Assembly: GCA_017387685.1 (NCBI GenBank)
Contig: JAFOEU010000044.1
Location: 1 to 63,853, forward strand
Source of the DNA: Clostridia bacterium
GTDB taxonomy: Bacteria; Bacillota; Clostridia; Oscillospirales; CAG-272
Direction of reading: 5' to 3'
DNA: 63,853 nucleotides
The position numbers and the translations under genes were made by a program. The stretch's first letter is position 1, and every line of letters starts with the position of its first letter. Under the pieces are notes generated by a model. It searched no databases. It saw only the letters and a program-made list of their open reading frames with translations, and was not told the origin of the DNA. Below, one piece after another: positions 1 through 63,853 of the stretch.

Positions 1-285
1 ATTATGATGAAGTTCGTCTGCCAGCTGACCAAGGAGTACAACATTCCCACTGTTGTCAGCATGAACCCCATCATGATCGATGGTACCGGTATGTGCGGCG
101 GCTGCCGTCTTACCCTCAACGTTGACGGTAAGAAGGTCACCAAGTTCGCTTGTGTTGACGGTCCCGACTTCAACGGCTACGAAGTAGATTTCGACGAGGC
201 TATGTCCCGCGGAAGAATGTATTTCGATTTCGAGCGCCACGCTCACGAAGAGACCTGCAATCTCTTCAAAAAGGAGGTACAGTAA
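1..285 (+). CDS. nfnA: NfnA-like FAD/[2Fe-2S] reductase subunit, C-terminal part
   Basis: The gene begins before the window; only its last 94 codons are present. The piece carries the cysteine pattern of the [2Fe-2S] site of sulfide/dihydroorotate dehydrogenase-like flavoproteins (GTGMCGGCRLT, then FACVDGP about 20 residues later). In NADH-dependent ferredoxin:NADP+ oxidoreductase (Nfn) this small subunit binds FAD and NAD(H) and works with the NfnB subunit. Here the next gene, one base after the stop, is an NfnB homologue whose AAGGAGGT ribosome binding site (271-278) lies inside the end of this gene. Related SudB or PyrK proteins share the domain, but the partner makes Nfn most likely. Confidence 0.85.
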   Translation: MMMKFVCQLTKEYNIPTVVSMNPIMIDGTGMCGGCRLTLNVDGKKVTKFACVDGPDFNGYEVDFDEAMSRGRMYFDFERHAHEETCNLFKKEVQ

Positions 286-286
286 A

Positions 287-1702
287 ATGGCAAAGGCAAA
301 TATGTCGCTCACCCGTAACCCTATGCCCAACCAGGATCCTCTGGTAAGAGCACATAACTTCAGCGAGGTTGCTCTCGGTTATTCCGAGGAGACCGCTATC
401 GACGAGGCTAACCGCTGCCTTAACTGCAAGCACATGCCTTGCGTTGAAGGCTGCCCCGTTAAGATCCATATTCCCGAATTTATTCAGAAGATCAAGGAAG
501 GCGACTTTGAGGGCGCTTACCAGATCATTTCCAAGTCCTCTTCGCTTCCCGCAGTTTGCGGCCGTGTATGTCCCCAGGAGACTCAGTGTGAGTCGAAGTG
601 CGTTCGCGGCATCAAGGGCGAGAGCGTAGGTATCGGACGTCTTGAGAGATTCGTTGCTGACTGGCACAACACCTTCGCTACCGAGGCTCCCGTTCGTCCC
701 GAGTCCAACGGTCACAAGGTTGCTGTTGTAGGCTCCGGCCCCTCCGGTCTTACCTGCGCGGGCGACCTTGCAAAGAAGGGCTACGATGTAACCGTATTTG
801 AGGCACTCCACACCGCGGGCGGCGTTCTTGTTTACGGTATTCCCGAGTTCCGTCTTCCCAAGGCAATCGTTGCAAAGGAAGTTGACACTCTCGAGAAGCT
901 CGGCGTTAAGATCGAGACAAACGTAGTTATCGGTAAGACCCTTACCGTTGACGAGCTCTTCGACATGGGCTTTGAGGCTGTATTTATCGGCTCGGGCGCA
1001 GGTCTTCCCAACTTTATGAACATCCCCGGCGAGTCCTACAAGGGCGTTTACTCCGCAAATGAGTTCCTCACCAGAAGCAATCTGATGAAGGCTTACCTCG
1101 ACAACCCCGTTACCCCCATTATGAAGGGCGGTAAGGTTGCTGTCGTTGGTGGCGGTAACGTTGCTATGGACGCCGCAAGAACCGCACTCCGCCTTGGCGC
1201 AGAGAAGGTTTACATTGTTTACCGTCGTTCCATGGACGAGCTTCCCGCTCGTAAGGAAGAGGTTGAGCACGCTGAGGAAGAGGGAATCGAATTCCGTCTC
1301 CTTTGCAACCCCACCGAGATCGTTGGCTACAACAATCCCGAAGATCCCCGCGATCCCAAGAATGGCTTCGTAACCGGTATGAAGTGTGTCAAGATGGAGC
1401 TTGGCGAGCCCGATGCAAAGGGCCGCCGTCGCCCCGTTGTTATCCCCGATAGCGAGTTCGAGATCGAGGTTGACACCGTTGTTATCTCCATCGGTACTTC
1501 CCCCAACCCCCTTATCAAGTCCACCACCGAGGGCCTTGAGGTTAACGCACACGGCGGTATCATCGTTAACGAGGACGGTCTTTCCTCCCGTAACGCTGTA
1601 TACGCAGGCGGTGACGTTGTAACCGGTGCTGCTACCGTTATCTCCGCTATGGGCGCAGGTAAGACCGCAGCAAAGGCAATCGACGAGTATCTTTCTAAGT
1701 AA
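287..1702 (+). CDS. nfnB: NfnB / glutamate synthase small-subunit-like NADPH oxidoreductase
   Basis: A 471-residue protein of the GltD/NfnB type. An N-terminal iron-sulfur domain has CLNCKHMPCVEGCP near residues 43-56 and CGRVCPQETQCESKC near 90-104. A Rossmann FAD site (VVGSGPSGLTCAG) is near 146 and an NADPH site (VVGGGNVAMDAA) near 285. With the upstream NfnA-type subunit it should form the cytoplasmic Nfn complex, which couples NADPH, NADH and ferredoxin pools by flavin-based electron bifurcation. In isolation it could be annotated glutamate synthase (NADPH), but no GltB-type large subunit is present and the partner is NfnA. Start set by AAGGAGGT 9 bases upstream. Confidence 0.9.
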   Translation: MAKANMSLTRNPMPNQDPLVRAHNFSEVALGYSEETAIDEANRCLNCKHMPCVEGCPVKIHIPEFIQKIKEGDFEGAYQIISKSSSLPAVCGRVCPQETQCESKCVRGIKGESVGIGRLERFVADWHNTFATEAPVRPESNGHKVAVVGSGPSGLTCAGDLAKKGYDVTVFEALHTAGGVLVYGIPEFRLPKAIVAKEVDTLEKLGVKIETNVVIGKTLTVDELFDMGFEAVFIGSGAGLPNFMNIPGESYKGVYSANEFLTRSNLMKAYLDNPVTPIMKGGKVAVVGGGNVAMDAARTALRLGAEKVYIVYRRSMDELPARKEEVEHAEEEGIEFRLLCNPTEIVGYNNPEDPRDPKNGFVTGMKCVKMELGEPDAKGRRRPVVIPDSEFEIEVDTVVISIGTSPNPLIKSTTEGLEVNAHGGIIVNEDGLSSRNAVYAGGDVVTGAATVISAMGAGKTAAKAIDEYLSK

Positions 1703-1712
1703 TTTACTTCTT

Positions 1713-1750
1713 ATTCTTCCGTGGCAGAATTTTTCCTGTCACGGAAGAAT
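1713..1750. other. Long hairpin between nfn and hyd genes
   Basis: ATTCTTCCGTGGCAG pairs with CTGTCACGGAAGAAT (one G-U pair), giving a stem of about 15 bp just downstream of nfnB. No U-tract follows, so it may be an mRNA 3' stabiliser or a weak terminator rather than a classical intrinsic terminator. Confidence 0.5.
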
Positions 1751-1841
1751 GCCATATTGTGTAAAAAATAATTAATCTTAATTATTTTTTATCAAAGAAA
1801 ATTTTGCGCGATAACTACGCGCCTATATAAAGGAGAAGGAA

Positions 1842-2327
1842 ATGAAAGCATCCTTTGATTTCAGCATTGTGGACGAGATACTCTCCTCCTACAAATGCAG
1901 CCAGCAGGCGATCATCGCCATCCTCCAGGATATCCAGGAGCATTACAGATATCTTCCCGAGGAGGTATTCCCCTATCTTGCAAAGAAGCTGGGAATGAGC
2001 GAGGTAAGCATTTACAGCATCGCAACCTTCTACGAGAACTTCTCCCTTGAGCCCAAGGGAAAGTACGTCATCAAGATCTGCGACGGCACGGCGTGCCACG
2101 TCAGAAGATCTATTCCGATCCTTGAGCGCATTCGCTCGGATCTCGGTCTGAGTGAGTCGAAGAAGACCACAGACGACCGCATCTTCACAGTTGAAACTGT
2201 TTCCTGCCTCGGTGCATGCGGTCTTGCACCTGTACTTACCGTAAACGACGTCGTTTACCCCGAGATGACTCCCGATAAGGCATCGGCACTGATTGCTCAG
2301 CTTAAGGAGGAGAACGCAAATGCTTAA
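1842..2327 (+). CDS. hydC: Bifurcating hydrogenase subunit HydC (NuoE-like)
   Basis: A 161-residue thioredoxin-like [2Fe-2S] protein of the NuoE/HndA family. It has the C-x4-C ... C-x3-C ligand set (CDGTACHVR and CLGACGLAP) in the second half. This is the smallest subunit of NAD-dependent and electron-bifurcating [FeFe]-hydrogenases and shuttles electrons between flavin and iron-sulfur sites. The GGAGAAGG ribosome binding site lies just upstream, and the 3' end overlaps the next gene by 8 bases, implying translational coupling with HydB and HydA. Confidence 0.92.
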   Translation: MKASFDFSIVDEILSSYKCSQQAIIAILQDIQEHYRYLPEEVFPYLAKKLGMSEVSIYSIATFYENFSLEPKGKYVIKICDGTACHVRRSIPILERIRSDLGLSESKKTTDDRIFTVETVSCLGACGLAPVLTVNDVVYPEMTPDKASALIAQLKEENANA

Positions 2328-4194
2328 GAACAGACAGGAATTTATCGCGTACCGCGAAGAGTCGATCAAGTCTTATGCCGCGCAGACCAAGAAGATCATT
2401 GTTTGCGCCGGAACAGGCTGTGTCGCAGGCGGTTCGCTTCATATTCACGCAAAGCTCAATGAGCTTATGCAGGCAAAGGGCCTTCCCGTTGCGGTCGAGC
2501 TTATGGTCGATCCCCACGGTGAGGAGGTCGGACTCAAGAAGAGCGGATGCCACGGCTTCTGCGAAATGGGTCCTCTCGTTCGCATCGAGCCTCAGGGCTG
2601 GCTTTACACCAAGGTAAAGCTCGAGGATTGCGAAGAGATCGTAGAAAAGACAATTATCGGCGGCGAGTGCGTTGACCGCCTTGTATATAAGAAGAACGGC
2701 GAGATCTATCGCGAGCAGTCCGCGATACCCTTCTACCGTCAGCAGACCCGTGTGGTTCTTGAGCATTGCGGTAAGATCGACTCGGATTCTATCCGCGAGT
2801 ATATTGCTATTGGCGGATATTCGGCATTTGAAAAGGCTCTCTTTGAAATGACCGGCGCTGAGATCATCGCAGAAATCTCCAAGTCCGAGCTCCGCGGACG
2901 CGGAGGAGGCGGATTTCCCGCAGGTAAGAAGTGGGAGCAGGTTGCAAGACAGAAGGAAAAGCAGAGATACGTTGTTTGTAACGGTGACGAGGGCGACCCC
3001 GGCGCGTTTATGGACAGAAGTATTATGGAGGGCGACCCCCACAGAATGCTCGAGGGTATGATGATCGCAGGTGTTGCTTGCGGCGCATCTGACGGATATA
3101 TCTACGTTCGTGCGGAGTATCCCCTTGCGGTTGACAGACTTCGCAGAGCGATCAAGCAGGCAGAGGAGCTCGGTCTTCTCGGCGACAATATTCTCGGAAC
3201 AGATTTCTCCTTCCACATGCACATCAACCGCGGCGCGGGCGCGTTCGTCTGCGGCGAGGGCTCTGCTCTGACCGCATCCATCGAGGGTAAGCGCGGATTC
3301 CCCCGTGTCAAGCCCCCCAGAACCGTTGAAAACGGACTTTTTGATAAGCCCACCGTACTTAATAACGTCGAGACCTATGCTAACGTAGCCGACATTATCA
3401 ATAAGGGCGCAGATTGGTTCCTCGGTATCGGCGTTCCCAAGAACTCGGGCACCAAGGCGTTTGCGCTCACCGGTAATATCTCCAACACCGGTCTTATCGA
3501 GGTTCCTATGGGAACCACCCTCCGCGAGATCATCTTTGATATCGGCGGCGGTATGCGCGGCGACGGAGAATTCAAGGCGGTTCAGATCGGCGGTCCTTCG
3601 GGCGCTTGTCTGACGAAGGAGCATCTTGACCTTCCTCTCGACTTCGACACCCTCAAGCGTGTCGGCGCAATGATCGGCTCGGGCGGTCTTGTTGTTATGG
3701 ACTCGAACACCTGTATGGTCGAGGTTGCACGCTTCTTTATGAACTTCACGCAGAATGAATCCTGCGGTAAGTGCGTTCCCTGCCGTGAGGGTACCAAGCG
3801 TATGCTTGAGATCCTTGAGAGAATCGTTGCGGGCGAGGGCAGAGACGGCGATATCGAGCTTCTGCTCGAGCTTGCGGATACTATTTCTGCAACCGCGCTT
3901 TGCGGTCTCGGAAAGTCCGCTCCCAATCCCGTTGTAAGTACCATCAAGAACTTCCGCGATGAATATGAGGCTCACATCTATGAAAAGAGATGTCCCGCGG
4001 GCGCTTGCCAGAAGCTTAAGAGAATCTATATTGATCCCGATCTCTGTAAGGGCTGCTCCAAGTGCGCGCGTCAGTGTCCCGTAAACGCAATCAGCGGTAA
4101 GGTTAAGGAACCCTTCTCGATCGATCTTGAGAAGTGCATCCGTTGCGGCAGCTGTATCTCGGCTTGCCCGTTCAAGGCAATTAAGGAGGGCTAA
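2320..4194 (+). CDS. hydB: Bifurcating hydrogenase subunit HydB (NuoF-like)
   Basis: Start chosen at the ATG at 2320, preceded by AAGGAGG (2304-2310); an in-frame ATG at 2293 has no such site. The 624-residue protein begins with a thioredoxin-like [2Fe-2S] domain (cysteines in residues 25-90). It continues with the NuoF flavin/NADH module (GRGGGGFPAG near 191, plus a glycine-rich nucleotide region). A [4Fe-4S] site, CGKCVPCREG, is near 481. It ends with a two-cluster ferredoxin domain (CKGCSKCARQCP near 576, CIRCGSCISACP near 606). This is the FMN subunit that handles NAD(H) in HydABC complexes. It sits 3 bases from hydA. Confidence 0.94.
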   Translation: MLKNRQEFIAYREESIKSYAAQTKKIIVCAGTGCVAGGSLHIHAKLNELMQAKGLPVAVELMVDPHGEEVGLKKSGCHGFCEMGPLVRIEPQGWLYTKVKLEDCEEIVEKTIIGGECVDRLVYKKNGEIYREQSAIPFYRQQTRVVLEHCGKIDSDSIREYIAIGGYSAFEKALFEMTGAEIIAEISKSELRGRGGGGFPAGKKWEQVARQKEKQRYVVCNGDEGDPGAFMDRSIMEGDPHRMLEGMMIAGVACGASDGYIYVRAEYPLAVDRLRRAIKQAEELGLLGDNILGTDFSFHMHINRGAGAFVCGEGSALTASIEGKRGFPRVKPPRTVENGLFDKPTVLNNVETYANVADIINKGADWFLGIGVPKNSGTKAFALTGNISNTGLIEVPMGTTLREIIFDIGGGMRGDGEFKAVQIGGPSGACLTKEHLDLPLDFDTLKRVGAMIGSGGLVVMDSNTCMVEVARFFMNFTQNESCGKCVPCREGTKRMLEILERIVAGEGRDGDIELLLELADTISATALCGLGKSAPNPVVSTIKNFRDEYEAHIYEKRCPAGACQKLKRIYIDPDLCKGCSKCARQCPVNAISGKVKEPFSIDLEKCIRCGSCISACPFKAIKEG

Positions 4195-4197
4195 ACT

Positions 4198-5892
4198 ATG
4201 AGCGAAAAACAGTATATGACGATCGACGGTATTCCGGTCGAAATAAACGGCGAGAAAAATATTCTCGAGCTTTGTCAGAAGATCGGCGTTAAGATGCCCA
4301 CCTTCTGTTACCACTCCGACCTCTCGATCTACGGCGCGTGCCGTATGTGTATGGTCGAGAACAAGTGGGGCGGCATTGAGGCGGCTTGCTCGACTCCTCC
4401 CCGCGCGGGAATGGAGATCAAGACCAACACCGAGCGTCTCCGCCGTTACCGTAAGAACATTCTCGAGCTTCTGCTTGCAAACCATTGCCGCGATTGCACG
4501 GTCTGCGAGAACAACCAGAAGTGCAAGCTTCAGGAGCTTGCAATGCGCTTCAATATTGAGGGTGTTCGTTTTCCCAATCGCGCAAAGTCCACAAAGAACG
4601 ACGATACCTCGTCCGTTTGCATCGTCCGCGACGCGGGCAAGTGCATTCTCTGCGGCGACTGCGTAAGAGTTTGTAACGAGATCCAGAACGTCGGCGCGAT
4701 CGACTTCGCGCACCGCGGCTCGAAGATGGTCATCTCCACCGCCTTCGGCAAGCCTCTTGCAGAATCCCCCTGCGTTGGCTGCGGTCAGTGTGCGGCAGTT
4801 TGCCCCACCGGAGCTATCGTGGTTAAGAATAATATCGATTGCGTTTGGGAGGCACTTGATAATCCGAGCGTAAGAACAAGCGTGCAGATCGCTCCCGCAG
4901 TCCGCGTTGCGATCGGCAAGGAGCTTAAGTGTCAGGATGGCGAGAACGTAATGGGCAAGATCGTTGCCGCGCTTCGCCGTATGGGCTTTGACGAGGTCTA
5001 CGACACCACTCTCTCCGCTGACATCACCGTTATGGAGGAGACCGCGGAGTTTATTGAAAGACTTGAAAACGGCGGTAAGCTTCCCCTTGTCACCTCTTGC
5101 TGTCCCGGTTGGATTCAGTATGCCGAGAAGAAGCACCCCGAATTCCTCGAGAATATCTCCACCTGCCGTTCTCCTATGCAGATGATGGGCTCGCTCATCA
5201 AGGAGCAGAACAAGGGCGCGGAAAAGAAGATGTTCCACGTTGCAATTATGCCTTGTACCGCAAAGAAATTCGAGGCTTCCCGCCCCGAGTTTATGAAGGA
5301 CGGACAGCCCGACGTTGATGCGGTTATCACCACTCAGGAGCTCATCCTTATGATCAAGGAATCGGGTCTTGTATTCGACGAGCTCGAGCCCGAGGCTGTT
5401 GATATGCCCTTCGGCGCGATTTCGGGCGCGGGCGTTATCTTTGGCGTGACCGGAGGTGTAACCGAGGCAGTTCTTCGTCGCGTTTCCGAAAACAAGTCGC
5501 GTGCGGGTCTGCTCGAGGCGGCAAACGCAGGTCAGCGCGGTATGGAAGGAATCAAGGAATTCTACCTGCCCTACGGTGAGCGTCAGCTCCACATCGCAGT
5601 TGTAAGCGGACTTGGCAACGCCGAGAGAGTTCTCCTTCGCGCATCTGCAGGCGAGCACTTCGATTTCATCGAGATCATGGCTTGTCCCGGCGGCTGTGTA
5701 AACGGCGGCGGTCAGCCCTACTTCAGCAACGCCAAGGAAGCAAGAAGCAAGGGACTTTATGAGGTTGACAGAATGCAGAGCATTCGCCGCTCTCAGGAAA
5801 ATCCCATTGTAAACTCTGTTTACAAGAAGATCATCAAGGACCGCGCTCACGAGCTTCTCCACGTTCACTATACCGCAAAACACGAAGACTAA
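4198..5892 (+). CDS. hydA: [FeFe]-hydrogenase catalytic subunit HydA (group A, bifurcating type)
   Basis: A 564-residue catalytic subunit. The N-terminus is a plant-type [2Fe-2S] domain (CRMCMVE). It is followed by a His-Cys cluster (HCRDCTVCENNQKC near residues 98-111) and two [4Fe-4S] motifs (CILCGDCVRVC near 150, CVGCGQCAAVCP near 193). The H-cluster signatures follow in order: L1 TSCCPGW near 298, L2 MPCTAKK near 350 and L3 MACPGGCVNGGGQP near 493. All expected cysteines are visible, so it should be active once matured. With HydB and HydC it forms a cytoplasmic complex making H2 from NADH and reduced ferredoxin. The HydEFG maturases are not in the window. Confidence 0.95.
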   Translation: MSEKQYMTIDGIPVEINGEKNILELCQKIGVKMPTFCYHSDLSIYGACRMCMVENKWGGIEAACSTPPRAGMEIKTNTERLRRYRKNILELLLANHCRDCTVCENNQKCKLQELAMRFNIEGVRFPNRAKSTKNDDTSSVCIVRDAGKCILCGDCVRVCNEIQNVGAIDFAHRGSKMVISTAFGKPLAESPCVGCGQCAAVCPTGAIVVKNNIDCVWEALDNPSVRTSVQIAPAVRVAIGKELKCQDGENVMGKIVAALRRMGFDEVYDTTLSADITVMEETAEFIERLENGGKLPLVTSCCPGWIQYAEKKHPEFLENISTCRSPMQMMGSLIKEQNKGAEKKMFHVAIMPCTAKKFEASRPEFMKDGQPDVDAVITTQELILMIKESGLVFDELEPEAVDMPFGAISGAGVIFGVTGGVTEAVLRRVSENKSRAGLLEAANAGQRGMEGIKEFYLPYGERQLHIAVVSGLGNAERVLLRASAGEHFDFIEIMACPGGCVNGGGQPYFSNAKEARSKGLYEVDRMQSIRRSQENPIVNSVYKKIIKDRAHELLHVHYTAKHED

Positions 5893-5900
5893 TTCATAAT

Positions 5901-5927
5901 GAATGCGGTAGCTTTGCTGCCGCATTC
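5901..5927. other. Hairpin between hydA and second hydrogenase
   Basis: GAATGCGGTAGC pairs with GCTGCCGCATTC around a 3-base loop in the 52-base gap. There is no U-tract, so it is more likely an RNA processing or stability element setting different expression of the two hydrogenases than a terminator. Confidence 0.45.
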
Positions 5928-5944
5928 AAAATATAAGGTGAAAA

Positions 5945-7360
5945 ATGCGTAAATTTGATACAAAAGTACAGCATCTGAAATATAAGGTGCTTCGCGAAGT
6001 AGCAAGACTCGCGTGGAACGATACCCTCCTTGAGAATTGCATCGACATTCCAAAGACCATCGTTCCCGGAAACGAGCCGACGATGCGTTGCTGTGTTTAT
6101 AAGGAGCGCGCGATTCTCGGCGAGCGTGTAAAGCTTGCCATTGGCGGTGACAAAAAGAATCCGAATATTATTCAAGTCATCGAGATCGCTTGCGACGAGT
6201 GTCCTGTCAGCGGTTACGAGGTAACGAATGCGTGCCGTGGATGCCTTGCCCACCGTTGCGAGGACGTTTGCAAGAAGGGCGCGCTTTCCTTCGATGAAAA
6301 CCACGTCGCGCACATCGATAAGTCGAAGTGCGTTGAGTGCGGCGCGTGCGCGAAGGTCTGCCCCTACACCGCGATCGTAAAGCGTACCCGTCCCTGTCAG
6401 AACGCCTGCAAGGTCAAGGCGATCTCAATGAACGAGCAGAAGGCGGCACTTATCGACAACAACAAGTGCATCCGTTGCGGCGCGTGCGTTTATCAGTGCC
6501 CCTTCGGCGCGATCTCGGACAGATCCTTTATCGTTGACGTCATCGAGATCATCAAGAAGAGCAAGCGCGAGGCGGGCGGAAAGGTCTACGCTATGGTCGC
6601 GCCCTCGATCGCGAGCCAGTTCAAGTACGCGAAGCACGGTCAGGTCATCACGGGACTTCGTAAGCTCGGCTTTGACAAGGTCATCGAGGCGGCACTCGGC
6701 GCCGATCTCGTAGCACTTGCAGAATCGCGCGAGCTTGCAGAGAAGGGATTCCTAACCTCCTCCTGCTGCCCCGCGTTCGTGACCTACATAAACTCTGCTT
6801 TCCCGAATCTGAAGGAATTCGTATCGCATAACCCCTCGCCGATGGCACTCCTCGGCAAGGTCATCAAGGAGCGCGATCCCGAAGCGAAGGTCATCTTCGT
6901 CGGTCCTTGCACGGCAAAGAAGGGCGAGGCACAGCGCGAGGAGGTTAAGCCCTACGTCGACGCGGTCATCACCTTCGAGGAGCTTCAGGCTCTCTTCGAC
7001 AGCCGCGATATCGACATCACTCTGCTCGAGGAATCGGGACTTGACGATGCATCCTATTACGGACGCATCTTTGCACGCTCGGGCGGACTTTCCGAGGCGG
7101 TCGTTCAGGCACTTGACGAGCAGAATATCGATTTTGAGGTCAAGCCCGTCATCTGTGACGGAATCGAGGCTTGCCGTATGGCACTTCTCAAGAAGAATAA
7201 AAATATCCTCGACGGCAATTTCATCGAGGGAATGGCGTGCATCGGCGGCTGCATCGGCGGCGCGGGATGCCTCACCCACGGTGAAAAGAACAAGACCGAG
7301 GTTGACAAATACGGACACGAAGCGAAGGATAAAAAGATATCCGACGCTGTTAATAACTAA
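5945..7360 (+). CDS. Group B [FeFe]-hydrogenase
   Basis: A 471-residue [FeFe]-hydrogenase of a different lineage from HydA. It has an N-terminal cysteine-rich ferredoxin-like region (CRGCLAHRCEDVC, CVECGACAKVCP, CIRCGACVYQCP). The H-cluster motifs are of the group B type: SSCCPAF near residue 276, GPCTAKKGE near 320 and GMACIGGCIGGAG near 431. The [2Fe-2S] and His-cluster N-terminal domains of HydA are missing. Group B enzymes are common in Clostridia and are poorly characterised; ferredoxin is the assumed partner. Two different hydrogenases directly downstream of Nfn make this locus a redox-balancing hub. Confidence 0.9.
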   Translation: MRKFDTKVQHLKYKVLREVARLAWNDTLLENCIDIPKTIVPGNEPTMRCCVYKERAILGERVKLAIGGDKKNPNIIQVIEIACDECPVSGYEVTNACRGCLAHRCEDVCKKGALSFDENHVAHIDKSKCVECGACAKVCPYTAIVKRTRPCQNACKVKAISMNEQKAALIDNNKCIRCGACVYQCPFGAISDRSFIVDVIEIIKKSKREAGGKVYAMVAPSIASQFKYAKHGQVITGLRKLGFDKVIEAALGADLVALAESRELAEKGFLTSSCCPAFVTYINSAFPNLKEFVSHNPSPMALLGKVIKERDPEAKVIFVGPCTAKKGEAQREEVKPYVDAVITFEELQALFDSRDIDITLLEESGLDDASYYGRIFARSGGLSEAVVQALDEQNIDFEVKPVICDGIEACRMALLKKNKNILDGNFIEGMACIGGCIGGAGCLTHGEKNKTEVDKYGHEAKDKKISDAVNN

Positions 7361-7407
7361 AAAACGGAGCTGATCTTCGCCTCTGCATTCTTAGCGGAGA
7401 AATAACT

Positions 7408-7445
7408 AACACCACCAAAGATTTTTCTTTGGCGGTGTTGTTTTT
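7408..7445 (+). terminator. Intrinsic terminator of the hydrogenase operon
   Basis: AACACCACCAAAG pairs with CTTTGGCGGTGTT (7408-7420 with 7427-7439), followed by GTTTTT. It lies 47 bases after the group B hydrogenase stop. Confidence 0.88.
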
Positions 7446-7461
7446 ATGAGGCAAACTTACG

Positions 7462-7597
7462 AAAGGCTCCCTCCGGGAGGGAGCTGGCGCCGTAGGCGAC
7501 TGAAGGAGAGCGCGTAACAATAAAATCCGTGCAAACTGAAAGTCACGCGGGCTCCTTCCACCGCCATCGCGGTCCCCTTTCTCCCGGAGGAAGGCTT
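7462..7597. repeat. Palindromic MITE/REP-like intergenic element
   Basis: The ends are inverted copies of AAAGGCTCCCTCCGGGAG (right copy differs at two positions). Inside lies GGCGCCGTAGGCGACTGAAG, a layout I recall from dispersed repeats of clostridial genomes. The rest of the gene-free stretch 7446-7769 holds further small palindromes (CGGGCTTCGCCCG, GCGTGGACATCCACGC, GACGCAAGCGTC) and no convincing gene. Confidence 0.6.
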
Positions 7598-7769
7598 TGG
7601 TGCGCCGTTCTTCTGCGTATAGTGGGTTCGGGCTTCGCCCGATGGTGCGTGGACATCCACGCGCTATGCTTGCCCCAGACGCAAGCGTCGGGAAAGCGAA
7701 AAAACAACTGAATATTTATTCTGACAAGCGACGAACAACTGTGAGTTGATATGCAATCCGAACAAGTTG

Positions 7770-7798
7770 TTTACTTCTTGCTGTTTTTGTGATATAAT
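7770..7798 (+). promoter_or_regulatory. Promoter of XRE regulator
   Basis: TTTACT (7770-7775), 17-base spacer, TATAAT (7793-7798). It is followed by AAAGGA (7834-7839) before the ATG at 7849. Confidence 0.6.
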
Positions 7799-7848
7799 TT
7801 AATCACAACCGAAGAGCTCACGGTGAAATTCGGAAAGGAAATTCGATT

Positions 7849-8658
7849 ATGAAAGAAATTAACATTTCAAAAAATATAGCAGATCTCAGAAAACGTAAGG
7901 GCATTACCCAAGAGCAGTTGGCAAGTGCGCTGAATATTTCTCCCCAAGCTATTTCGAAATGGGAAACCAATACATCTTTTCCTGATGCGCAAACGCTTCC
8001 TCTGATAGCTACATACTTTGAAGTAAGTATAGACTATCTTTTCTACGGTGAGGACTATGCCTATAATGATATCTACAATAAGGTTTTTGACAAAGTAGCA
8101 GAACACGCACAAATGAGTATGGCATCTTATGAAGACGCTCTAAAAATATTCGCCCCTGCTCATCACGGTATTTCTCGAGGCAATCTCAGAGGAAAGAATA
8201 CTGAAATGCATGATGAGCCGGCACACATTTCTAACGAAAATGGTTTGTCACTGTTATCGGGCAAGGGATATGGCGCGCTTGTTACAAGAAAGTTTTTTGA
8301 AAACGTGAACCAAGAGACGGTAGAATTTGCACAAACAATTCTCCCCACTCTTTCAAAGAAAAACAATATCCTCGTTTGCTTGGCTATCATATCCATGAGC
8401 GACATCAGCTTTGGAGAAATGAAAGAAAAATTGAATTTTGAGGAAAACACCTTAAGGTCAGCTCTCGATGAATTGATTGCTGTTAACGTTGTAATTGAAA
8501 AGAAATCCAAGCATAAATCTTTAGGCTTTACCTATGAAATCAACGAAATGTATCATACTTGTTTGTGTATTCTTTTTGCAACCCTTGAAATGCAACGCTA
8601 TTCCTTAAAAGGAATTTCATGTTGTATGGGATACGGTGATTATCCTATACAGTTTTAA
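7849..8658 (+). CDS. XRE-family HTH transcriptional regulator with extended C-terminal domain
   Basis: Residues 1-65 form a Cro/CI-type helix-turn-helix (IADLRKRKGITQEQLASALN then SPQAISKWE), so it should bind DNA. The remaining 200 residues are less recognisable. Residues about 175-225 resemble a winged-helix fold (LVCLAIISMSDISFGEMKEK), so it may carry two DNA-binding domains. Base and codon use are clearly more AT-rich than the flanking hydrogenase genes. It is also isolated between a repeat element and its own terminator, which suggests recent acquisition. No target can be named. Confidence 0.8.
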   Translation: MKEINISKNIADLRKRKGITQEQLASALNISPQAISKWETNTSFPDAQTLPLIATYFEVSIDYLFYGEDYAYNDIYNKVFDKVAEHAQMSMASYEDALKIFAPAHHGISRGNLRGKNTEMHDEPAHISNENGLSLLSGKGYGALVTRKFFENVNQETVEFAQTILPTLSKKNNILVCLAIISMSDISFGEMKEKLNFEENTLRSALDELIAVNVVIEKKSKHKSLGFTYEINEMYHTCLCILFATLEMQRYSLKGISCCMGYGDYPIQF

Positions 8659-8663
8659 TTCTT

Positions 8664-8690
8664 GCCCCGCTTCGGCGGGGCTTCTTCTTT
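8664..8690 (+). terminator. Terminator of XRE regulator
   Basis: GCCCCGC-TTCG-GCGGGGC stem-loop followed by TTCTTCTTT. Confidence 0.8.
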
Positions 8691-8707
8691 GCTTTCTGCA
8701 TATCAAA

Positions 8708-8732
8708 AGCCACCACGAAAAACGTGGTGGCT
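8708..8732 (-). terminator. Terminator of tandem GNAT gene
   Basis: AGCCACCACG and CGTGGTGGCT pair around a 5-base loop. On the minus strand a TTTT run follows, and the site is 50 bases past the GNAT stop. Confidence 0.65.
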
Positions 8733-8782
8733 AATTTCATTTTACCGCTAATTTTGCAGATGCTCGGATCAGCTCCGTATTT

Positions 8783-9754
8783 TTACTCAAATTTCAAACG
8801 AAGATTAGACCACCTGACAACTCCGCGGCATCCCGCGTATTCGTAAACGCGCCGCGCGGGATTGTTTTCGCCCGTGTAGAGCGACATAAAGGTCGCGCCG
8901 TGCTCCGAATGGTGGCGGCACATCTCGCAGAAGATAAGAGTTGCGATGCCCCGTCCGCGATAATCGGGATGAGTACCGATACCGCAGAAATTGCCGCGTA
9001 TACCCGCCCCTTCGCGCACTTGCGAGAGAGGACCCGTGTAGCCGATGACGAGACCGTTTGCGTTTTCATCAACGGCAACCACGATTGGCTGATCGAGATG
9101 AGCAAGCACGGTCTTTTTCCACCCGGGATTGTTGATCGCATCGAAAAGCTCGGCGAGTCCGTGATGCTTCGCGGGATCATAGTACGTGATCTTGATACTG
9201 CCGTCCGCAAGTGACGACAAGCGTTTTTCCTGATCTCTCGGAACTCTGTATCCGTCGAGGGAGGAGTAGTATGATATCTGCGCGCACCATTCGGCGTATC
9301 CGCGGCGAAGCAAGAGGCGCGCGGCGGGGGAATCCGATTGAATACCCGGCGCGCAGGGGTGACCGTCGGTGCTGCCCGGAATGATCCAAGGCAGATGCGC
9401 GGGATTGTGAAATACGATGTCAATGCGCTGTGCGCCGTATTCGCCGCGCAAGATCCGCTCGGCTTCGTCAAGCAGAGCGGAGGCACAACCATTCCCGCGG
9501 TGCTCGGGAAGAACTCCGAAATAAGTCAGATATGAAACGCCCTCGCCGCTTGGCAGACGCGCGGAAAGAAAACCGACGGTTTCTCCCGCGCAGTTTACAG
9601 CGCAAAGCGTCAGCCCTCCGTCCATAAAAAATATTCGGTCGAATTCCTCTTTTTCGAGAGGGCGGTAAAGGAGGCGGTCGGAGAATATCAGAGAATTATA
9701 TATCCCCCGCAGGTCGCCCACCGCCCCGCGGATGATTTTGTATTCGTTTTTCAT
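8783..9754 (-). CDS. Tandem GNAT-family N-acetyltransferase
   Basis: A 323-residue protein with two GNAT folds. The first has the acetyl-CoA loop in PEHRGNGCASALL (near residue 84) and the second in DYRGRGIATLIF (near 270). Duplicated GNAT proteins include mycothiol synthase and several antibiotic or amine acetyltransferases; the substrate here cannot be predicted. The gene is transcribed alone, divergently from the HAD phosphatase gene, with its own terminator. Confidence 0.82.
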   Translation of the reverse strand: MKNEYKIIRGAVGDLRGIYNSLIFSDRLLYRPLEKEEFDRIFFMDGGLTLCAVNCAGETVGFLSARLPSGEGVSYLTYFGVLPEHRGNGCASALLDEAERILRGEYGAQRIDIVFHNPAHLPWIIPGSTDGHPCAPGIQSDSPAARLLLRRGYAEWCAQISYYSSLDGYRVPRDQEKRLSSLADGSIKITYYDPAKHHGLAELFDAINNPGWKKTVLAHLDQPIVVAVDENANGLVIGYTGPLSQVREGAGIRGNFCGIGTHPDYRGRGIATLIFCEMCRHHSEHGATFMSLYTGENNPARRVYEYAGCRGVVRWSNLRLKFE

Positions 9755-9853
9755 TGAAGATACCTGTTCCGGATCAAATTTTGCTTATAATAATTAATTA
9801 TACCATAATAATCAAGGTAATTCAAGAGATAATTTGACAAGTGTCTAAAATTC

Positions 9854-9909
9854 AAAAAGTGCAAAAATTGCACTTTTACGGAATTTTAAAAGTGCAAAAA
9901 ATGCACTTT
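9854..9909. repeat. Two tandem palindromes AAAGTGCAAAAA(T/A)TGCACTTT
   Basis: Two near-identical palindromes (9854-9877 and 9888-9909), each with arms AAAAGTGCA and TGCACTTT, lie about 34 bases apart in the 260-base gap between divergent genes. The second is 46 bases upstream of the + strand -35 box. This is the geometry of a double operator, but no adjacent regulator gene is present. Confidence 0.6.
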
Positions 9910-9954
9910 GGCAAATTGTAAAATGATAATTTTCGTAAAATTTCGCCTCGGGGA

Positions 9955-9983
9955 TTTACAATTTACTTGAAAAATGGTATAAT
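9955..9983 (+). promoter_or_regulatory. Promoter of HAD-dapF-sirtuin operon
   Basis: TTTACA, 17-base spacer, extended -10 TGGTATAAT. The ribosome binding site GGAGGT is at 10003-10008. Confidence 0.75.
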
Positions 9984-10014
9984 AAATTAAACGAATATCA
10001 TTGGAGGTAATTTT

Positions 10015-10878
10015 ATGTTTGAAAGAAGATATAAAGAAGATAAACCCGTTCTTGCCATTTGCTATGACTTTGACAAAACGCTTTCCCCCGACGATATGCA
10101 GGCGCAGGGGTATATTCAGTCGGTCGGCTACGACGTTGAGGAGTTCTGGCGCGAGGTCAATATCCTTGCCACCGAGAACGAAATGGATCAGAACCTTGCA
10201 TATATGCTCAAAATGGTCAAGGAAGCCGAGGGTAATATAATTTTCAGCCGCAAAAAGCTTGGGGAGTACGGCTCGCACGTCGAGCTGTTCCCCGGAGTTG
10301 AGGATTGGTTTTCGCGCATTCGAGAGTACGGCGCGGAGCGCGGAGTGATCGTTGAGCACTACATCATTTCCTGCGGTCTGCGCGAGATGATCGAGGGCAC
10401 GCGCGTTGCGGGCGAATTTGAGAAGATCTATGCATCCTCGTTCTATTATAACGAGCGCGGAGTTGCCGTCTGGCCCGCGCAGGTGATCAATTACACCAAC
10501 AAAACACAGTTCCTTTTCAGAATATCGAAGGGCGTGCTTGAGCCGAACGATCCCGCGGTCAACGATCCGGTTGCGCCCGAGGAGCTTCGCGTTCCTTTCC
10601 GAAATATGGTCTACATCGGCGACAGCGACACCGATATTCCCTGTATGAAGCTAATCAATTCGAACGGCGGACACTCGATCGGAGTTTATAATGCCGAAAC
10701 TCAGGATAAATCGAAGGTGCACAAGATGATGCGCGACCGACGCATCAAGTATTTCGTTCCCGCCGACTACCGAGAGGGCGGCGAGCTTGATCTGCTCCTC
10801 AAGGCGATAATCGAGAACGCGGTGACGAGAGAGGTGCTTGAAAACAAAGCCGAGATCGCTATCGACGATGCGGAGTGA
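10015..10878 (+). CDS. HAD-superfamily phosphatase
   Basis: A 287-residue haloacid dehalogenase-fold hydrolase. Motif I is YDFDKTLS near residues 15-22, with the nucleophile Asp and the Asp two residues later. A likely motif II Ser lies in ISCG near 121, and motif IV is YIGDSDTDIP near 201. The arrangement resembles phosphoserine phosphatase-like proteins, but no substrate is implied. It opens an operon with dapF and a sirtuin. Confidence 0.82.
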   Translation: MFERRYKEDKPVLAICYDFDKTLSPDDMQAQGYIQSVGYDVEEFWREVNILATENEMDQNLAYMLKMVKEAEGNIIFSRKKLGEYGSHVELFPGVEDWFSRIREYGAERGVIVEHYIISCGLREMIEGTRVAGEFEKIYASSFYYNERGVAVWPAQVINYTNKTQFLFRISKGVLEPNDPAVNDPVAPEELRVPFRNMVYIGDSDTDIPCMKLINSNGGHSIGVYNAETQDKSKVHKMMRDRRIKYFVPADYREGGELDLLLKAIIENAVTREVLENKAEIAIDDAE

Positions 10879-10888
10879 CCGAAAAGTA

Positions 10889-11656
10889 ATGCACTACATT
10901 AAAATGCACGGCCTCGGGAACGATTACCTTTTCGTTTTCGGAGAGGTCCCCGAGAATGCGCCCGAGCTTTCGCGGATATATTCCGACAGAAAAAGGGGCA
11001 TCGGCTCAGACGGGATGATCTATATAGGCTATTCGGACAAGGCAGATTTTTCAATGCGCATCTTCAACGCCGACGGCAGCGAGGCGAAGATGTGCGGAAA
11101 CGGTATCCGTTGCGTTGCGAGATACGTCCGCGAGAGGGAATATACCGATCGGGATGAGCTGACCGTTGAAACGCTTTCGGGTATCAAAAAAATCCTGATC
11201 GACGGAGAATTTGTTACCGTCGATATGGGAAAAGCCGAGGTTTCGGAGGATATTCTGCTTGACGTTGGTCTGACCTGTACACCCGTCAGCGTCGGTAATC
11301 CGCACGCGGTGGTCTTTACCGATGCCGTGGAGCTCGTACTGCTTCGCGATATAGGACCGAAGATCGAGTGCAACGCGGCTTTTCCCGGCAGGGTGAACGC
11401 GGAATTTGTTGAAATAATCGGTGAAAACGAGCTTCGGATGCGAGTCTGGGAGCGAGGAAGCGGTGAAACTCAGGCTTGCGGAACGGGCGCTTGCGCATCT
11501 GCGGCGGTGGCTGTTGCCAAGGGATATTGCCGCGCGGACGAGCCGATCAAGGTTCATCTCGACGGCGGCGAGCTTGAAATAACGGTCAAGACTGATTTCA
11601 CCGCCATTATGCGCGGCGGTGCGGAGTTTGTCAGCGAGGGTGAGATAAATGAATGA
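10889..11656 (+). CDS. dapF: Diaminopimelate epimerase
   Basis: The start was placed at 10889 because MHYIKMHGLGNDY is the conserved N-terminus of DapF; an upstream in-frame ATG would overlap the previous gene and add 17 unrelated residues. The 255-residue enzyme has both catalytic cysteine motifs: GNGIRC (Cys near 74) and ACGTGACA (Cys near 197). It converts LL- to meso-diaminopimelate for lysine and peptidoglycan synthesis without a cofactor. The gene follows the HAD gene by 10 bases and overlaps the sirtuin gene by 8. Confidence 0.95.
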   Translation: MHYIKMHGLGNDYLFVFGEVPENAPELSRIYSDRKRGIGSDGMIYIGYSDKADFSMRIFNADGSEAKMCGNGIRCVARYVREREYTDRDELTVETLSGIKKILIDGEFVTVDMGKAEVSEDILLDVGLTCTPVSVGNPHAVVFTDAVELVLLRDIGPKIECNAAFPGRVNAEFVEIIGENELRMRVWERGSGETQACGTGACASAAVAVAKGYCRADEPIKVHLDGGELEITVKTDFTAIMRGGAEFVSEGEINE

Positions 11657-12383
11657 AAAGCTTCAAAAAGATATAGAAATTCTCTGCGAAATGCTTGAAA
11701 ATTCGCGCCACACCGTCTTTTTCGGCGGCGCGGGAATGTCCACCGAAAGCGGAATCCCTGATTTTCGCGGTACGGGCGGACTTTATACCGCAGATGGAGC
11801 GGGGAATGAGTACTATCTCAGCCGCGCCTGCCTTCAGCGCGAGCCCGAAGAATTCTTCAAATTCTTCAATGAGCATATGGTTTTCCCAAACGCCAAGCCG
11901 AATGCGGGACACTACGCACTCGCGCGGCTTGAGGCTACGGGCAAGCTCTCCGCTGTGATAACGCAGAATATCGACGGACTTCATCAGGCGGCAGGAAGCC
12001 GCCGAGTGCTTGAGCTTCACGGCACACTTTCGCGCGCGTATTGCTCGCGCTGCGGAAAGATCTATGACGGCGCGGTCTTAAGCTCGGGCGGTGTACCGAA
12101 ATGCGAAAAATGCGGCGCGACCGTCCGTCCCGACGTAACTCTTTACGGCGAGGCACTCGACGGCTTCATCTGGCGTGAGGCTGAAAACGAGATTGCCGAG
12201 GCAGACCTTCTTATCGTCGGCGGTTCGTCGCTGACCGTCTACCCCGCCGCGTCGCTCGTCGGCAATTTTGAAGGAAAGCATCTCGTTATAATCAACTATT
12301 CCCCCACCGCATACGACACGAGCGCAGACCTCGTCATCCGAGCCTCGGTCGGAGAGGTGCTGGGAGAACTTGTTTCGCTTTGA
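11649..12383 (+). CDS. cobB: NAD-dependent protein deacylase, sirtuin family
   Basis: A 244-residue Sir2-fold protein. NAD-binding motif GAGMSTESGIPDFRG is at 27-41 and the catalytic motif TQNIDGLHQAAG near 98. A four-cysteine zinc module (CSRCG near 132, CEKCG near 151) is present, followed by GGSSLTVYPA. All key residues are present, so it should remove acetyl or acyl groups from lysines with NAD. The gene overlaps the dapF stop, so the two are translationally linked. Confidence 0.93.
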   Translation: MNEKLQKDIEILCEMLENSRHTVFFGGAGMSTESGIPDFRGTGGLYTADGAGNEYYLSRACLQREPEEFFKFFNEHMVFPNAKPNAGHYALARLEATGKLSAVITQNIDGLHQAAGSRRVLELHGTLSRAYCSRCGKIYDGAVLSSGGVPKCEKCGATVRPDVTLYGEALDGFIWREAENEIAEADLLIVGGSSLTVYPAASLVGNFEGKHLVIINYSPTAYDTSADLVIRASVGEVLGELVSL

Positions 12384-12390
12384 TAAGGAA

Positions 12391-12428
12391 AAATCAAGGC
12401 AGAACTGTCGGTTCTGCCTTGATTTTTT
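12391..12428. terminator. Bidirectional terminator between sirtuin and prepilin-like genes
   Basis: AAATCAAGGCAGAAC pairs with GTTCTGCCTTGATTT, with a T-run after it. The structure serves both convergent genes and includes the last bases of the minus-strand gene. Confidence 0.88.
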
Positions 12429-13671
12429 ATTTTTTCTTAAACACGAAGGTCACCGTCGTGTTCGCGACGATGCTTTTTAGGTGCAGCTCTTTTGTTACGG
12501 GATCGTAGACGTCGAGCGTTCTATCTCCCATTTGTGCCGTGGCTGACACTATTTCATATCCGCTTGGGACGAAATATTTTTGAAGATCTCCTTCCTCAAA
12601 TAGCGCGCCGACGCCCCATTCGGCTTTAAGGTTGTACGTGCCGCTCGGACCCGCCTTGATACCCTCGCCCACAAAATTGACGATGCAGTATTTCACGACG
12701 TGGACGTTGATCTCGAGATCATCGGTCATTTTGATGCCTTGAGAGGAATAGGATTCTCCGGGGGATAGATGGTCGGTCTTGAGCTGCTTGCCTCCCTGAT
12801 AGACGGTGAGCTTGGTTATCCAATACTGTCCTTCTGCGAGGGAGATATTAAATTTGAACGTACTACCGTAGTTTACCGTGGTATTCACAAGCGGTTCAGC
12901 TAAATATTCGGGTTTGTTGCAGGTGAAGGTTACGTTGACGAACGCAGGCGGAGCTTCTTCAACGGTTATGCTGACCTCGATATCCCCGGTAGCTTCACCA
13001 CAATAGAACTCCATTGGGTCGGTGATAGGGTCGGGAGATGTGAATTCACTATGATTTTTTCCGTCACGTATCACCACGCGAGCAGTGGTGATCGCGTAGC
13101 CTTTTTTGGGAGCTAAGTTGAATGAGAATGCTTCGCCCTTGGTTACGGTATCAGGAAATACGCATTGACTCAGATCAAGATAATCTTCGTTGTTTATTTT
13201 GTAAGTAACCCGACATTGTGTAGGCTCCGCGGGGGACTCGGTAACGGGCGGCTCGGACGGGATCGTTTCCTCCTCGGTGGTTTCGGGGGCGTTATATGCA
13301 TCTGTCAGATCGAACCAATCGTCGGGATCGAATATGGCATCCGCCATATCCTCGGGGAATATCGGACGCACGCCCTCGTCGGTAAGAACGACGATGTTTT
13401 TACTTTGAATCCAGAAAAAGCTGTAAAACTTCGTCTTGGGGTGAAGTCTTTCAAATCCGTTCTTCTTGAGCGCGGCGACGGCTTCGTATGCATTGGTCGG
13501 CTTTTCCGATGTGAGGATAACACCCATATTTCTTGCAGTTTGGATATCGGATGAAATATTTGCACGCTTGATAATGCCCGAAAACGTCGGTATCATCACC
13601 GCCGCAAGGATGGCGACGACGGCTATGACGATGACGAGCTCGACGATGGTAAAGCCCTTAATATTTTTCAT
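12427..13671 (-). CDS. Prepilin-like protein with extracellular repeat domains
   Basis: The N-terminus KGFTIVELVIVIAVVAILAA is a type IV prepilin (type III signal) sequence: a Gly/Phe cleavage site, Glu at mature position 5 and a hydrophobic helix. Residues 30-135 look like a small pseudopilin head. They are followed by a Glu/Pro/Thr linker and three or more beta-rich repeats resembling divergent InlB B-type repeats (residues about 155-410), ending in VTFVFKKK. At 414 residues it is far longer than a normal pilin, and no pilus assembly gene is nearby. It may be a membrane-tethered or pilus-tip adhesin; its prepilin peptidase must be elsewhere. The ribosome binding site AAGGAAG precedes the start. 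Confidence 0.75.
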   Translation of the reverse strand: MKNIKGFTIVELVIVIAVVAILAAVMIPTFSGIIKRANISSDIQTARNMGVILTSEKPTNAYEAVAALKKNGFERLHPKTKFYSFFWIQSKNIVVLTDEGVRPIFPEDMADAIFDPDDWFDLTDAYNAPETTEEETIPSEPPVTESPAEPTQCRVTYKINNEDYLDLSQCVFPDTVTKGEAFSFNLAPKKGYAITTARVVIRDGKNHSEFTSPDPITDPMEFYCGEATGDIEVSITVEEAPPAFVNVTFTCNKPEYLAEPLVNTTVNYGSTFKFNISLAEGQYWITKLTVYQGGKQLKTDHLSPGESYSSQGIKMTDDLEINVHVVKYCIVNFVGEGIKAGPSGTYNLKAEWGVGALFEEGDLQKYFVPSGYEIVSATAQMGDRTLDVYDPVTKELHLKSIVANTTVTFVFKKK

Positions 13672-13771
13672 ATCAGTTCCTTCCTTTCCTCACTATGTAT
13701 AGACGGATTTTTTCGATAAAGGTTTCACATACTTTGAATATTTTAATAAAAAGTACTGTTTTTCTGCTTTT

Positions 13772-13800
13772 ATTATATCACAGCAATTTGAATTTTGCAA
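13772..13800 (-). promoter_or_regulatory. Promoter of prepilin-like gene
   Basis: On the minus strand TTGCAA, 17-base spacer, TATAAT. It is about 100 bases upstream of the start codon, so the leader is fairly long. Confidence 0.6.
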
Positions 13801-13806
13801 GGGGTA

Positions 13807-13835
13807 TTTACTTTTGGGGCTAAAGGTGGTATAAT
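13807..13835 (+). promoter_or_regulatory. Promoter of MATE gene
   Basis: TTTACT, 17-base spacer, extended -10 TGGTATAAT. GGAAGGA lies 11 bases before the ATG at 13871. Confidence 0.65.
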
Positions 13836-13870
13836 ATTTAACGTAAAACTATGGAAGGATACGACTTGAT

Positions 13871-15253
13871 ATGAAAACCAAAACCGAAGAAATGTATGCC
13901 TTGATGAACCCTTGGCGGCTCTTTTTTAAGGTCGCTATGCCGGGCATGATCAGTATGTTTGCGATGTCGGTTTACAGCATTTTTGAGGGCATATTCATCG
14001 GGCAGACACTCGGAGAGGGCGCATTTGCTGCGATCAATATTGCGATGCCCCTTGTTATGATAAATTTTTCACTCTCCGACCTCATAGGCGTTGGTGCGTC
14101 GGTGCCGATCTCGATCGCGCTCGGTCAGGACGATAAGGAAACGGCTAATAACGTCTTTTCCTGCTCGGTGCTGATGATCTTTATCGCCGCGATACTGATG
14201 GGCGGCGTGATGACCTTCGCCGCCGAGCCGCTCTCGCGCTTGATGGGCGCGGAGGGCGAGCTTCTCGCCACGTCGGTGAGATATCTGCGCACCTGCGCGC
14301 TGCTCGGTCCCTTTGCAACGATCTTTTTTGCGATGGACAACTACCTCAAGATCAGCGGCTACGTCAAAACAAGTATGGCGATAAATATCGGATCGAATCT
14401 CTTGACACTCGGACTGCTTACTTTCTTCCTGCTCGGACTGCAAATGGATGTCGTAGGCTCGGCACTTGCGGTTTCGATTGCAATGAGCGTCTGTTCGGTC
14501 GTTGCACTGATCCCCTTTCTGCGCGGAAAAACTCTGCTTAAATTCACGAAGCCGCATTTTCACCTCGGAATGTTCAAGCAGATCGCGGCTTGCGGTTCGC
14601 CCGTATTTCTCAACAACGTCGCGGGCAGAGTGACCTCGATTCTGATGAACATTTCGCTTATGACCCTCGGAGTGATCGAATTCGGCGAGGGAGGCGGCAC
14701 TACTGCGGTTGCGGTCTACGCCGTCTTGATGTACGCCTCCGACCTCTGTTGGCCGCTTCTTTACGGCATCAGCGACTCGCTCGCGCCCGCAATCGGCTTC
14801 AACTGGGGCGCGGCGAATTACGGCAGAGTCAAGCGGATCGTCCGTTGCGGCTTTATCGGAACGGCGGTGATCGGTCTTTGCTCGACATCTTTGCTCTTTT
14901 TCTTCCCCGGAACGATAGCCTCGCTCTTTGTTAAACCCGAGGAGATCCACTTGATGGGAATCGTCACGCCTGCTATCAGGCTTTTCTGCCTTGCTTATAT
15001 CTTCCGCTGGGTGGGAGTTATGACACAGAGCTTCTTCAGCGCGATAGAAAAGCCCGCGCTTGCGACAATAATGTCGGTCTCGATCGCACTCGTTTTCCCC
15101 GTGCTTATGCTCGGCGCGCTTTGGAATCTCGGACTTAACGGAATCTGGCTCAACTTCTTCGGAGCAAACGCCTTGCTCGCCATCCTCGCCGTTGTGCTCC
15201 TTAGCATCGTCGGTAAGGAGATAAAGAAAAAGGAAGCCGAACAGAATAAATAA
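13871..15253 (+). CDS. MATE-family multidrug/Na+ antiporter
   Basis: A 460-residue membrane protein with about twelve hydrophobic helices and the two-fold repeat of the MATE family. The N-terminal half has PGMISMFAMSVYSIFEGIFI and the second half repeats it around CGSPVFLNNVAG. Such proteins export cationic drugs or toxic metabolites using Na+ or H+ gradients; the cargo cannot be read from sequence. The gene stands alone between its own promoter and terminator. The C-terminus is lysine-rich (KEIKKKEAEQNK), facing the cytoplasm. Confidence 0.92.
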   Translation: MKTKTEEMYALMNPWRLFFKVAMPGMISMFAMSVYSIFEGIFIGQTLGEGAFAAINIAMPLVMINFSLSDLIGVGASVPISIALGQDDKETANNVFSCSVLMIFIAAILMGGVMTFAAEPLSRLMGAEGELLATSVRYLRTCALLGPFATIFFAMDNYLKISGYVKTSMAINIGSNLLTLGLLTFFLLGLQMDVVGSALAVSIAMSVCSVVALIPFLRGKTLLKFTKPHFHLGMFKQIAACGSPVFLNNVAGRVTSILMNISLMTLGVIEFGEGGGTTAVAVYAVLMYASDLCWPLLYGISDSLAPAIGFNWGAANYGRVKRIVRCGFIGTAVIGLCSTSLLFFFPGTIASLFVKPEEIHLMGIVTPAIRLFCLAYIFRWVGVMTQSFFSAIEKPALATIMSVSIALVFPVLMLGALWNLGLNGIWLNFFGANALLAILAVVLLSIVGKEIKKKEAEQNK

Positions 15254-15256
15254 ATC

Positions 15257-15287
15257 AAAAACTCACGGAAATTTCCGTGAGTTTTTT
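15257..15287. terminator. Bidirectional terminator, MATE gene / sugar operon
   Basis: A perfect 24-bp palindrome (AACTCACGGAAA and its complement) is flanked by an A-run and a T-run, so it can stop transcription from both converging genes. Confidence 0.9.
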
Positions 15288-15291
15288 GAAT

Positions 15292-16692
15292 TTATATAAC
15301 TGCAACCGTGGGAAGACCGAGGATGGAGGCGAAGAACTCCATTTCACGAACGGTCGAGCCGTAGATGATCGCGCTGTGGTGGGTTGCGCCCGCGCGGCTG
15401 AGGTCTTCAAGGAAACTGTCGATAGACATTGTGCGGGGGGTAAACCAGCCGCGAACCTTGAATTCAAATGCTCTCTCGGGTACGTCGAGCATCTCGATCG
15501 GGGAGATGAGGAGCTTGTAGCCGTCCTCTGCCTTGAAGAGGTTGATAAATACAGCCTCTCCCGCGCGGTAACAGCCGTAGGAAACCACGGGATCGAGGGT
15601 GTTTTCACCGTAAATGAAGTTGATCTTCTTCATACCGGGCTTGCCCTTGACGAGCGCGAGGTTGTATTCGCCCATATGGCTGATGAGGAGGGAGTTGTTC
15701 TTCCAGTCGGGGCAGAAGATCTCCGCAAAGGTCGCGCCCTCATAGGTCTTAAGGAGCGCACCGACGAGGGAGGCGGTCAGAATATCGCCCTCGCCCGCGT
15801 AGCCGGTGCCGCGTGCCATAGCCTTGCAAGCCTCGATAAAGGGCATTGCGGTAATGCCGCTGTCACCGCCGATCTTGCGGAAGTTGATGGTAAAGGCGTC
15901 GAGGGAATTGTTTTCAATAAACTTACGAACTGCAAGACAGTTGCGCGCGGTTTCTATATGTGCCTCGGTATCAATCTGCTCGATCTCGTAGAAGAGCTCG
16001 GAGTTTTCCTTGATCTCTGCCTCGATCTCGGCATCGGTGATCGACTTGCGAAGCTCCTCGAGCTCTCCGTCCTTGGGATAAACAGCCGTTACGCCAAAGC
16101 GGGAAAGAAGATTTTCGTCATCAATAAGGAAGTCTCCCATTCCGTCAAACGAGCCGCCGACCGAGCCCGCACGGCTTCCCGCGAGGGAACGTGCCGCACC
16201 TGCCGCACGAACGTAGCCCGCAACGCGGTCGAGAACGTCGGAATGTTCAATATGACCCGCGCAGATCGCGTAGTCCTTTCCGCGCTGACGGAGAAGGGAG
16301 CACATATCCATAACGCCGTGAATTCCGTGGCAGAAGCTGATCTCCGCGGGATTCTGCTCGGGGCTGAAATCGTAGGTCTCGGTGGTGTCGAGAACGATTA
16401 TGGGAAGCTTTGTTCCCGCGAGAGCGTCGATGGATTCAAGGGAGGGAGAATACGCCGCGTGCCATGTGACGATGCAGTCCGCACCCGCGTTTTCAAATTT
16501 CTCAACAGCCGCCGCGAATTCGGGCTTGATGCGGCAGAATTCGTTGCGGATGACCTCAAAGCCGCGCGCCTCAAGCTCGCAGGCGAGTCTTTCATAGAAG
16601 GGCTCGAGTCGCGGTCTGCCGATGGCACCGCTGCCGCAATCGTCATAAAGCTTTATGTAAAGAGGAAGAAAACCGATTTTGATCTTTTTCAT
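15292..16692 (-). CDS. L-fucose/L-arabinose isomerase-fold protein
   Basis: A 466-residue protein whose start (IKIGFLPLYIKLYDD) and general layout match the L-arabinose/L-fucose isomerase superfamily. Supporting segments are WHAAYSPSLES near 98, TINFRKIGGDSG near 270 and AKVxGKP-like LALVKGKPGMKK near 345. These enzymes interconvert aldoses and ketoses with Mn2+. It is the last gene of a six-gene minus-strand operon that also has a sugar kinase, and a class II aldolase is encoded on the opposite arm. An isomerase-kinase-aldolase route is therefore likely; the actual sugar is unknown. AAAGGA precedes the start. Confidence 0.72.
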   Translation of the reverse strand: MKKIKIGFLPLYIKLYDDCGSGAIGRPRLEPFYERLACELEARGFEVIRNEFCRIKPEFAAAVEKFENAGADCIVTWHAAYSPSLESIDALAGTKLPIIVLDTTETYDFSPEQNPAEISFCHGIHGVMDMCSLLRQRGKDYAICAGHIEHSDVLDRVAGYVRAAGAARSLAGSRAGSVGGSFDGMGDFLIDDENLLSRFGVTAVYPKDGELEELRKSITDAEIEAEIKENSELFYEIEQIDTEAHIETARNCLAVRKFIENNSLDAFTINFRKIGGDSGITAMPFIEACKAMARGTGYAGEGDILTASLVGALLKTYEGATFAEIFCPDWKNNSLLISHMGEYNLALVKGKPGMKKINFIYGENTLDPVVSYGCYRAGEAVFINLFKAEDGYKLLISPIEMLDVPERAFEFKVRGWFTPRTMSIDSFLEDLSRAGATHHSAIIYGSTVREMEFFASILGLPTVAVI

Positions 16693-16708
16693 AATATTTG
16701 TTCCTTTC

Positions 16709-17731
16709 TTATTTGAGTCCGAGATAGCGTGCGGCGTTGCCGTACATCATATCGCTTACGTCTTCCTTCGTCAGACCGAGATTTTCTGCGGCGCGGCGGA
16801 AGGCGAGGAGCTCCTCGTAGATGAAGAGGGTGATATCCGTCTCGTCGGTCTCGCGCATCTGCTTATCGTTCGAAACGTCGCCGTAAAGTCCGCGCGGAAC
16901 GACGTTGACGTACTTGCCGCCGTCGTTGATGCGGTACATACGCATCTTTGTGTAGGGCATATCCGAGCCGTACATCACGCGCTTCGGTCCGACCGCCTCG
17001 ATCAGCTTTTCCATAGCGTAATCGTAGACGTTGGCAGAGAAATCGTAGTAGAGATTTTTCGTCTGCTTGATAACGTCAAATGCGTCGCCGATATCCTCGT
17101 AGACGTAGGCTCTGCCGACGTGGGCGATGACGACCTTCGCGTTGGGGTATCTTTCGTCGATCTCAACCATCTGCGCGAGGTTTACGGGATCCTTGAGTCG
17201 CATCGAGCGCGGAACGTGGAGGATGACGATTCCGCCGAGGTCGTTCATTACCTCAAGGTGCTCGTGGGGGAGAAAATCGAAAATTCTGATTTCGGATGCG
17301 GGGATGTAGGGGGCGCAGTTGGCAAGATAGGGCTTGATGCCGAGGTACCCTTGCGCCATCGCGTTGATGATCTCGCGCTTGGTGGTCTTATACGAGGTGC
17401 AATAAAGTCCCTGCGCGCCCTCCTTCTTGATGAGATCGGTCACGTAGCCGTTGACTGCATCGAGATAGCAGGTGGGCGAGCCCATAATGAGCGAGCTGAC
17501 GCTCTTGCCGGGGAAGATGTCCTGTGCGGTCTTCTCAATGTCCTCCCAGGACATATTCGGCGCAACGAGATTGGTCCAGCTGACACAGCCCTTGCGTTCC
17601 TCGGGCTTTACGCGCTTCATTCCGTCAAGCCAGACGTGCGCGTGCGCGTCGATTATCTTGTCGGGCAGAAAATCCGCAAGCTTTTCTTCGTATACTTTTT
17701 TATCGTAATCTGTAAGTTTTACTCCAAACAT
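16709..17731 (-). CDS. Amidohydrolase-family (COG2159 type) TIM-barrel hydrolase
   Basis: Start set at 17731 (MFGVKLTDYD), which has AAGGAGA upstream; a longer reading frame would overlap the previous gene. The 340-residue protein has the metal-binding DAHAHVW motif near residue 30. Further metal and active-site histidines lie in VILHVPR and VIAHVGR, and a C-terminal Asp in MYGSDMP. Relatives hydrolyse lactones or decarboxylate ring acids. In this operon a lactonase, or a hydrolase acting on an oxidised sugar made by the Gfo/Idh/MocA enzyme, is a reasonable guess only. Confidence 0.78.
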   Translation of the reverse strand: MFGVKLTDYDKKVYEEKLADFLPDKIIDAHAHVWLDGMKRVKPEERKGCVSWTNLVAPNMSWEDIEKTAQDIFPGKSVSSLIMGSPTCYLDAVNGYVTDLIKKEGAQGLYCTSYKTTKREIINAMAQGYLGIKPYLANCAPYIPASEIRIFDFLPHEHLEVMNDLGGIVILHVPRSMRLKDPVNLAQMVEIDERYPNAKVVIAHVGRAYVYEDIGDAFDVIKQTKNLYYDFSANVYDYAMEKLIEAVGPKRVMYGSDMPYTKMRMYRINDGGKYVNVVPRGLYGDVSNDKQMRETDETDITLFIYEELLAFRRAAENLGLTKEDVSDMMYGNAARYLGLK

Positions 17732-17744
17732 TTTGTTCTCCTTA

Positions 17745-19763
17745 TTAATCAGCTTCATAAAGCTCAAATTCAACTATTCGGAAATAGTGGGGGTTTGCAT
17801 TGACTTCTGCAACAACGCCGTATTTATCGTTGAATGCGGCAACGCCCGCTGCATCGCGGCTTCTCGGTGCGGTAAGAGCAAACATAACGTACTTCGCCTC
17901 AACCTTGCCGAAATCTGAGGTGATCTTATTGGTCGTTGCATCGACCTTTTCGTATTTCAGACCCGATGCGAGCTTTTCACCCGACCACGCGAGAGTCCAG
18001 TTCTCGCCGTCGGTGCTGACAAGAATGTCGAAGCCGTCGATATCGTAGGTGATTCCGCTGTTGTAGAGCGAGAAGGAATCGATGAAGGTCTGCTCATCAA
18101 GCTCAAATCGGAAGCCGCAGAGGTACTTGCCGTCCGCCGCGAGCTGACCTTTTTCGTTGTAAAGCTGTGAGATCGTAGTGTAGGATGCGCATTCCGACTT
18201 CGAGAAGCTCATCTTGAAATCGGTGTAGGTAGATTTAGCATCCTTATCGTAAACGTACTTGCCATCAGTCTGATTTGCGGGGTTCGAGATCGTGGAAAGT
18301 CCGAAGCTATCGGTCTTCGCGATCGCCTTGCCGTAGAGAAGATTGAAGGTGTACTGCTTGGTGGTCTTCGCGCCGCAGACGGTGCAAGCGCGTTCTTTCG
18401 TGCCCTTTGCCTCCGCAGTTGCCGCGATGCTGACGTACCAATCACCGTAGGTGTGCGGAACTGTCAGCTTGATGCTCTCACGCTTACCGCAAGCGGTACA
18501 TTCACGCGTTCTCTCGCCCTCGGAATTACAAGTAGGAGCCTTGATTTCCATCCACTCTGTGTAGGAATGAGAGGTCGCCGGCTTGTTGCCCGCCTTTTCG
18601 ATGTAGCTGTCGATCAGCGACTGAATTCGGAGCATTTCGGAGGAGGATGCGAGAACGTCCTCAAACTGAGTTTCCGCTGCGTTCGCATAGTAGCCCGTCG
18701 AGCGGTTGACGAATGAGTAATCAGCCCCCTCTGCCGATCTGCCCGTGAGTGCGCAGTAGGTCATAAGAGCCTTGATATATCCGGTGAGATAGTTGGGGTG
18801 AACGTTATCCTTGGTGATGACGAAATCGGTCTTGGTGTACTTGAACTCGGTATCCTTAATTCTGCCGTTCCAAAGGTCGGTGACGAGATCGCCCGCAGGG
18901 ATAACCACCCAACCGTCGGCAAGAGTTTTCTTGAGTGCCGAGCTTGTGGATGTGTTCTTGGTGTCATAGTGCGTGATCATAACGGCAAAGCGAGTGTCCT
19001 CGGGGAAGAGAGCGGCGAGCTGCTTGACCTGATCGTAGGAATCCGCGATCGAAGAGCCTCTCTGCTGGAAGATGACGATATCCTGATCGTAGAAGGCATC
19101 CATCTCCTTGCCGTCTTTGTTGTTATAATGGTTGGGGTGAAGCTCAAGCATGAGCTGATAGAGTCCGTAATCCTTGTAGCTTGAGGGGATGCCGTCGGTC
19201 GAAGCCTTATCTCTGCCGTCGGTAAAGCCCGCGCTGCCGTAGGTGAAGTTGGTGACGGTTACCTTGTCGCCATAAAATTCGGCAATCTTTTCAAAAACGC
19301 CCTTATTCTTCGTAGGATTGCCGTCCGAATTGATAACTACCTCGCCGTAATATGTCAGCGAGTTGCCCGCGAACATGATCTTCTGTCCGTCAAGTGTGGA
19401 CTCGCCCGCGGGAATAGCTTCCTCGATAGGCTCGCCGCAAACGGTACAAGCGGCTTTGCGCTTGCCGTCCGCGTTACAAGTGGGGGCGGAGAGAACTTCC
19501 CACGCGCCGTAGGAATGACCCTTGGGCGAGGTCTCCTCGCGCTTAACGTCACCGCAAGAGCATCTGCGCTCAAAATAGCCGCCCTCGGTACAGGTAGGAG
19601 CCTTCAACTCCTGCTCATATTCGTGAACGTGCTCGGTGGTTTCGACAGCCGGAGCGGATGTGGTGTCAACAGGCCCTTCGGGATCGGGCGCAGGCGGAGC
19701 TTCACACGCGGTGAAAAATGCAAGCAAAAGTGCGATCAATGATATCAAAAAAGCTTTTTTCAT
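17745..19763 (-). CDS. Surface lipoprotein with SGNH (DUF4886-like) hydrolase and C-terminal beta-sandwich
   Basis: A 672-residue lipoprotein. The signal peptide ends in a lipobox with Cys20 (AFFTAC), followed by a Pro/Thr linker. Two Cys-rich repeats (residues about 50-118) and two more after the catalytic domain share the pattern C-x9-C-x2-C with HSYG/W. Residues about 125-370 form an SGNH-type esterase: Ser in FAGNSLT (133-137) and Asp/His in DNVHPNYL. The C-terminal 180 residues resemble an F5/8 discoidin-like carbohydrate-binding domain. It probably de-esterifies or binds a glycan at the cell surface and feeds the cytoplasmic pathway of this operon. It lies 14 bases after the kinase gene. 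Confidence 0.75.
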   Translation of the reverse strand: MKKAFLISLIALLLAFFTACEAPPAPDPEGPVDTTSAPAVETTEHVHEYEQELKAPTCTEGGYFERRCSCGDVKREETSPKGHSYGAWEVLSAPTCNADGKRKAACTVCGEPIEEAIPAGESTLDGQKIMFAGNSLTYYGEVVINSDGNPTKNKGVFEKIAEFYGDKVTVTNFTYGSAGFTDGRDKASTDGIPSSYKDYGLYQLMLELHPNHYNNKDGKEMDAFYDQDIVIFQQRGSSIADSYDQVKQLAALFPEDTRFAVMITHYDTKNTSTSSALKKTLADGWVVIPAGDLVTDLWNGRIKDTEFKYTKTDFVITKDNVHPNYLTGYIKALMTYCALTGRSAEGADYSFVNRSTGYYANAAETQFEDVLASSSEMLRIQSLIDSYIEKAGNKPATSHSYTEWMEIKAPTCNSEGERTRECTACGKRESIKLTVPHTYGDWYVSIAATAEAKGTKERACTVCGAKTTKQYTFNLLYGKAIAKTDSFGLSTISNPANQTDGKYVYDKDAKSTYTDFKMSFSKSECASYTTISQLYNEKGQLAADGKYLCGFRFELDEQTFIDSFSLYNSGITYDIDGFDILVSTDGENWTLAWSGEKLASGLKYEKVDATTNKITSDFGKVEAKYVMFALTAPRSRDAAGVAAFNDKYGVVAEVNANPHYFRIVEFELYEAD

Positions 19764-19777
19764 TTTCTAATACTCCT

Positions 19778-21211
19778 TTACTGATGAGTTTTGCGCCAAT
19801 CTTTATATCTTTCGAATTTTTCGCGGTAGTATTCAGAATACTCGGAGGGCGAGACCTTAGTTTTCTCTCCCGAAAATTGCTTTGAAAGGGATGCGATATT
19901 ATCACCGCCGCAAGCCGCGAGCATTGCCGCGCCGAGAGCGGGTGAGTCGGTCTGTACCGAAGCGTAAACGTCAAGTCCCGTGACGTCGGCGATAAGACTC
20001 TGCCAGAATCTGCTTGCCGTCGCGCCGCCCGTCATAGTGATCGAGGTGACGTCGGTCATACCGCTTTTTTTGTATTCCTCGATAACGAGTGCGGTCTCGA
20101 ACGCCGCGCCCTCCATAAGCGCGAGGGCGAGGTCATATTTCCCGTGTCCGATCGTCATACCCGAAATATGTCCGCCGAGACTCTTGCCGATCAATAGTCC
20201 CGTTCCCGTCGCAGAGGGACGGAAGAAGAAATTATCGTTTTTGCCGCGCAAGTGTTCTGCTTCGGCGGAAAGCTCGGGGATGGGGGTATCCGTCAGCTTT
20301 GAAAGCCATTCAAATGCCGCGCCGATGCCCGTGACCGTCGAAAGGGCACCGTAGCCTCCCGCGGGGTGGATGCAGGGCGATATCCTGCTCTCGCCGAAAA
20401 GCGGCGCTTCGGTGACTCCAAAGAGCACCCAAGCCGTACCCGTGGCAAGCATAAGTTGACCGATTTCCACAATGCCGCTACCAAGCGAAGCGCAATACTG
20501 ATCGTGCGCACCGTTATAAACGCGTACCGATTCGGAGAGCCCGAGCTCACGCGCGGCATCTGCGGTAAGATTGCCCACAAACGCGCCCGTGGGTAGCGTT
20601 ACGGGGAGCTTATCCTCGGTAAGCGCGAGAAGATCGAGCATATCCGCGCTTATTTTTCCTTCATTTATATCATAAAGACGTCGGATCGCGGCGCAGGTGG
20701 GGTCCTCAACGATTCGTCCCGTCAAGCGTTGGTTGATAAAGCCGAGAGTTGAGGGGAAGGACGCCACTTTTTCATAGATTTCGGAAATATTTCGTTTCAT
20801 CCAAAGCAGCTTCGCCGCGTCCGCGTTCGGCTGCATACGCCAGCCGTATCGGCTGTAGATCAGATCGTTTCCGAATTTTTCTTTAAGCTCCTCGCTCTCG
20901 CGTGAGGCACGATTGTCCATCCACGAATAAGCGGGAGTGAGAGTTTTTCCGAATTTATCGAGCAAAACCGTCGCACCGCCCTGTGCGGAAACCGAGATTG
21001 AGCAAACCTCACCGATATTTTTTGCGACGATCTCGCGGATCGCGCTCACAGCGGCGGCGTACCAATCATCGGCGTTCTGTGTCGCCTCGGCACCGCTTGC
21101 GAAAAGCTCATACGTTTTCTTTGCCGTTGCAACGCACTCGCCGTTTTCATCAAGCGCGAGAGCCTTGAGCGAAGTCGTGCCGACGTCGATTCCTATGTAA
21201 AGCTTCATCAT
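19778..21211 (-). CDS. FGGY-family carbohydrate kinase
   Basis: A 477-residue FGGY kinase. The phosphate-1 loop IGIDVGTTSLKALALD is at 6-21. The central region has YSWMDNRA, SLGSGIVEIGQ and TGTAWVLFG, and the C-terminal ATP region has SITMTGGATASRFW. It resembles xylulokinase-like proteins; it should phosphorylate a ketose or polyol with ATP. Two ATGs occur in tandem at 21211 and 21208, and the first overlaps the aminotransferase stop (TGA shared), so translation is coupled. It presumably acts between the isomerase and the class II aldolase encoded on the other arm. Confidence 0.85.
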   Translation of the reverse strand: MMKLYIGIDVGTTSLKALALDENGECVATAKKTYELFASGAEATQNADDWYAAAVSAIREIVAKNIGEVCSISVSAQGGATVLLDKFGKTLTPAYSWMDNRASRESEELKEKFGNDLIYSRYGWRMQPNADAAKLLWMKRNISEIYEKVASFPSTLGFINQRLTGRIVEDPTCAAIRRLYDINEGKISADMLDLLALTEDKLPVTLPTGAFVGNLTADAARELGLSESVRVYNGAHDQYCASLGSGIVEIGQLMLATGTAWVLFGVTEAPLFGESRISPCIHPAGGYGALSTVTGIGAAFEWLSKLTDTPIPELSAEAEHLRGKNDNFFFRPSATGTGLLIGKSLGGHISGMTIGHGKYDLALALMEGAAFETALVIEEYKKSGMTDVTSITMTGGATASRFWQSLIADVTGLDVYASVQTDSPALGAAMLAACGGDNIASLSKQFSGEKTKVSPSEYSEYYREKFERYKDWRKTHQ

Positions 21212-22746
21212 TTTGATGCAATTTCGTCAATAGCGGCGCAGATAAAGTCGATCGCATCGCGGTCGGCAATGAGCGGAGGCTTGAAGAGGACTGCGGGCAG
21301 GCAGTTCTGCTTGTAGATCTGCGCGCTTGCATCGATGCAACGCTCGTGAAGCTCGCCCATAAAGGTCTTTGCCGCCTCGACATTCTCACAATGCATTGCC
21401 GCAAGAAGACCGGAGCCCTCGACCTTGGTGAACTTTTCGGGATACTTCTTGACAAGCTCGCCAAGCTTTTCCTCAAAATACGCGCAGTTTTCTGCAATTA
21501 TCTCTCTGTTTTCAAGCGCAAACTTCATTGTTACGAGGTAGGAAAGCGAAGCAAGCTCCTCCTGACCGTTGGTAACGAGCGCGCCGAACTGATTGAGATT
21601 GTCGTATTCGGCGGTGGTGATGACCTTACTTGCAGGGTACTCGCCGCCGGGGAAGCCCTTGCCGATGATAACGAAATCGGGCTTCAAGTCATAAAGTCGG
21701 AACTGGAACATTCCGTCATACCACATACAGGACTGAATTTCGTCCACCATAGTGGGAGTATCGTACTCGGCGCAAAGCGCGTGCGCACGCTTGAGGTAGG
21801 ACTTTTCAAGACGGATTCCGCCGTAGTTCATAAGGATGATCTCGTGCATAAAGCCGGCGGTCTTATAGTTGCCCGAGTTATATTTCTTGATCTTCGCTTC
21901 AAAATCGTCGATATCGTTGATAGAAACGGGAACGACCTTGTAGATCTCGGCGTTCTCCGATTTCGCGCGGATATCTTCCCAAAGACCGCGGAAGGTCTGA
22001 ATGAGGGTGGTTGTGCCGTGGTAATTTGCGGTAACTCCGCCAACCTTGTCGCCCATCACGAAGAAAACGGGGACTTTTCCCGCGTATTTGGGCTCGGGAA
22101 ACTCGGGGGAGAGCTTATAGAAGCGCGCGAGCATCATCTTGAAGCCCGCCTCAACTGCAAGCGAACCGGTTTCAAGGTTGATAACGCGGTTGAGAACCTT
22201 GGGCTCGGTTGATGCGATCACTTTTCCGATCTCTGCGGCATCATCCCAATCAATTCCGTTGACCGATGCGATCAGCTTTTCCTCGCAAAGGCGGGTGATG
22301 TGACCGCGTGTGTTGTTGTGCGTAGCGTTCGGGATTCCGAGAGCGCGCGCACGGTCGATCAGGCGGTAGCCGGGGAAGGCGTGACCGAGCGAGGCGTGAT
22401 AGTGCTCGCTCTTGCCGATGAAGTAGAGCTTGCCGTCCTCGCCGATGCGGAAATATCCGCGTGCCGCAACGGGAGCCGCATCACGGCTTGCCGCCTTGCG
22501 GAAGGAATCGGTGGGCGCGCCCGCGGTAATCTCGGGCATCGGATCAATTACCTGCTCGCCGACCTGCGCGAGCATTTCGGAATTCTTCTTCTGCACGCAC
22601 TCGGGGAAGAAATCGACCTTATCGTTCGCGAGAGCCGCGGCTTCACCAAGACTCAGCGCGCCGAGTGCATAATTCGCCGCCACAACGGCGTTTGTATATT
22701 CCTTGCCGAGCAGATCGGCAAGCGACATAGTTACGTTCTTGAACAT
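21208..22746 (-). CDS. Class III PLP-dependent aminotransferase-like protein
   Basis: A 512-residue fold-type I PLP enzyme. The cofactor Asp is in MVDEIQSCMW near 331 and the Schiff-base Lys in FVIIGKGFPGGEYPAS near 352. A substrate loop contains ATHNNTRGH. About 100 N-terminal residues before the usual class III core are extra. Class III enzymes include aminosugar, omega-amino acid and glutamate-semialdehyde aminotransferases/mutases. Its place between a Gfo/Idh/MocA dehydrogenase and a sugar kinase is unusual for a simple sugar pathway. It suggests an amino-sugar or amino-cyclitol step. This is inference from context. Confidence 0.78.
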   Translation of the reverse strand: MFKNVTMSLADLLGKEYTNAVVAANYALGALSLGEAAALANDKVDFFPECVQKKNSEMLAQVGEQVIDPMPEITAGAPTDSFRKAASRDAAPVAARGYFRIGEDGKLYFIGKSEHYHASLGHAFPGYRLIDRARALGIPNATHNNTRGHITRLCEEKLIASVNGIDWDDAAEIGKVIASTEPKVLNRVINLETGSLAVEAGFKMMLARFYKLSPEFPEPKYAGKVPVFFVMGDKVGGVTANYHGTTTLIQTFRGLWEDIRAKSENAEIYKVVPVSINDIDDFEAKIKKYNSGNYKTAGFMHEIILMNYGGIRLEKSYLKRAHALCAEYDTPTMVDEIQSCMWYDGMFQFRLYDLKPDFVIIGKGFPGGEYPASKVITTAEYDNLNQFGALVTNGQEELASLSYLVTMKFALENREIIAENCAYFEEKLGELVKKYPEKFTKVEGSGLLAAMHCENVEAAKTFMGELHERCIDASAQIYKQNCLPAVLFKPPLIADRDAIDFICAAIDEIASK

Positions 22747-22758
22747 ATCAGTACCTCT

Positions 22759-23898
22759 TTACTCAATATCAATAATTCTTCCTTCTTTGTGCGAAATAAG
22801 CGCGGCGGTCTGGAGCTTGTGAGAAAGCTCGGTCTCCTCGGGTCGAACGCATCCGAAGGGGATCTCGATACCCGAAAGCTCGCAAATGAACGCGCCCCAC
22901 ATCTGAAGGATCGAATCGGCAAAGCCGAACTCGAAGATGCCGCCCGTGATCGAGGGGATCATCGGCTTGTTGCCGAGATTGATGCGGCACCACGCCTGCT
23001 CCTTATCCCAGCTCTGTGTGTAGAGGAACGCGCCGGGATCGTTGGTCGAGAATTTCGCCGATGCCTCTATGCCGTAGACCTCGAGCTTCCATTCGTTGGT
23101 CGAGCCGGGCGAGAGGCGGCGGGTTTCGTAGATCATCGGGAAGGTTGAGCCGTCCTTATCGAGAACGTCACAGACGAGAAGCGCATTATCCCAGGTTTCG
23201 CAAGGAACTCTGCCGCCCTTGCCGTCGGGGCGCTCGGTGACGATGTTGGAGAGCTTTGCAAAGACGTTGAGCGGCTTCCAACCCATGCGGAAAGGCACGT
23301 GCTCGGTGTGAAGTCCGAGGTCGCCCATACAACCGTACTCGCCGTTGATCGAGAGAGTGCGCTTCCAGTTGATCGGCTTGCTCAGGTCCATATCGCTCGA
23401 GTGGCAGAACGCCGAGCGGACCTCGATGATCTTGCCGAATTTGCCGTCTCGGATCCATTCGATCAGCTTTTGGCAAGCAGGGTAGAAGGGGAATTCGCTC
23501 GAGCAGCGAACCATAACCTCGGGATGCGCCTTTATAGCTTCCATAATTTTGCGGTTTGCCTCGATGTCTATTCCGAAAGGCTTCTCTCCGAGGAGATGCT
23601 TGCCCGCACTTATGATGTCGATATAGATCTGCTCGTGCAGATTGTGCGGAACGGCGCAGTAAACTGCGTCGATGTCATCCTTCGCGAGGAGCTCGCGGTA
23701 GTCGGCGGTCGAGTATTTTACGCTGTCGAAATTATCTGTAAACCAAGTTCTTGCCGCCTCGTTTACGTCGGAAACGCCGACGATCACGGGCGCGGGGATA
23801 TCCTTTGTGAGATGGCACCATCTTGCCGCGGCGGAGGCGAATTCGCGTCCCATAAGTCCGCAGCCGATAACGGCAAATCTGATCGTTTTTTTATTCAT
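22759..23898 (-). CDS. Gfo/Idh/MocA-family oxidoreductase
   Basis: A 379-residue NAD(P)-dependent dehydrogenase. The Rossmann site is VIGCGLMGREFASA (residues 9-22) and the family's catalytic lysine motif AGKHLLGEKPFGID lies near 100-113. The C-terminal half is the usual alpha/beta substrate domain. Family members oxidise sugars, inositols and related polyols. It is the first gene of the six-gene minus-strand operon and has a strong promoter facing the DeoR regulator. GAGGTG precedes the ATG. Confidence 0.9.
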   Translation of the reverse strand: MNKKTIRFAVIGCGLMGREFASAAARWCHLTKDIPAPVIVGVSDVNEAARTWFTDNFDSVKYSTADYRELLAKDDIDAVYCAVPHNLHEQIYIDIISAGKHLLGEKPFGIDIEANRKIMEAIKAHPEVMVRCSSEFPFYPACQKLIEWIRDGKFGKIIEVRSAFCHSSDMDLSKPINWKRTLSINGEYGCMGDLGLHTEHVPFRMGWKPLNVFAKLSNIVTERPDGKGGRVPCETWDNALLVCDVLDKDGSTFPMIYETRRLSPGSTNEWKLEVYGIEASAKFSTNDPGAFLYTQSWDKEQAWCRINLGNKPMIPSITGGIFEFGFADSILQMWGAFICELSGIEIPFGCVRPEETELSHKLQTAALISHKEGRIIDIE

Positions 23899-23935
23899 TT
23901 CAACACCTCATATAGTTAATATAATTATATATTGT

Positions 23936-23964
23936 ATTATACACATATTTTGCACGCTTGTCAA
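23936..23964 (-). promoter_or_regulatory. Promoter of six-gene sugar operon
   Basis: Minus strand TTGACA, 17-base spacer, TATAAT, ending 38 bases before the start codon of the Gfo/Idh/MocA gene. Confidence 0.8.
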
Positions 23965-23991
23965 TGCCTTTGAAGCAAAAAGTCAAAATAA

Positions 23992-24095
23992 TCAAAATTT
24001 GACGGAAACATTCAAAATTTGAAGGAATTTCGATCAACATTGAAAGAAATTTATAAAAGTTTCAAAATCCACTTGACAAATTCCGTCAAATGTGG
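23992..24095. promoter_or_regulatory. Operator-like array for the DeoR regulator
   Basis: The motif TCAAAATTTGA(C/A)GGAA occurs at 23992-24008 and 24012-24028, spaced by 20 bases (two helix turns). A weaker copy (ATCAACATTGAAAGAAATTT) starts at 24033. An inverted copy (AATTCCGTCAAATGTGG) at 24080-24096 overlaps the + strand promoter spacer. Repeated half-sites around the divergent promoters fit DeoR-type repression of both arms and autoregulation. Confidence 0.65.
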
Positions 24096-24105
24096 TAGCA
24101 TAATT
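24074..24105 (+). promoter_or_regulatory. Promoter of deoR-aldolase-HAD arm
   Basis: TTGACA at 24074-24079, with either TAGCAT (spacing 17) or CATAAT (spacing 20) as -10. It is overlapped by an inverted operator motif. Confidence 0.6.
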
Positions 24106-24130
24106 ACAATACGTTTTGAAAGGACTCGAT

Positions 24131-24919
24131 ATGAACAAGGCTGAATTACGGGAAAAGGACATAATGACGCTCTTGCGCGTTTCGGGGAAGGTCAGCGTCG
24201 CGGAGGCGATGGCTCTGCTCGACGTTTCGGAATCCACGGTGCGCCGTCTTTTTAATAAGCTTGAAGCCGACGGCTCTGCGGTTCGCACCTATCGCGGCAT
24301 CAGCATAAATACCGTTTCGGGCACGCGCGAATCCTACTCCTTTGAGCGGAATGAGCTTTACCGATCTAATGAAAAAATTATGATAGGCGAAGCAGCAGAA
24401 CGCTTGATCGAGGAGGGCGATACACTTTATCTCGACTCGGGAACGACCGTGTTGCGGCTATGCTCCGCAATGGCGCGCGCGGCGGCGGTGAACGGCGAAA
24501 GGTATTCAGCCGTAACCGTGTTCACAAACTCGCTTGCCAATCTCAATCTGCTCAAGGATCGTATGAACGTCTGCCTGATCGGCGGCGAATTTCGCCCTCA
24601 CAGACAGGATTTTTGCGGATATCTGACCGACGAGGTCATCAAAAAGCTTCATTTCACCAAATGCTTCGTCGGCGCGGACGGATTTTCTGTCAAAAACGGA
24701 CTCACGGCATCGGATTTTGACACCGCAAGGATAAATCAGCTCGTCGTTGCGAGCTCGGACAAGCGAATTTTGCTTGCCGACACCTCAAAAGCGGGCAAGG
24801 CATCGGTCATTCACTATGCGCCGATCGAGTCGGTTGATACCCTCGTGACGAATAAGTGGCTCGACTCCGATATCAAGGCGGAGCTGATAGAAAAGAATAT
24901 TAATATTATTGAGGCATAG
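24131..24919 (+). CDS. DeoR/GlpR-family transcriptional repressor
   Basis: A 262-residue DeoR-family regulator. The N-terminal winged helix has the family pattern VSVAEAMALLDVSESTVRRL (residues about 18-37). The C-terminal sugar-phosphate isomerase-like effector domain contains LYLDSGTTVLRL and LIGGEFRPH. Such proteins usually repress sugar genes and are released by a sugar phosphate. It faces the six-gene operon across an operator-rich gap and leads its own aldolase-phosphatase arm. Start chosen at 24131, with GAAGGA 6 bases upstream. Confidence 0.92.
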   Translation: MNKAELREKDIMTLLRVSGKVSVAEAMALLDVSESTVRRLFNKLEADGSAVRTYRGISINTVSGTRESYSFERNELYRSNEKIMIGEAAERLIEEGDTLYLDSGTTVLRLCSAMARAAAVNGERYSAVTVFTNSLANLNLLKDRMNVCLIGGEFRPHRQDFCGYLTDEVIKKLHFTKCFVGADGFSVKNGLTASDFDTARINQLVVASSDKRILLADTSKAGKASVIHYAPIESVDTLVTNKWLDSDIKAELIEKNINIIEA

Positions 24920-24932
24920 AAAGGAATAAATT

Positions 24933-25763
24933 ATGTTAGTTACACTTAACGAAGTTTTAAGAGATGCAAAAAAGAACAAATACGCGGTCGGACTTTTCAA
25001 CACGGTTAATCTCGAGATGGCTGTCGGAGTTCTCGCGGCGGCTGAGGAGCTTCGCTCGCCCGTCATCATCGGCAGCGCGGAATGTCTGCTCTGCTATTCG
25101 GGACTTGACGATCTCGCAAATATGCTCCTGCCGATGGCAAAGCGCGCGAGTGTGCCCGTTGTGCTCCATTTTGACCACGGACTTACCGAGGAAAACGTCA
25201 AAAAGGCGATTGCACTCGGCTTTTCGTCGGTAATGTACGATTGCTCGACCCTCGGATTTGAGGAAAACCTCTCTGCGGTCAAGGGCATCTGCGACTATTC
25301 GCACTCCAAGGGCATCACTGTCGAGGCAGAGATCGGTCACGTCGGCACCGACGAGATCTGCGCTCCCGCGGATGCATATACCGACCCTGACGAGGCAAAG
25401 AGATTTGCCGAGTTCACGGGCTGTGATGCGCTTGCTATCGCGGTCGGAACCTCGCACGGCGCGTATAAGTTCAAGCCTCAGCTTGATTTTGACCGTATCG
25501 AGAAGATCGCATCGATGATCGACGCGCCCCTCGTTCTCCACGGCGGCTCGGGACTCAGCGACGACGATTTCCGCCGCGCGATCGCTTGCGGTATTTCGAA
25601 GATCAATATTTTCACCGATATCAACGTCGCTTGCGTCAAGGCGGCGCACGATGCTTACGCCGAGGGCAAGGGAATGACCGACGTTATGGGCGCGATGAGC
25701 GAGGCGGTCAAGCAGGCAACGATGAAGAAGATGCTCCTCTTCGGTTCGAATGGTCGCGCGTAA
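24933..25763 (+). CDS. Class II fructose/tagatose-bisphosphate-type aldolase
   Basis: A 276-residue zinc aldolase of the FbaA/GatY family. It has the catalytic Asp and zinc His in LHFDHG near 81, EAEIGHVG near 133, HGGSGL near 202 and the phosphate site KINIFTDIN near 224. Class II aldolases cleave ketose 1-phosphates or 1,6-bisphosphates to DHAP and an aldehyde. It follows deoR by 13 bases. It is the natural end of an isomerase-kinase-aldolase route whose other enzymes are encoded on the divergent arm. Confidence 0.9.
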   Translation: MLVTLNEVLRDAKKNKYAVGLFNTVNLEMAVGVLAAAEELRSPVIIGSAECLLCYSGLDDLANMLLPMAKRASVPVVLHFDHGLTEENVKKAIALGFSSVMYDCSTLGFEENLSAVKGICDYSHSKGITVEAEIGHVGTDEICAPADAYTDPDEAKRFAEFTGCDALAIAVGTSHGAYKFKPQLDFDRIEKIASMIDAPLVLHGGSGLSDDDFRRAIACGISKINIFTDINVACVKAAHDAYAEGKGMTDVMGAMSEAVKQATMKKMLLFGSNGRA

Positions 25764-25764
25764 A

Positions 25765-26430
25765 ATGAAGATAAAAGGCGCAATTTTTGATATGGACGGC
25801 ACTCTGCTCGATTCGCTCTGGGGTTGGGAAGAGCTCTGGGATTGGGGCGGCAAGAAGTACCTCGGAATCGAGGGATACCGTCCCCCCATCGAGATCGACA
25901 AAGCGGTGCGCACGATGGTGCTTTATGATGCGATGGTGTACGTTCACGATCATCTCGGCTTCGGCCCCGCAGAGGAGCTTGTACAGCATTTCAATGATGT
26001 TCTGCCCGAGCTTTACAGAACACGTTTCGGTCTGAAGGACGGCGTTCGTGAATTTCTTGATTACTGTTACGAAAACGGCATCCCGATGTGCCTCGCCTCG
26101 GCGACCGAGAAGCTTTATATCAACACAGCACTCGACCGCCACGGTATGCGCAAGTATTTCAAGGCGGTGCTTTCCTGTGCCGACATCGGCAAGGGTAAGG
26201 AGGAGCCCGACATTTTCGAAGCCGCGCTCGCCGTCCTCGGTACGCCGAAGGAGGAGACCTACGTTTTCGAGGACTCCTACGTCGCCCTCGAGACGTCCGT
26301 CAAGGCGGGATTCCCGACCGTCGGCATCTACGACTGCCACGCCTTCGAGCAGGAAAGGTTGAAGAAATCAGCTACCTACTACATAGCCGAAGGCGAGACG
26401 ATGATGAAGCTTGTGCCTTTTGAGAAATGA
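25765..26430 (+). CDS. HAD-family phosphatase (beta-phosphoglucomutase-like)
   Basis: Motif I is FDMDGTLLDSLW at residues 7-18, SATEKLY holds the motif II Ser/Thr near 112, and VFEDSYVALE is motif IV near 166. The cap insertion after motif I marks it as a subfamily I HAD protein. No ribosome binding site is seen for either the ATG at 25765 or the in-frame ATG at 25750, which overlaps the aldolase end. Translation is probably coupled to the aldolase. It may dephosphorylate a dead-end or product sugar phosphate of this regulon. Confidence 0.85.
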   Translation: MKIKGAIFDMDGTLLDSLWGWEELWDWGGKKYLGIEGYRPPIEIDKAVRTMVLYDAMVYVHDHLGFGPAEELVQHFNDVLPELYRTRFGLKDGVREFLDYCYENGIPMCLASATEKLYINTALDRHGMRKYFKAVLSCADIGKGKEEPDIFEAALAVLGTPKEETYVFEDSYVALETSVKAGFPTVGIYDCHAFEQERLKKSATYYIAEGETMMKLVPFEK

Positions 26431-26434
26431 TATG

Positions 26435-26470
26435 AAAAACCACCGTTCCGTAATTGGAACGGTGGTTTTT
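26435..26470 (+). terminator. Terminator of deoR arm
   Basis: AAAAACCACCGTTCC pairs with GGAACGGTGGTTTTT (15 bp) directly after the HAD stop. Confidence 0.9.
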
Positions 26471-26477
26471 GTGTGTT

Positions 26478-26630
26478 GAAGGAGCAAAAATCTCCCGCAA
26501 GGGGAGATTTTACTCCTTCCGGAATGTCGCCGGGACGGCGCCATTCCGAAGCACATGAGAGTGTTTCGCCCTCTGCGGAGGGCGACTTAAGGCTCTGCCT
26601 TAAGAATCCGCGAACTTTTGAAAAAGTTCG
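26478..26630. repeat. Cluster of unrelated palindromes in gene-free stretch
   Basis: In the 302-base gap 26431-26732 I see no gene. Successive hairpins occupy it: GAAGGAG...CTCCTTC enclosing AAATCTCCC/GGGAGATTT (26478-26519), CGCCCTC/GAGGGCG (26567-26584), CTTAAGGC/GCCTTAAG (26586-26604) and CGAACTTT/AAAGTTCG (26611-26630). The stems differ in sequence, so these are not copies of one repeat. Confidence 0.55.
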
Positions 26631-26663
26631 ATCAAAACTTTCAGCTTTTTTTAATTTAAATTG

Positions 26664-26732
26664 AAAACTCCGCCCGAGAGTCGGGCGGAGTTTTTACCTT
26701 TAACTAGCAACTAGTAACTAGTAACTAGTAAC
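26664..26732 (-). repeat. Stop-proximal 7-bp repeat plus hairpin module, copy 1
   Basis: Read on the minus strand from the stop codon of the gene at 26733: four copies of the heptamer GTTACTA (last one GTTGCTA), then AAAGGT, then a 14-bp hairpin (AAAACTCCGCCCGA with its complement). The hairpin with its T/A-run also works as a terminator. Confidence 0.8.
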
Positions 26733-27473
26733 TTATTCCAGCGTAATACTGTCGCAATTGAGAAAATCATGCGCAGAAATGAGCGAATTCGTAGGAATGA
26801 TCTTTTCCGCTCCGCATTTCTTGCAGTAGACGCGCATTCCCTCGGAGGTCAGCTCTGCCTCGTAGTCACCGTCGTAGGGCGCGGCGAGGTTGAAGCTGTT
26901 ATCGTCCTCCTTCGGCTCGCTGCCTTCGGGGTGGCACTTGCAGTAGATCTTGCCCTCGGCGTCGAGGTCGTGGATCACGAAGGTTACGATATCCATTATC
27001 TGCGGGTCGGGAAGCGCGGCTTCCTCCGCATCAAGGTCGCGGAAGCTTTCGATTCCGTTTTCTTCAAGCATATCGAGAAGCTCAAGCTCGTTTCTCGCGA
27101 GCTCCGCCTTGACGTGGTTTGCCTCGCCCATAAAGCAGATGTTGATGCCCGAATAGGGGCAGGGAAGCATAAAGACGTCGCGGCCGTAGAATAGACTTGT
27201 GTTTACGTTATATACGTGCGGCTTGCCGCAGAAGATGCAGGGAACGCTGATGCGTACCGTGCCGTCCGAGGCGAGAGTTATATCGAGCGCCGCGTTATCG
27301 CGGAATGAAAGGCTTTCGTCTCCCGCTTTCTTGACCGAAGCGCATTCGGGATTTGTGCACTTGAGTCTGACTCTGTCAGCCGACAGATTGAATACACCGA
27401 CCGCGCTCATAATACCGCTTCCGCAAGAGGGACAGCGGTAAGCCACGGTCGTGGATCTTGGTTCTAAAATCAT
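26733..27473 (-). CDS. Unknown protein with multiple zinc-ribbon-like CxxC motifs
   Basis: I do not recognise this 246-residue protein. It has four cysteine-pair motifs: CPSCG near 14, CTNPEC near 39, CIFCG near 77 and CKKCG near 221. A single CPYSG segment and KCHPEG lie in between. The arrangement suggests several small zinc-binding modules separated by beta-rich and acidic helical segments (an Asp/Glu-rich region at 120-165). No membrane segment or signal is present, so it is cytoplasmic. GGAGGA precedes the ATG. It stands alone between two 3'-end elements. Confidence 0.6.
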   Translation of the reverse strand: MILEPRSTTVAYRCPSCGSGIMSAVGVFNLSADRVRLKCTNPECASVKKAGDESLSFRDNAALDITLASDGTVRISVPCIFCGKPHVYNVNTSLFYGRDVFMLPCPYSGINICFMGEANHVKAELARNELELLDMLEENGIESFRDLDAEEAALPDPQIMDIVTFVIHDLDAEGKIYCKCHPEGSEPKEDDNSFNLAAPYDGDYEAELTSEGMRVYCKKCGAEKIIPTNSLISAHDFLNCDSITLE

Positions 27474-27561
27474 TTATCAATGATCCTCCGAAATATTCTT
27501 TTCACCTTATAGTATATGTTTTCCTGTACTTTACGGTTATATCCTCAAAAAGGTAAAAGAT

Positions 27562-27590
27562 ATCCGCACTGCACCGCGTGCAGTGCGGAT
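27562..27590 (-). terminator. Terminator of parvulin-type foldase gene
   Basis: ATCCGCACTGCAC pairs with GTGCAGTGCGGAT, 13 bases past the minus-strand stop; a weak T-run follows. Confidence 0.7.
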
Positions 27591-27602
27591 TATTTTTATC
27601 AA

Positions 27603-29309
27603 TTACTTGATGCTAGCCAGAACCTTTTCGTTTGCGGTGTAGCCGCAAGCGGTAGCCTGCTCGTCAAGCCAAGCCTCAAAGAGCTCACCGATAACGCCTG
27701 CGTGTGCGGTGTTCTCCCAAGCGAGCTTGCCCTCGCCGATGAAGTACATTACGTGGTAACCGTACTCGGTCTCAACGATGCCGGTATCGCCGGTCTTGCG
27801 TGCCTCGTCGAAGCACCAATCCTCGAACTCAGCAACCATCTGACCCTCGTAAACGCCCTCATAGATAACGTTAGAGTCATCGGTCTTTTCATTACCGAGC
27901 TTCTCGAAAGCGTCCTTGGTCTGCTCGCCTGCAAGGAAGTCTGCAAGGATCTGCTCAGCCTCAGCCTTAGCTGCTGCCTTTTCCTCGTCGGTGGGCTTTT
28001 TGGACTCGAACTGAACAAGGATGTGTGCAACGTCCTTGGTCTCGGACTCGTCAAGGTGAGAGGTCTCGGTCATAAGGTATGCGGTGTAGGTAGACTTCTT
28101 ATCGCCCTCGGAGGTGATAACCTTGGTATCGCCTGCCTTGGTGGTCTCGTCGAAGAGCCACTTGTCGATCTCAGCGATCTTATCCTCCTCGGTATCGGGA
28201 GCGTAGTGGTATACGCCCTCAGAAACGAGGTCGGTGTAAGCGGTTTCTGCATCGGTGCAGAGCTCGTCGAAGATCTCTTCGAGTGCATTGTTGTAAGCGT
28301 CGTCAGCGGACTTTTCGAACTTAACCTCATCCTCGGAGGTGAGGGACTTAAGAACGAGGGCGAGAACGTTTGCCTTATCAGCCTTGAGAACGTCCTCTGC
28401 GGGAGCCTCGGTGAGAGCTTCCTTAGCGTAGAGCTCGTCGAAGGTCTCGGATGCAACGGTATTTACGATGTAATCAGCTGCTGCAGCCTTGAACTCGTCA
28501 GCGGTCTTTGCTGCTGCGAGCTTTTCAGCGAGAGCCTTGAGAGCGGTCTTGTCTGCCTCATAAGCAGCCTTTTCCTCTTCGGTAGCCTCTGCGCCTGCAG
28601 CGGTAAGCTCTGCGGTAAAGGTGTAGGAGAGGTAGTCAACCATATAGAACTGATCAACGTGCTCGTCCATATACTTCTTAACAGCGTCCTCGGTGACCTG
28701 AGCCTCGAATTCCTTTTCAAGTGCCTTATAAGCAGCGTTTGCAAGGTAGTTGAGCTCGAGAGCCTCGCGGATATCCTTCTCGTTTACGCCTGCACCGTAC
28801 ATAAGCTTAATGTAAGCGCCGGTGCTGTAAAGATTGCTGGATGCAGCCTCTGCAATGGAGCCAATGTAGCTGTCGATAGCTTCCTTATCGTCATCGGAGA
28901 GAGAGATGTTGTTCTTCTTAGCGTACTCGCTGAGGATGAGCATCTGTCTGAGCTGAGACATGGTGTTTTCAGCCATAGTGTCAAAAGACTCGCTGAGAAT
29001 CTGCGCTACGGTAGTGTTCAAACCGTACTGCTGATAGAGAGCCGCCATTTCCTGTGCCTGAGAGTAGATGAGGTAAGCCGCAACACTTCCGCTTGCGCTG
29101 AAGTTGTCGGTCTTTGCTACGTTTCTCGAGCGGAGGAGAATACCGGTGTTAACTACTGCGGAGAGCACAAGGCATGCAACAAGGATGCATGCAATTGCTG
29201 CGGTTGCGATAGTTGTGATGAGTTTTGTGTTCTTAGGAGCAGCCTCGTAATCGGTGTTGTTTACCGTTTCAAAAGCTCTGTCCTGTCTGCTTCTGTTTCC
29301 TTTTCCCAT
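27603..29309 (-). CDS. Membrane-anchored peptidyl-prolyl isomerase (SurA/PrsA-like)
   Basis: Start set at 29309 (MGKGNRSRQD), with AAGGAAAGG upstream; a longer frame adds 15 residues without a ribosome binding site. The 568-residue protein has a short cytoplasmic tail, then one transmembrane helix (TIATAAIACILVACLVLSAV, residues about 27-46). A long Ala/Glu/Lys-rich helical SurA_N-type region follows. A C-terminal parvulin domain spans residues about 455-540 (VAHILVQFESK and TEYGYHVMYFIGEG). Such proteins fold exported proteins on the outer face of the membrane. Ala-Glu-rich helices suggest a highly charged extracellular chaperone body. Confidence 0.82.
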   Translation of the reverse strand: MGKGNRSRQDRAFETVNNTDYEAAPKNTKLITTIATAAIACILVACLVLSAVVNTGILLRSRNVAKTDNFSASGSVAAYLIYSQAQEMAALYQQYGLNTTVAQILSESFDTMAENTMSQLRQMLILSEYAKKNNISLSDDDKEAIDSYIGSIAEAASSNLYSTGAYIKLMYGAGVNEKDIREALELNYLANAAYKALEKEFEAQVTEDAVKKYMDEHVDQFYMVDYLSYTFTAELTAAGAEATEEEKAAYEADKTALKALAEKLAAAKTADEFKAAAADYIVNTVASETFDELYAKEALTEAPAEDVLKADKANVLALVLKSLTSEDEVKFEKSADDAYNNALEEIFDELCTDAETAYTDLVSEGVYHYAPDTEEDKIAEIDKWLFDETTKAGDTKVITSEGDKKSTYTAYLMTETSHLDESETKDVAHILVQFESKKPTDEEKAAAKAEAEQILADFLAGEQTKDAFEKLGNEKTDDSNVIYEGVYEGQMVAEFEDWCFDEARKTGDTGIVETEYGYHVMYFIGEGKLAWENTAHAGVIGELFEAWLDEQATACGYTANEKVLASIK

Positions 29310-29461
29310 GTTAGTAACCTTTCCTTCGCGGGATGCCAACATAGGGCGGCACACCGCGCATTTTGTTTTTGATTTTCCCTTTCGGGAAATAGACCAAGTT
29401 ATATTATACTATTTTTAGTATCTCGATGTATTAATAAACCGTAAATTTTCGAGAAATTTTA

Positions 29462-31342
29462 TCAAAGATCGGTGATAAAGGGTATGATCATCGGGTTTCT
29501 GCCCGTTTCGACTGCCAGCATCTTGGAAAGCTCGCGGCGAACGCGCTCCTTGATCGCCTCGAGATTGGGCTTTTTCGAGCGGTCGAGCATATCGCAGATG
29601 ATCTCCGACGCGCGCATTTTTGCCTCGTAAAGCAAGTCTTCCGAATCGGGAACGTAGACAAATCCCTTGGTGATGATCTCGGGGGGATTGATGACGAGCT
29701 TAGTCATAAGGTCGACCGAGGCAAATACGATGACGATTCCGTCCTCCGAGAGGTGGAGTCTGTCGCGGAGCACCGCGCCGCCGACGTCGCCGACGCCATA
29801 GCCGTCAACGAGCGTTCTGCCCGCGCTGACGGTATCCGTGAATGCCGCGCGGTGGCGGCTGACCGAAAGCACCTGACCGATCTCGCCCGTGAAGATGTTC
29901 TCCGCAGGCGTGCCGAGGAAGGATGCAATATTTCTGTTAGCCGAGAGGTGGCGGTATTCGCCGTGGATCGGCATATAGAATTTCGGCTTTATGAGCTGAT
30001 AGAGCAGCTTGATCTCCTCTGCCGAGGCGTGTCCCGATGCGTGAAGACCGAGCTGTACCGTTCCGTCTATGACCTTGATACCGTTGTGGCAGAGCTCGTT
30101 TATAATTCTGCCGATCAGCTTTTCATTGCCGGGGATGGCGCTGGAGGAGAAGATAACGACGTCATTCGCGCCGAGGGTGATATCGCGGTGGTCGCCGAAC
30201 GCCATACGGTAGAGCGCGGACATCGGCTCGCCCTGGCTTCCCGTCGAGATAACGGTGAGGTCGCCGGGGGCGTACTGCTTCGCGTCGGCAATATCAATGA
30301 TCGCGCCTGCGGGTGGAGTCATATAACCGAGCTCGATAGCGGCTGAAACGACGGTCTGCATACTTCTGCCCGATAGGGCGATGCGTCTGCCGTGTCGGAG
30401 AGAAACGTCGATGATCTGCTGAACGCGGTGAACGTTTGAGGAGAAGGTGGAAATTATGATCCTCTTTCCTTCGTTTGCTGTGAAGATATCCTCGAGTGTG
30501 CCGCCGACGCTCTTTTCGGAGGGGGTGAAGCCGCCGCGCTCCGCGTTGGTCGACTCGCAGAGCATAAGTGTGACGCCCTTTTTGCCGAGCTCGCCGAAGC
30601 GCGCAAGGTCGATCATTTCGCCCTCGATGGGGGAAACGTCGATCTTGAAGTCGCCCGTGTGGATGATATAACCGCAGGGGGTGTTGATCGCGAGGGCGCA
30701 AGCGTCCGCGATCGAGTGATTGACGTGGATAAACTCTGCCGCGAAAACTCCGAGGCGTACCGTGTCGCCCGCACGGACCACGTTGAGCTGGGGCTGGAAG
30801 GGCATACGGTGCTCGCGAAGCTTTCCTTTAATTATACCGATCGTCAGCGCGGTGCCGTATATCGGGATATTGAAGTGGCGGAGAAGGTAGGGAATGCCGC
30901 CGATGTGGTCCTCGTGACCGTGGGTGAGAAGCACGCCGCGTATCTTGGTGCGGTTTGCCTCAAGATAATCGAAATTGGGGATCACGAGATCGACGCCGGG
31001 CATATCCTCCTCGGGAAATCCTATGCCGCAGTCGATGATGATGATATCGTCCTCGAATTCAAGCAGAGTCATATTCTTGCCGATCTCGCCGAGACCGCCG
31101 AGGGGGATGACCTTTACGCTCTTTTCGTTCTTGCGGGGAGCGTTGTTTTTTGCTTCCTTCTTCTTTCTGACGTGAGTTTTGTACTCGGCAGGCTTCTTAT
31201 CGTTCTTTGCGGGAGCGGAATTTTCCTGCTTCTGTGCGGACTTTTCCTTCTTGGGAGCAGCCTTTTTCGTCTGCTTTTTCTTGTTTTCGGGCGCGGTATT
31301 TTCGGGTGCGCCCGTATTCTGTGTGTTTTTCTTTTTAGCCAT
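29462..31342 (-). CDS. rnj: Ribonuclease J
   Basis: A 626-residue metallo-beta-lactamase/beta-CASP ribonuclease. After a Lys/Ala/Pro-rich, low-complexity N-terminal extension of about 70 residues, the core has GLGEIGKNM, HGHEDHIGG (zinc site near 140) and STFSSNVHR. SGHASAEE marks beta-CASP motif C, and a C-terminal dimerisation domain ends the protein. RNase J processes and degrades mRNA 5' to 3' and replaces RNase E in Firmicutes. The basic N-terminal extension is unusual in length and could help RNA or ribosome binding. The 5' leader carries a long hairpin. Confidence 0.95.
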   Translation of the reverse strand: MAKKKNTQNTGAPENTAPENKKKQTKKAAPKKEKSAQKQENSAPAKNDKKPAEYKTHVRKKKEAKNNAPRKNEKSVKVIPLGGLGEIGKNMTLLEFEDDIIIIDCGIGFPEEDMPGVDLVIPNFDYLEANRTKIRGVLLTHGHEDHIGGIPYLLRHFNIPIYGTALTIGIIKGKLREHRMPFQPQLNVVRAGDTVRLGVFAAEFIHVNHSIADACALAINTPCGYIIHTGDFKIDVSPIEGEMIDLARFGELGKKGVTLMLCESTNAERGGFTPSEKSVGGTLEDIFTANEGKRIIISTFSSNVHRVQQIIDVSLRHGRRIALSGRSMQTVVSAAIELGYMTPPAGAIIDIADAKQYAPGDLTVISTGSQGEPMSALYRMAFGDHRDITLGANDVVIFSSSAIPGNEKLIGRIINELCHNGIKVIDGTVQLGLHASGHASAEEIKLLYQLIKPKFYMPIHGEYRHLSANRNIASFLGTPAENIFTGEIGQVLSVSRHRAAFTDTVSAGRTLVDGYGVGDVGGAVLRDRLHLSEDGIVIVFASVDLMTKLVINPPEIITKGFVYVPDSEDLLYEAKMRASEIICDMLDRSKKPNLEAIKERVRRELSKMLAVETGRNPMIIPFITDL

Positions 31343-31358
31343 ATATACTCCTTTTTTG

Positions 31359-31407
31359 GCAAAACAAACCCAACCTCACCGAAAATATCGAGTGGGGCGT
31401 TTGTTTT
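31359..31407 (-). promoter_or_regulatory. Long hairpin in the 5' leader of RNase J mRNA
   Basis: CAAAACAAAC pairs with GTTTGTTTTG (31359-31368 with 31398-31407), extended by imperfect CCCCAC/GTGAGG pairing. It lies directly upstream of the AAAAGGAG ribosome binding site. A second hairpin (ACCGCC/GGCGGT) lies nearer the promoter. The position fits self-controlled stability or translation of the rnj message. Confidence 0.5.
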
Positions 31408-31467
31408 GATATGAAATTTTTTATGTAAACCGCCGTATTTCCTTCGGGCGGTCAATATCCGAGGTAT

Positions 31468-31496
31468 ATTATACTATATTTTTGCCAATTTGTCAA
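31468..31496 (-). promoter_or_regulatory. Promoter of RNase J gene
   Basis: Minus strand TTGACA, 17-base spacer, TATAAT. The leader to the start codon is about 120 bases. Confidence 0.8.
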
Positions 31497-31581
31497 CTCT
31501 ATTATTTCCGTGCTATTATGCATATATAAGCGTAACTGTAAAAAAATTACTGTAATTTTTTAGAAATTTCCTCAAAATATG

Positions 31582-31610
31582 TTGACAAGGCGCGAAATTT
31601 GTGCTATAAT
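31582..31610 (+). promoter_or_regulatory. Promoter of AbrB-family gene
   Basis: Consensus TTGACA, 17-base spacer, TATAAT; AGGAGG at 31640-31645 precedes the ATG at 31655. The rest of the 312-base gap 31343-31654 contains the RNase J leader and promoter and no gene. Confidence 0.88.
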
Positions 31611-31654
31611 GATGTCACAAAACACAATATGTAGAATTTAGGAGGAATTTTAAA

Positions 31655-31900
31655 ATGAAATCTACCGGAGTAGTACGCCGTATCGACGAGCTCGGAAGAA
31701 TAGTTCTTCCCATTGAGATCCGCCGTTCTCTTGACATCAGCGTCAAGGATCCCGTTGAGATCTTTATTGATAACGAAAGAATCATTCTTCAGAAGTACAC
31801 CCCCGCTTGCATCTTCTGCGGCGACGCGGACAATATCGTTTTCTTCAACGGCAAGAGAATCTGCCAGAACTGTCTTGAAGAGATCAAAAACAAGCTTTAA
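31655..31900 (+). CDS. AbrB/SpoVT-type DNA-binding protein with zinc-knuckle tail
   Basis: An 81-residue protein. Residues 1-48 are the swapped-hairpin AbrB fold (STGVVRRIDELGRIVLPIEI), a dimeric DNA-binding domain of transition-state regulators. The tail has CIFCG ... CQNCLEEI, a C-x2-C-x13-C-x2-C zinc site that classical AbrB lacks but some clostridial relatives have. The perfect promoter and ribosome binding site suggest strong expression. Targets are unknown. Confidence 0.88.
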   Translation: MKSTGVVRRIDELGRIVLPIEIRRSLDISVKDPVEIFIDNERIILQKYTPACIFCGDADNIVFFNGKRICQNCLEEIKNKL

Positions 31901-31909
31901 TAATTTTGA

Positions 31910-31941
31910 AGGCGAGAGTAGGGATACTTTTGCCTTTTTTT
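31910..31941 (+). terminator. Terminator after AbrB-family gene
   Basis: AGGCGAGAG pairs with CTTTTGCCT (two G-U pairs), followed by a run of seven T. It lies only 25 bases before the next start codon, so read-through or a close promoter must supply the next gene. Confidence 0.65.
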
Positions 31942-31965
31942 AAACCACAAAAAGGAGTATTATCA

Positions 31966-34401
31966 ATGAAAAGAATTATTAGTTTGGTCATCTCGGTTTT
32001 GATGATAATTTCCACCTTTGTTTTTTCCGTAAATGCGGCAGAGCGAAGCGGCGCGACGTTTGCCGTTGACGAATTTTACCGTACCGAAAAGACACTCGGC
32101 AAGCATCCGCACACCTTCGAGGCGTGGGTAAAGGTCGAAAAGGGCGCGGCGGCTTCCGAGCTTGGCGCGATCGGCGGTAACTATAAGGACAGCAAGACCC
32201 CCAGCTACGGCTTTGAGGTCCGCAAGAACGGTAACCCCTTCCTTTGGATCGGTTACGGAGGAAATGGCACCGACGTTCGCCTTTCCTTCGATCAGATCGA
32301 CCTCCGTACGGGTGAGTGGACGCACGTTGCGATCACTTTTGACAAAACGAACGCGTACTGCTATATCAACGGCGAGCTCAAGCAGACCGTGAAGGGCAGC
32401 TATCCCGACACCAATTTTGCGGGCGCGGGCGTTTTCTGTCTCGGCGGTGACCTCAGAAGTAGCAATTCGAGATATCTCAAGCAGTCCGAGCTTGCATCCG
32501 TTGCAGTCTACGCCGATATGCGTACCGCCGATGAGATCAAGGCTGATATGAACAAGATCGATACCGCGGACGCGGAGCTTCTCGTTTCCTTTGATCTTTC
32601 CAAGACGGATAAGAGCCGTCTTTCTGACGCCTCCGCAAACAAGAATAACCTCGTTTACAGCGGCAAGCTCTGGCAGGGTGGCTCGGTTGAGGACTCCGAA
32701 AAGGGCGGTATTGCATTTACTGTGGATCCATATAAGCTTACTAAGGTCATAAACGTACCGATCAAGACCTTTGAGGCGACGGTATATTTCCCGAAGAGCT
32801 TTATCTCGAGCGAGCGCGGCGGCGTTATTATAGGTAACTATAACAGCAACGTGGATTGCGTTAATTTCGAGATCTATTCGGACGGTTCGCCGAGACTTTA
32901 TATCCACAAGTCGGGCACGACCTATAATTTCGTTTTCGATCAGGCGAACGTATACACGGGCGAGTGGGTGCATATTGCGATAGTCCGCGAGACCTCGTCG
33001 CAGACGAGCTGTTATATCAACGGCGAGCTCGTTCAGAGCATAACCAAATCCGCGCCCGATATCGTAACCCCCGACGTTCACGTCCTCGGCGGTGACCAAA
33101 GAAGCGGCAACGCGCAGTATTTCAAGGGACGCATCAAAAATGTGGCAATCTACGATGATGCGCGCACCGCAGATGAGATCAAGTCGGATATGACCGCGGC
33201 GGGCAAGGACGGACTTATCGCGTCCTATGAGCTCGACGGACTCACCTCACCCGACACCATTGCCGACAAGAGCGGTAGCGGCTATGATGCAAAGATTAAA
33301 AAATCTTATTTTACCGAAAAAGCTCCTCTCGATGACTATGCGTATTCCTTCGCAGTCCTCGGCGATACCCAGATCCTTGCCGAGAGCTATCCCGATAAGT
33401 ACACCGCGCTCTACGATTGGGTGCTCGGTAACGTTGAGTCGAAGAAGATCAAGTTCGTTCTCGGTCTCGGTGATATAACCAACAGCAGTACCGTCGCAGA
33501 ATGGCAGCTTGCAAAGCAGAATATTACACGAATGAACGGCGTTGTGCCCTATTCGCTCGTCCGCGGAAACCACGACACCGAAGCCTCGATGATGAAGTTC
33601 TTCCCAATCAGCGACTATAAGGACAAGCTCGGCGGCTTCTATAACAGCAAGAATATCTTCAACAGCTGGCAGGAGCTCACGATCAGCGAGATCAAGTATC
33701 TCATTTTCACCCTCGACTACGGAGCAACCGACGCGGTTCTCAAGTGGGCAGAGGAGATCATTGTCGCTCACCCCGAGCATAACGTAATCATCACTACCCA
33801 CGCATACCTCTTCCGCGACGGAACTACCCTCGACTCGGGCGACGTCGTTCCTCCCTCCAAAAAGGGCGCGCAGTATAATGACGGCGACGAAATGTGGGAT
33901 AAGCTTATCAAGAAGCACGAAAACATCGTCCTCGTTCTCTCGGGACACGATCCCTGCGATTACGTCGTTGCGGCGCAGGATAAGGGCGTAAACGGCAACG
34001 TAGTTACTCAGATACTCGTCGACCCGCAGGGCGTCGATAAGGCGCAAGGCGGCGTTGGACTTGTAACGATGCTCTATTTCTCGGCAGACGGAAAGACCGT
34101 GCAGGTTGAAACCTACTCGACCGATAAAAAGGCGTTCTTCCTTGAGGAAAATCAGTTCACCCTCACCCTTGACCTCGCGGGCGACAAGATCGAAACCGAA
34201 ACCACCGCCGAGGTGACTACTGCAGAAGTTACGGAAGCTCCCGCAACCGAGCCCGAAGTAACCGAGGCGCCTGCGACCGAAGCACCCACAACCGAGCCCA
34301 CTCCCGAAAAGAAGGGCTGCGGTTCAAGCCTTTCGCTTGCATTCATTCCCATGATTCTTATTGCCGCTTTCGCAGTATTCAAAAAGAGGAGAGAAGAATG
34401 A
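31966..34401 (+). CDS. Surface-anchored protein with two LamG domains and a metallophosphoesterase
   Basis: Start at 31966 (AAAGGAG upstream) gives 811 residues. A signal peptide (ending SVNAAE near 26) is followed by two LamG/ConA-like domains (about 30-220 and 240-420). Their shared segments are TFEAWVKVE, GEWTHVAITFD and CYINGELKQT. A calcineurin-like phosphoesterase spans 450-710 with all five metal motifs: GDTQ, GLGDITNS, RGNHDTE, TTHAY and SGHDPCD. A Thr/Glu/Pro stalk then leads to KKGCGSSLSLAF, one transmembrane helix and KKRREE. It probably removes phosphate from a glycan, nucleotide or lipid outside the cell. Confidence 0.85.
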   Translation: MKRIISLVISVLMIISTFVFSVNAAERSGATFAVDEFYRTEKTLGKHPHTFEAWVKVEKGAAASELGAIGGNYKDSKTPSYGFEVRKNGNPFLWIGYGGNGTDVRLSFDQIDLRTGEWTHVAITFDKTNAYCYINGELKQTVKGSYPDTNFAGAGVFCLGGDLRSSNSRYLKQSELASVAVYADMRTADEIKADMNKIDTADAELLVSFDLSKTDKSRLSDASANKNNLVYSGKLWQGGSVEDSEKGGIAFTVDPYKLTKVINVPIKTFEATVYFPKSFISSERGGVIIGNYNSNVDCVNFEIYSDGSPRLYIHKSGTTYNFVFDQANVYTGEWVHIAIVRETSSQTSCYINGELVQSITKSAPDIVTPDVHVLGGDQRSGNAQYFKGRIKNVAIYDDARTADEIKSDMTAAGKDGLIASYELDGLTSPDTIADKSGSGYDAKIKKSYFTEKAPLDDYAYSFAVLGDTQILAESYPDKYTALYDWVLGNVESKKIKFVLGLGDITNSSTVAEWQLAKQNITRMNGVVPYSLVRGNHDTEASMMKFFPISDYKDKLGGFYNSKNIFNSWQELTISEIKYLIFTLDYGATDAVLKWAEEIIVAHPEHNVIITTHAYLFRDGTTLDSGDVVPPSKKGAQYNDGDEMWDKLIKKHENIVLVLSGHDPCDYVVAAQDKGVNGNVVTQILVDPQGVDKAQGGVGLVTMLYFSADGKTVQVETYSTDKKAFFLEENQFTLTLDLAGDKIETETTAEVTTAEVTEAPATEPEVTEAPATEAPTTEPTPEKKGCGSSLSLAFIPMILIAAFAVFKKRREE

Positions 34402-34829
34402 ACGTAATTGCAAAAAAGACCGAGGGACTTGGCTTGCTGTATTCCTTCACCGCGCTTCTTGGTCTTGTTCTTGTAGGTATTGGTGTGTTTTATGAGACAA
34501 CCTCAACGAGCCTCTTGACCGCTTTGCTCGGTGTTGCAGTGGCTGCCATTTCATGCTATCACGTTGTGAAGTTTTGCCGCACCCCCGCAGAGATCATCAG
34601 CATTGACGGCAGAGGCATCCTTCACCTGCCGAATGACATCACGCTCGATCCCGCAGATATCACCGACGTTTCATATAAACGCGCGAGAGGTAAGGGATTT
34701 CAGTACCGTTGGGGCGAGATTGTACTTTCTACTCATCTTGACAGCTATAAATTCAACTTCGTCGACGATTGCGAGCAAACCGCAAAGGAGCTCACAAGGT
34801 TGATGTATGAGAGAAAAAACAATAAGTAA
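34398..34829 (+). CDS. Small membrane protein of unknown function
   Basis: The start overlaps the previous stop (ATGA), so the two genes are translationally coupled. The 143-residue protein has two adjacent transmembrane helices (residues about 12-33 and 40-60, GLVLVGIGVFYE and LLGVAVAAISCYHVV). A C-terminal cytoplasmic part of about 80 residues, rich in beta-strand, resembles a PH-like or photosystem-type membrane-associated domain. I do not recognise the family. It probably assists or responds to the surface phosphoesterase. Confidence 0.6.
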   Translation: MNVIAKKTEGLGLLYSFTALLGLVLVGIGVFYETTSTSLLTALLGVAVAAISCYHVVKFCRTPAEIISIDGRGILHLPNDITLDPADITDVSYKRARGKGFQYRWGEIVLSTHLDSYKFNFVDDCEQTAKELTRLMYERKNNK

Positions 34830-34835
34830 TAAAAA

Positions 34836-34868
34836 GCGGACGATCCGAATTTTGGATCGTCCGCGGGT
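34836..34868 (+). terminator. Terminator of LamG-phosphoesterase operon
   Basis: GCGGACGATCC pairs with GGATCGTCCGC; a mixed GGGTTTATTTTT follows. Confidence 0.75.
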
Positions 34869-34910
34869 TTATTTTTACGTTAAATTACGTTTTTTCATTA
34901 ACTACCGTCT

Positions 34911-34977
34911 GATTTTCGAGCAACGCGAGAAAATCTTCCTTCAGCTAACAACTAATAACTAATAACTAACAACTAAC
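34911..34977 (-). repeat. Stop-proximal 7-bp repeat plus hairpin module, copy 2
   Basis: Read on the minus strand: GTTAGTT-type heptamers (five, 34945-34977), then GAAGGAA, then a hairpin with stem GATTTTC/GAAAATC (34911-34935). Here the heptamers enter the coding region: the exporter's last codons and TAG stop (34966-34968) are themselves part of the repeat. Confidence 0.8.
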
Positions 34978-36843
34978 ATACTTCTCCGCCTGAATATTGA
35001 ACATCTCGGCATATTTCCCCTTCATCGCCATCAGCTCGTCGTGTGAGCCGACCTCGCAGAGCTTGCCGGAGTCGAACATATAGATGCGGTCCGCCATACG
35101 GGTGGTGGAGAGGCGGTGGGAGATGAAGATAACCGTTTTGCCCTCGGCGTGTCGGAGGATCGATTGGTTGAGCTCATACTCGGCAACGGGATCGAGTGCG
35201 CTTGAGGGCTCGTCCATTATCCACAGCTCGTAGGGGCGGGCGAATACGCGGGCGATGGCAACCTTCTGGCTCTCTCCTCCCGAAAGATTGGTGCCCTTCT
35301 TGTCAAATTCGCGGGTCAGCATCGTCTGCGTGCCGAGAGATAGTGATTCAAGCTTTTCGGTGAATCCCGATGCTTCGAGCGCGTTTTTCACCGTTTCGCC
35401 GTCCTTTTCCTCATCGTAAGCGCCCGACATTACGTTCTCGGCAACGGTCGAGGCAAAGATCTTGTAGTCCTGAAATACGCATCCGATCTTCGCACGGTAT
35501 GCGGAAATATCGTAATCCTTCGCGCTTCTGCCGTTATAAAGCACCTCGCCCGAGGTGGGATCGTAAAGGCGCATCAGAAGCTTGATGAGAGTTGTTTTGC
35601 CCGCGCCGTTGTAGCCGACGATTGCGATCTTCTCGCCCTTTTCGATCTTCAGATCGATCCCCTTTAGTGCATCCGCGCTGCCGCTGTTTTCATTTTTCGG
35701 CTTCTTGTGGTCGGATTTATGCCACTCGTATTTCGGCTTGTCGGAAAAATCGTATGTGAAGCTGACGTTTCGGAGCTCAAGCGACTCAAATTCGGGCACG
35801 TCCGCCTCACCGCTCACCACTTTAGGCTTGTAATCGAGGAATCCGTAGTATTTTTCAAGGAAGAGCGAGTGCTCGGGGAATTTGGCTACGCGCTCGACGA
35901 AGTCGGTGATGTTCCACTCAACTCGCCAGATGAGTCCCACGCTTGCCGCAAAGACACCGACGAGCATCGCGCCGTCGAGCATCCGCAGAAGCATATAAAA
36001 GATGATGCCGAGGCGTACAGCCTCCATAAATACGTTGTAGAAGATGCCGTAAATGAAGAAATAGCGGATGCCGTACTTTTTCTCGACCTTTATCTTGTCC
36101 TCGCAGTTGGCGTCAGCCTCGCGGAGGAGGAGATCGTCAACGCGCCCCGTGCGCAGCTCCTTGGCGTAGTCGGGGAGATGGTAAACGCGGTTGATGTAAT
36201 CGCGCTTGCGGTTCAGGGGCTTTTTCTCCTTTTCGTGCGCAAATCCCGTCTTGTTGCCGAAATAGTTGACGACACAGCCGACGATTCCCATTCCGCAGAC
36301 GATGTATATGACTATCATATCGATATCAGCCGCGATCAGGGTGCCGAGGATCGTGCCGAGTGCGATGATGCGTCCGGCGAGCGTGTTGAGGTCGGCGATG
36401 ATCTTCAGCGAACGCGACGATGCCTCGTCCATCGCCCATACGAAATCGTTATAGAATTCGGGATCATCGTAGCAAGCGACGTCGATCTCGCTCGTTTTGT
36501 TGAAAAGCTCCTCGTGAATGCGGTGATCGAGCTTGTGGTGGAGATTCGGCTTTATCATTCTGTGGTAGATGCGTTCGACGGCGAAGTAGAAGAGATACCA
36601 CAGCGCCATCAGCCCGATTATTCCGACGATGTAGGAAAGCGGATCGCCGCGGTCGAGGGAGTTGAAGAGGTAGAGCGTGAAAACACCGTAAACGGCGTTG
36701 TTGACCCCGAGGAAGATGCCCTCGATGATGAAGCTGAGGATAACAAGCTCGGGCGTGTACCTGCATACCTTGCCGAAAAGAACGAGGTTGTTGCGAAGAA
36801 TGCGCCCAATCGATTGGCGTTTTTCTTTTTGCTTTTTACTCAT
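34966..36843 (-). CDS. ABC exporter half-transporter (second gene of pair)
   Basis: Start at 36843, with GGGAGGTGAG upstream; overlaps the first transporter gene by 8 bases. The 625-residue protein has a six-helix exporter domain (about 1-330). The nucleotide-binding domain has Walker A GYNGAGKTTLIKLL, Q-loop VFQDYKIF, canonical signature LSGGESQKVAIAR and Walker B LWIMDEPSSALD. The last residues (VSC) are encoded by an intergenic-type heptamer repeat, so the C-terminus may have been recently altered. It should pair with the gene upstream as a heterodimer that expels drugs, peptides or lipids. Confidence 0.9.
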   Translation of the reverse strand: MSKKQKEKRQSIGRILRNNLVLFGKVCRYTPELVILSFIIEGIFLGVNNAVYGVFTLYLFNSLDRGDPLSYIVGIIGLMALWYLFYFAVERIYHRMIKPNLHHKLDHRIHEELFNKTSEIDVACYDDPEFYNDFVWAMDEASSRSLKIIADLNTLAGRIIALGTILGTLIAADIDMIVIYIVCGMGIVGCVVNYFGNKTGFAHEKEKKPLNRKRDYINRVYHLPDYAKELRTGRVDDLLLREADANCEDKIKVEKKYGIRYFFIYGIFYNVFMEAVRLGIIFYMLLRMLDGAMLVGVFAASVGLIWRVEWNITDFVERVAKFPEHSLFLEKYYGFLDYKPKVVSGEADVPEFESLELRNVSFTYDFSDKPKYEWHKSDHKKPKNENSGSADALKGIDLKIEKGEKIAIVGYNGAGKTTLIKLLMRLYDPTSGEVLYNGRSAKDYDISAYRAKIGCVFQDYKIFASTVAENVMSGAYDEEKDGETVKNALEASGFTEKLESLSLGTQTMLTREFDKKGTNLSGGESQKVAIARVFARPYELWIMDEPSSALDPVAEYELNQSILRHAEGKTVIFISHRLSTTRMADRIYMFDSGKLCEVGSHDELMAMKGKYAEMFNIQAEKYVSC

Positions 36844-38674
36844 CGCGCTCACCTCCCGAGGTATAGTTTTTCGCTTGCAGACGGAACATTTCGGCATATT
36901 TGCCGTTCTGCTCCATAAGCTCCGAGTGCGTACCCTCTTCGATAATCTCGCCGTCCTCCATCATATAAACGCGGTCGGCAAGTACTGCGGAGGATAGGCG
37001 GTGCGAGATGAAGATGACGCTTCTGCCCTCGGTCGCGCGGATCATATTCTCAAACATCTGATGCTCCGCGATCGGATCGAGCGCGCTTGAAGGCTCATCA
37101 AGCACAACGAAGGGCGTTTTTTCTGCAAATATCCGCGCGAGTGACACCTTTTGCTGTTCGCCGATCGAGAGATTGACACCCTCATCGTCGAATTCGCGCG
37201 TCATTGTGGTTTCGATGCCGCGGTCGAGCTTTTCGATCTTTTTCCACGCGCCGCTTTCCTTTAAAGCCGCGGTGACGCGTTCATCGTCGCCATTCTTCGG
37301 CAGACGGTGGAGTACGTTCTCCTTGACCGAAAGCGAGAAGAGCTTGAAATCCTGAAATACGCATCCGAAAAGTGCGCGCCATGAGGATAGGCGGTAGTCC
37401 TTTGCGCTCTTGCCGTCCAAAAGAACCTCACCCTCGGTGGGATCGTAAAGGCGCAAAAGGAGCTTGACGAGCGTGGTCTTACCGCTTCCGTTTCGACCGA
37501 CGAGAGCGATCCTCTCGCCCGCTCTTATTTTGAAATTCAGCGAGCGGAGAGAGTCCTTTTCCGCGCCCTCGTATCTGAATGATACGTTTTTGAATTCGAT
37601 GTCACCCGCCTCCGCTACGGGAGCGTTTTCATCCTCTTTGATTTTGGGCTCGTAAGCGAGGAAGTAGCGCACGTCCTCGATGTAGAGCGCGTGCTCGTTG
37701 AATTCGGCGAGGTACTGAACCATCGTCGAGAGGGCGTAGGAGATAGTGCCGATCGAGTTGAGAACGATCAGGCAGTCGCCCATCGTCATCGAGCCCTGAC
37801 CCGCGCCGATCGTGCGCCACACCGAATAAAGCGTTGCGCCGAGGATGGTGACGGCTTCAAGCCCGAAATTCTTGATGAAATCGCAAAGCGCGAGCTTCCA
37901 GCCGTATTTTTTCGTCAGCTCGTTATAATCCCGACGAACCTCGGCAAGCATTTGGAGCTGACGGGGGAAGAAGGAGCCCATTCGCATTTCCTTTGAATAT
38001 TCGCCGAGGTAGAAGGTGCGGCGGACGTAGGCGAATTTGCGGTTGATCGGCTTTCTTTCGGTGTTCTGATCGTGCGAGAGGATATTTGCCATTCTGCGAA
38101 CGAATCCGAGTGCAAGCGGTATCAGCGCAAATAATATAAGGAAGGGATCGATCGCGAAGATCAAAAACGAGGTCAGCGCGAGCGTGATGATATTCCAGAT
38201 GAGGTTGTCAAGCGTCTGCATGACCTTGCGCACGCGCTCCTGCGTTTCGTCCATTGCCTTGACGTATTTGTCGTAGAATTCGGGCGTTTCGTAGCAGGCG
38301 AGATCGACCTCGGCGGCTTTTTTGTAGAGCTTACGGCGAAGGGCGTGGTTGATCCGCTCGGAATATACGGGTGAGAAGATGTTCCAATAAAGATTTGAAA
38401 TCACCCAGATGAGTATTGCCGAGCCGCCGACGGCGAAGATGTAGGTGAAGATCGCTTCTGTCGACCACCCAACACCCTCAACGCTGTCAACGATGAGGCG
38501 AATGAGGTAGGTGTAAAGCAGAAATTCGATCGGGGCGTTGATAAAGGTGACGAGGTAATATATGATGAAGTAGGATTTTGAAGTTTCCCAAACCTGCGCG
38601 AGGGCAAAGATATTGTTATCAATATTACGTCGCAGCGGCAGCTTTTTCTTTTTTTCTTTGTCGTTTTTCTTCAT
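36836..38674 (-). CDS. ABC exporter half-transporter (first gene of pair)
   Basis: A 612-residue half-transporter: six transmembrane helices followed by a nucleotide-binding domain. Walker A is GRNGSGKTTLVKLL, the Q-loop VFQDFKLF and Walker B FVVLDEPSSALD. The signature reads LSIGEQQKVSLAR, where the second Gly of LSGGQ is replaced by Ile. Heterodimeric exporters such as BmrCD and TM287/288 commonly have such asymmetry. AAAGGAGCA precedes the ATG. It is expressed after a 21-codon leader ORF and an attenuator, strong evidence for inducible control. Confidence 0.9.
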   Translation of the reverse strand: MKKNDKEKKKKLPLRRNIDNNIFALAQVWETSKSYFIIYYLVTFINAPIEFLLYTYLIRLIVDSVEGVGWSTEAIFTYIFAVGGSAILIWVISNLYWNIFSPVYSERINHALRRKLYKKAAEVDLACYETPEFYDKYVKAMDETQERVRKVMQTLDNLIWNIITLALTSFLIFAIDPFLILFALIPLALGFVRRMANILSHDQNTERKPINRKFAYVRRTFYLGEYSKEMRMGSFFPRQLQMLAEVRRDYNELTKKYGWKLALCDFIKNFGLEAVTILGATLYSVWRTIGAGQGSMTMGDCLIVLNSIGTISYALSTMVQYLAEFNEHALYIEDVRYFLAYEPKIKEDENAPVAEAGDIEFKNVSFRYEGAEKDSLRSLNFKIRAGERIALVGRNGSGKTTLVKLLLRLYDPTEGEVLLDGKSAKDYRLSSWRALFGCVFQDFKLFSLSVKENVLHRLPKNGDDERVTAALKESGAWKKIEKLDRGIETTMTREFDDEGVNLSIGEQQKVSLARIFAEKTPFVVLDEPSSALDPIAEHQMFENMIRATEGRSVIFISHRLSSAVLADRVYMMEDGEIIEEGTHSELMEQNGKYAEMFRLQAKNYTSGGERDE

Positions 38675-38686
38675 ATTGCTCCTTTC

Positions 38687-38731
38687 GTGTGCTCACGAAA
38701 AAAGAGCACACAGATCGCGTCTTGTGTGCTC
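38687..38731 (-). promoter_or_regulatory. Transcription attenuator upstream of the ABC exporter
   Basis: On the minus strand GAGCACACA pairs with TGTGTGCTC, followed by six T: an intrinsic terminator between the leader ORF and the transporter gene. Just downstream, GAGCACAC (plus-strand 38687-38694, complement) can pair instead with the terminator's 3' arm. The two hairpins are mutually exclusive. The leader stop codon lies 21 bases upstream of the first arm, so ribosome position could choose between the structures. Confidence 0.75.
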
Positions 38732-38751
38732 GATTTTTTGCGCAATTATGC

Positions 38752-38817
38752 TTATCCGCAAATATACCCGGAGGAAGTGACGATTCGGGCAAGAGCACGT
38801 GATGTCTTGGTAGTCAT
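38752..38817 (-). CDS. 21-residue leader peptide of ABC exporter operon
   Basis: A small ORF, MTTKTSRALARIVTSSGYIC plus Gly, has a strong AAAGGAGG ribosome binding site (38826-38833) and starts 34 bases after the promoter -10 box. It ends 21 bases before the attenuator hairpin. Position, size and spacing match leader peptides whose stalled translation controls a downstream transporter, as with bmrB in front of bmrCD in Bacillus. It has Thr, Ser and Arg/Ala runs but no obvious codon bias for one amino acid. A secreted or modified peptide cargo of the exporter is an alternative. Confidence 0.72.
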   Translation of the reverse strand: MTTKTSRALARIVTSSGYICG

Positions 38818-38850
38818 ATTCAATTCCTCCTTTCTTGATTTATTGCCATA

Positions 38851-38879
38851 ATTATACTACTCCGCGCGGAGTTTGTCAA
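38851..38879 (-). promoter_or_regulatory. Promoter of ABC exporter operon with palindromic spacer operator
   Basis: Minus strand TTGACA (38874-38879), 17-base spacer, TATAAT (38851-38856). The spacer contains the perfect 14-bp palindrome ACTCCGCGCGGAGT (38859-38872), a likely dimeric regulator site. Confidence 0.8.
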
Positions 38880-38906
38880 TAGCTTTTAGGACTTTTGCGG
38901 CTCAAC

Positions 38907-40232
38907 TTATTGTTGAGTCTGATACTGTTTCAGTTCGCTGAAGTTGAGGGGTTGGGGCGTGACCTCTATAGCCGAAGTGTCGGGCCATTCGTCGGGGGCA
39001 CGGTCAATGGTGACATTCTTGCCGTCGAGAGTGGCGGTGAATGCGCCCTTGTCGGTCCAGAGAAGCTTTGAGCCCGCCGCCTCGCAATAGCGCAGGGCGA
39101 GCACCGAGCGCGGCTGCTCGAGCATTTCGTCAAGTGCCGCCATAAATACCGTGTATTTCGCCTTCGTCACGTCTGTCAGCAGCTTGCTGTATCGCGCTAC
39201 GCCGTGGTGCGGGTAGGTGAGAATGTCGATGTTTTCAAAATTCTCTCTGCCGTAGTAATCGAGCGTGGGGGCGAGGCAGGTGTCGTCAAATCCCGAATAG
39301 TCGCCCGAAATGAAGATGCTGTTTTCACCGTAGCGGATGACCACCCAGGTCGAGTTATAATTCTGCGCGAGCACCTTCGCGTGCGCCTCGTCGCGCAGGG
39401 CGACGATGTTCCAATAGCCGCGCGAATAGTCGGGCGAGCCGTCCTCTTTGAGGTAGATCGTGGTATGATCCTCGAAAGCGGGGTAGAGATCGAGCACGGC
39501 GTTGATGTTTTCAAGGTCGAGGCGGACGTGCTTTCCCCACGGGACCTCGTAATAATACGTGCTCTTGCCGGGCAGATATTCCGCAACCGCCTCATTCCAT
39601 TTGACGTTATTTCCCGTAAAATGACGCATTTCAGGGTCTGTTTCGGGCGTGGAGCAATATATTTTCTCGATCGCGATGAAGGGATTCTTCATCATTATCT
39701 TGAACATTCCCGCGATATGGTCGCTGTGGTAGTGCGAGAGGTGAGCATTGATCGCGATCTTCAGGCTCTCGTCGGACTCGTCAATGCCGAGCTCGTCCGC
39801 CGCCTTTTTGCGGATGTCCATAAGGTAATCGTTGAGCACCTCGCCGATCTTGGAAAGACCCGAGTCGCATATCCAGATCTCGCCGTTTGCGGTGAAAAGG
39901 CTGCCGAGCATATGCGTCATCTGCGGCATAAAGTAGTGAAGCTTATCGTCGCGCACCATAAAATCGTTGGCGCGAAGACCGTTTGACTTGCCCGTGATGC
40001 GTTCGCTTTCGGCAATGACTGTGCCTTTTTGCTTTGCAACGATGTAAAATTCCGCACGGCGAGCGTAATCAAGCCCTACCGTGGCGGTTGTTTCCGTTAT
40101 GTTATCGGCAACACAACTGAAATCGCGTATCGAATCGGAATATTTAAGATAAATACCGTAGCTGTCGGCACCTTCGACGGGATCCCAGATGAGCGTACCG
40201 CACCAATCTCCGGGAGTGAATAAGAGTTTCAT
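38907..40232 (-). CDS. MBL-fold metallo-hydrolase with N-terminal Fn3-like domain
   Basis: A 441-residue protein. Residues 1-90 look like a fibronectin type III-like beta-sandwich (LIWDPVEGADSYGIYLKY). The rest is a metallo-beta-lactamase fold of the ComEC/Rec2-like branch: HLSHYHSDHIAGMF with the zinc ligands near 168, then ISGDYSGFDDT near 313 and YPHHGVARYS near 347. No signal peptide or membrane helix was seen, so it is probably cytoplasmic. Its ATG shares a base with the RNHCP gene's TAA stop, so the two are coupled. Substrate unknown. Confidence 0.8.
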   Translation of the reverse strand: MKLLFTPGDWCGTLIWDPVEGADSYGIYLKYSDSIRDFSCVADNITETTATVGLDYARRAEFYIVAKQKGTVIAESERITGKSNGLRANDFMVRDDKLHYFMPQMTHMLGSLFTANGEIWICDSGLSKIGEVLNDYLMDIRKKAADELGIDESDESLKIAINAHLSHYHSDHIAGMFKIMMKNPFIAIEKIYCSTPETDPEMRHFTGNNVKWNEAVAEYLPGKSTYYYEVPWGKHVRLDLENINAVLDLYPAFEDHTTIYLKEDGSPDYSRGYWNIVALRDEAHAKVLAQNYNSTWVVIRYGENSIFISGDYSGFDDTCLAPTLDYYGRENFENIDILTYPHHGVARYSKLLTDVTKAKYTVFMAALDEMLEQPRSVLALRYCEAAGSKLLWTDKGAFTATLDGKNVTIDRAPDEWPDTSAIEVTPQPLNFSELKQYQTQQ

Positions 40233-40573
40233 TAATATCTGTCCTTTCCTGCTGTTAATTTTATGATAAGGTCGATGTCATCGGGCTGGACGCGGGCCTC
40301 GTGCGCGGCACGGCAACGCTTTTCTGCGCCGCATTTGGTGCATTTGTGGGTGATGATATATCCCTTCTTGGGGTCGGGCTCGACGAGGATCGGCTCCATA
40401 AGTCCGAGGCACTCGCAGGCGCGGTCGCCGGGATTTTCGTCAATATGTATCGACCAAAGACAGAAAGGGCAATGGTTACGAGAGGACGAGCCGAGCGGCT
40501 TTACCTCGCGTCCGCAATGTCCGCAGATGAATCCCGAATCGTTTTTTGCAAATCTTTTATTTTCAAGCTCCAT
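40232..40573 (-). CDS. RNHCP-domain zinc protein
   Basis: A 113-residue protein built around the RNHCP motif (SRNHCPFCLWS, residues 31-41) with flanking CxxC pairs (CGHC at 17-20, CTKC near 78). The RNHCP family is small and cytoplasmic and its role is not known; several conserved cysteines imply zinc binding and possibly RNA contact. It heads a two-gene unit with the MBL hydrolase. Confidence 0.85.
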   Translation of the reverse strand: MELENKRFAKNDSGFICGHCGREVKPLGSSSRNHCPFCLWSIHIDENPGDRACECLGLMEPILVEPDPKKGYIITHKCTKCGAEKRCRAAHEARVQPDDIDLIIKLTAGKDRY

Positions 40574-40611
40574 ATTTTTGCCTCTTTTTTGCTCTTTTTT
40601 GAAAAAAGCTC

Positions 40612-40640
40612 TTTATTTATTTTGAATTTTGTAGTATAAT
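40612..40640 (+). promoter_or_regulatory. Probable promoter of U32 operon
   Basis: TATAAT at 40635-40640 is a good -10, with a weak TTTATT 17 bases upstream. GGAGGT at 40702-40707 precedes the ATG at 40716. Confidence 0.45.
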
Positions 40641-40715
40641 TATATTAATTATACACCAGCGAAGCCTCACCGTCAAGAGCTTTGCGATAATTTTGATCCG
40701 CGGAGGTTCGGAAAA

Positions 40716-42521
40716 ATGGAAAAGAGAATAAAATTACCCGAGCTTCTGGCTCCCGCGGGCTCGCCCGAGGCGTTGACCGCCGCAATTCGCGCGGGTGCTG
40801 ATGCGGTCTATATGGGAGCGTCGGGCTTCAATGCGCGAATCGGCGCGGCGAATTTTACTCCCGAAAGCCTGAAATATGAGATCGCACGCGCACACGAAGC
40901 GGGCGTGCGGATATATCTGACACTCAACACCCTAGTTTACGACCGCGAGATCGGCGATCTGCTCAAAACTGCGGAAGCCGCATACCTTGCGGGCGCGGAT
41001 GCCCTGATCGTTGCCGACCTCGGTGTCGCCTCGATCCTCCGCCGCACATTCCCCGACTTTCCGCTTCACGGCTCGACGCAGATGTCGGGACATAATCTTG
41101 AACAAGCTAAAATGCTTTCAGAGCTCGGATTTGAGCGAATGGTCATTGCGCGCGAAACCTCGCGCGAGGATCTTGCGCTCGTTTGCCGCGAGTCGCCCAT
41201 CGAGATCGAAGCCTTCGTCCACGGCGCGCTCTGCGTTTGCCATTCGGGACAATGCCTCTTTTCCTCGATCGTCGGCGGTCGCTCGGGCAACCGAGGACTC
41301 TGCGCACAGCCCTGCCGTCTGCCATATTCCGACGGGCGTGGCGGAAAATCCTATCCTCTCAGCCTCAAAGATCTTTCTCTCGCGCCGCACTTGCCCGAGC
41401 TTATCGAAATGGGTGTTTCCTCGCTCAAGGTCGAGGGCAGAATGAAGCCGCCCGAGTACGTTGCCGGAGTTATCTCTATTTGGAGAAAGCTTCTCGACGA
41501 GGGCAGAGGCGCGAATGCCGAGGAAATGCGCCGCCTTGCAGAGATCTTCTCACGCCAAGGCTTTACCGACGGATATTACACACAAAATATCGGCAAAAAT
41601 ATGCTCGGTATCCGTACCGAGGGCGACAAGGCTCGCTCTGCAACGCAGAAAAATAAGATCGAATATAAAAATACAAAAGCCCCCATCCCCGAATATACGG
41701 AAAGAAATGCACGCGCGGCAGATTATAAGCCGCAAAGAGCGTCGGGAAAGCGCGGTAAACAGATCGTCAACACCGCAGTTTTCCACAGCGCCGCGCAGTA
41801 TACGGCTAAAGCCGCGAAATTCTTTGATATCGCATATCTGCCGCTCGAGGAATTCCGGAATGCGCGAGGCGCGAAGGGCGTTTTGTTCCCGCCCGTCATT
41901 TTCAACAGCGAAATGCCGCGCGTGCGCCGTCAGCTTGAGGAAGCACGAAAGCTCGGCGCGACCGATGCTCTCGTCGGCAATCTCGGTCATATCTCGCTCG
42001 CGCGCGAATTCGGACTTTGCCTGCACGGTGATCTCCGCCTCAATATCACAAACAACGAAACCACAGCCGCACTCGAATCGCTCGGCTTTGAGGACGTTAT
42101 CCTCTCGCCCGAGCTGACTTTGCCCCGTATCAGGGATATTTCGGGCACAACCTCCGCCGTTACTTACGGCAGATTGCCCCTTATGGTCACCGAAAAGTGC
42201 GTCGGAAAGGAGCTCGGCGGATGCAAGGTCTGCGAGCGCGGACAGGCAAAGCTGACCGACCGTATGGGAATTTCGTTCCCTGTGCTGAAGATCGAGGAGC
42301 ACCGCTCACTGATCGTAAACTCACTCCCGACATATATCCTCGACCGTCTGCAGGATCTTACCGAGGGCTTTATCACGAGAAGACACTATATCTTTACGGT
42401 CGAATCCCCGCGCGAGGTCGATGCGATCCTCTCGTGTGCGCTGTCCGGCGCGCCCATTCCGGGCGGAAAATGCCGCCGTCTGCCGCAAAATCAGCAGGTG
42501 AAGAAAGGAAAAAATAAATGA
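40716..42521 (+). CDS. U32-family peptidase / RNA-hydroxylation-type protein
   Basis: A 601-residue U32 protein. The N-terminal core has DAVYMGASGFNARIGAANF and HGSTQMSGHN. The conserved Cys cluster EAFVHGALCVCHSGQCLFSS is near residues 168-187, then GNRGLCAQPCR. The C-terminal part is the usual collagenase-like extension. Some members (RlhA, TrhP) hydroxylate 23S rRNA or tRNA rather than cleave collagen; which role applies here is open. The stop overlaps the start of the next gene (ATGA). Confidence 0.88.
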   Translation: MEKRIKLPELLAPAGSPEALTAAIRAGADAVYMGASGFNARIGAANFTPESLKYEIARAHEAGVRIYLTLNTLVYDREIGDLLKTAEAAYLAGADALIVADLGVASILRRTFPDFPLHGSTQMSGHNLEQAKMLSELGFERMVIARETSREDLALVCRESPIEIEAFVHGALCVCHSGQCLFSSIVGGRSGNRGLCAQPCRLPYSDGRGGKSYPLSLKDLSLAPHLPELIEMGVSSLKVEGRMKPPEYVAGVISIWRKLLDEGRGANAEEMRRLAEIFSRQGFTDGYYTQNIGKNMLGIRTEGDKARSATQKNKIEYKNTKAPIPEYTERNARAADYKPQRASGKRGKQIVNTAVFHSAAQYTAKAAKFFDIAYLPLEEFRNARGAKGVLFPPVIFNSEMPRVRRQLEEARKLGATDALVGNLGHISLAREFGLCLHGDLRLNITNNETTAALESLGFEDVILSPELTLPRIRDISGTTSAVTYGRLPLMVTEKCVGKELGGCKVCERGQAKLTDRMGISFPVLKIEEHRSLIVNSLPTYILDRLQDLTEGFITRRHYIFTVESPREVDAILSCALSGAPIPGGKCRRLPQNQQVKKGKNK

Positions 42522-43732
42522 GATCGGTAAAAAATATAACCGCGGGAGTCGCGGTGGTGCTGTGCGTTCTGATATGCATATACGTTGCGACTCTTTATCT
42601 TAAATTCAAGCCCGAAGAGCCTAAAGTCCTCTCGGACGGCACCGTCGAGGAGGTCGATGGCGCGATCAAGCAGTTCCTTGACTCGGACGTACACGCAAAG
42701 GAGCATCTGAAGCTTGTTATCCTGCTTGCTTTTTCGGCATTCGTCGGTTTTGTCTTTGAAAAAAGACCTGCGTTCGGTATGCTTACGTCGGTTCTGGCAC
42801 TTGCATACGCGCTGACGCTTTTCAGCTTCGAAGGACTTCCGAAATATCCGATGACGGTGGTCTCACTCTGCCTTGTTCACACCGTCGGAGCGATATTTTT
42901 CGCCGCAACCTCGGAGCGTGGGGGCAAATCATTTCTCAGAGTCAACAGCGCCGCCGCGGGCGGATTGCTTTGTAACGCTGCCGCTTTTTTCACCGTGTCC
43001 TCCGTCGCCCGCACACTCGGCGGACTTTGCGAGATTGATGAAAAGCTCCAATATCTCAGCGAGCAGGGAGTCACTGTAACGACCAAGCTTGCCATTGTTC
43101 CCGATACGGTAAATATGCTGCTTCGCACATTTGAAAACCACGGTCTTGAAAAGGCGCGCGAGGTGCTTTATATTTTCAATAAGCAATACACCACCGACGG
43201 AGTCGCGGAGAAGATCGATCTCTCGTATTTTGCCGGTGAGTATACGGCTTATATGGTGCTTACCGCAGTTCTTGCGGTGACCGTTCTTCTTTCCTTTTTG
43301 TTCAGAAAGAGAACGGGATTCGTCGCGTTCCTTTCTGCGATCCCGGCGTTTTGTGTTTTCGGAAATATTCTTTTTGCCAAGATGTCGACTTTATCTCTTG
43401 CGATCCTTGCGATGACACTTTCCGCCGCGATAGGAGCATTTGCCGCATCGCAGAGAAACGGAATGCCCGCGCTCGTTGATGAAAACGGTGACGAGCTTGA
43501 AATCGAGGACGAGGACGATCCCGATGAGGACGAGCTCCCGAAGACCGATGCCGAGGACGGCGCAGAGAATGAGGATCTTCCCGATTGGGAATGTGACAAG
43601 CTCGATTATTTTTACCAAAAACCGAAATATGATCCCGAACCCGAGGAGATCACGCCCGAGGAGAGGGACGAATATCTTGAAATAGAGGAGAATGACGATG
43701 GAGATCAGAAAGAAGATACAGAGCAAGCTTGA
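42518..43732 (+). CDS. Polytopic membrane protein with acidic cytoplasmic tail
   Basis: I do not recognise this 404-residue protein. It has about eight transmembrane helices: near 6-28, 68-85, 92-108, 112-131, 145-165, 245-265, 270-288 and 294-312. A tail of about 90 residues is extremely rich in Asp/Glu (EDEDDPDEDELPK, then DPEPEEITPEE). It follows the U32 gene with an ATGA overlap and reaches 35 bases into the next gene. The acidic tail may bind cations or a basic partner. Confidence 0.6.
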   Translation: MRSVKNITAGVAVVLCVLICIYVATLYLKFKPEEPKVLSDGTVEEVDGAIKQFLDSDVHAKEHLKLVILLAFSAFVGFVFEKRPAFGMLTSVLALAYALTLFSFEGLPKYPMTVVSLCLVHTVGAIFFAATSERGGKSFLRVNSAAAGGLLCNAAAFFTVSSVARTLGGLCEIDEKLQYLSEQGVTVTTKLAIVPDTVNMLLRTFENHGLEKAREVLYIFNKQYTTDGVAEKIDLSYFAGEYTAYMVLTAVLAVTVLLSFLFRKRTGFVAFLSAIPAFCVFGNILFAKMSTLSLAILAMTLSAAIGAFAASQRNGMPALVDENGDELEIEDEDDPDEDELPKTDAEDGAENEDLPDWECDKLDYFYQKPKYDPEPEEITPEERDEYLEIEENDDGDQKEDTEQA

Positions 43733-44621
43733 AGAGGGCGTTGAGTACGATTGCATATTTTTTAAGGTAAAATTCAATAATTTCCGCGACGTCAGCTATT
43801 CGACGGCAAACGAAGTTCTCGACCGTGAGGAATGGGACGAGTGCGAGTGCGTGCTCTGTCTGCCCGATAGCTACACCGACGATGGCGAAGAAACACCCTT
43901 TATTCTCTCGGTTCACGGTGCGGGAGCCCGCGTTTGTGAGGCGGAGGACAAGACGGGCGGTATTGCGTACTGCCGCGAGTGCATCAAGCAGGGATATGCA
44001 GTGCTCGATGTTTGCGGTTCACAGCCCCACGGACTTACTATGGGTTGCCCCGAGCATATTTTCGCGCTCCACAAGGCGTATCTCTACGCGATAAAGCATT
44101 ATAATCTTTCAAAGCGTGTGCTCGTTGCGGGCGCTTCGATGGGCGGTCATACCGCTATGAACTTCGCACATACCTTCCCCGGTATAGTTACGGCACTCGG
44201 ACTTATCTATCCCCGCCTCAATATGGACGGAGTCGAGATCGACGGTCACTATTGCATCGGCACTTGGGATAAAACGAAAAAGAGCGAGACCACGGGTTAC
44301 AGCACCCACGACCGCATCGTTCAGATCTACCGTTTCCCCGAGGACGAGTGGTTCGCGCCGAATACTATCGGATTTAACCCCTACCTTACCCGTTCATACA
44401 TAGGCGCGGACGGCAAGCGCGTAGTCATTCCGCCCTGCCCGATCAAGGTATGGCAGGGTACAGCCGACACAACGGTCGATCCCGTTATGGTCACAGAATT
44501 CGTAGAATCGGTTCGCCGCTCGGGCAGCTACATTGAGTTCCATCTTATGGACGGCGTCGGACATAAGATCAATGACGTTATGAGAACCGAGATCGCGATG
44601 TGGTTTAATAGATTTATATAA
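43698..44621 (+). CDS. Alpha/beta hydrolase (esterase-type)
   Basis: Start at 43698, placed by GAGGAG at 43685-43690; an ATG at 43692 is too close to it. The 307-residue protein has a Ser hydrolase triad: the nucleophile in GASMGGHTAM near 149, Asp in QGTADTTVDP near 258 and His in DGVGHKIND near 290. An early strand-loop FILSVHGAGARV shapes the oxyanion site. No signal peptide, so the enzyme is cytoplasmic; it may cleave an acylated sugar or peptide ester. It overlaps the preceding membrane protein gene. Confidence 0.8.
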   Translation: MEIRKKIQSKLEEGVEYDCIFFKVKFNNFRDVSYSTANEVLDREEWDECECVLCLPDSYTDDGEETPFILSVHGAGARVCEAEDKTGGIAYCRECIKQGYAVLDVCGSQPHGLTMGCPEHIFALHKAYLYAIKHYNLSKRVLVAGASMGGHTAMNFAHTFPGIVTALGLIYPRLNMDGVEIDGHYCIGTWDKTKKSETTGYSTHDRIVQIYRFPEDEWFAPNTIGFNPYLTRSYIGADGKRVVIPPCPIKVWQGTADTTVDPVMVTEFVESVRRSGSYIEFHLMDGVGHKINDVMRTEIAMWFNRFI

Positions 44622-44626
44622 TAGAA

Positions 44627-44686
44627 GTTACTGGTTGCTAGTTACTAGTTATTAGTTGAAGGTAAATTTTCGCGGTGCGAAAATTT
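44627..44686 (+). repeat. Stop-proximal 7-bp repeat plus hairpin module, copy 3
   Basis: Five bases after the esterase stop: heptamers GTTACTG, GTTGCTA, GTTACTA, GTTATTA, then GAAGGT, then hairpin AAATTTTCGC/GCGAAAATTT (44664-44686). Confidence 0.85.
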
Positions 44687-44699
44687 CATATTAAAATAA

Positions 44700-44737
44700 A
44701 GTGCAGCAAGGATCATATTCCTTGCTGCACTTTGTTT
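44700..44737 (+). terminator. Terminator of U32-esterase operon
   Basis: AGTGCAGCAAGGA pairs with TCCTTGCTGCACT, then TTGTTTT. It lies between repeat modules 3 and 4, which point towards each other. Confidence 0.85.
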
Positions 44738-44804
44738 TATTCAGGCATTAAATTATCCCGCATAATTAAGAGTCATTAACGCCAAATTTAATTATTATGG
44801 AGTT

Positions 44805-44868
44805 GATTTTCTCGCTTGGCGAGAAAATCTTCCTTCAACTAGCGCCTAACAACTAGTAACTAGCAACT
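44805..44868 (-). repeat. Stop-proximal 7-bp repeat plus hairpin module, copy 4
   Basis: On the minus strand directly after the epimerase stop: heptamers GTTGCTA, GTTACTA, GTTGTTA, GGCGCTA, then GAAGGAA, then an 11-bp hairpin (GATTTTCTCGC/GCGAGAAAATC). Confidence 0.85.
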
Positions 44869-45764
44869 CAAATATTAGCTTCAACCATTTCCGCAAGCTT
44901 CGTGAGCGTCGCGTGGAGTCTTACCATATAGTCGGCGTAGGAAAGCGATGCGTAAGAGCGCATAATGCCGCCCGCGATGGTGAAAAATTCAGGCTGTTTT
45001 GCGATCGGGAGATTATTTACCATTGCGGTGATCTCCTCATCCGTCATATCCGCAAGCTTCTTTTCCGAGCAGTAGGAGGTCTCGGCGCAGATGCGGGTGC
45101 GGGCGTACTCGGTCTTTGCAAGGTCGCGGGCATCGCGCTCCCAATCGTTATTGCCGTCGAAGGGCATAAGGTGCAGATCGTGAGCGGCGTCGTTATCGTT
45201 GATGTGAAGCACGGCAAGTCTGTCTCCGAACGAGCCGAGAATGTCGAAATCGTGCGCGAATGCGTTGCGGTGGCCGCTGTCGTAGGTGAAGCGAACTGCG
45301 GGATGATCCTTGAGCTTATCCATAGTTGCGTAGAGGTGCTCGATGAACACCGAATTTTCGAGGCAGAGCAAGAAGCCGTTCTCAAGCGCACAGTCTGCCA
45401 TCTTGGTCAGACGCGCGATTCCGCATTCGCTGACCTCTCCGGGATCCTTGTGACCCCAGGTGATGTGCGCAACGCCCTTCTTGATGCCTGCAGCAGCAGC
45501 CATTCGGATCTCCTTGCAATATCTCTCGCAGACCTTGTCGCCAAGCTCGTCCTCAAACCAGATCTCGGTGGTCTTGCCGCCGGTGAGATGGATGTTGTCG
45601 ATCTCGAGACCGTATTTTTTGCAAAGCTCGACCTGATATTCAAGAGTGCCGTCCGAAAGCGCACCCATTCCGATGGCAACGAAATCAAATCCCGCCGCCT
45701 TGATCGCGATGATCTTTTCCTCAATGTTTCCGCCGCCGTGGACGTATGTACCGATCTGAATCAT
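44868..45764 (-). CDS. Sugar phosphate isomerase/epimerase (xylose isomerase-like TIM barrel)
   Basis: Start at 45764, sharing bases with the previous stop (TAATG) and served by GGAGGT. The 298-residue protein is an AP-endonuclease-2-fold TIM barrel: DFVAIGMGALSDG near 31, LCLENSVFIEH near 134, RFTYDSGHRNAF near 159 and VLHINDND near 184. The Glu, Asp and His ligands of a divalent metal fit this family, used for ketose epimerisation and inositol breakdown. It is the last gene of a four-gene operon with a glycosidase, so it may process the released sugar. Confidence 0.8.
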   Translation of the reverse strand: MIQIGTYVHGGGNIEEKIIAIKAAGFDFVAIGMGALSDGTLEYQVELCKKYGLEIDNIHLTGGKTTEIWFEDELGDKVCERYCKEIRMAAAAGIKKGVAHITWGHKDPGEVSECGIARLTKMADCALENGFLLCLENSVFIEHLYATMDKLKDHPAVRFTYDSGHRNAFAHDFDILGSFGDRLAVLHINDNDAAHDLHLMPFDGNNDWERDARDLAKTEYARTRICAETSYCSEKKLADMTDEEITAMVNNLPIAKQPEFFTIAGGIMRSYASLSYADYMVRLHATLTKLAEMVEANI

Positions 45765-47092
45765 TAGATGCAACCTCCGTTTGTGATCTTGATGAGTGTG
45801 TTGGGCTTCATTGTGATCTCAATCGCCGTGCCTGCGAAAGCGGCAATCTTTTCGCCGTCGCGCTCCTCGTCGATAGCGTAGACGACGTAGCTGTCAGCCT
45901 TGCCGAGATTGAGAGTAAAGGTTTTGTCCTTTGCCTCGGGGTCGCAGGTGTAGTAGGAGATAACAGCCGCGCATTTTTCGCCGTCGGTTGCCGCGAGGGC
46001 ATAAAGGTCGGCATCGTCGCACTCGATAGCGGTCTGCGTGCCGAGCTGATAGAGGGTGGAGTAGAAGTCGAATGCGTAATAGCCCTTGAGGGGGAGCATG
46101 AAGTGGCTGTCCCAAAGACCGTTATATTCCTTGTCGGGGCGAGCGTCGTAGTACATCATCATATCGAGATAGGGGCTGTTCTGACCCACCGCCATAAATG
46201 CGAAGTCATACGCCGCACCCTTAAGACCCTTGATAACGCGTACGCTGTCGATGAACTGCGTTGTCCAGTTTTCAATGTAGTTCCACTCGTTGAGGTGCTT
46301 TTCAACGTGGCCGTAGCCGAATTCCTCAAGCAGATCGGCGACTTTCTTTGCGCGATCGAGCATCTTTTCGGCATTTGTGGTGTAGATGTGCCAGGAGAAG
46401 AAGTCGAGCTCTGCACGCTCTCCCTCGACCATCTTTTCAAGGAAGGCGCGCGCCCAGGGGATGTTGTTTGCAAGCGCGGGACCGCCGAGCTTGATCTCGG
46501 GGAATCTCTTGCGGAGATAGAGGAAGGCGATCTTGAAGAATTCGTAGAATTCCTCGGGCGTGCCGCTCCAGCATCTCTTTTCGTTGTCGTTGACGACGTT
46601 TACGTCAAGGTCAGCCTCGTTCCAGATCTCCCAATATTTAATGGGGTAATGGAAGCCGTTTGCCCAGCCCTCGGTGTAGTGCAAAATGATATGCTCGCAG
46701 ATCTTTGCCCATTTGAGGGGATCCTTCGGCTTGACCGACCCGTATTTGCCGGGCAGATGCTCGATCGAGGTGCCGAGGCGGTAATAAATTTCGCAATCCG
46801 CGTCAAAGCAGGTTCTGACGTATTGGTCGGTGTTGCGGAAATCGTAAGCGGTGGGATCGTCGGGATCGCGCGAGAAATCGGCGAAAATGCAATGGACGTC
46901 CATTACGTGCTGTGCGCCGTAGATCTCGGAGAGGGAAGCATCGTGGGTGCGCGCATAGGGGATTTTGAGTGCCTTGAAGGTGTCAAAATTACCGCGGCAC
47001 TGGGTTTTCATCGGGCGCACGGGGGCGTTGTTGACGGCGTGCATCGGCTTGATCGCGCCGAGCTTTTCGGAAAAGTTAATGTTGAGATTCAT
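45764..47092 (-). CDS. GH39-like glycoside hydrolase (clan A), cytoplasmic
   Basis: Start at 47092 (ATG, AGG box in the previous gene's end); a GTG nine bases upstream is less likely. The 442-residue TIM barrel has WEIWNEADLD near 155 (acid/base Glu after Asn, the clan A signature). A second Glu in KHLNEWNYIEN near 265 fits the nucleophile. Segments HDASLSEIYGAQH and WANGFHYPIKYWE resemble GH39 beta-xylosidases and iduronidases. No signal peptide, so it would act on an imported oligosaccharide. No transporter is nearby. Operon partners are a GNAT, an epimerase and a 2-hydroxyacid dehydrogenase. Confidence 0.72.
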   Translation of the reverse strand: MNLNINFSEKLGAIKPMHAVNNAPVRPMKTQCRGNFDTFKALKIPYARTHDASLSEIYGAQHVMDVHCIFADFSRDPDDPTAYDFRNTDQYVRTCFDADCEIYYRLGTSIEHLPGKYGSVKPKDPLKWAKICEHIILHYTEGWANGFHYPIKYWEIWNEADLDVNVVNDNEKRCWSGTPEEFYEFFKIAFLYLRKRFPEIKLGGPALANNIPWARAFLEKMVEGERAELDFFSWHIYTTNAEKMLDRAKKVADLLEEFGYGHVEKHLNEWNYIENWTTQFIDSVRVIKGLKGAAYDFAFMAVGQNSPYLDMMMYYDARPDKEYNGLWDSHFMLPLKGYYAFDFYSTLYQLGTQTAIECDDADLYALAATDGEKCAAVISYYTCDPEAKDKTFTLNLGKADSYVVYAIDEERDGEKIAAFAGTAIEITMKPNTLIKITNGGCI

Positions 47093-47097
47093 TTTTA

Positions 47098-47535
47098 TCA
47101 CCTGTCCAGTTTATAATTTACATATTCAAAATGTTCGAAGCCGTGGCGGCGGTAGAGCGCGGCGGCTCTTTCGTTTTCGGGCTCGGTCTCAAGACGGTAG
47201 CGGCGCGCGGGGATGCTTTCCTTGACGAATTCAAGAAACTCCGAACCGAGTCCGCGCCCGCGGTATTCTGCCTTGACGTATATTTCCTCGATCCAAACCA
47301 CGCGTCCGCCCGCCTCCTGCGAGTGAGTGTAGGCAAGGACGCCGTAGCCGAGGATGTTTCCGTCCTCTTCAAAGATGAAAGCATCGCCGTAAGGCGTGCC
47401 CTCGAGGAAAAGATCGAAGGAATGGAGTATATTTTCCTCGGGAATATTTTCAAGCACCGCGGGCGAGGAATAAAAATCCCGAGCCATTTCGGTGTAGATG
47501 TGTTTGTCGTTTTTAGTGATTTTTCTGATTGTCAT
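47098..47535 (-). CDS. GNAT-family N-acetyltransferase
   Basis: Start at 47535 (MTIRKITKND) gives 145 residues, the normal length; an upstream in-frame ATG would add 30 residues that do not look like protein. The acetyl-CoA loop is EYRGRGLGSEFLEF near 88. WIEEIYVKAEYRG and the C-terminal YRRHGFEHF are typical of the family. No ribosome binding site is obvious. Substrate unknown; it lies between the dehydrogenase and glycosidase genes. Confidence 0.82.
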   Translation of the reverse strand: MTIRKITKNDKHIYTEMARDFYSSPAVLENIPEENILHSFDLFLEGTPYGDAFIFEEDGNILGYGVLAYTHSQEAGGRVVWIEEIYVKAEYRGRGLGSEFLEFVKESIPARRYRLETEPENERAAALYRRHGFEHFEYVNYKLDR

Positions 47536-47593
47536 TTTTATAGGTCTAAAGTTGGGTGGCGGAGTTTGTACTGTATATGATTCAAGCCAATAT

Positions 47594-48541
47594 TCAACAA
47601 ATTCTATTGTGAACGTTCCCCGCAAAGAACTCTTTAATGTTTTCTGCCATTCTTCTTACACAGCGGTTGCGCGCCTCGTATGAGCCCCACGCCATGTGAG
47701 GGGTCAGGCAGACGTTCGGGCGGTCGAGGATGGCAGAGAAGGGATGATCCTCTCCGAAGGGCTCGGTTGAGTAGACGTCGCATCCGAGCGCGCCGATCTT
47801 GCCCGAGAGGACTCCGTCTGCGATCGCCGCCTCGTCGCAGACCGCACCGCGTGCGGTGTTGACGATGACCACGCCGTCCTTCATCGAGGCGATGCGCTCG
47901 CGTGAGATCATTCCGCGCGTGGAATCGCTCAGCGGAACGTGGAGCGAAATTATATCGCACTCGCGGCAGATGCGGTCGATATCGGCGGCTTCGTATCGCT
48001 CCTCGGGCTTGCGGCGGCAGAGAAGCACGCGGCATCCGAGTGCCTGCGCGATCTCGGCAACCTTTGAGCCGATCCCGCCGCCGCCGACAACGCCCCAGGT
48101 CTGTCCCGCAATCTCGTGATAGACTGGCTCAAGGCGGTTTGCGCTTGACGAGCGCGAATATTCGCCCGAATGGACGAAGGAGCGGAACTCGTCAAGATGC
48201 GTGACGAGCGAGAGTGCCATAGAAACGGAAAGCTGCGCGACGCTGTCGGTCGAGTAGCCGGGCACGTTGCAAACGGCGATTCCGTGCTCTCGACAGTAAG
48301 CGATATCAATATTGTCGTAGCCCGTTGCGGCAACGCAGATGAGCTTGAGATTTTTCGCGCCCGAAAGATTGCTTTCATTGAGCTTTATCTTGTTAAGCAC
48401 GGCAACTTCGGCGTCCGAAAGTCTGTCCGCAACCTCATCGGGTGCGGTGAATTTGTATTCGGCAACCTCGCCGAGGGAGCGGATGGGCGAGAGGTCTATA
48501 TCGGCACCGAGCGTGCCGGAATCGAGTATTACTATCTTCAT
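47594..48541 (-). CDS. D-2-hydroxyacid dehydrogenase (NAD-dependent)
   Basis: A 315-residue enzyme. The NAD site is WGVVGGGGIGSKVAEI near 148. The catalytic Arg is in VNTARGAVCD near 233, Glu in DVYSTEPFG near 262 and His in TPHMAWGS near 285. It belongs to the glycerate/lactate/phosphoglycerate dehydrogenase family and acts on a small D-2-hydroxyacid such as glyoxylate/glycerate or hydroxypyruvate. It is first in the GH39 operon, with a TTGACT-17-TATAAT promoter. Confidence 0.88.
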   Translation of the reverse strand: MKIVILDSGTLGADIDLSPIRSLGEVAEYKFTAPDEVADRLSDAEVAVLNKIKLNESNLSGAKNLKLICVAATGYDNIDIAYCREHGIAVCNVPGYSTDSVAQLSVSMALSLVTHLDEFRSFVHSGEYSRSSSANRLEPVYHEIAGQTWGVVGGGGIGSKVAEIAQALGCRVLLCRRKPEERYEAADIDRICRECDIISLHVPLSDSTRGMISRERIASMKDGVVIVNTARGAVCDEAAIADGVLSGKIGALGCDVYSTEPFGEDHPFSAILDRPNVCLTPHMAWGSYEARNRCVRRMAENIKEFFAGNVHNRIC

Positions 48542-48571
48542 TTTTTCCTCTTAAGAGCTGATATTAATATA

Positions 48572-48600
48572 ATTATATCATACTTACATTGTCAAGTCAA
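48572..48600 (-). promoter_or_regulatory. Promoter of dehydrogenase-GH39 operon
   Basis: Minus strand TTGACT, 17-base spacer, TATAAT. Confidence 0.7.
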
Positions 48601-48642
48601 CGAAAAAACTTTGATTTTGGTTAATATTTTAGTCAAAAGTCC

Positions 48643-48671
48643 TTGAAAAATATGCTGATTTGTTGTATAAT
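48643..48671 (+). promoter_or_regulatory. Promoter of surface protein gene
   Basis: TTGAAA, 17-base spacer, TATAAT; TGAGGT precedes the ATG at 48718. Confidence 0.75.
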
Positions 48672-48717
48672 TACAATACCATCGGAATATTCCGAAAAAA
48701 CAATGTGAGGTACAAAA

Positions 48718-50058
48718 ATGAAAAAGACACTTTCAATCGTTCTTGCTCTTGTTATGTCGCTTTCTCTCCTCGGAGCGTTCAGCGTTTCCGCGGCTGATGT
48801 ATATGACGGCACGAGCGTATCCGCTTCTCTCGCAGGTGCGGGCACCGAGGCTGATCCCTATCTTATCGCAAACGGCGCGGATCTCGCGTATTTTGCCGCA
48901 AATGCGGTAGCGGGCGCTTCCTATAAGCTCACCGCAGACATCGTCTGGGCAAAGGATCCCACCGCTAATAACTGGACTCCCATCTCTGTATTCAGCGGAA
49001 CCTTCGACGGCAACGGCTACTCGATCTCGGGTATTTACTGCGTAGGTGAAAAGAAGGTCGGCTTCTTCTCGACCACCGAGGCTACCGCGGTTATCAAGAA
49101 TCTTACCATCAAGGATTCTTACTTTGAGGGCGACAGCTCGGTTGCGGGCTTCGTCGGCTTCGTAACTCCCGGCACTCCCGATGCTCCCGCTTACATCACC
49201 GTCGAGAACTGCGTAAACTACGCTGATATCGTCATCAACAAGAAGGACGGTAACTCCGGCGGTATTATCGGTCAGATCCTTACCACCGCCTCAAAGGAAA
49301 ACCTTATCGTTGCTAACGTAAGCAAGTGCGTAAACTACGGTTCCGTAACCAGCAAGACCGGCAACGCCTACATTGGCGGTATTATCGGACGTCTTTCCGG
49401 CGCGGGCACTGTTTCCGAGTGCGCTAACTTTGGCACCATCACCGGTTCTTCCGCTATCGTAGGCGGCGTTCTCGGTCAGGTAAGCTACAATGGCAACGCT
49501 GATGCAAGATACACCGTTCTTATTGAAAACTGTCTCAACGCGGGCGCAGTAAACGGAACTCACGTTTCGGGCGGTATTCTCGCAAGAGCATACGAGCTCG
49601 TTACCATCAAGAATTGCGTAAACCTCGGTCAGCTCACCGTTACCAAGGATGATTCCAACGCTAACCGTTTCGGCGCGATCGAGAGCAATACCATCTCCAC
49701 CTTCGAAAATAACTACTATCTTGCAGGCAGTGCAGTTAACTCCGCACTTCCCGAAACCGTAGGCGTTGGCAACCGCGAGGGTGCGACCGAAAAGACCGCT
49801 GCTGACATAGCAGGTCTTGCAAGCGTACTCGGCGAGGCTTGGGGCGTAGTTGACGGTCAGCTTACTCTCAAGGCTGTTGCAGAGGCAGGCAAGGTCGAGG
49901 CTCCCGCTCCCGAAGTAACCGAGCCCGAGACCACTGCTCCCGAGACCACCGAGCCCGAAGCTCCCCCCACCACCGGCGACTCCGCGTTCGTCTTCGTTCT
50001 TATTGCAATCATTTCCGTCCTCGGAATCGCAATTGTTTCCAAGAGAAAAGAAAACTGA
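48718..50058 (+). CDS. Cell-surface beta-repeat protein with LPXTG-like C-terminal anchor
   Basis: A 446-residue secreted protein. A signal peptide ends near SVSAAD (25-30). Residues 35-390 contain Gly-rich repeats (GGIIGQ, GGIIGRL, GGVLGQ, GGILAR) alternating with VENCVNYADI-type turns, as in GLUG/beta-helix adhesins. A Pro/Thr/Glu stalk then leads to PPTTGDS, a hydrophobic helix and KRKEN, a sortase-type anchor whose signal differs from LPXTG. No enzyme motif was seen; binding to host or plant glycans is likely. Confidence 0.78.
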   Translation: MKKTLSIVLALVMSLSLLGAFSVSAADVYDGTSVSASLAGAGTEADPYLIANGADLAYFAANAVAGASYKLTADIVWAKDPTANNWTPISVFSGTFDGNGYSISGIYCVGEKKVGFFSTTEATAVIKNLTIKDSYFEGDSSVAGFVGFVTPGTPDAPAYITVENCVNYADIVINKKDGNSGGIIGQILTTASKENLIVANVSKCVNYGSVTSKTGNAYIGGIIGRLSGAGTVSECANFGTITGSSAIVGGVLGQVSYNGNADARYTVLIENCLNAGAVNGTHVSGGILARAYELVTIKNCVNLGQLTVTKDDSNANRFGAIESNTISTFENNYYLAGSAVNSALPETVGVGNREGATEKTAADIAGLASVLGEAWGVVDGQLTLKAVAEAGKVEAPAPEVTEPETTAPETTEPEAPPTTGDSAFVFVLIAIISVLGIAIVSKRKEN

Positions 50059-50080
50059 TAAAATACCGCCTCATCGGCAA

Positions 50081-50117
50081 AAAAGCCGCAGACTTTTTAA
50101 GGTCTGCGGCTTTTCGT
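50081..50117 (+). terminator. Terminator of surface protein gene
   Basis: AAAAGCCGCAGAC pairs with GTCTGCGGCTTTT. Confidence 0.88.
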
Positions 50118-50127
50118 CATAATTTTC

Positions 50128-50156
50128 TTGACAACAGGAAAAAAATAGGGTATAAT
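50128..50156 (+). promoter_or_regulatory. Promoter of pth
   Basis: TTGACA, 17-base spacer, TATAAT. A leader of about 75 bases precedes the start codon. Confidence 0.85.
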
Positions 50157-50240
50157 AGTAGGTAAGAAAATAATCAAAACTCGGCGGGGATGTCCCGGCG
50201 AGGCGTTCTGCGTTGCAATCGCGGGACGGAAGGAGATAAA

Positions 50241-50888
50241 ATGGCAGATATATTCGATCTTTTTGCAAAGATCTCAAAGGAAAATACGGTAAAGGTAAAG
50301 GCACCCGTCGAGTGGCTTATCGTCGGTCTCGGCAACCCCGGGCGCGATTACGTCAACACCCGTCACAACGCGGGCTTTATGGCTATCGACTCGCTTGCGA
50401 AGAAAAAGGGCATCACCGTCGACCGCTCGCGCTTTAAGGCTTTGACCGCAGAGTGCGAGATCGCGGGCAAGGGCACGCTTCTGATGCTTCCGCAGACCTA
50501 TATGAACCTCTCGGGCGAGGCTGTCCGCGAGGCGGCGCAGTTCTATAAGATCGCGCCCGATCATATCCTTGTCCTGTCCGACGATATCAATCTTGACGTC
50601 GGCAGAATGCGCCTTCGCGAGAACGGCTCGGACGGCGGTCAGAAGGGACTCCGCAGTATCATCACGCTGATGGGCTTCGATAACTTCCCCCGACTTCGCA
50701 TCGGAGTAGGCAAGAAGCCGCACCCCGACATGGAGCTTGCCGATTGGGTGCTCTCGCGCTTCAACGAGAACGAAATGAAGCAGCTCTCAAAGCTCTTTGA
50801 CATAGCGGCGAACTGCGTGGAGCTCTACGTTGCAGGCAAGCGCGACGAGGCGGTAAGAGTGTGCAACGCGAAGCATGAGCTTTTTTAA
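50241..50888 (+). CDS. pth: Peptidyl-tRNA hydrolase
   Basis: Start at 50241 with GGAAGGAG upstream. After about 24 extra N-terminal residues the conserved body begins: VGLGNPGRDYVNTRHNAGF with catalytic His and Asn near residues 40-45, PQTYMNLSG and LSDDINLDVG, then GQKGLRSI. It frees tRNAs from prematurely released peptides. The N-terminal extension is longer than usual. The stop codon is the first base set of a heptamer repeat module; mfd follows, and in many Firmicutes these two genes are neighbours. Confidence 0.95.
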   Translation: MADIFDLFAKISKENTVKVKAPVEWLIVGLGNPGRDYVNTRHNAGFMAIDSLAKKKGITVDRSRFKALTAECEIAGKGTLLMLPQTYMNLSGEAVREAAQFYKIAPDHILVLSDDINLDVGRMRLRENGSDGGQKGLRSIITLMGFDNFPRLRIGVGKKPHPDMELADWVLSRFNENEMKQLSKLFDIAANCVELYVAGKRDEAVRVCNAKHELF

Positions 50889-50951
50889 GTTATTAGTTAT
50901 TAGTTGTTAGTTGTTAGTTAAAGGTGGATTTCCTCGCGTTGCTCGGAAATC
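50889..50951 (+). repeat. Stop-proximal 7-bp repeat plus hairpin module, copy 5
   Basis: Immediately after the pth stop: heptamers GTTATTA, GTTATTA, GTTGTTA, GTTGTTA, then AAAGGTG, then stem GATTTCC/GGAAATC (50927-50951). Confidence 0.85.
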
Positions 50952-51001
50952 TTCCAATTTAATTAAAAACTGTGTTCGCACAAGCAATTTTAATTAAGAT
51001 T

Positions 51002-51129
51002 GAAATTTGCCCTCTGCAAATTTCCACCTTAACTTCGCCCGCAGGGCGAAACATCACTTGCGCGAAGCGCAATCATCACTTTGGCGCAAGCCAAATCATC
51101 ACTTTTCTCCGCAGGAGAAAAACATCACT
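51002..51129 (-). repeat. Array of unlike hairpins with ATCATCACT-type linkers, array A
   Basis: From 51002: hairpin GAAATTTGC/GCAAATTTC, a CACCTTAA box, then TTCGCCC/GGGCGAA, TGCGC/GCGCA, TTGGC/GCCAA and TTTCTCC/GGAGAAA. Each hairpin is followed by ACATCACT or ATCATCACT. Stems differ, linkers are conserved. The array fills most of the 262-base gap between pth and mfd; no gene is visible there. Confidence 0.85.
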
Positions 51130-51150
51130 CAAATTGATTGGTAGTTTAAT

Positions 51151-54100
51151 ATGAATTCAACTCAAAACAAAAGCTCGGGACTCCTGCTCTCGGCGATCCG
51201 AAGCGATGCCGAGTATAAACAGCTTTCCGACGCGGTAGATATGCAGAGAAGGGCGCGGCCGAAGCCCGTTGTTGTTTCGGGACTCTGCGAGGGCGCGGGC
51301 GATGCGCTTTGTGCCGCTCTTTGCGATGATATGAAGGGCGGGCGCCCCCTGCTCGTTCTCTGTCCCGACGAGAAAACGGCGCGGAGAATGCGCGACGTGC
51401 TCATTTCGTTCGGTTTGCGGAGCGGGTATTATCCTAACCGCGACCTCAATATGTATAATATTTCCGCCTCGCGCGAGTTTGAGCAAGCGAGGCTTTCTCT
51501 GCTTGTCGCGCTCCGCCGCGGCGAGCTTGACGCGGTCTGCACCACTCCCGAGGCGGCACTCTCCTATACGGTTCCGCAGGGCGTGCTTGCCGAAAATCTG
51601 ATCAAGATCTCGCTTGATTCCGAGCTCTCACCCGCGGAGCTTTCACGCAGACTCGTTTCTGCGGGATATATCCGCTCCTCGCTTGCCGAGGGCGCGGGAC
51701 AGTTCGCACAGCGCGGCGGCATAGTGGATATCTGCTATTCCTACGCGGGCGAAACGAAGGCGGTCCGAATCGAATTTTTCGGCGACGAGATCGACCGTAT
51801 GGGATTTTACGACACAGGAACACAGCGCGTTACCGAAAACGCACAAGATATTCTCATTCCTCCCGCGCGAGAGATCGTTGCGGACGAGGAAAAGCTTCTC
51901 GCGATCAAAAAGTCGATCGCAAGTCTCCGCAAGAAATCGAAGGACGCAAGACTTTCCGAGAGCCTTGAGAGCGAGGCAAGTGCCATAGAGCTCGCGCTTT
52001 CATCGGGCACGGAGGTCAGATTCCTCGATAAATACGTATCGTTGATCTACCCCGAAAAAACTACTCTGCTCGACTATTTCTCACCGATGTCGCTCTGTAT
52101 TATGCGCTCTGCGGCATCCGCGGATGATGCCTTCAAGAGCGCGGTATGGCACGCGGAGGAGCAGGTCAAGGCGATCGTGGAATCGGGCAGTCTCGAGGCG
52201 AAATACGCGGAATTTTCCGCGCCGCTTGAGAGGTGGAATGCCTTCGTCGCATCGCACACCACGGTAATGGTCGATTCCCTCGTCCAAGGACTCTCCGGCA
52301 AGGCACTCGGAGGTCTTTTCGGCTTCCGATCAAAGCACGCGCTTGCCACCGCAGACAACGACGAGCTTCTGCGCGAGGAGCTCGAGGGGCTTTCTAAGGG
52401 CGGCTACCGTATGATCCTTATGGCGGGCGACGAGCACAAGGCGAAGAATTACGCGGGAATGCTCACCGAGGCGTGGGGTATCAAGGCTTATTATATAGAA
52501 GAAAACGAGCTCCCCGAGCTTTCAAAGCTTCCTCGAGGCGAGGCTTTCGTTATCGCGGGAGCACCTACCGCACCCTTTGAATTGCCCTCTCCGCGATGCG
52601 CGATCATTTCGCTTGCAATAAATGAGGGCAGCCGAGCGGAGAAGAAAAAGCGTGCGGCAAAGTCGAAGCGTGACGGCGCGGCACAGCAGATACTCTCCTA
52701 CGCCGACCTCTCCGTCGGAGATTACGTCGTTCACGAGGCGCACGGTATCGGTCAGTATATGGGTCTGACCACAATGACCGTCGACGGTACAACGCGCGAT
52801 TATATTACCATTCAGTATGCTGGTAGCGACAAGCTCTTTATGCCCGTCGAAAAGCTCGATAAGGTATCAAAATATATCGGCGCGCATTCGGATGACGGCA
52901 CGCTCCGCCTCTCCAAGTTCGGCAGTACCGAGTGGGGCAAGACCAAGGCTCGCGCAAAATCCACCCTCCGCGATATCGCAAAGGAGCTTATCAAGCTCTA
53001 CGCCGAGCGTCAGCGCCGTCCGGGCTTTGCTTTCTATCCCGACGATGACTTTCAGCGCGATTTTGAGGCGGCTTTTGAGTTTGACGAAACCGATGCACAG
53101 CTCGACGCCACCGAGGACATCAAGGCGGATATGCAAAAGGCGGTTCCTATGGACCGTCTGCTCTGCGGCGACGTAGGCTACGGTAAGACGGAGGTTGCAT
53201 TCCGCGCGATATATAAAGCAATTCTCTCGGGCAAGCAGGTCGCTCTGCTCGTTCCGACCACCATCCTCGCACTTCAGCACTATCAGTCGGCGCAGAGCCG
53301 AATGAGAGCATTTCCCGTCAATATCGAAATGCTCTCGCGCTTCCGCAAGCCGAAGGAGCAGAGAAAGATCATCGACGATCTCGAAAAGGGAGATATCGAC
53401 CCTATCATCGGCACCCACAGTCTGCTTTCGCAGAACGTAAAGTTCAAGGACCTCGGACTTCTCGTCGTTGACGAGGAACAGCGATTCGGCGTGGCGCAGA
53501 AGGAAAAGATCAAGCAGAGAACGGGCAACGTGGACGTCCTTTCGCTTTCCGCAACACCTATTCCGCGAACGCTCAATATGGCAATGTCGGGCATCCGCGA
53601 TATCTCGCTGCTTGACGAAGCACCCGGCGACCGTCAGCCGGTTCAGAGCTACGTTCTCGAGCACGACGATCTCATCGTAAACGATGCCATCCGCCGCGAG
53701 CTTTCGCGCGGAGGTCAGGTCTTTTACCTATATAATTTCGTTGAAACCATTAGCTATACCGCCGACAGGATCAGAAAAGCCTTCCCCGAGGCAAACGTCG
53801 TTGTCGCGCACGGAAAGATGGAGAAGGAGCAGCTTGAGGATATCTGGCGCGATATGATAACGGGCGAGATCGACGTCCTCGTTTCCACCACTATCATCGA
53901 AACGGGCGTTGACGTTCCGAACGCGAACACTCTTATCGTCGAAAACGCGCACAGAATGGGACTTTCACAGCTCCATCAGCTCCGCGGACGAGTCGGACGC
54001 TCACCGCGACGCGCTTACGCATACTTCACCTTCCCGCGCGGACGTGCGCTGACAGAGATCGCGGAAAAGCGTCTTGAAGCTATCCGTGAATATACCGAAT

Positions 54101-54714
54101 TCGGCGCGGGCTTCCAGATCGCTCTGCGCGACCTTGAGATACGCGGCGCGGGCAACGTCCTCGGCGCGGAGCAGCACGGCCACCTCGATGCAATAGGTTA
54201 CGATCTCTATATCAAGCTGCTCAACGAAGCCGTCCTTGAGGAGAGGGGTGAGACAGTCGAGGAGAAGGTTGACACGACGGTCACGCTCAATATCAACGCT
54301 TATATTCCCGAAAGCTACGTCGAGAGCGCGTCGCAGAGAATGTCGCTCTATAAAAAGATCGCGCACGTTCGCAAGGAGAGCGACACGGAGGATCTCTACG
54401 AGGAGCTTTCCGACCGCTACGGCGAGCCGCCCGAGCCCGTGCTCTTCCTGCTTGACGTCTCGCTTCTCCGCGCGTATGCCGAGCGGTGCAAGATCATTTC
54501 GATAACGCAGGAGGGCAGAGAGGTGCGCATCCGTCCGAAGGAATTCGACCTCGACGTGTGGCAGGAGATCGCAGATATGCCGGGCGTCAAGCTCCGTATA
54601 GGTATGGCGGAGGAGCCCTATCTTATACTTTCGCTTCGCCAAAATGACGATGCGCTTGCAATTCTTTGCGAAATATTTAAAAAATATCTCAAAATATCGG
54701 GAAATAAGGGATAG
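51151..54714 (+). CDS. mfd: Transcription-repair coupling factor Mfd
   Basis: A 1187-residue Mfd. The N-terminal UvrB-homology module (GQFAQRGGIVDICYSY near 185) is followed by the RNA polymerase-interacting domain (VVHEAHGIGQYMGL near 530). The RecG-like translocase has Walker A GDVGYGKTEVAF near 675, DEEQRFG near 775, LSATPIPRT near 805 and HQLRGRVGR near 945, and a C-terminal TRCF domain. It removes RNA polymerase stalled at DNA damage and recruits UvrA. No Shine-Dalgarno is seen before the ATG, unusual here; translation may be weak or start differently. Confidence 0.96.
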   Translation: MNSTQNKSSGLLLSAIRSDAEYKQLSDAVDMQRRARPKPVVVSGLCEGAGDALCAALCDDMKGGRPLLVLCPDEKTARRMRDVLISFGLRSGYYPNRDLNMYNISASREFEQARLSLLVALRRGELDAVCTTPEAALSYTVPQGVLAENLIKISLDSELSPAELSRRLVSAGYIRSSLAEGAGQFAQRGGIVDICYSYAGETKAVRIEFFGDEIDRMGFYDTGTQRVTENAQDILIPPAREIVADEEKLLAIKKSIASLRKKSKDARLSESLESEASAIELALSSGTEVRFLDKYVSLIYPEKTTLLDYFSPMSLCIMRSAASADDAFKSAVWHAEEQVKAIVESGSLEAKYAEFSAPLERWNAFVASHTTVMVDSLVQGLSGKALGGLFGFRSKHALATADNDELLREELEGLSKGGYRMILMAGDEHKAKNYAGMLTEAWGIKAYYIEENELPELSKLPRGEAFVIAGAPTAPFELPSPRCAIISLAINEGSRAEKKKRAAKSKRDGAAQQILSYADLSVGDYVVHEAHGIGQYMGLTTMTVDGTTRDYITIQYAGSDKLFMPVEKLDKVSKYIGAHSDDGTLRLSKFGSTEWGKTKARAKSTLRDIAKELIKLYAERQRRPGFAFYPDDDFQRDFEAAFEFDETDAQLDATEDIKADMQKAVPMDRLLCGDVGYGKTEVAFRAIYKAILSGKQVALLVPTTILALQHYQSAQSRMRAFPVNIEMLSRFRKPKEQRKIIDDLEKGDIDPIIGTHSLLSQNVKFKDLGLLVVDEEQRFGVAQKEKIKQRTGNVDVLSLSATPIPRTLNMAMSGIRDISLLDEAPGDRQPVQSYVLEHDDLIVNDAIRRELSRGGQVFYLYNFVETISYTADRIRKAFPEANVVVAHGKMEKEQLEDIWRDMITGEIDVLVSTTIIETGVDVPNANTLIVENAHRMGLSQLHQLRGRVGRSPRRAYAYFTFPRGRALTEIAEKRLEAIREYTEFGAGFQIALRDLEIRGAGNVLGAEQHGHLDAIGYDLYIKLLNEAVLEERGETVEEKVDTTVTLNINAYIPESYVESASQRMSLYKKIAHVRKESDTEDLYEELSDRYGEPPEPVLFLLDVSLLRAYAERCKIISITQEGREVRIRPKEFDLDVWQEIADMPGVKLRIGMAEEPYLILSLRQNDDALAILCEIFKKYLKISGNKG

Positions 54715-54740
54715 ACAAAAGCGTAAAAATAGTGTATAAT
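54712..54740 (+). promoter_or_regulatory. Promoter of PrsA-like lipoprotein gene
   Basis: TAGACA, 17-base spacer, TATAAT; the -35 overlaps the mfd stop codon. Confidence 0.65.
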
Positions 54741-54769
54741 ATATAAAACACAAAAAGGATAGTATTATA

Positions 54770-55954
54770 ATGAAGATAATTAAAAAGATTACAGCGTGCG
54801 CTCTTGCACTTCTGTTGCTGCTTTTAACGCTTGTCGGCTGTTCGAGCTACGGTCAACCCGTTATGGAGCTCGGAGGCACCGAGATCACTGCGAATATGAT
54901 CGAGTTCTGGCTTTCCCGCTACAAGGCGCAGTTCGAGCATTACTACGGAAGCGCCGTCTGCTCGCAGTACGATCTTGACAGCATCGATCAGTTCTGGCCG
55001 ATCGTGTCCGACGAGGCAACGGGCGAGACCTACGACGAGGTAATGTCGGGCTTTATCTATGAGAATGCCGAGACCTACCTCTGCGCGCTCTACCTCTTCG
55101 ATCAGTTCGGCCTTAAGCTTCCCAAGGAGACCGAGGATGAGGTTGATGAATATATCGCCGAGCTTCTTGAGGAATATGCATCCGGCTCAAAGGCTGAGTT
55201 CAACGCGCTCCTCAGTAACTACGGTATCAATATGAAGTTGCTGCGCGAGCTTTACCTCATCGACGAAAAGGTTGATTTCCTTCAGAATTATCTTTTCGGC
55301 AAGGGCGGAACTCTCGGCGTTACGAAGATGGATAAGGAAAAGTATTATCAGGAAAATTACGTAAGTATGCGCCAGATATGCATCTTTATCAACGAATGCC
55401 CCGAGCTTGATAAGGACGGCAATCCCATTTTGGATGCCAACGGATATACCAAATATCGCGATATGACCGCGGAAGAGACTCAGGAGGCGCGCAACCGTGC
55501 CGCTGATGCACTCACCAAGATCCATAACGGCGAGTCCTTTGCAAGCGTCAACAGCGAATACGATGAAAACCCCACCGACAATCAGTATACGGCAATTTAT
55601 ATTAGCCGCGACTCCGCAATGGGCACCGACGCCGCACTTGAGAAGATCTATAATGAACTTCAGACAATGAAGGTGGGCGAGATCAAGCTTGTTGAAACAG
55701 AAAATAATCTCCACATAATCGAAAAGCTTCCCCTTGAGGAGGGCGCGTACGATAAGAGCATCAACGCAGACTTCTTTACCTTCTACGATTCCGAGCTCGG
55801 CGCCGTAGCAACCTTTGAAGAATACCTCAAGGATCCCCTTTTCCTCAACTACATTGCAGAAAGCCTCGAAAAATACTCCGCTGACGTTAAGATCAACGAA
55901 GAAGAACTCAAGAAGATAAAATTAAGCACCGTTAAAGCAAATTATTACTATTGA
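54770..55954 (+). CDS. PrsA-like foldase lipoprotein
   Basis: A 394-residue lipoprotein. A signal peptide ends in a lipobox with Cys24 (LTLVGC). An N-terminal SurA-like helical region (residues about 30-185) is followed by a parvulin-like domain at about 195-325 (MRQICIFINEC and VGEIKLVETENNLHIIEKL). It should help fold exported proteins at the membrane-cell wall interface. It resembles, but is distinct from, the membrane-anchored foldase at 27603-29309. Its stop codon lies in the first hairpin stem of the repeat array downstream. Confidence 0.8.
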   Translation: MKIIKKITACALALLLLLLTLVGCSSYGQPVMELGGTEITANMIEFWLSRYKAQFEHYYGSAVCSQYDLDSIDQFWPIVSDEATGETYDEVMSGFIYENAETYLCALYLFDQFGLKLPKETEDEVDEYIAELLEEYASGSKAEFNALLSNYGINMKLLRELYLIDEKVDFLQNYLFGKGGTLGVTKMDKEKYYQENYVSMRQICIFINECPELDKDGNPILDANGYTKYRDMTAEETQEARNRAADALTKIHNGESFASVNSEYDENPTDNQYTAIYISRDSAMGTDAALEKIYNELQTMKVGEIKLVETENNLHIIEKLPLEEGAYDKSINADFFTFYDSELGAVATFEEYLKDPLFLNYIAESLEKYSADVKINEEELKKIKLSTVKANYYY

Positions 55955-56047
55955 TTTGCCTGTGGCAAATCAAGTGATGATCTCGCTTTGCGAGAGCGAT
56001 GATCTTGCTTCGCAAGAGTGATAATCTCGCTTCGCGAGAGTGATGGG
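55953..56047 (+). repeat. Hairpin array with AGTGATGAT-type linkers, array B
   Basis: Hairpins GATTTGCC/GGCAAATC, CTCGC/GCGAG, CTTGC/GCAAG and CTCGC/GCGAG start at 55953, 55982, 56004 and 56026. They are separated by AAGTGATGAT, AGCGATGAT, AGTGATAAT and AGTGATGGG. The last three units repeat exactly every 22 bases. The linker is the complement of array A's linker, so array B is in opposite orientation. Confidence 0.87.
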
Positions 56048-56085
56048 TATCGTTCAGCAAAAGTTTGAAATAGCGAGGTGTCAGA

Positions 56086-56457
56086 ATGTCTTCGGCATTA
56101 TTAAAGGATAAATCCAAGGCGTTTGCAAACAGAATTGTAACTTGCTGTCGAGTTTTGCGTGAAAGAGGAGCTGAAGCTCCTTTGATCAATCAGCTTTTGC
56201 GTTCCGGTACTTCAGTAGGCGCAAATATCGCAGAAGCACAGTTTGCTCAAGGAGATAAGGATTTCATATCCAAAATGGAAATAGCCTTAAAAGAGATCAA
56301 TGAAACGGAATATTGGCTTGAATTGCTGTTCAATGCTAAATGTATTAATAACAGAGAATTTTTATCTATGCGCAACGATTGTATAGTTATACGCAAATTA
56401 CTTATTTCTTCTGTTATAACGGTAAAGAAAAGGATAAATTCTCTGGAAAATAAATAA
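56086..56457 (+). CDS. Four-helix-bundle protein (S23/IVS family)
   Basis: A 123-residue all-helical protein matching the four-helix-bundle family first found in 23S rRNA intervening sequences: LLRSGTSVGANIAEAQFAQ near 42-60 and KMEIALKEINETEYWLELL near 69-87. The fold is shared with Avd of diversity-generating retroelements and forms pentameric or similar rings that bind nucleic acid. Codon use is AT-rich compared with neighbours. GCGAGGTG precedes the ATG. Uniquely, hairpin arrays in opposite orientations lie directly on both sides, so it looks like a mobile or repeat-linked cassette. Confidence 0.87.
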   Translation: MSSALLKDKSKAFANRIVTCCRVLRERGAEAPLINQLLRSGTSVGANIAEAQFAQGDKDFISKMEIALKEINETEYWLELLFNAKCINNREFLSMRNDCIVIRKLLISSVITVKKRINSLENK

Positions 56458-56458
56458 C

Positions 56459-56523
56459 TTTCGCAATTGCGAAATTATCACTTTGCCCGAAGGGCAAATT
56501 ATCACTTCCGCACATCGGGCGGA
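56459..56523 (-). repeat. Hairpin array with TTATCACT linkers, array C
   Basis: TTTCGCA/TGCGAAA, TTTGCCC/GGGCAAA and TCCGC/GCGGA hairpins, with TTATCACT between them, start 2 bases after the four-helix gene's stop. Orientation is the same as array A and opposite to array B. The rest of the 329-base gap 56458-56786 holds the TPP riboswitch and its terminator. Confidence 0.8.
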
Positions 56524-56554
56524 ACAGAACCAACTTCACCAAGAAAACTGAATA

Positions 56555-56640
56555 TCCGATACGGGGGTGCCGTGCGGCTGAGACGGTCTTTAGACCGAAC
56601 CCTTTGAACCTGATACGGGTAATACCGGCGAAGGAAGTTT
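56555..56640 (+). promoter_or_regulatory. TPP riboswitch (THI element)
   Basis: The conserved THI-box features are present in order: GGGGTGC near 56563, GGCTGAGA near 56577 and CCCTTTGAACCTGAT near 56600. GGGTAATACCGGCGAAGGAA follows near 56617. It should bind thiamine pyrophosphate and lies directly upstream of a thiamine transporter gene. Confidence 0.97.
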
Positions 56641-56666
56641 AAAATCTACCGAATTTTTTCGGGGGT

Positions 56667-56708
56667 GCCGCACATTCACTGCAGGAATGTGCGGCCCTTT
56701 CGTTTTTC
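56667..56708 (+). terminator. Riboswitch-linked terminator
   Basis: GCCGCACATTC pairs with GAATGTGCGGC, followed by CCCTTTCGTTTTT, 27 bases after the aptamer. This suggests transcriptional control of thiT by TPP. Confidence 0.82.
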
Positions 56709-56786
56709 GGGAAAATTGATCACTTTTTCGAAAAAAGTCCGAGAAGATCGGTGATTAATAAATATCTCCGAAAGGAAAATGACAAA

Positions 56787-57398
56787 ATGAAAACCAAAAA
56801 CACAAGACAAAACGTTCTCGCACTCGTCGAGACGGCAATGATGGCGGCACTCGCTGTCGGACTTGAACTGCTCTGCCAGTTTCTGCCCTCCCCCTGGGCA
56901 TACGGCGGCTCGATAAGCCTCGGCGCGATCCCGATAATCTATCTTTCCTACCGCCGCGGCTGGAAATGGGGACTTTCTGCGGGATTTGTTTATTCCTGCG
57001 TGCAGATGCTCCTCGGATTCTACGTGCCGCCCGCAAATACCTTCCTGTCGATCGTGCTTTGCGTGCTCCTCGACTACGTCCTTGCATTTACCGCACTCGG
57101 ACTTGCATCCGTTTTTGCCGCGCCCTTCGATAAGTCCGGCAAGCCTTCCGCGCGTCTCGTCGGTTACATAATCGGTGCGATAGGCGCATCCGCTCTGCGC
57201 TTCGTTTGCTCCTTCCTCTCCGGCGTTGTCCTCTGGGATAGCTACGCGCCCGAGGGAATGAACGTATGGGTATACTCGCTTGTCTATAACGGCAGCTATA
57301 TGCTCGGCAACGCCGCGATCGCCGCAGTGGTACTCTTCCTCCTCTGCGCCGCGGTCGATCCCAAGACTCTGAAGCCTATGGGACGCAAATACAAATAA
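56787..57398 (+). CDS. thiT: Energy-coupled thiamine transporter, S component ThiT
   Basis: Start at 56787, with AAAGGA upstream. A 203-residue membrane protein with about six helices and the ThiT features: SLGAIPIIYLSYRRGWKWGL near residues 45-64, GFYVPPANTFLS, and a C-terminal NGSYMLGNAAIAAVV. ThiT captures thiamine and uses the shared ECF ATPase module, encoded elsewhere. Placement immediately behind a TPP riboswitch supports the call. Confidence 0.95.
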   Translation: MKTKNTRQNVLALVETAMMAALAVGLELLCQFLPSPWAYGGSISLGAIPIIYLSYRRGWKWGLSAGFVYSCVQMLLGFYVPPANTFLSIVLCVLLDYVLAFTALGLASVFAAPFDKSGKPSARLVGYIIGAIGASALRFVCSFLSGVVLWDSYAPEGMNVWVYSLVYNGSYMLGNAAIAAVVLFLLCAAVDPKTLKPMGRKYK

Positions 57399-57406
57399 AT
57401 ATCACA

Positions 57407-57434
57407 CGCCCCGCTCAGGCGGGGCGCTTTTTTT
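57407..57434 (+). terminator. Terminator of thiT
   Basis: CGCCCCGC pairs with GCGGGGCG, then CTTTTTTT. Confidence 0.9.
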
Positions 57435-57443
57435 AAAAAATGC

Positions 57444-57472
57444 TTGACAATATATCAAAATTATGATAAAAT
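57444..57472 (+). promoter_or_regulatory. Promoter of toxin-antitoxin pair
   Basis: TTGACA, 17-base spacer, TAAAAT. Confidence 0.75.
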
Positions 57473-57501
57473 ATGAGTATAATAATATTGGAGGTGAGCG
57501 T

Positions 57502-57768
57502 ATGGCTACCATTAGACCGAGTTCTGATCTGAGAAATCGTTATAACGAGATTTCCGAGTTTTGCAACAAGTATAACGAACCCGTATTTATAACGAAAAAC
57601 GGCACGGGCGATCTTGTAGTTCTTTCAAATGCGGAGTATGAGCGCCTCTGCGGTCTTGCCGAATTGCACGTCAAGCTTGACGCGGGGCTTGAAGACGTAA
57701 AGTCCAAAAGAGTCAGAAATGCCGAGGATGTATTTGCGGATATCGAAAGGAAGCTGAATCTTGACTGA
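57502..57768 (+). CDS. Phd/YefM-type antitoxin
   Basis: Start at 57502 (MATIRPSSDL), with GGAGGTGAG upstream. The 88-residue protein has the N-terminal Phd/YefM fold: SSDLRNRYNEISEFCNKYNE, then PVFITKNGTGDLVVLSNAEYE. The C-terminal arm that would wrap the toxin covers residues 58-88. It should neutralise the RelE/ParE-type toxin encoded next and bind its own promoter. The two genes overlap by 8 bases. Confidence 0.92.
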   Translation: MATIRPSSDLRNRYNEISEFCNKYNEPVFITKNGTGDLVVLSNAEYERLCGLAELHVKLDAGLEDVKSKRVRNAEDVFADIERKLNLD

Positions 57769-58075
57769 ATATGATATTGTCATAGGTAAGCTTGCCGAAC
57801 GTGACATCTATGAAGCGGTAAGCTATATAAAAGAAATACTGTTTCAGCCCGAGTCGGCGAGAAGGTTATATACTGAAATCAAATCACAGATCTGCTCGCT
57901 TTCCGAGATGCCGCAAAGATTTGCCGTTGTGTCCGAAGAACCTTACAGTTCAATGGGAATGAGAAAGACTTCTGCGGGGAATTATCTGATATTTTATCTT
58001 GTAAATGAAAAAGAAAAAACGGTGTCAATAGTCCGCGTGTTGTATAACAGACGCGAATGGACGAATTTGCTTTGA
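57761..58075 (+). CDS. RelE/ParE-family toxin, TTG start
   Basis: A 104-residue ParE/RelE-fold toxin: VIGKLAERDIYEAVSYIKEI near 7-26, CSLSEMPQRFAVV near 47-59 and YLIFYLVNEKEKTVSIVRVLYNRREW near 75-100 (segments quoted separately). The frame has no ATG in the right place; a TTG at 57761, 10 bases after AAAGGA, is the only sensible start. It overlaps the antitoxin stop. TTG initiation would keep toxin below antitoxin. Whether it cuts mRNA (RelE) or targets gyrase (ParE) cannot be read. Confidence 0.9.
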   Translation: MTEYDIVIGKLAERDIYEAVSYIKEILFQPESARRLYTEIKSQICSLSEMPQRFAVVSEEPYSSMGMRKTSAGNYLIFYLVNEKEKTVSIVRVLYNRREWTNLL

Positions 58076-58077
58076 GA

Positions 58078-58101
58078 AGTACTCCCCCGGGAGTACTTTT
58101 T
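58078..58101 (+). terminator. Terminator of toxin-antitoxin pair
   Basis: AGTACTCCC pairs with GGGAGTACT, then TTTTT. Confidence 0.85.
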
Positions 58102-58124
58102 CTTTCAAAATTCATAAAATCCCC

Positions 58125-58153
58125 TTGACTTTCACGATAAAAAAAGATATACT
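58125..58153 (+). promoter_or_regulatory. Promoter of glnN
   Basis: TTGACT, 17-base spacer, TATACT; AGGAGAAC precedes the ATG at 58190. Confidence 0.7.
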
Positions 58154-58189
58154 AATATAATAGATAAATTTTGCGATAGGAGAACTATC

Positions 58190-60286
58190 ATGAAGATACC
58201 CGAGTATTTTGGATGTATGGTATTTGACGACAGAGAGATGAAGTCGCGGCTTCCCGTCGAGGCGTACGAGCGTATGCGCAAGACGATCGAGGACGGACGT
58301 TCGCTCGATATCAGCCTTGCGAATATCGTCGCAGAGGCGATGAAGGACTGGGCAGTCGAGCGCGGTGCAACTCATTTCACACATTGGTTCCAGCCAATGA
58401 CGGGCGTTACTGCCGAGAAGCACGATGCCTTCATAAATCCCACCTCCGACGGCGGAGTTATGCTTGAATTTTCGGGCAAGGAGCTCGTTTCGGGCGAATC
58501 TGACGCGTCATCCTTCCCCTCGGGCGGCCTTCGTGCAACCTTTGAGGCGCGCGGATATACTGCGTGGGATCCTACGTCATATGCTTTTATTAAGGAAAAA
58601 ACGCTCTGCATCCCCACGGCGTTTTGCTCCTACGGCGGCGAGGCGCTCGATAAAAAGACGCCCCTTCTTCGCTCTATGGAAGCTCTCAACCGCCAGACGA
58701 TGCGCGTGCTCAAGCTTTTCGGTCACGAGGACGTCACCTCGACGAAGGCTTGCGTCGGTCCCGAGCAGGAGTATTTCCTCATCGACCGCGCGATGTTTGA
58801 GAAGCGATGCGATCTTATCTACACGGGACGCACCCTTTTCGGTGCAAAGCCCCCCAAGCGTCAGGAGCTTTCCGACCACTATTACGGAATCATCAAGCCC
58901 CGCGTTGCCGCTTATATGGAAGAGGTCGATAAAGAACTCTGGAAGCTCGGTGTCAGTGCCAAGACCGAGCATAACGAGGCTGCTCCCGCACAGCACGAGC
59001 TTGCTCCCATCTTCACAAAGACCAATATCGCCTGCGACCACAACCAGCTGACGATGGAGGTTATGCAGAGAGTTGCAAAGAAGCACGGAATGATCTGTCT
59101 GCTTCACGAAAAGCCCTTTGCTAACGTATCGGGCTCGGGTAAGCACAATAACTGGTCGATACAGACCAACACGGGCGTCAACCTCTTCAAGCCGGGTGAC
59201 ACCCCCGCCGAGAACGCGCAGTTCCTTCTGTTCCTCTGCGCCGTCATTCAGGCGGTCGACGATTACGCCGATCTCTTACGTCTTTCGGTAGCATCTCCCT
59301 CAAACGATCACCGTCTCGGCTCGCACGAGGCTCCTCCCGCGGTCGTTTCGATCTTCCTCGGCACCGAGCTTGAGGAGATCCTTGACGCAATCGAGCGCGA
59401 CGTGCCCTACAACGCGCAGGCGCAGGAGCCGCTCCGACTTGGAGTACATACTCTTCCGAAGCTCCCTCGCGACAATACCGACCGCAACCGTACCTCGCCC
59501 TTTGCCTTCACGGGTAACAAGTTCGAGTTCCGTATGCTCGGCTCGTCCGACAGTATCGCCTGCACCAATATTATGCTCAATACCGCCGTTGCCGAATCTC
59601 TTCGACTTTTCGCCGACGAGCTCGAGGCGGCAGAGGATTTCGACACCGCACTCCACGCCCTCATTCGCCGCACGGTTTCCGAGCACAAGCGCATCATCTT
59701 CAGCGGAAACGGCTACGACGAGGCTTGGGTCAAGGAGGCAACCGAGGTCCGCGGACTTCCCAATTATCCCTCGACTCCCGATTGCGTGCCGCAGCTGACG
59801 GCTGAAAAGAACCTGAAGCTTTTCGCGCAGCATAAGATCTACACCCCCGTCGAGGCGGCGTCAAGACGCGACGTTATCCTTGATAACTACTGCAAGGTCA
59901 TCCGTATTGAGGCTCTTACTATGATTGATATGGTTCGTCGCGACATTCTTCCCGCAATTTCGAAGTTCACGGGCAAGCTCGCCGAATCGGGTAAGCTCAA
60001 GCGCGAATTCTGTCCCGATGCCGACACGGAATATGAGTCCAAAACCGTCGCAAAACTTTCCGCACTTGCAACCGAAATAATGAAGCAGACCGATGCCCTC
60101 GATCGCGACGTCGAGGAGCTGTTCGCGGGTGCTTCCGATATCGTAACCGTTGCCAAGGAATACCGAACCCGCGTTTTCGAGGGTATGGAAAAGCTCCGCG
60201 CCTTCGTTGACGAAGCCGAAACCCTCACCGATACCACCGCGTGGCCCTATCCCACCTACGGCGACCTTATGTTCAGCGTGAAATAA
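58190..60286 (+). CDS. glnN: Type III glutamine synthetase
   Basis: A 698-residue GSIII, the normal length for this family and well above GSI. Conserved blocks include [19 protein letters not shown] near 62, [20 protein letters not shown] near 107, [10 protein letters not shown] near 190 and [18 protein letters not shown]-like [19 protein letters not shown] near 260. [14 protein letters not shown] and [18 protein letters not shown] follow. It makes glutamine from glutamate, ammonia and ATP as a cytoplasmic dodecamer. No terminator separates it from the next lipoprotein gene. Confidence 0.96.
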
Positions 60287-60337
60287 TCACTTGTAAAACT
60301 GCGTTCTGTGATAAAAAATAAATATTTGGAGAATATT

Positions 60338-61516
60338 ATGAAAAACACCCGTATCATCTGCCTGTGTATGGCACTCATCGCCCTCCTCGCTCTTGTCGGA
60401 TGCAATTCCGAAATCCCCGAAGAAACCACCGAAACCGTAGCTGACACCGAAGCTCCCGCTATTGAAACCGATCCTATCGAAACCGAGCCCGTTGAGACCG
60501 AGCCTCCTTTCCCGATCTATGAAGGTCCCTCGGCTGAATTCAAGTTCACTCTTCAGAGCGTTCTTGCAGCAAACGAATATAAGGGCTATAAGGATTTCCT
60601 TGCCGCTGCGGAGAAGAGCTACCTCATTCCCGCACTTAAGGAAACTATGATCCCTCAGGGTATGGATATCTGGCGCGAGCGCGGATGGCTTATGATCTCG
60701 GGTTATTTCCCGAGTGCGGAGATATCTGCAAGCTCGGTAATCGTTGCGGTTGATATGGCGACCGGCGCGTACGTCGGCGAATATTACATCACCAACACAG
60801 ACGGTACTCCCCACACCTCCCACGCGGGCGGCGTTGCTATCACCGAGCGCGATATGTATATTTCGAACGGCTCGACACTCTTCCGCATTCCTCTTTCCGA
60901 GTTTTTGAACGCGGGTCAGTGCGGCAAGGTAACGATCGCGGACTACTTCAACGTACCCGTTCGCGCATCCTTCTGTAACTATTCCGAGGGCTATCTCTGG
61001 GTCGGCGACTTCCAGTACGGCACCTCCTACCCCACCGACGAATACCGCCATCTCACCAACCGCGACGGTAAGAAGTATTATGCGTGGACCGTCGGCTACG
61101 AGGTGGATCTTACCACTGAGAACGGCATCAAGGCGGACGCTATGGTCGATGGCAGCTACGCGACTCCCGATATTATCTTCTCTATGACAGAGAAGATCCA
61201 GGGCTTCGCGCTCACCCAAAAGACCGTCGCGCTCAGCCAGTCCTACGGCAGAAACAACAAATCCAAGATCTTCCTCTATGAGAATCCGATGAGAAGCGAG
61301 GCGCATCAGACCGTTGAGCTCAACGGCAAGAGCGTTCCCCTCTACTTCCTCGATAGCAAAACTCCTTCAAAGTCGATCGTTACTCCCCCTATGACCGAGG
61401 GTCTTGCCGCTATGGACGGTAAGCTTTATATCCTCTTTGAGTCGGGCGCGGATAAATACGCGAACGGCGGAGGAACCGATCCAACCGAAAACGTTTGGAC
61501 AATGATCATCGACTGA
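60338..61516 (+). CDS. Lipoprotein of unknown function
   Basis: Start at 60338, with TGGAG upstream. The 392-residue protein has a lipobox Cys at 21 (LALVGC) and an acidic Thr/Glu/Pro linker (ETDPIETEPVETEPPFP near 45-61). The rest is beta-rich, with repeats such as MLISGYFP, ITERDMYISNGSTLFRIPL and LWVGDFQYG spaced like propeller blades. It resembles a small beta-propeller but no family is named. It follows glnN without a terminator, and both genes are followed by the sequence TTGTAAAACTGCGTT. Confidence 0.6.
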   Translation: MKNTRIICLCMALIALLALVGCNSEIPEETTETVADTEAPAIETDPIETEPVETEPPFPIYEGPSAEFKFTLQSVLAANEYKGYKDFLAAAEKSYLIPALKETMIPQGMDIWRERGWLMISGYFPSAEISASSVIVAVDMATGAYVGEYYITNTDGTPHTSHAGGVAITERDMYISNGSTLFRIPLSEFLNAGQCGKVTIADYFNVPVRASFCNYSEGYLWVGDFQYGTSYPTDEYRHLTNRDGKKYYAWTVGYEVDLTTENGIKADAMVDGSYATPDIIFSMTEKIQGFALTQKTVALSQSYGRNNKSKIFLYENPMRSEAHQTVELNGKSVPLYFLDSKTPSKSIVTPPMTEGLAAMDGKLYILFESGADKYANGGGTDPTENVWTMIID

Positions 61517-61519
61517 TCC

Positions 61520-61664
61520 CAATTGTAAAACTGCGTTTTACAATTGACGTTCGCGCGCTTATCGCCGCTTGACAAAATCGAGGATTTTGTCAGCTCCCCT
61601 CGGCGCGCGGGCTCGCATAGCTCGCCTGAGCGGTGTTTTTTCGGCGGCAAAGCCGCCGAAAAAA
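61520..61664. repeat. Three hairpins between lipoprotein and mgtC genes
   Basis: CAATTGTAAAAC/GTTTTACAATTG (61520-61546), TGACAAAATC/GATTTTGTCA (61570-61592) and TTTTTTCGGCGGC/GCCGCCGAAAAAA (61636-61664). The last one is flanked by T and A runs and can serve as a two-way terminator. No gene is seen in 61517-61739. Confidence 0.65.
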
Positions 61665-61739
61665 CTGATTTTATAAAATAACTCCGATTTCATTCGGTAA
61701 TTTTGATTGTTATATTGATTAAAGGAGAGCATTTTATTT

Positions 61740-62429
61740 ATGGAATGGCTCGATAGTCTGCGAGGCGCAAGCCTCGCAGCACTTGTTATAAAACTTACAC
61801 TCGCCGTCATCTTCGGCGGTACGATCGGACTCGAGAGAGGGCGCAAGCGCCGCCCCGCGGGATTCCGCACGCATATTCTCGTCTGTATGGGCGCAACGAT
61901 GGCGATGTGCATCAGCCGCTATTGCGTTGACACACTCGGCATCACCGCCGACGTTTCGCGTCTCGGCGCACAGGTCATCAACGGCATCGGCTTCCTCGGT
62001 GCGGGAACGATCATCGTCACCCGCCGACAGGAGGTGAAGGGACTTACCACCGCCGCGGGCCTCTGGGCGTGCGCGTGTATGGGGCTTGCCCTCGGCGCGG
62101 GATTTTTTGAGTGCGCCCTGATGGCATTTGCCGCGATCATTATGTCGACCACTCTGCTTGATAAGGTCGAAAAGCTCATAACCTCGCGCTCGCTCAATAT
62201 GAATATCAACGTCATAGTGACCGAGACCGCTGTCGTTCACGATGTACACGAAGTCCTTCGCGGTATGGATATCAAGATCTTTGATACCGAGATCACCAAC
62301 ATCCGTGAGCTTGCAAGCGAATCTCCGAACGTGGTCATTGAGACCAAGCTTGCCCGCCGCCGTCCGCACGTCGAGATCATCGCCGCACTCGCCGCGATCG
62401 AGGGCGTTATCTCGGTAGAAGAATTATAA
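61740..62429 (+). CDS. MgtC/SapB-family membrane protein, copy 1
   Basis: A 229-residue protein. Four or five transmembrane helices carry the MgtC features: GGTIGLERGRKRRPAGFRTH near 25, VINGIGFLGAGTI near 79 and KGLTTAAGLWACACMGLA near 99. A C-terminal soluble ACT-like domain (ENVxVVIETKLARRRPH-type end) follows. MgtC-like proteins modulate F-ATPase activity or Mg2+ adaptation. AAGGAGAG lies upstream. It is directly followed by a paralogue 13 bases away. Confidence 0.9.
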   Translation: MEWLDSLRGASLAALVIKLTLAVIFGGTIGLERGRKRRPAGFRTHILVCMGATMAMCISRYCVDTLGITADVSRLGAQVINGIGFLGAGTIIVTRRQEVKGLTTAAGLWACACMGLALGAGFFECALMAFAAIIMSTTLLDKVEKLITSRSLNMNINVIVTETAVVHDVHEVLRGMDIKIFDTEITNIRELASESPNVVIETKLARRRPHVEIIAALAAIEGVISVEEL

Positions 62430-62442
62430 GGAGGAAGAGAAG

Positions 62443-63138
62443 ATGAATTTTAATGAAATAGTTGAAATGCTCCGCGACGTGACTCCACTCGGAGTCGCGT
62501 TGAGATTCACACTCGCGCTCCTTTGCGGCGGTATCATCGGTCTCGAGCGCGAAAGCAAGCGAAGAAGCGCGGGCTTCCGCACGCATACTCTCGTTTGCAT
62601 CGGTGCAACTCTGACCACACTTGTCGGTCTTTTTCTCTATAAATCGGGACTTGCAACCGACCCGACCCGTCTCGGCGCGCAGGTCATCTCGGGAATGGGC
62701 TTCCTCGGCGCGGGAACGATAATCGTCACCACCCGCCGTCAGGTCAAGGGACTCACCACCGCAGCAGGTCTTTGGACTTCCGCAATAATCGGTCTTGCGA
62801 TCGGCGCGGGATACTACGAAGCCGCCATCATCGGCGTCGCGATAGTCATCCTCGCTGCTGCTGTTCTCTCGAAATTTGAGTATTTCATCATCGCAACCGC
62901 GAAGAGAATGAATATCTACGTTGAGTTCGATTCTCCCGATATGCTCGACCGCCTTGTCGATCGGCTTGAACGCCGCGATATCCGCGTGACCGATATCGAA
63001 TTCACAAAGCAGAGAACCGCCTCGGGCGTGCGCTTTAGCGCGGTGCTGACACTGAAATTCAAAAAGAGACAGAAGCACGATAATATCCTCTCCGAGCTCT
63101 CGCAGTTCGACGGAGTGTATAGCGTCGAAGAGCTGTAA
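62443..63138 (+). CDS. MgtC/SapB-family membrane protein, copy 2
   Basis: A 231-residue paralogue of the preceding gene, sharing GGIIGLERESKRRSAGFRTH, VISGMGFLGAGTI and VKGLTTAAGLWTSAIIGLAI. The C-terminal domain has diverged more (RFSAVLTLKFKKRQKHD). Tandem MgtC paralogues suggest a hetero-oligomer or differing regulation. AAGGAGG precedes its start, and its stop is followed at once by a heptamer repeat module. Confidence 0.9.
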   Translation: MNFNEIVEMLRDVTPLGVALRFTLALLCGGIIGLERESKRRSAGFRTHTLVCIGATLTTLVGLFLYKSGLATDPTRLGAQVISGMGFLGAGTIIVTTRRQVKGLTTAAGLWTSAIIGLAIGAGYYEAAIIGVAIVILAAAVLSKFEYFIIATAKRMNIYVEFDSPDMLDRLVDRLERRDIRVTDIEFTKQRTASGVRFSAVLTLKFKKRQKHDNILSELSQFDGVYSVEEL

Positions 63139-63139
63139 G

Positions 63140-63201
63140 AAATGCAAAATGCAAAATGCAAAATGAAGGTAAATTTCCGAGCCCACGGGGCTCGGAAATT
63201 T
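63140..63201 (+). repeat. Stop-proximal 7-bp repeat plus hairpin module, copy 6 (AAATGCA type)
   Basis: One base after the mgtC2 stop: AAATGCA three times plus AAATG, then AAGGT, then a 14-bp perfect hairpin (AAATTTCCGAGCCC and its complement, 63171-63201). Architecture matches the GTTACTA modules but the heptamer is different. Confidence 0.85.
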
Positions 63202-63233
63202 TTGATTGAACAACGATAAAGCTTTTGAAGATT

Positions 63234-63397
63234 CTTAAGAAACTTTTCTCGAAAAGTTTCTTAAGCAGAGCTCGAGACGGAGTCTCGAACTAATGCGAGA
63301 CCTTCAGGTCTCGCCACCGCGCTTCAAAAATACGAAGCTTGCTTCGGATTTTTGGACTTAATAACCACTTCCCGATTGTAGGGAAGTGGTTGTTAAG
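63234..63397. repeat. Cluster of five unlike hairpins at the right end
   Basis: CTTAAGAAACTTTTC/GAAAAGTTTCTTAAG (63234-63265), TCGAGAC/GTCTCGA (63272-63288) and GCGAGACC/GGTCTCGC (63295-63314). Then AAAAATACGAAG/CTTCGGATTTTT (63326-63353) and a 17-bp stem at 63357-63397. No gene is visible in the gene-free stretch 63139-63853 apart from repeats. Confidence 0.6.
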
Positions 63398-63538
63398 TCG
63401 TTCCTTCTTGATAATCCTTGGGCGCAAATTCCTTCGTGCAAGTGCTGACTGCCTTCCCCAACCCCTTCCGCAAGCGGACGGGGATTTTTTAGTGTGCGTA
63501 AGCTATATTGCGATGCGGTAATAAAATTATCAATCAGC

Positions 63539-63744
63539 ACAAAATTACGTGTCATCCTGAGCGGAGCGATAGCGGAGTCGAAGGATCTCGCGCAGCGTCC
63601 GGCATATTGGTTTTGATGAGAACGATATTTATGTAATTTTTATTTTATATAGATGAAATTTACAGCAGACTTCCTCATCTGCCCGGCTTCGCCGAGGTCC
63701 TTCGACTCCGCTGTCGCTTCGCTCAGGATGACACGTAATTTTGT
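63539..63744. mobile_element. MITE-like element with about 48-bp terminal inverted repeats
   Basis: Left end ACAAAATTACGTGTCATCCT continues through a GAGCGGAGCGATAGCGGAG block to 63587. The right end (63697-63744) is its inverted copy with three differences. The 107-base centre is AT-rich and has no ORF. No transposase is near, so it would move by help from elsewhere. I recall the GTCATCCTGAGCG core from dispersed repeats of many bacteria. Confidence 0.75.
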
Positions 63745-63795
63745 TGGAGCGAGGCTTTTCATTTCTGCCTCGATCTATTTTTGATATTAATTGAT

Positions 63796-63853
63796 GAAAT
63801 TTGCCTCGGCAAATTTCTACCTTTACGTTTCGCCAAGCGAAACATATCGTGCC
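63796..63853 (-). repeat. Start of another hairpin array (cut by window end)
   Basis: Hairpin GAAATTTGCC/GGCAAATTTC, then a TACCTTTA box, then GTTTCGC/GCGAAAC and ACATAT. The order and the GAAATTTGC stem match array A at 51002, so this is probably the beginning of a fourth array. Confidence 0.7.

Follow-up and report, generated by a model that had tools for sequence, protein, structure and literature searches.

Each of the six heptamer modules in the 63,853-nucleotide stretch of clostridial DNA analysed here (the window) probably forms one end of a short mobile element that is a gene-less relative of elements carrying a gene for S23p. A complete element would comprise a heptamer array of about 32 bp, AAGG and a palindrome (in this genus), a body, and then the inverse of all of these, and the gene-bearing form would encode S23p, a small four-helix-bundle protein of 23S rRNA intervening sequences (IVSs). 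The window's heptamer-ended copies are free of S23p, at least one has a central terminator-like hairpin, and they may be likened to MITEs of the S23p element.

A first-pass annotation of the window had described six modules of heptamer array, AAGG and palindrome, and all six were recovered at the places it gave, with AAGG behind each of the six arrays. They are listed here with further features of the window.

26659-26733, minus strand: module 1, with array 26702-26733 and AAGG plus palindrome 26659-26700; it adjoins a dispersed repeat at about 26477-26642.
34906-34978, minus strand: module 2, with array 34945-34978 and AAGG plus palindrome 34906-34941.
44627-44691, plus strand: module 3, left member of the facing pair that it forms with module 4, with array 44627-44657 and AAGG plus palindrome from 44659.
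44692-44799, no strand assigned: body between modules 3 and 4, with a terminator-like hairpin at 44698-44733 (scored on the minus strand).
44800-44868, minus strand: module 4, right end of the module-3 pair, with AAGG plus palindrome 44800-44837 and a degenerate array 44836-44868 (69% matches).
50888-50957, plus strand: module 5, with array 50888-50919 and AAGG plus palindrome 50921-50957.
50997-51133, minus strand: possible opposite end of the module-5 element, a weak candidate (covariance hit of 23 bits, E 0.16), with a palindrome at 51002-51024 and tandemly repeated units, each about 22 nt long (GTGAT plus mini-hairpin; tandem array 51052-51105).
56086-56457, plus strand: S23p gene (PF05635, E 1.4e-23).
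63140-63206, plus strand: module 6, with AAATGCA array 63140-63165 and AAGG plus palindrome 63166-63206.
63791-63823, minus strand: AAGG plus palindrome end without a heptamer array (covariance hit of 30.1 bits, E 0.0047).

The annotation had placed every module within 6 bases of a stop codon and in the orientation of that gene. For the six in the window this is accurate: judged from ORFs, each array either overlaps the stop codon of a gene in the same orientation or begins no more than 6 nt past it, the gene end and array start being 44621/44627 and 63138/63140 where the two do not overlap, and array 34945-34978 overlapping the final 13 nt of its own gene. As a rule for the genome it is too strict, as the larger sample below shows. 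Palindromes beginning with GATTT(T/C)C or AAATTT(T/C)C number five of the six, rather than the four first counted, the exception being 26664-26697. The sole Rfam match in the window is a TPP riboswitch (56553-56653), so the modules do not lie inside an rRNA gene, and no S23p ORF was found between or beside the heptamer-ended modules.

Seven is the favored repeat length in this genome (2.58 Mb in 116 contigs, 85% complete). At a score of at least 14, the window has four arrays of period 7, one of period 14 and none at any other period from 4 to 15, and five block shuffles of the window gave no arrays at any period. In a 463-kb sample of the genome, consisting of the window and 20 further stretches, 36 period-7 arrays scored at least 15, whereas each of the remaining periods between 5 and 12 had 0-2. 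The units themselves vary (TAGTTRY, AGAGTGC, AGAGGGC, AAATGCA and others). An idea that TAG-containing heptamers act as stops in three frames was dropped because other units, such as AAATGCA, contain no stop codon. With overlaps counted, the TAGTT-type heptamer pattern AGTTRNTAGTTRNTAGTT matches the 2.58-Mb genome 172 times, and the reversed control has no match; across 59 genomes it matches in six, namely this one (172), G004 (35), G014 (15, versus 10 in its reversed control), G009 (5), G040 (5) and G012 (2). An exact, longer pattern was found at 11 loci in two Clostridia MAGs (yak colon and goat cecum) within a collection of named genomes that possibly does not include the window's genome.

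The test for enrichment at gene 3' ends that the first-pass annotation had proposed, with random placement as the contrary outcome, came out clearly for enrichment in the 463-kb sample. Gene models here are from in-house ORF scoring, and the 50 arrays comprise 49 found automatically and the array at 44836 added by hand, with orientation assigned from the sequence motif. Twenty-eight of the 50 begin no more than 10 nt from the stop codon of a gene in the same orientation, versus 2.3% expected, and 38 lie on the 3' side of the neighboring gene versus 46% expected, the other 12 being on the 5' side. By intergenic region, 26 arrays are in tandem, 22 in convergent and one in divergent regions (33.9 kb, 7.4 kb and 11.6 kb, respectively), and one is unassigned. 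Placement at stop codons is hence a strong tendency and not a law.

In this genome 44 of 49 arrays, and in relatives 14 of 34, are followed by a palindrome with an NNGG foot, counts obtained under a stricter hairpin rule that carries no null; the first, loose hairpin finder passes 57% of random positions. The case at L037:2262, one of the 44, appears to be spurious and was excluded from alignment A1, into which the palindrome at 44800-44837 was put by hand. In A1 (58 ends from four genomes), pairing in the 7-bp stem reaches 99.5%, six of the seven pairs show both-sided changes (59 cells), and G-U pairs occupy 1 of 406 cells. Shuffled alignments matched the observed cells and score in 0 of 500 cases and the number of pairs in 2 of 500, and further pair types in A1 did not differ from shuffles (245/500).

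A covariance search of the genome, also proposed in the annotation, gave 72 locations with E ≤ 0.011 among 122 listed hits (better strand retained), none of which lies inside a called gene. Their stems contain no G-T pair among 504 and two mismatched pairs among 504, compared with 159 G-T pairs among 1472 inner pairs of 171 nearby terminator-like hairpins in the same intergenic regions; this contrast is partly inflated, since paired stems were used to train the model, whereas G-T is permitted by the terminator finder. So few G-T pairs would not be usual in a stem that is conserved for folding as RNA and fit a palindrome kept at the DNA level or by copying. A period-7 array lies in the 48 nt before 48 of the 72 locations (class A, most of which are training members of the model) versus 213 of 6450 random intergenic 48-mers, arrays included. 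Among the other 24 locations (class B), 15 have TGATNNT motifs upstream, versus 2 of the 48 in class A, and these motifs belong to tandem units that are about 22 nt long and contain mini-hairpins. Such units, GTGAT plus a mini-hairpin, occur in the window at 55973-56053 and 51030-51133 and constitute a second kind of array before AAGG-palindromes elsewhere in the genome. By eye they lie on both sides of the window's S23p gene (55973-56053 and 56459-56530), where the automatic period-7 and 17-26-nt array tests did not call them. Outside the window's genus, AAGG-palindromes were not seen as a rule. A sister family has AGTGGAC-type heptamers followed by AAAGATGCG in place of the AAGG-palindrome, likewise in inverted pairs (L089, L095, L099, L112, L122 and L123, from G004 and G009), and one of its pairs encloses an S23p gene.

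Arrays are found in inverted, facing pairs, which is why we regard a module as one end of an element. Sixteen such pairs account for 32 of the 50 arrays in the 463-kb sample, and arrays L043:15265 and L043:15530 are letter-identical in inverse; 18 arrays have no facing partner by the pairing rule used. For the pair formed by modules 3 and 4, the predicted RNA fold of 44619-44872 sets array on array around both palindromes and the central hairpin (z -11.4), and an S23p copy in L047 folds likewise, array on array (z -9.7). The pair at 44627-44868 thus has terminal inverted repeats that pair into a stem, as in rRNA IVSs, and it is short and gene-less with inverted ends common to a gene-bearing element of the same genome, as is characteristic of MITEs.

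These properties bear on the function that the first-pass annotation had read from the constant position, namely that of a 3'-UTR module acting in 3'-end formation, in ribosome release or in mRNA stability, which would be under selection on host genes. The 3'-end position is indeed strong, and behind the gene at 26733 (module 1) a module-like stretch was seen by eye in all four species, including G004, G009 and G012. The paired ends, the arrays on the 5' side and the absence of G-T pairs point the other way, and none of the six palindromes resembles an intrinsic terminator (G+C-rich stem and T run) in gene orientation, the palindrome at 63171-63201 being terminator-like on the opposite strand. 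Modules are also absent behind orthologous genes in several relatives, including some relatives for the genes of modules 3 and 5, and the TAGTT pattern is missing in 9 of 12 other same-genus genomes. We therefore consider a host-selected 3'-UTR module improbable, and the 3'-end signal is probably something other than the module itself. Separate terminator-like hairpins lie near modules (for example, 34836-34864 and 44698-44733), and the central terminator-like hairpin of an inserted element may make the 3' ends of adjoining genes, while the paired arrays could, by analogy with rRNA IVSs, be an RNase III substrate.

Comparison of 84 intergenic regions with three same-genus genomes (G004, G009 and G012; 98 comparisons) revealed presence and absence of arrays at orthologous sites, together with turnover of their units. 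Region L037:17001-17316 has 314 bp and two arrays here and is empty in G009 (49 bp) and G012 (52 bp), where a terminator-like hairpin is found, while the G004 slot is 359 bp long with a different heptamer unit. At L037:10593-10947, two arrays are present in all four species and units or bodies differ. The G012 region orthologous to the module-5 site is just 35 bp long. At L034:17129-17420, the two recognizable ends look swapped by eye between G000 (the window's genome) and G009, which suggests separate insertions. Overall, seven of ten array slots have an array in a relative versus 4 of 38 other slots (Fisher p 0.0004), and in 14 of 15 comparisons the same-slot arrays of different species have no 7-mer in common. 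On these sequence comparisons, the pattern appears to be one of preferred slots with rapid unit turnover, which either re-insertion or conversion may bring about. The nearest relatives are too diverged for exact borders, and the comparison yielded neither an empty site exact to the base nor a target duplication.

Slots that are common to species while bodies and units differ would also be expected if the arrays were resident sites at gene ends, between or into which S23p and other small elements insert, making them targets and not ends, and the 18 arrays without a facing partner suit that explanation too. However, paired arrays have a common unit, orthologous slots change together on both sides, and inverted arrays border S23p inserts within 23S rRNA and RNase P RNA, where arrays would be unexpected without an insert. 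We thus regard arrays as targets as unlikely and interpret them as element ends in what follows.

The gene-bearing form is present in the same genome. The ORF between the arrays of L047:5923-6568 encodes S23p (PF05635 23S_rRNA_IVP, E 1.2e-41), and two S23p copies here have heptamer and palindrome ends (L047:5949-6494 and L040:18250-18772). The palindromes of both belong to alignment A1, on which the covariance model was trained, so their hits are no independent test. PF05635 genes also lie between heptamers in the G004 slot of L047 and in the G004 and G012 slots of L034:11795-12049. Of the six PF05635 genes in the genome, only two have inverted heptamers by the automatic test. We know of no catalytic activity of S23p. 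Its solved relatives are 2gsc and 2rld, the former described as a homopentamer of four-helix bundles (PMC4990558).

Beyond this genome, PF05635 was found in 13 of 23 relatives and, at E 1e-12, in 56 of 398 genomes of the phylum. We examined 32 of 36 places and 72 of 89 further places, two of them twice, giving 106 rows (100 after removal of near-duplicates, 97 of these with enough flank). Of the 106 S23p positions, 46 are flanked on either side, at no more than 220 bp, by inverted period-7 arrays, versus 1 of 641 other called genes (four genomes). After de-duplication, an inverted period-7 pair is found at 41 of 97 S23p genes versus 12 of 980 random 310-bp windows from the same loci, whereas other periods from 4 to 12 give inverted pairs at 0-3 of 97. 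The association is not confined to the genus (35 of 74 S23p genes outside it and 6 of 23 inside). At least one heptamer array (median 32 nt) lies at 54 of 97 S23p genes versus 103 of 980 control windows. Against the element explanation, no inverted pair of either period 7 or period 17-26 was found at 54 of the 97, the 17-26-nt test having added two places. The interval between the array and the S23p start codon contains an AGG-rich stretch in several other genomes, and for this reason AAGG may, as a guess, descend from a Shine-Dalgarno site.

Structured RNA genes are among the sites of S23p. An Rfam run on 80 of 99 S23p loci placed nine in LSU rRNA, three inside RNase P RNA and two beside tmRNA. 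The seven distinct LSU rRNA places all have an array, and four have an inverted pair, as do both distinct RNase P RNA places, both tmRNA places and 33 of 86 others. In L197, the inverted heptamers border an insert in the 23S rRNA. The S23p genes inside RNase P RNA genes (L194, L196 and L199) and directly beside tmRNA (L208 and L219) are from Bacillota. On plasmids, 30 records match S23p; among the 20 fetched, which were not de-duplicated, nine have an inverted heptamer pair and 15 an array. Without a matched control, the other periods gave no pairs (5, 6 and 9) or 3 of 20 (period 8). The nine plasmids with a pair are eight cyanobacterial (four Nostoc, Anabaena, Pseudanabaena, Geminocystis and Calothrix) and one of Bacteroidota (Riemerella).

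This association also bears on two further explanations. REP/BIME elements consist of a short palindrome with a conserved foot, occur in inverted pairs and are moved by RAYT (Y1) transposases. The AAGG at the palindrome foot, the inverted pairs and the intergenic spread are reminiscent of such a family. Unlike REP/BIME, the heptamer arrays here sit outside the palindrome, heptamers are what recurs around S23p in other genomes, and no RAYT was found, with 0 matches to the Y1 transposase PF01797 in the 85%-complete genome; a REP/BIME-like origin is therefore very unlikely. Plain microsatellites born by slippage and surviving best at gene ends would fit the over-representation of heptamer repeats reported for many bacterial genomes (PMC4692102). 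Slippage cannot explain the palindrome after 44 of 49 arrays, the inverted pairing or the S23p association, and it is already contradicted by the last, leaving it scarcely credible.

The closest described relatives of the S23p elements are rRNA IVSs, which RNase III removes from the RNA with no subsequent ligation. The 23S rRNA IVS of Coxiella burnetii is reported to contain an S23p ORF, three GACAGAT heptamers before the start codon and a 28-bp terminal stem, and to be cut by RNase III (PMC4990558). With such S23p-bearing IVSs, the elements here have in common the S23p gene, terminal inverted repeats, tandem heptamers and a length of about 430-560 bp, and the same paper describes the origin of IVSs and the role of S23p as unclear (PMC4990558). 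Unlike rRNA IVSs, the modules of the window have no S23p, are found behind protein genes in numerous copies and, within this genus, include an added AAGG-palindrome. Cyanobacterial STRR heptamers, reportedly described by Vioque in 1997, are said to lie inside RNase P RNA as well. They are similar in being tandem heptamers in intergenic regions and within rnpB, whereas the inserts seen here in RNase P RNA genes of Bacillota are S23p elements that have inverted heptamers; to our knowledge, STRR heptamers have no link to S23p or to a mobile element. Small dispersed repeats (SDR) of Nostoc, attributed to Elhai in 2008, are said to be embedded in heptamers and would likewise be small hairpin elements together with heptamers; SDR are not known to be linked to S23p.

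Intergenic heptamers in Xanthomonas, Nostoc and Beggiatoaceae are also found near start or stop codons, as here, but have been interpreted as quadruplex-forming or regulatory (PMC4692102, PMC4679880). In Xanthomonas and Nostoc, arrays of about four units are favored, another similarity to those here, and heptamer arrays are reported to have no general association with mobile elements (PMC4692102); for the TAACTGA repeats of Beggiatoaceae, no evident mechanism of spread is reported (PMC4679880). Heptamer arrays have no agreed cause in either source (PMC4692102, PMC4679880). PF05635 is treated as resembling Avd of diversity-generating retroelements (PMC10053308), and the fold is related, one S23p here having a sub-threshold bAvd hit. 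Unlike Avd, it is accompanied by no reverse transcriptase, none having been found with RVT_1 in the 85%-complete genome. Among the papers that searches of open PMC listed, only PMC4990558 was found to join S23p and heptamers, and subscription literature, which was outside our scope, could hold an earlier report.

Because of the place of the S23p gene in the element, we infer that S23p recognizes the array ends and mobilizes full and gene-less copies in trans, and the insertion chemistry is inferred along with it. Insertions would sit where an extra RNA stem is tolerated: in 3' UTRs behind stop codons, next to structured RNA genes, or within them, as in rRNA helices and RNase P RNA. Some genomes would have many gene-less copies. 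At the RNA level, the paired arrays would form an RNase III-type stem such as is cut in rRNA IVSs, and processing of this kind would extend outside rRNA. A broader proposal, which we advance tentatively and at somewhat short of an even chance, is that S23p is the mobility protein of an unrecognized, phylum-crossing class of elements with tandem-heptamer ends renewed per move (both ends of an element share a unit, and orthologous slots differ), of which rRNA IVSs, cyanobacterial STRRs and many intergenic heptamers would be copies or remnants and the window's modules gene-less offspring. The link between S23p and heptamers across the phylum, and on cyanobacterial plasmids and one Bacteroidota plasmid, ties the IVS and heptamer puzzles together in a testable manner and may explain the source of many seven-base repeats scattered in bacteria. 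Heptamer modules at gene ends would accordingly be best taken as insertion traces first and as regulatory signals only if demonstrated.

Several minor observations concern the surroundings of S23p genes and modules. A tRNA gene is present in 9 of 20 S23p loci without an inverted pair (L126, L127, L128, L130, L138, L139, L144, L145 and L149), and tRNA genes are perhaps another preferred S23p site. Rfam Gut-1 RNA lies within a few hundred bases of S23p in L139 and L145 (G038 and G008), the latter having two copies on opposite strands. On three cyanobacterial plasmids (L225, L227 and L238), S23p lies between CRISPR genes (cas6/cas4 twice and cas10/cmr3 once), the first two with inverted heptamers. 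Two dispersed repeat families, at 26477-26642 and 63218-63387, adjoin modules 1 and 6, have many members among the matches listed in G004, G009 and G012, and might be the bodies of longer elements that share these ends. A different dispersed family, about 155 bp long, has a member at 61519-61674 and dozens among the matches listed in the same three genomes; the intergenic region is 223 bp here versus 18-21 bp in G004, G009 and G012, a good empty site for this family.
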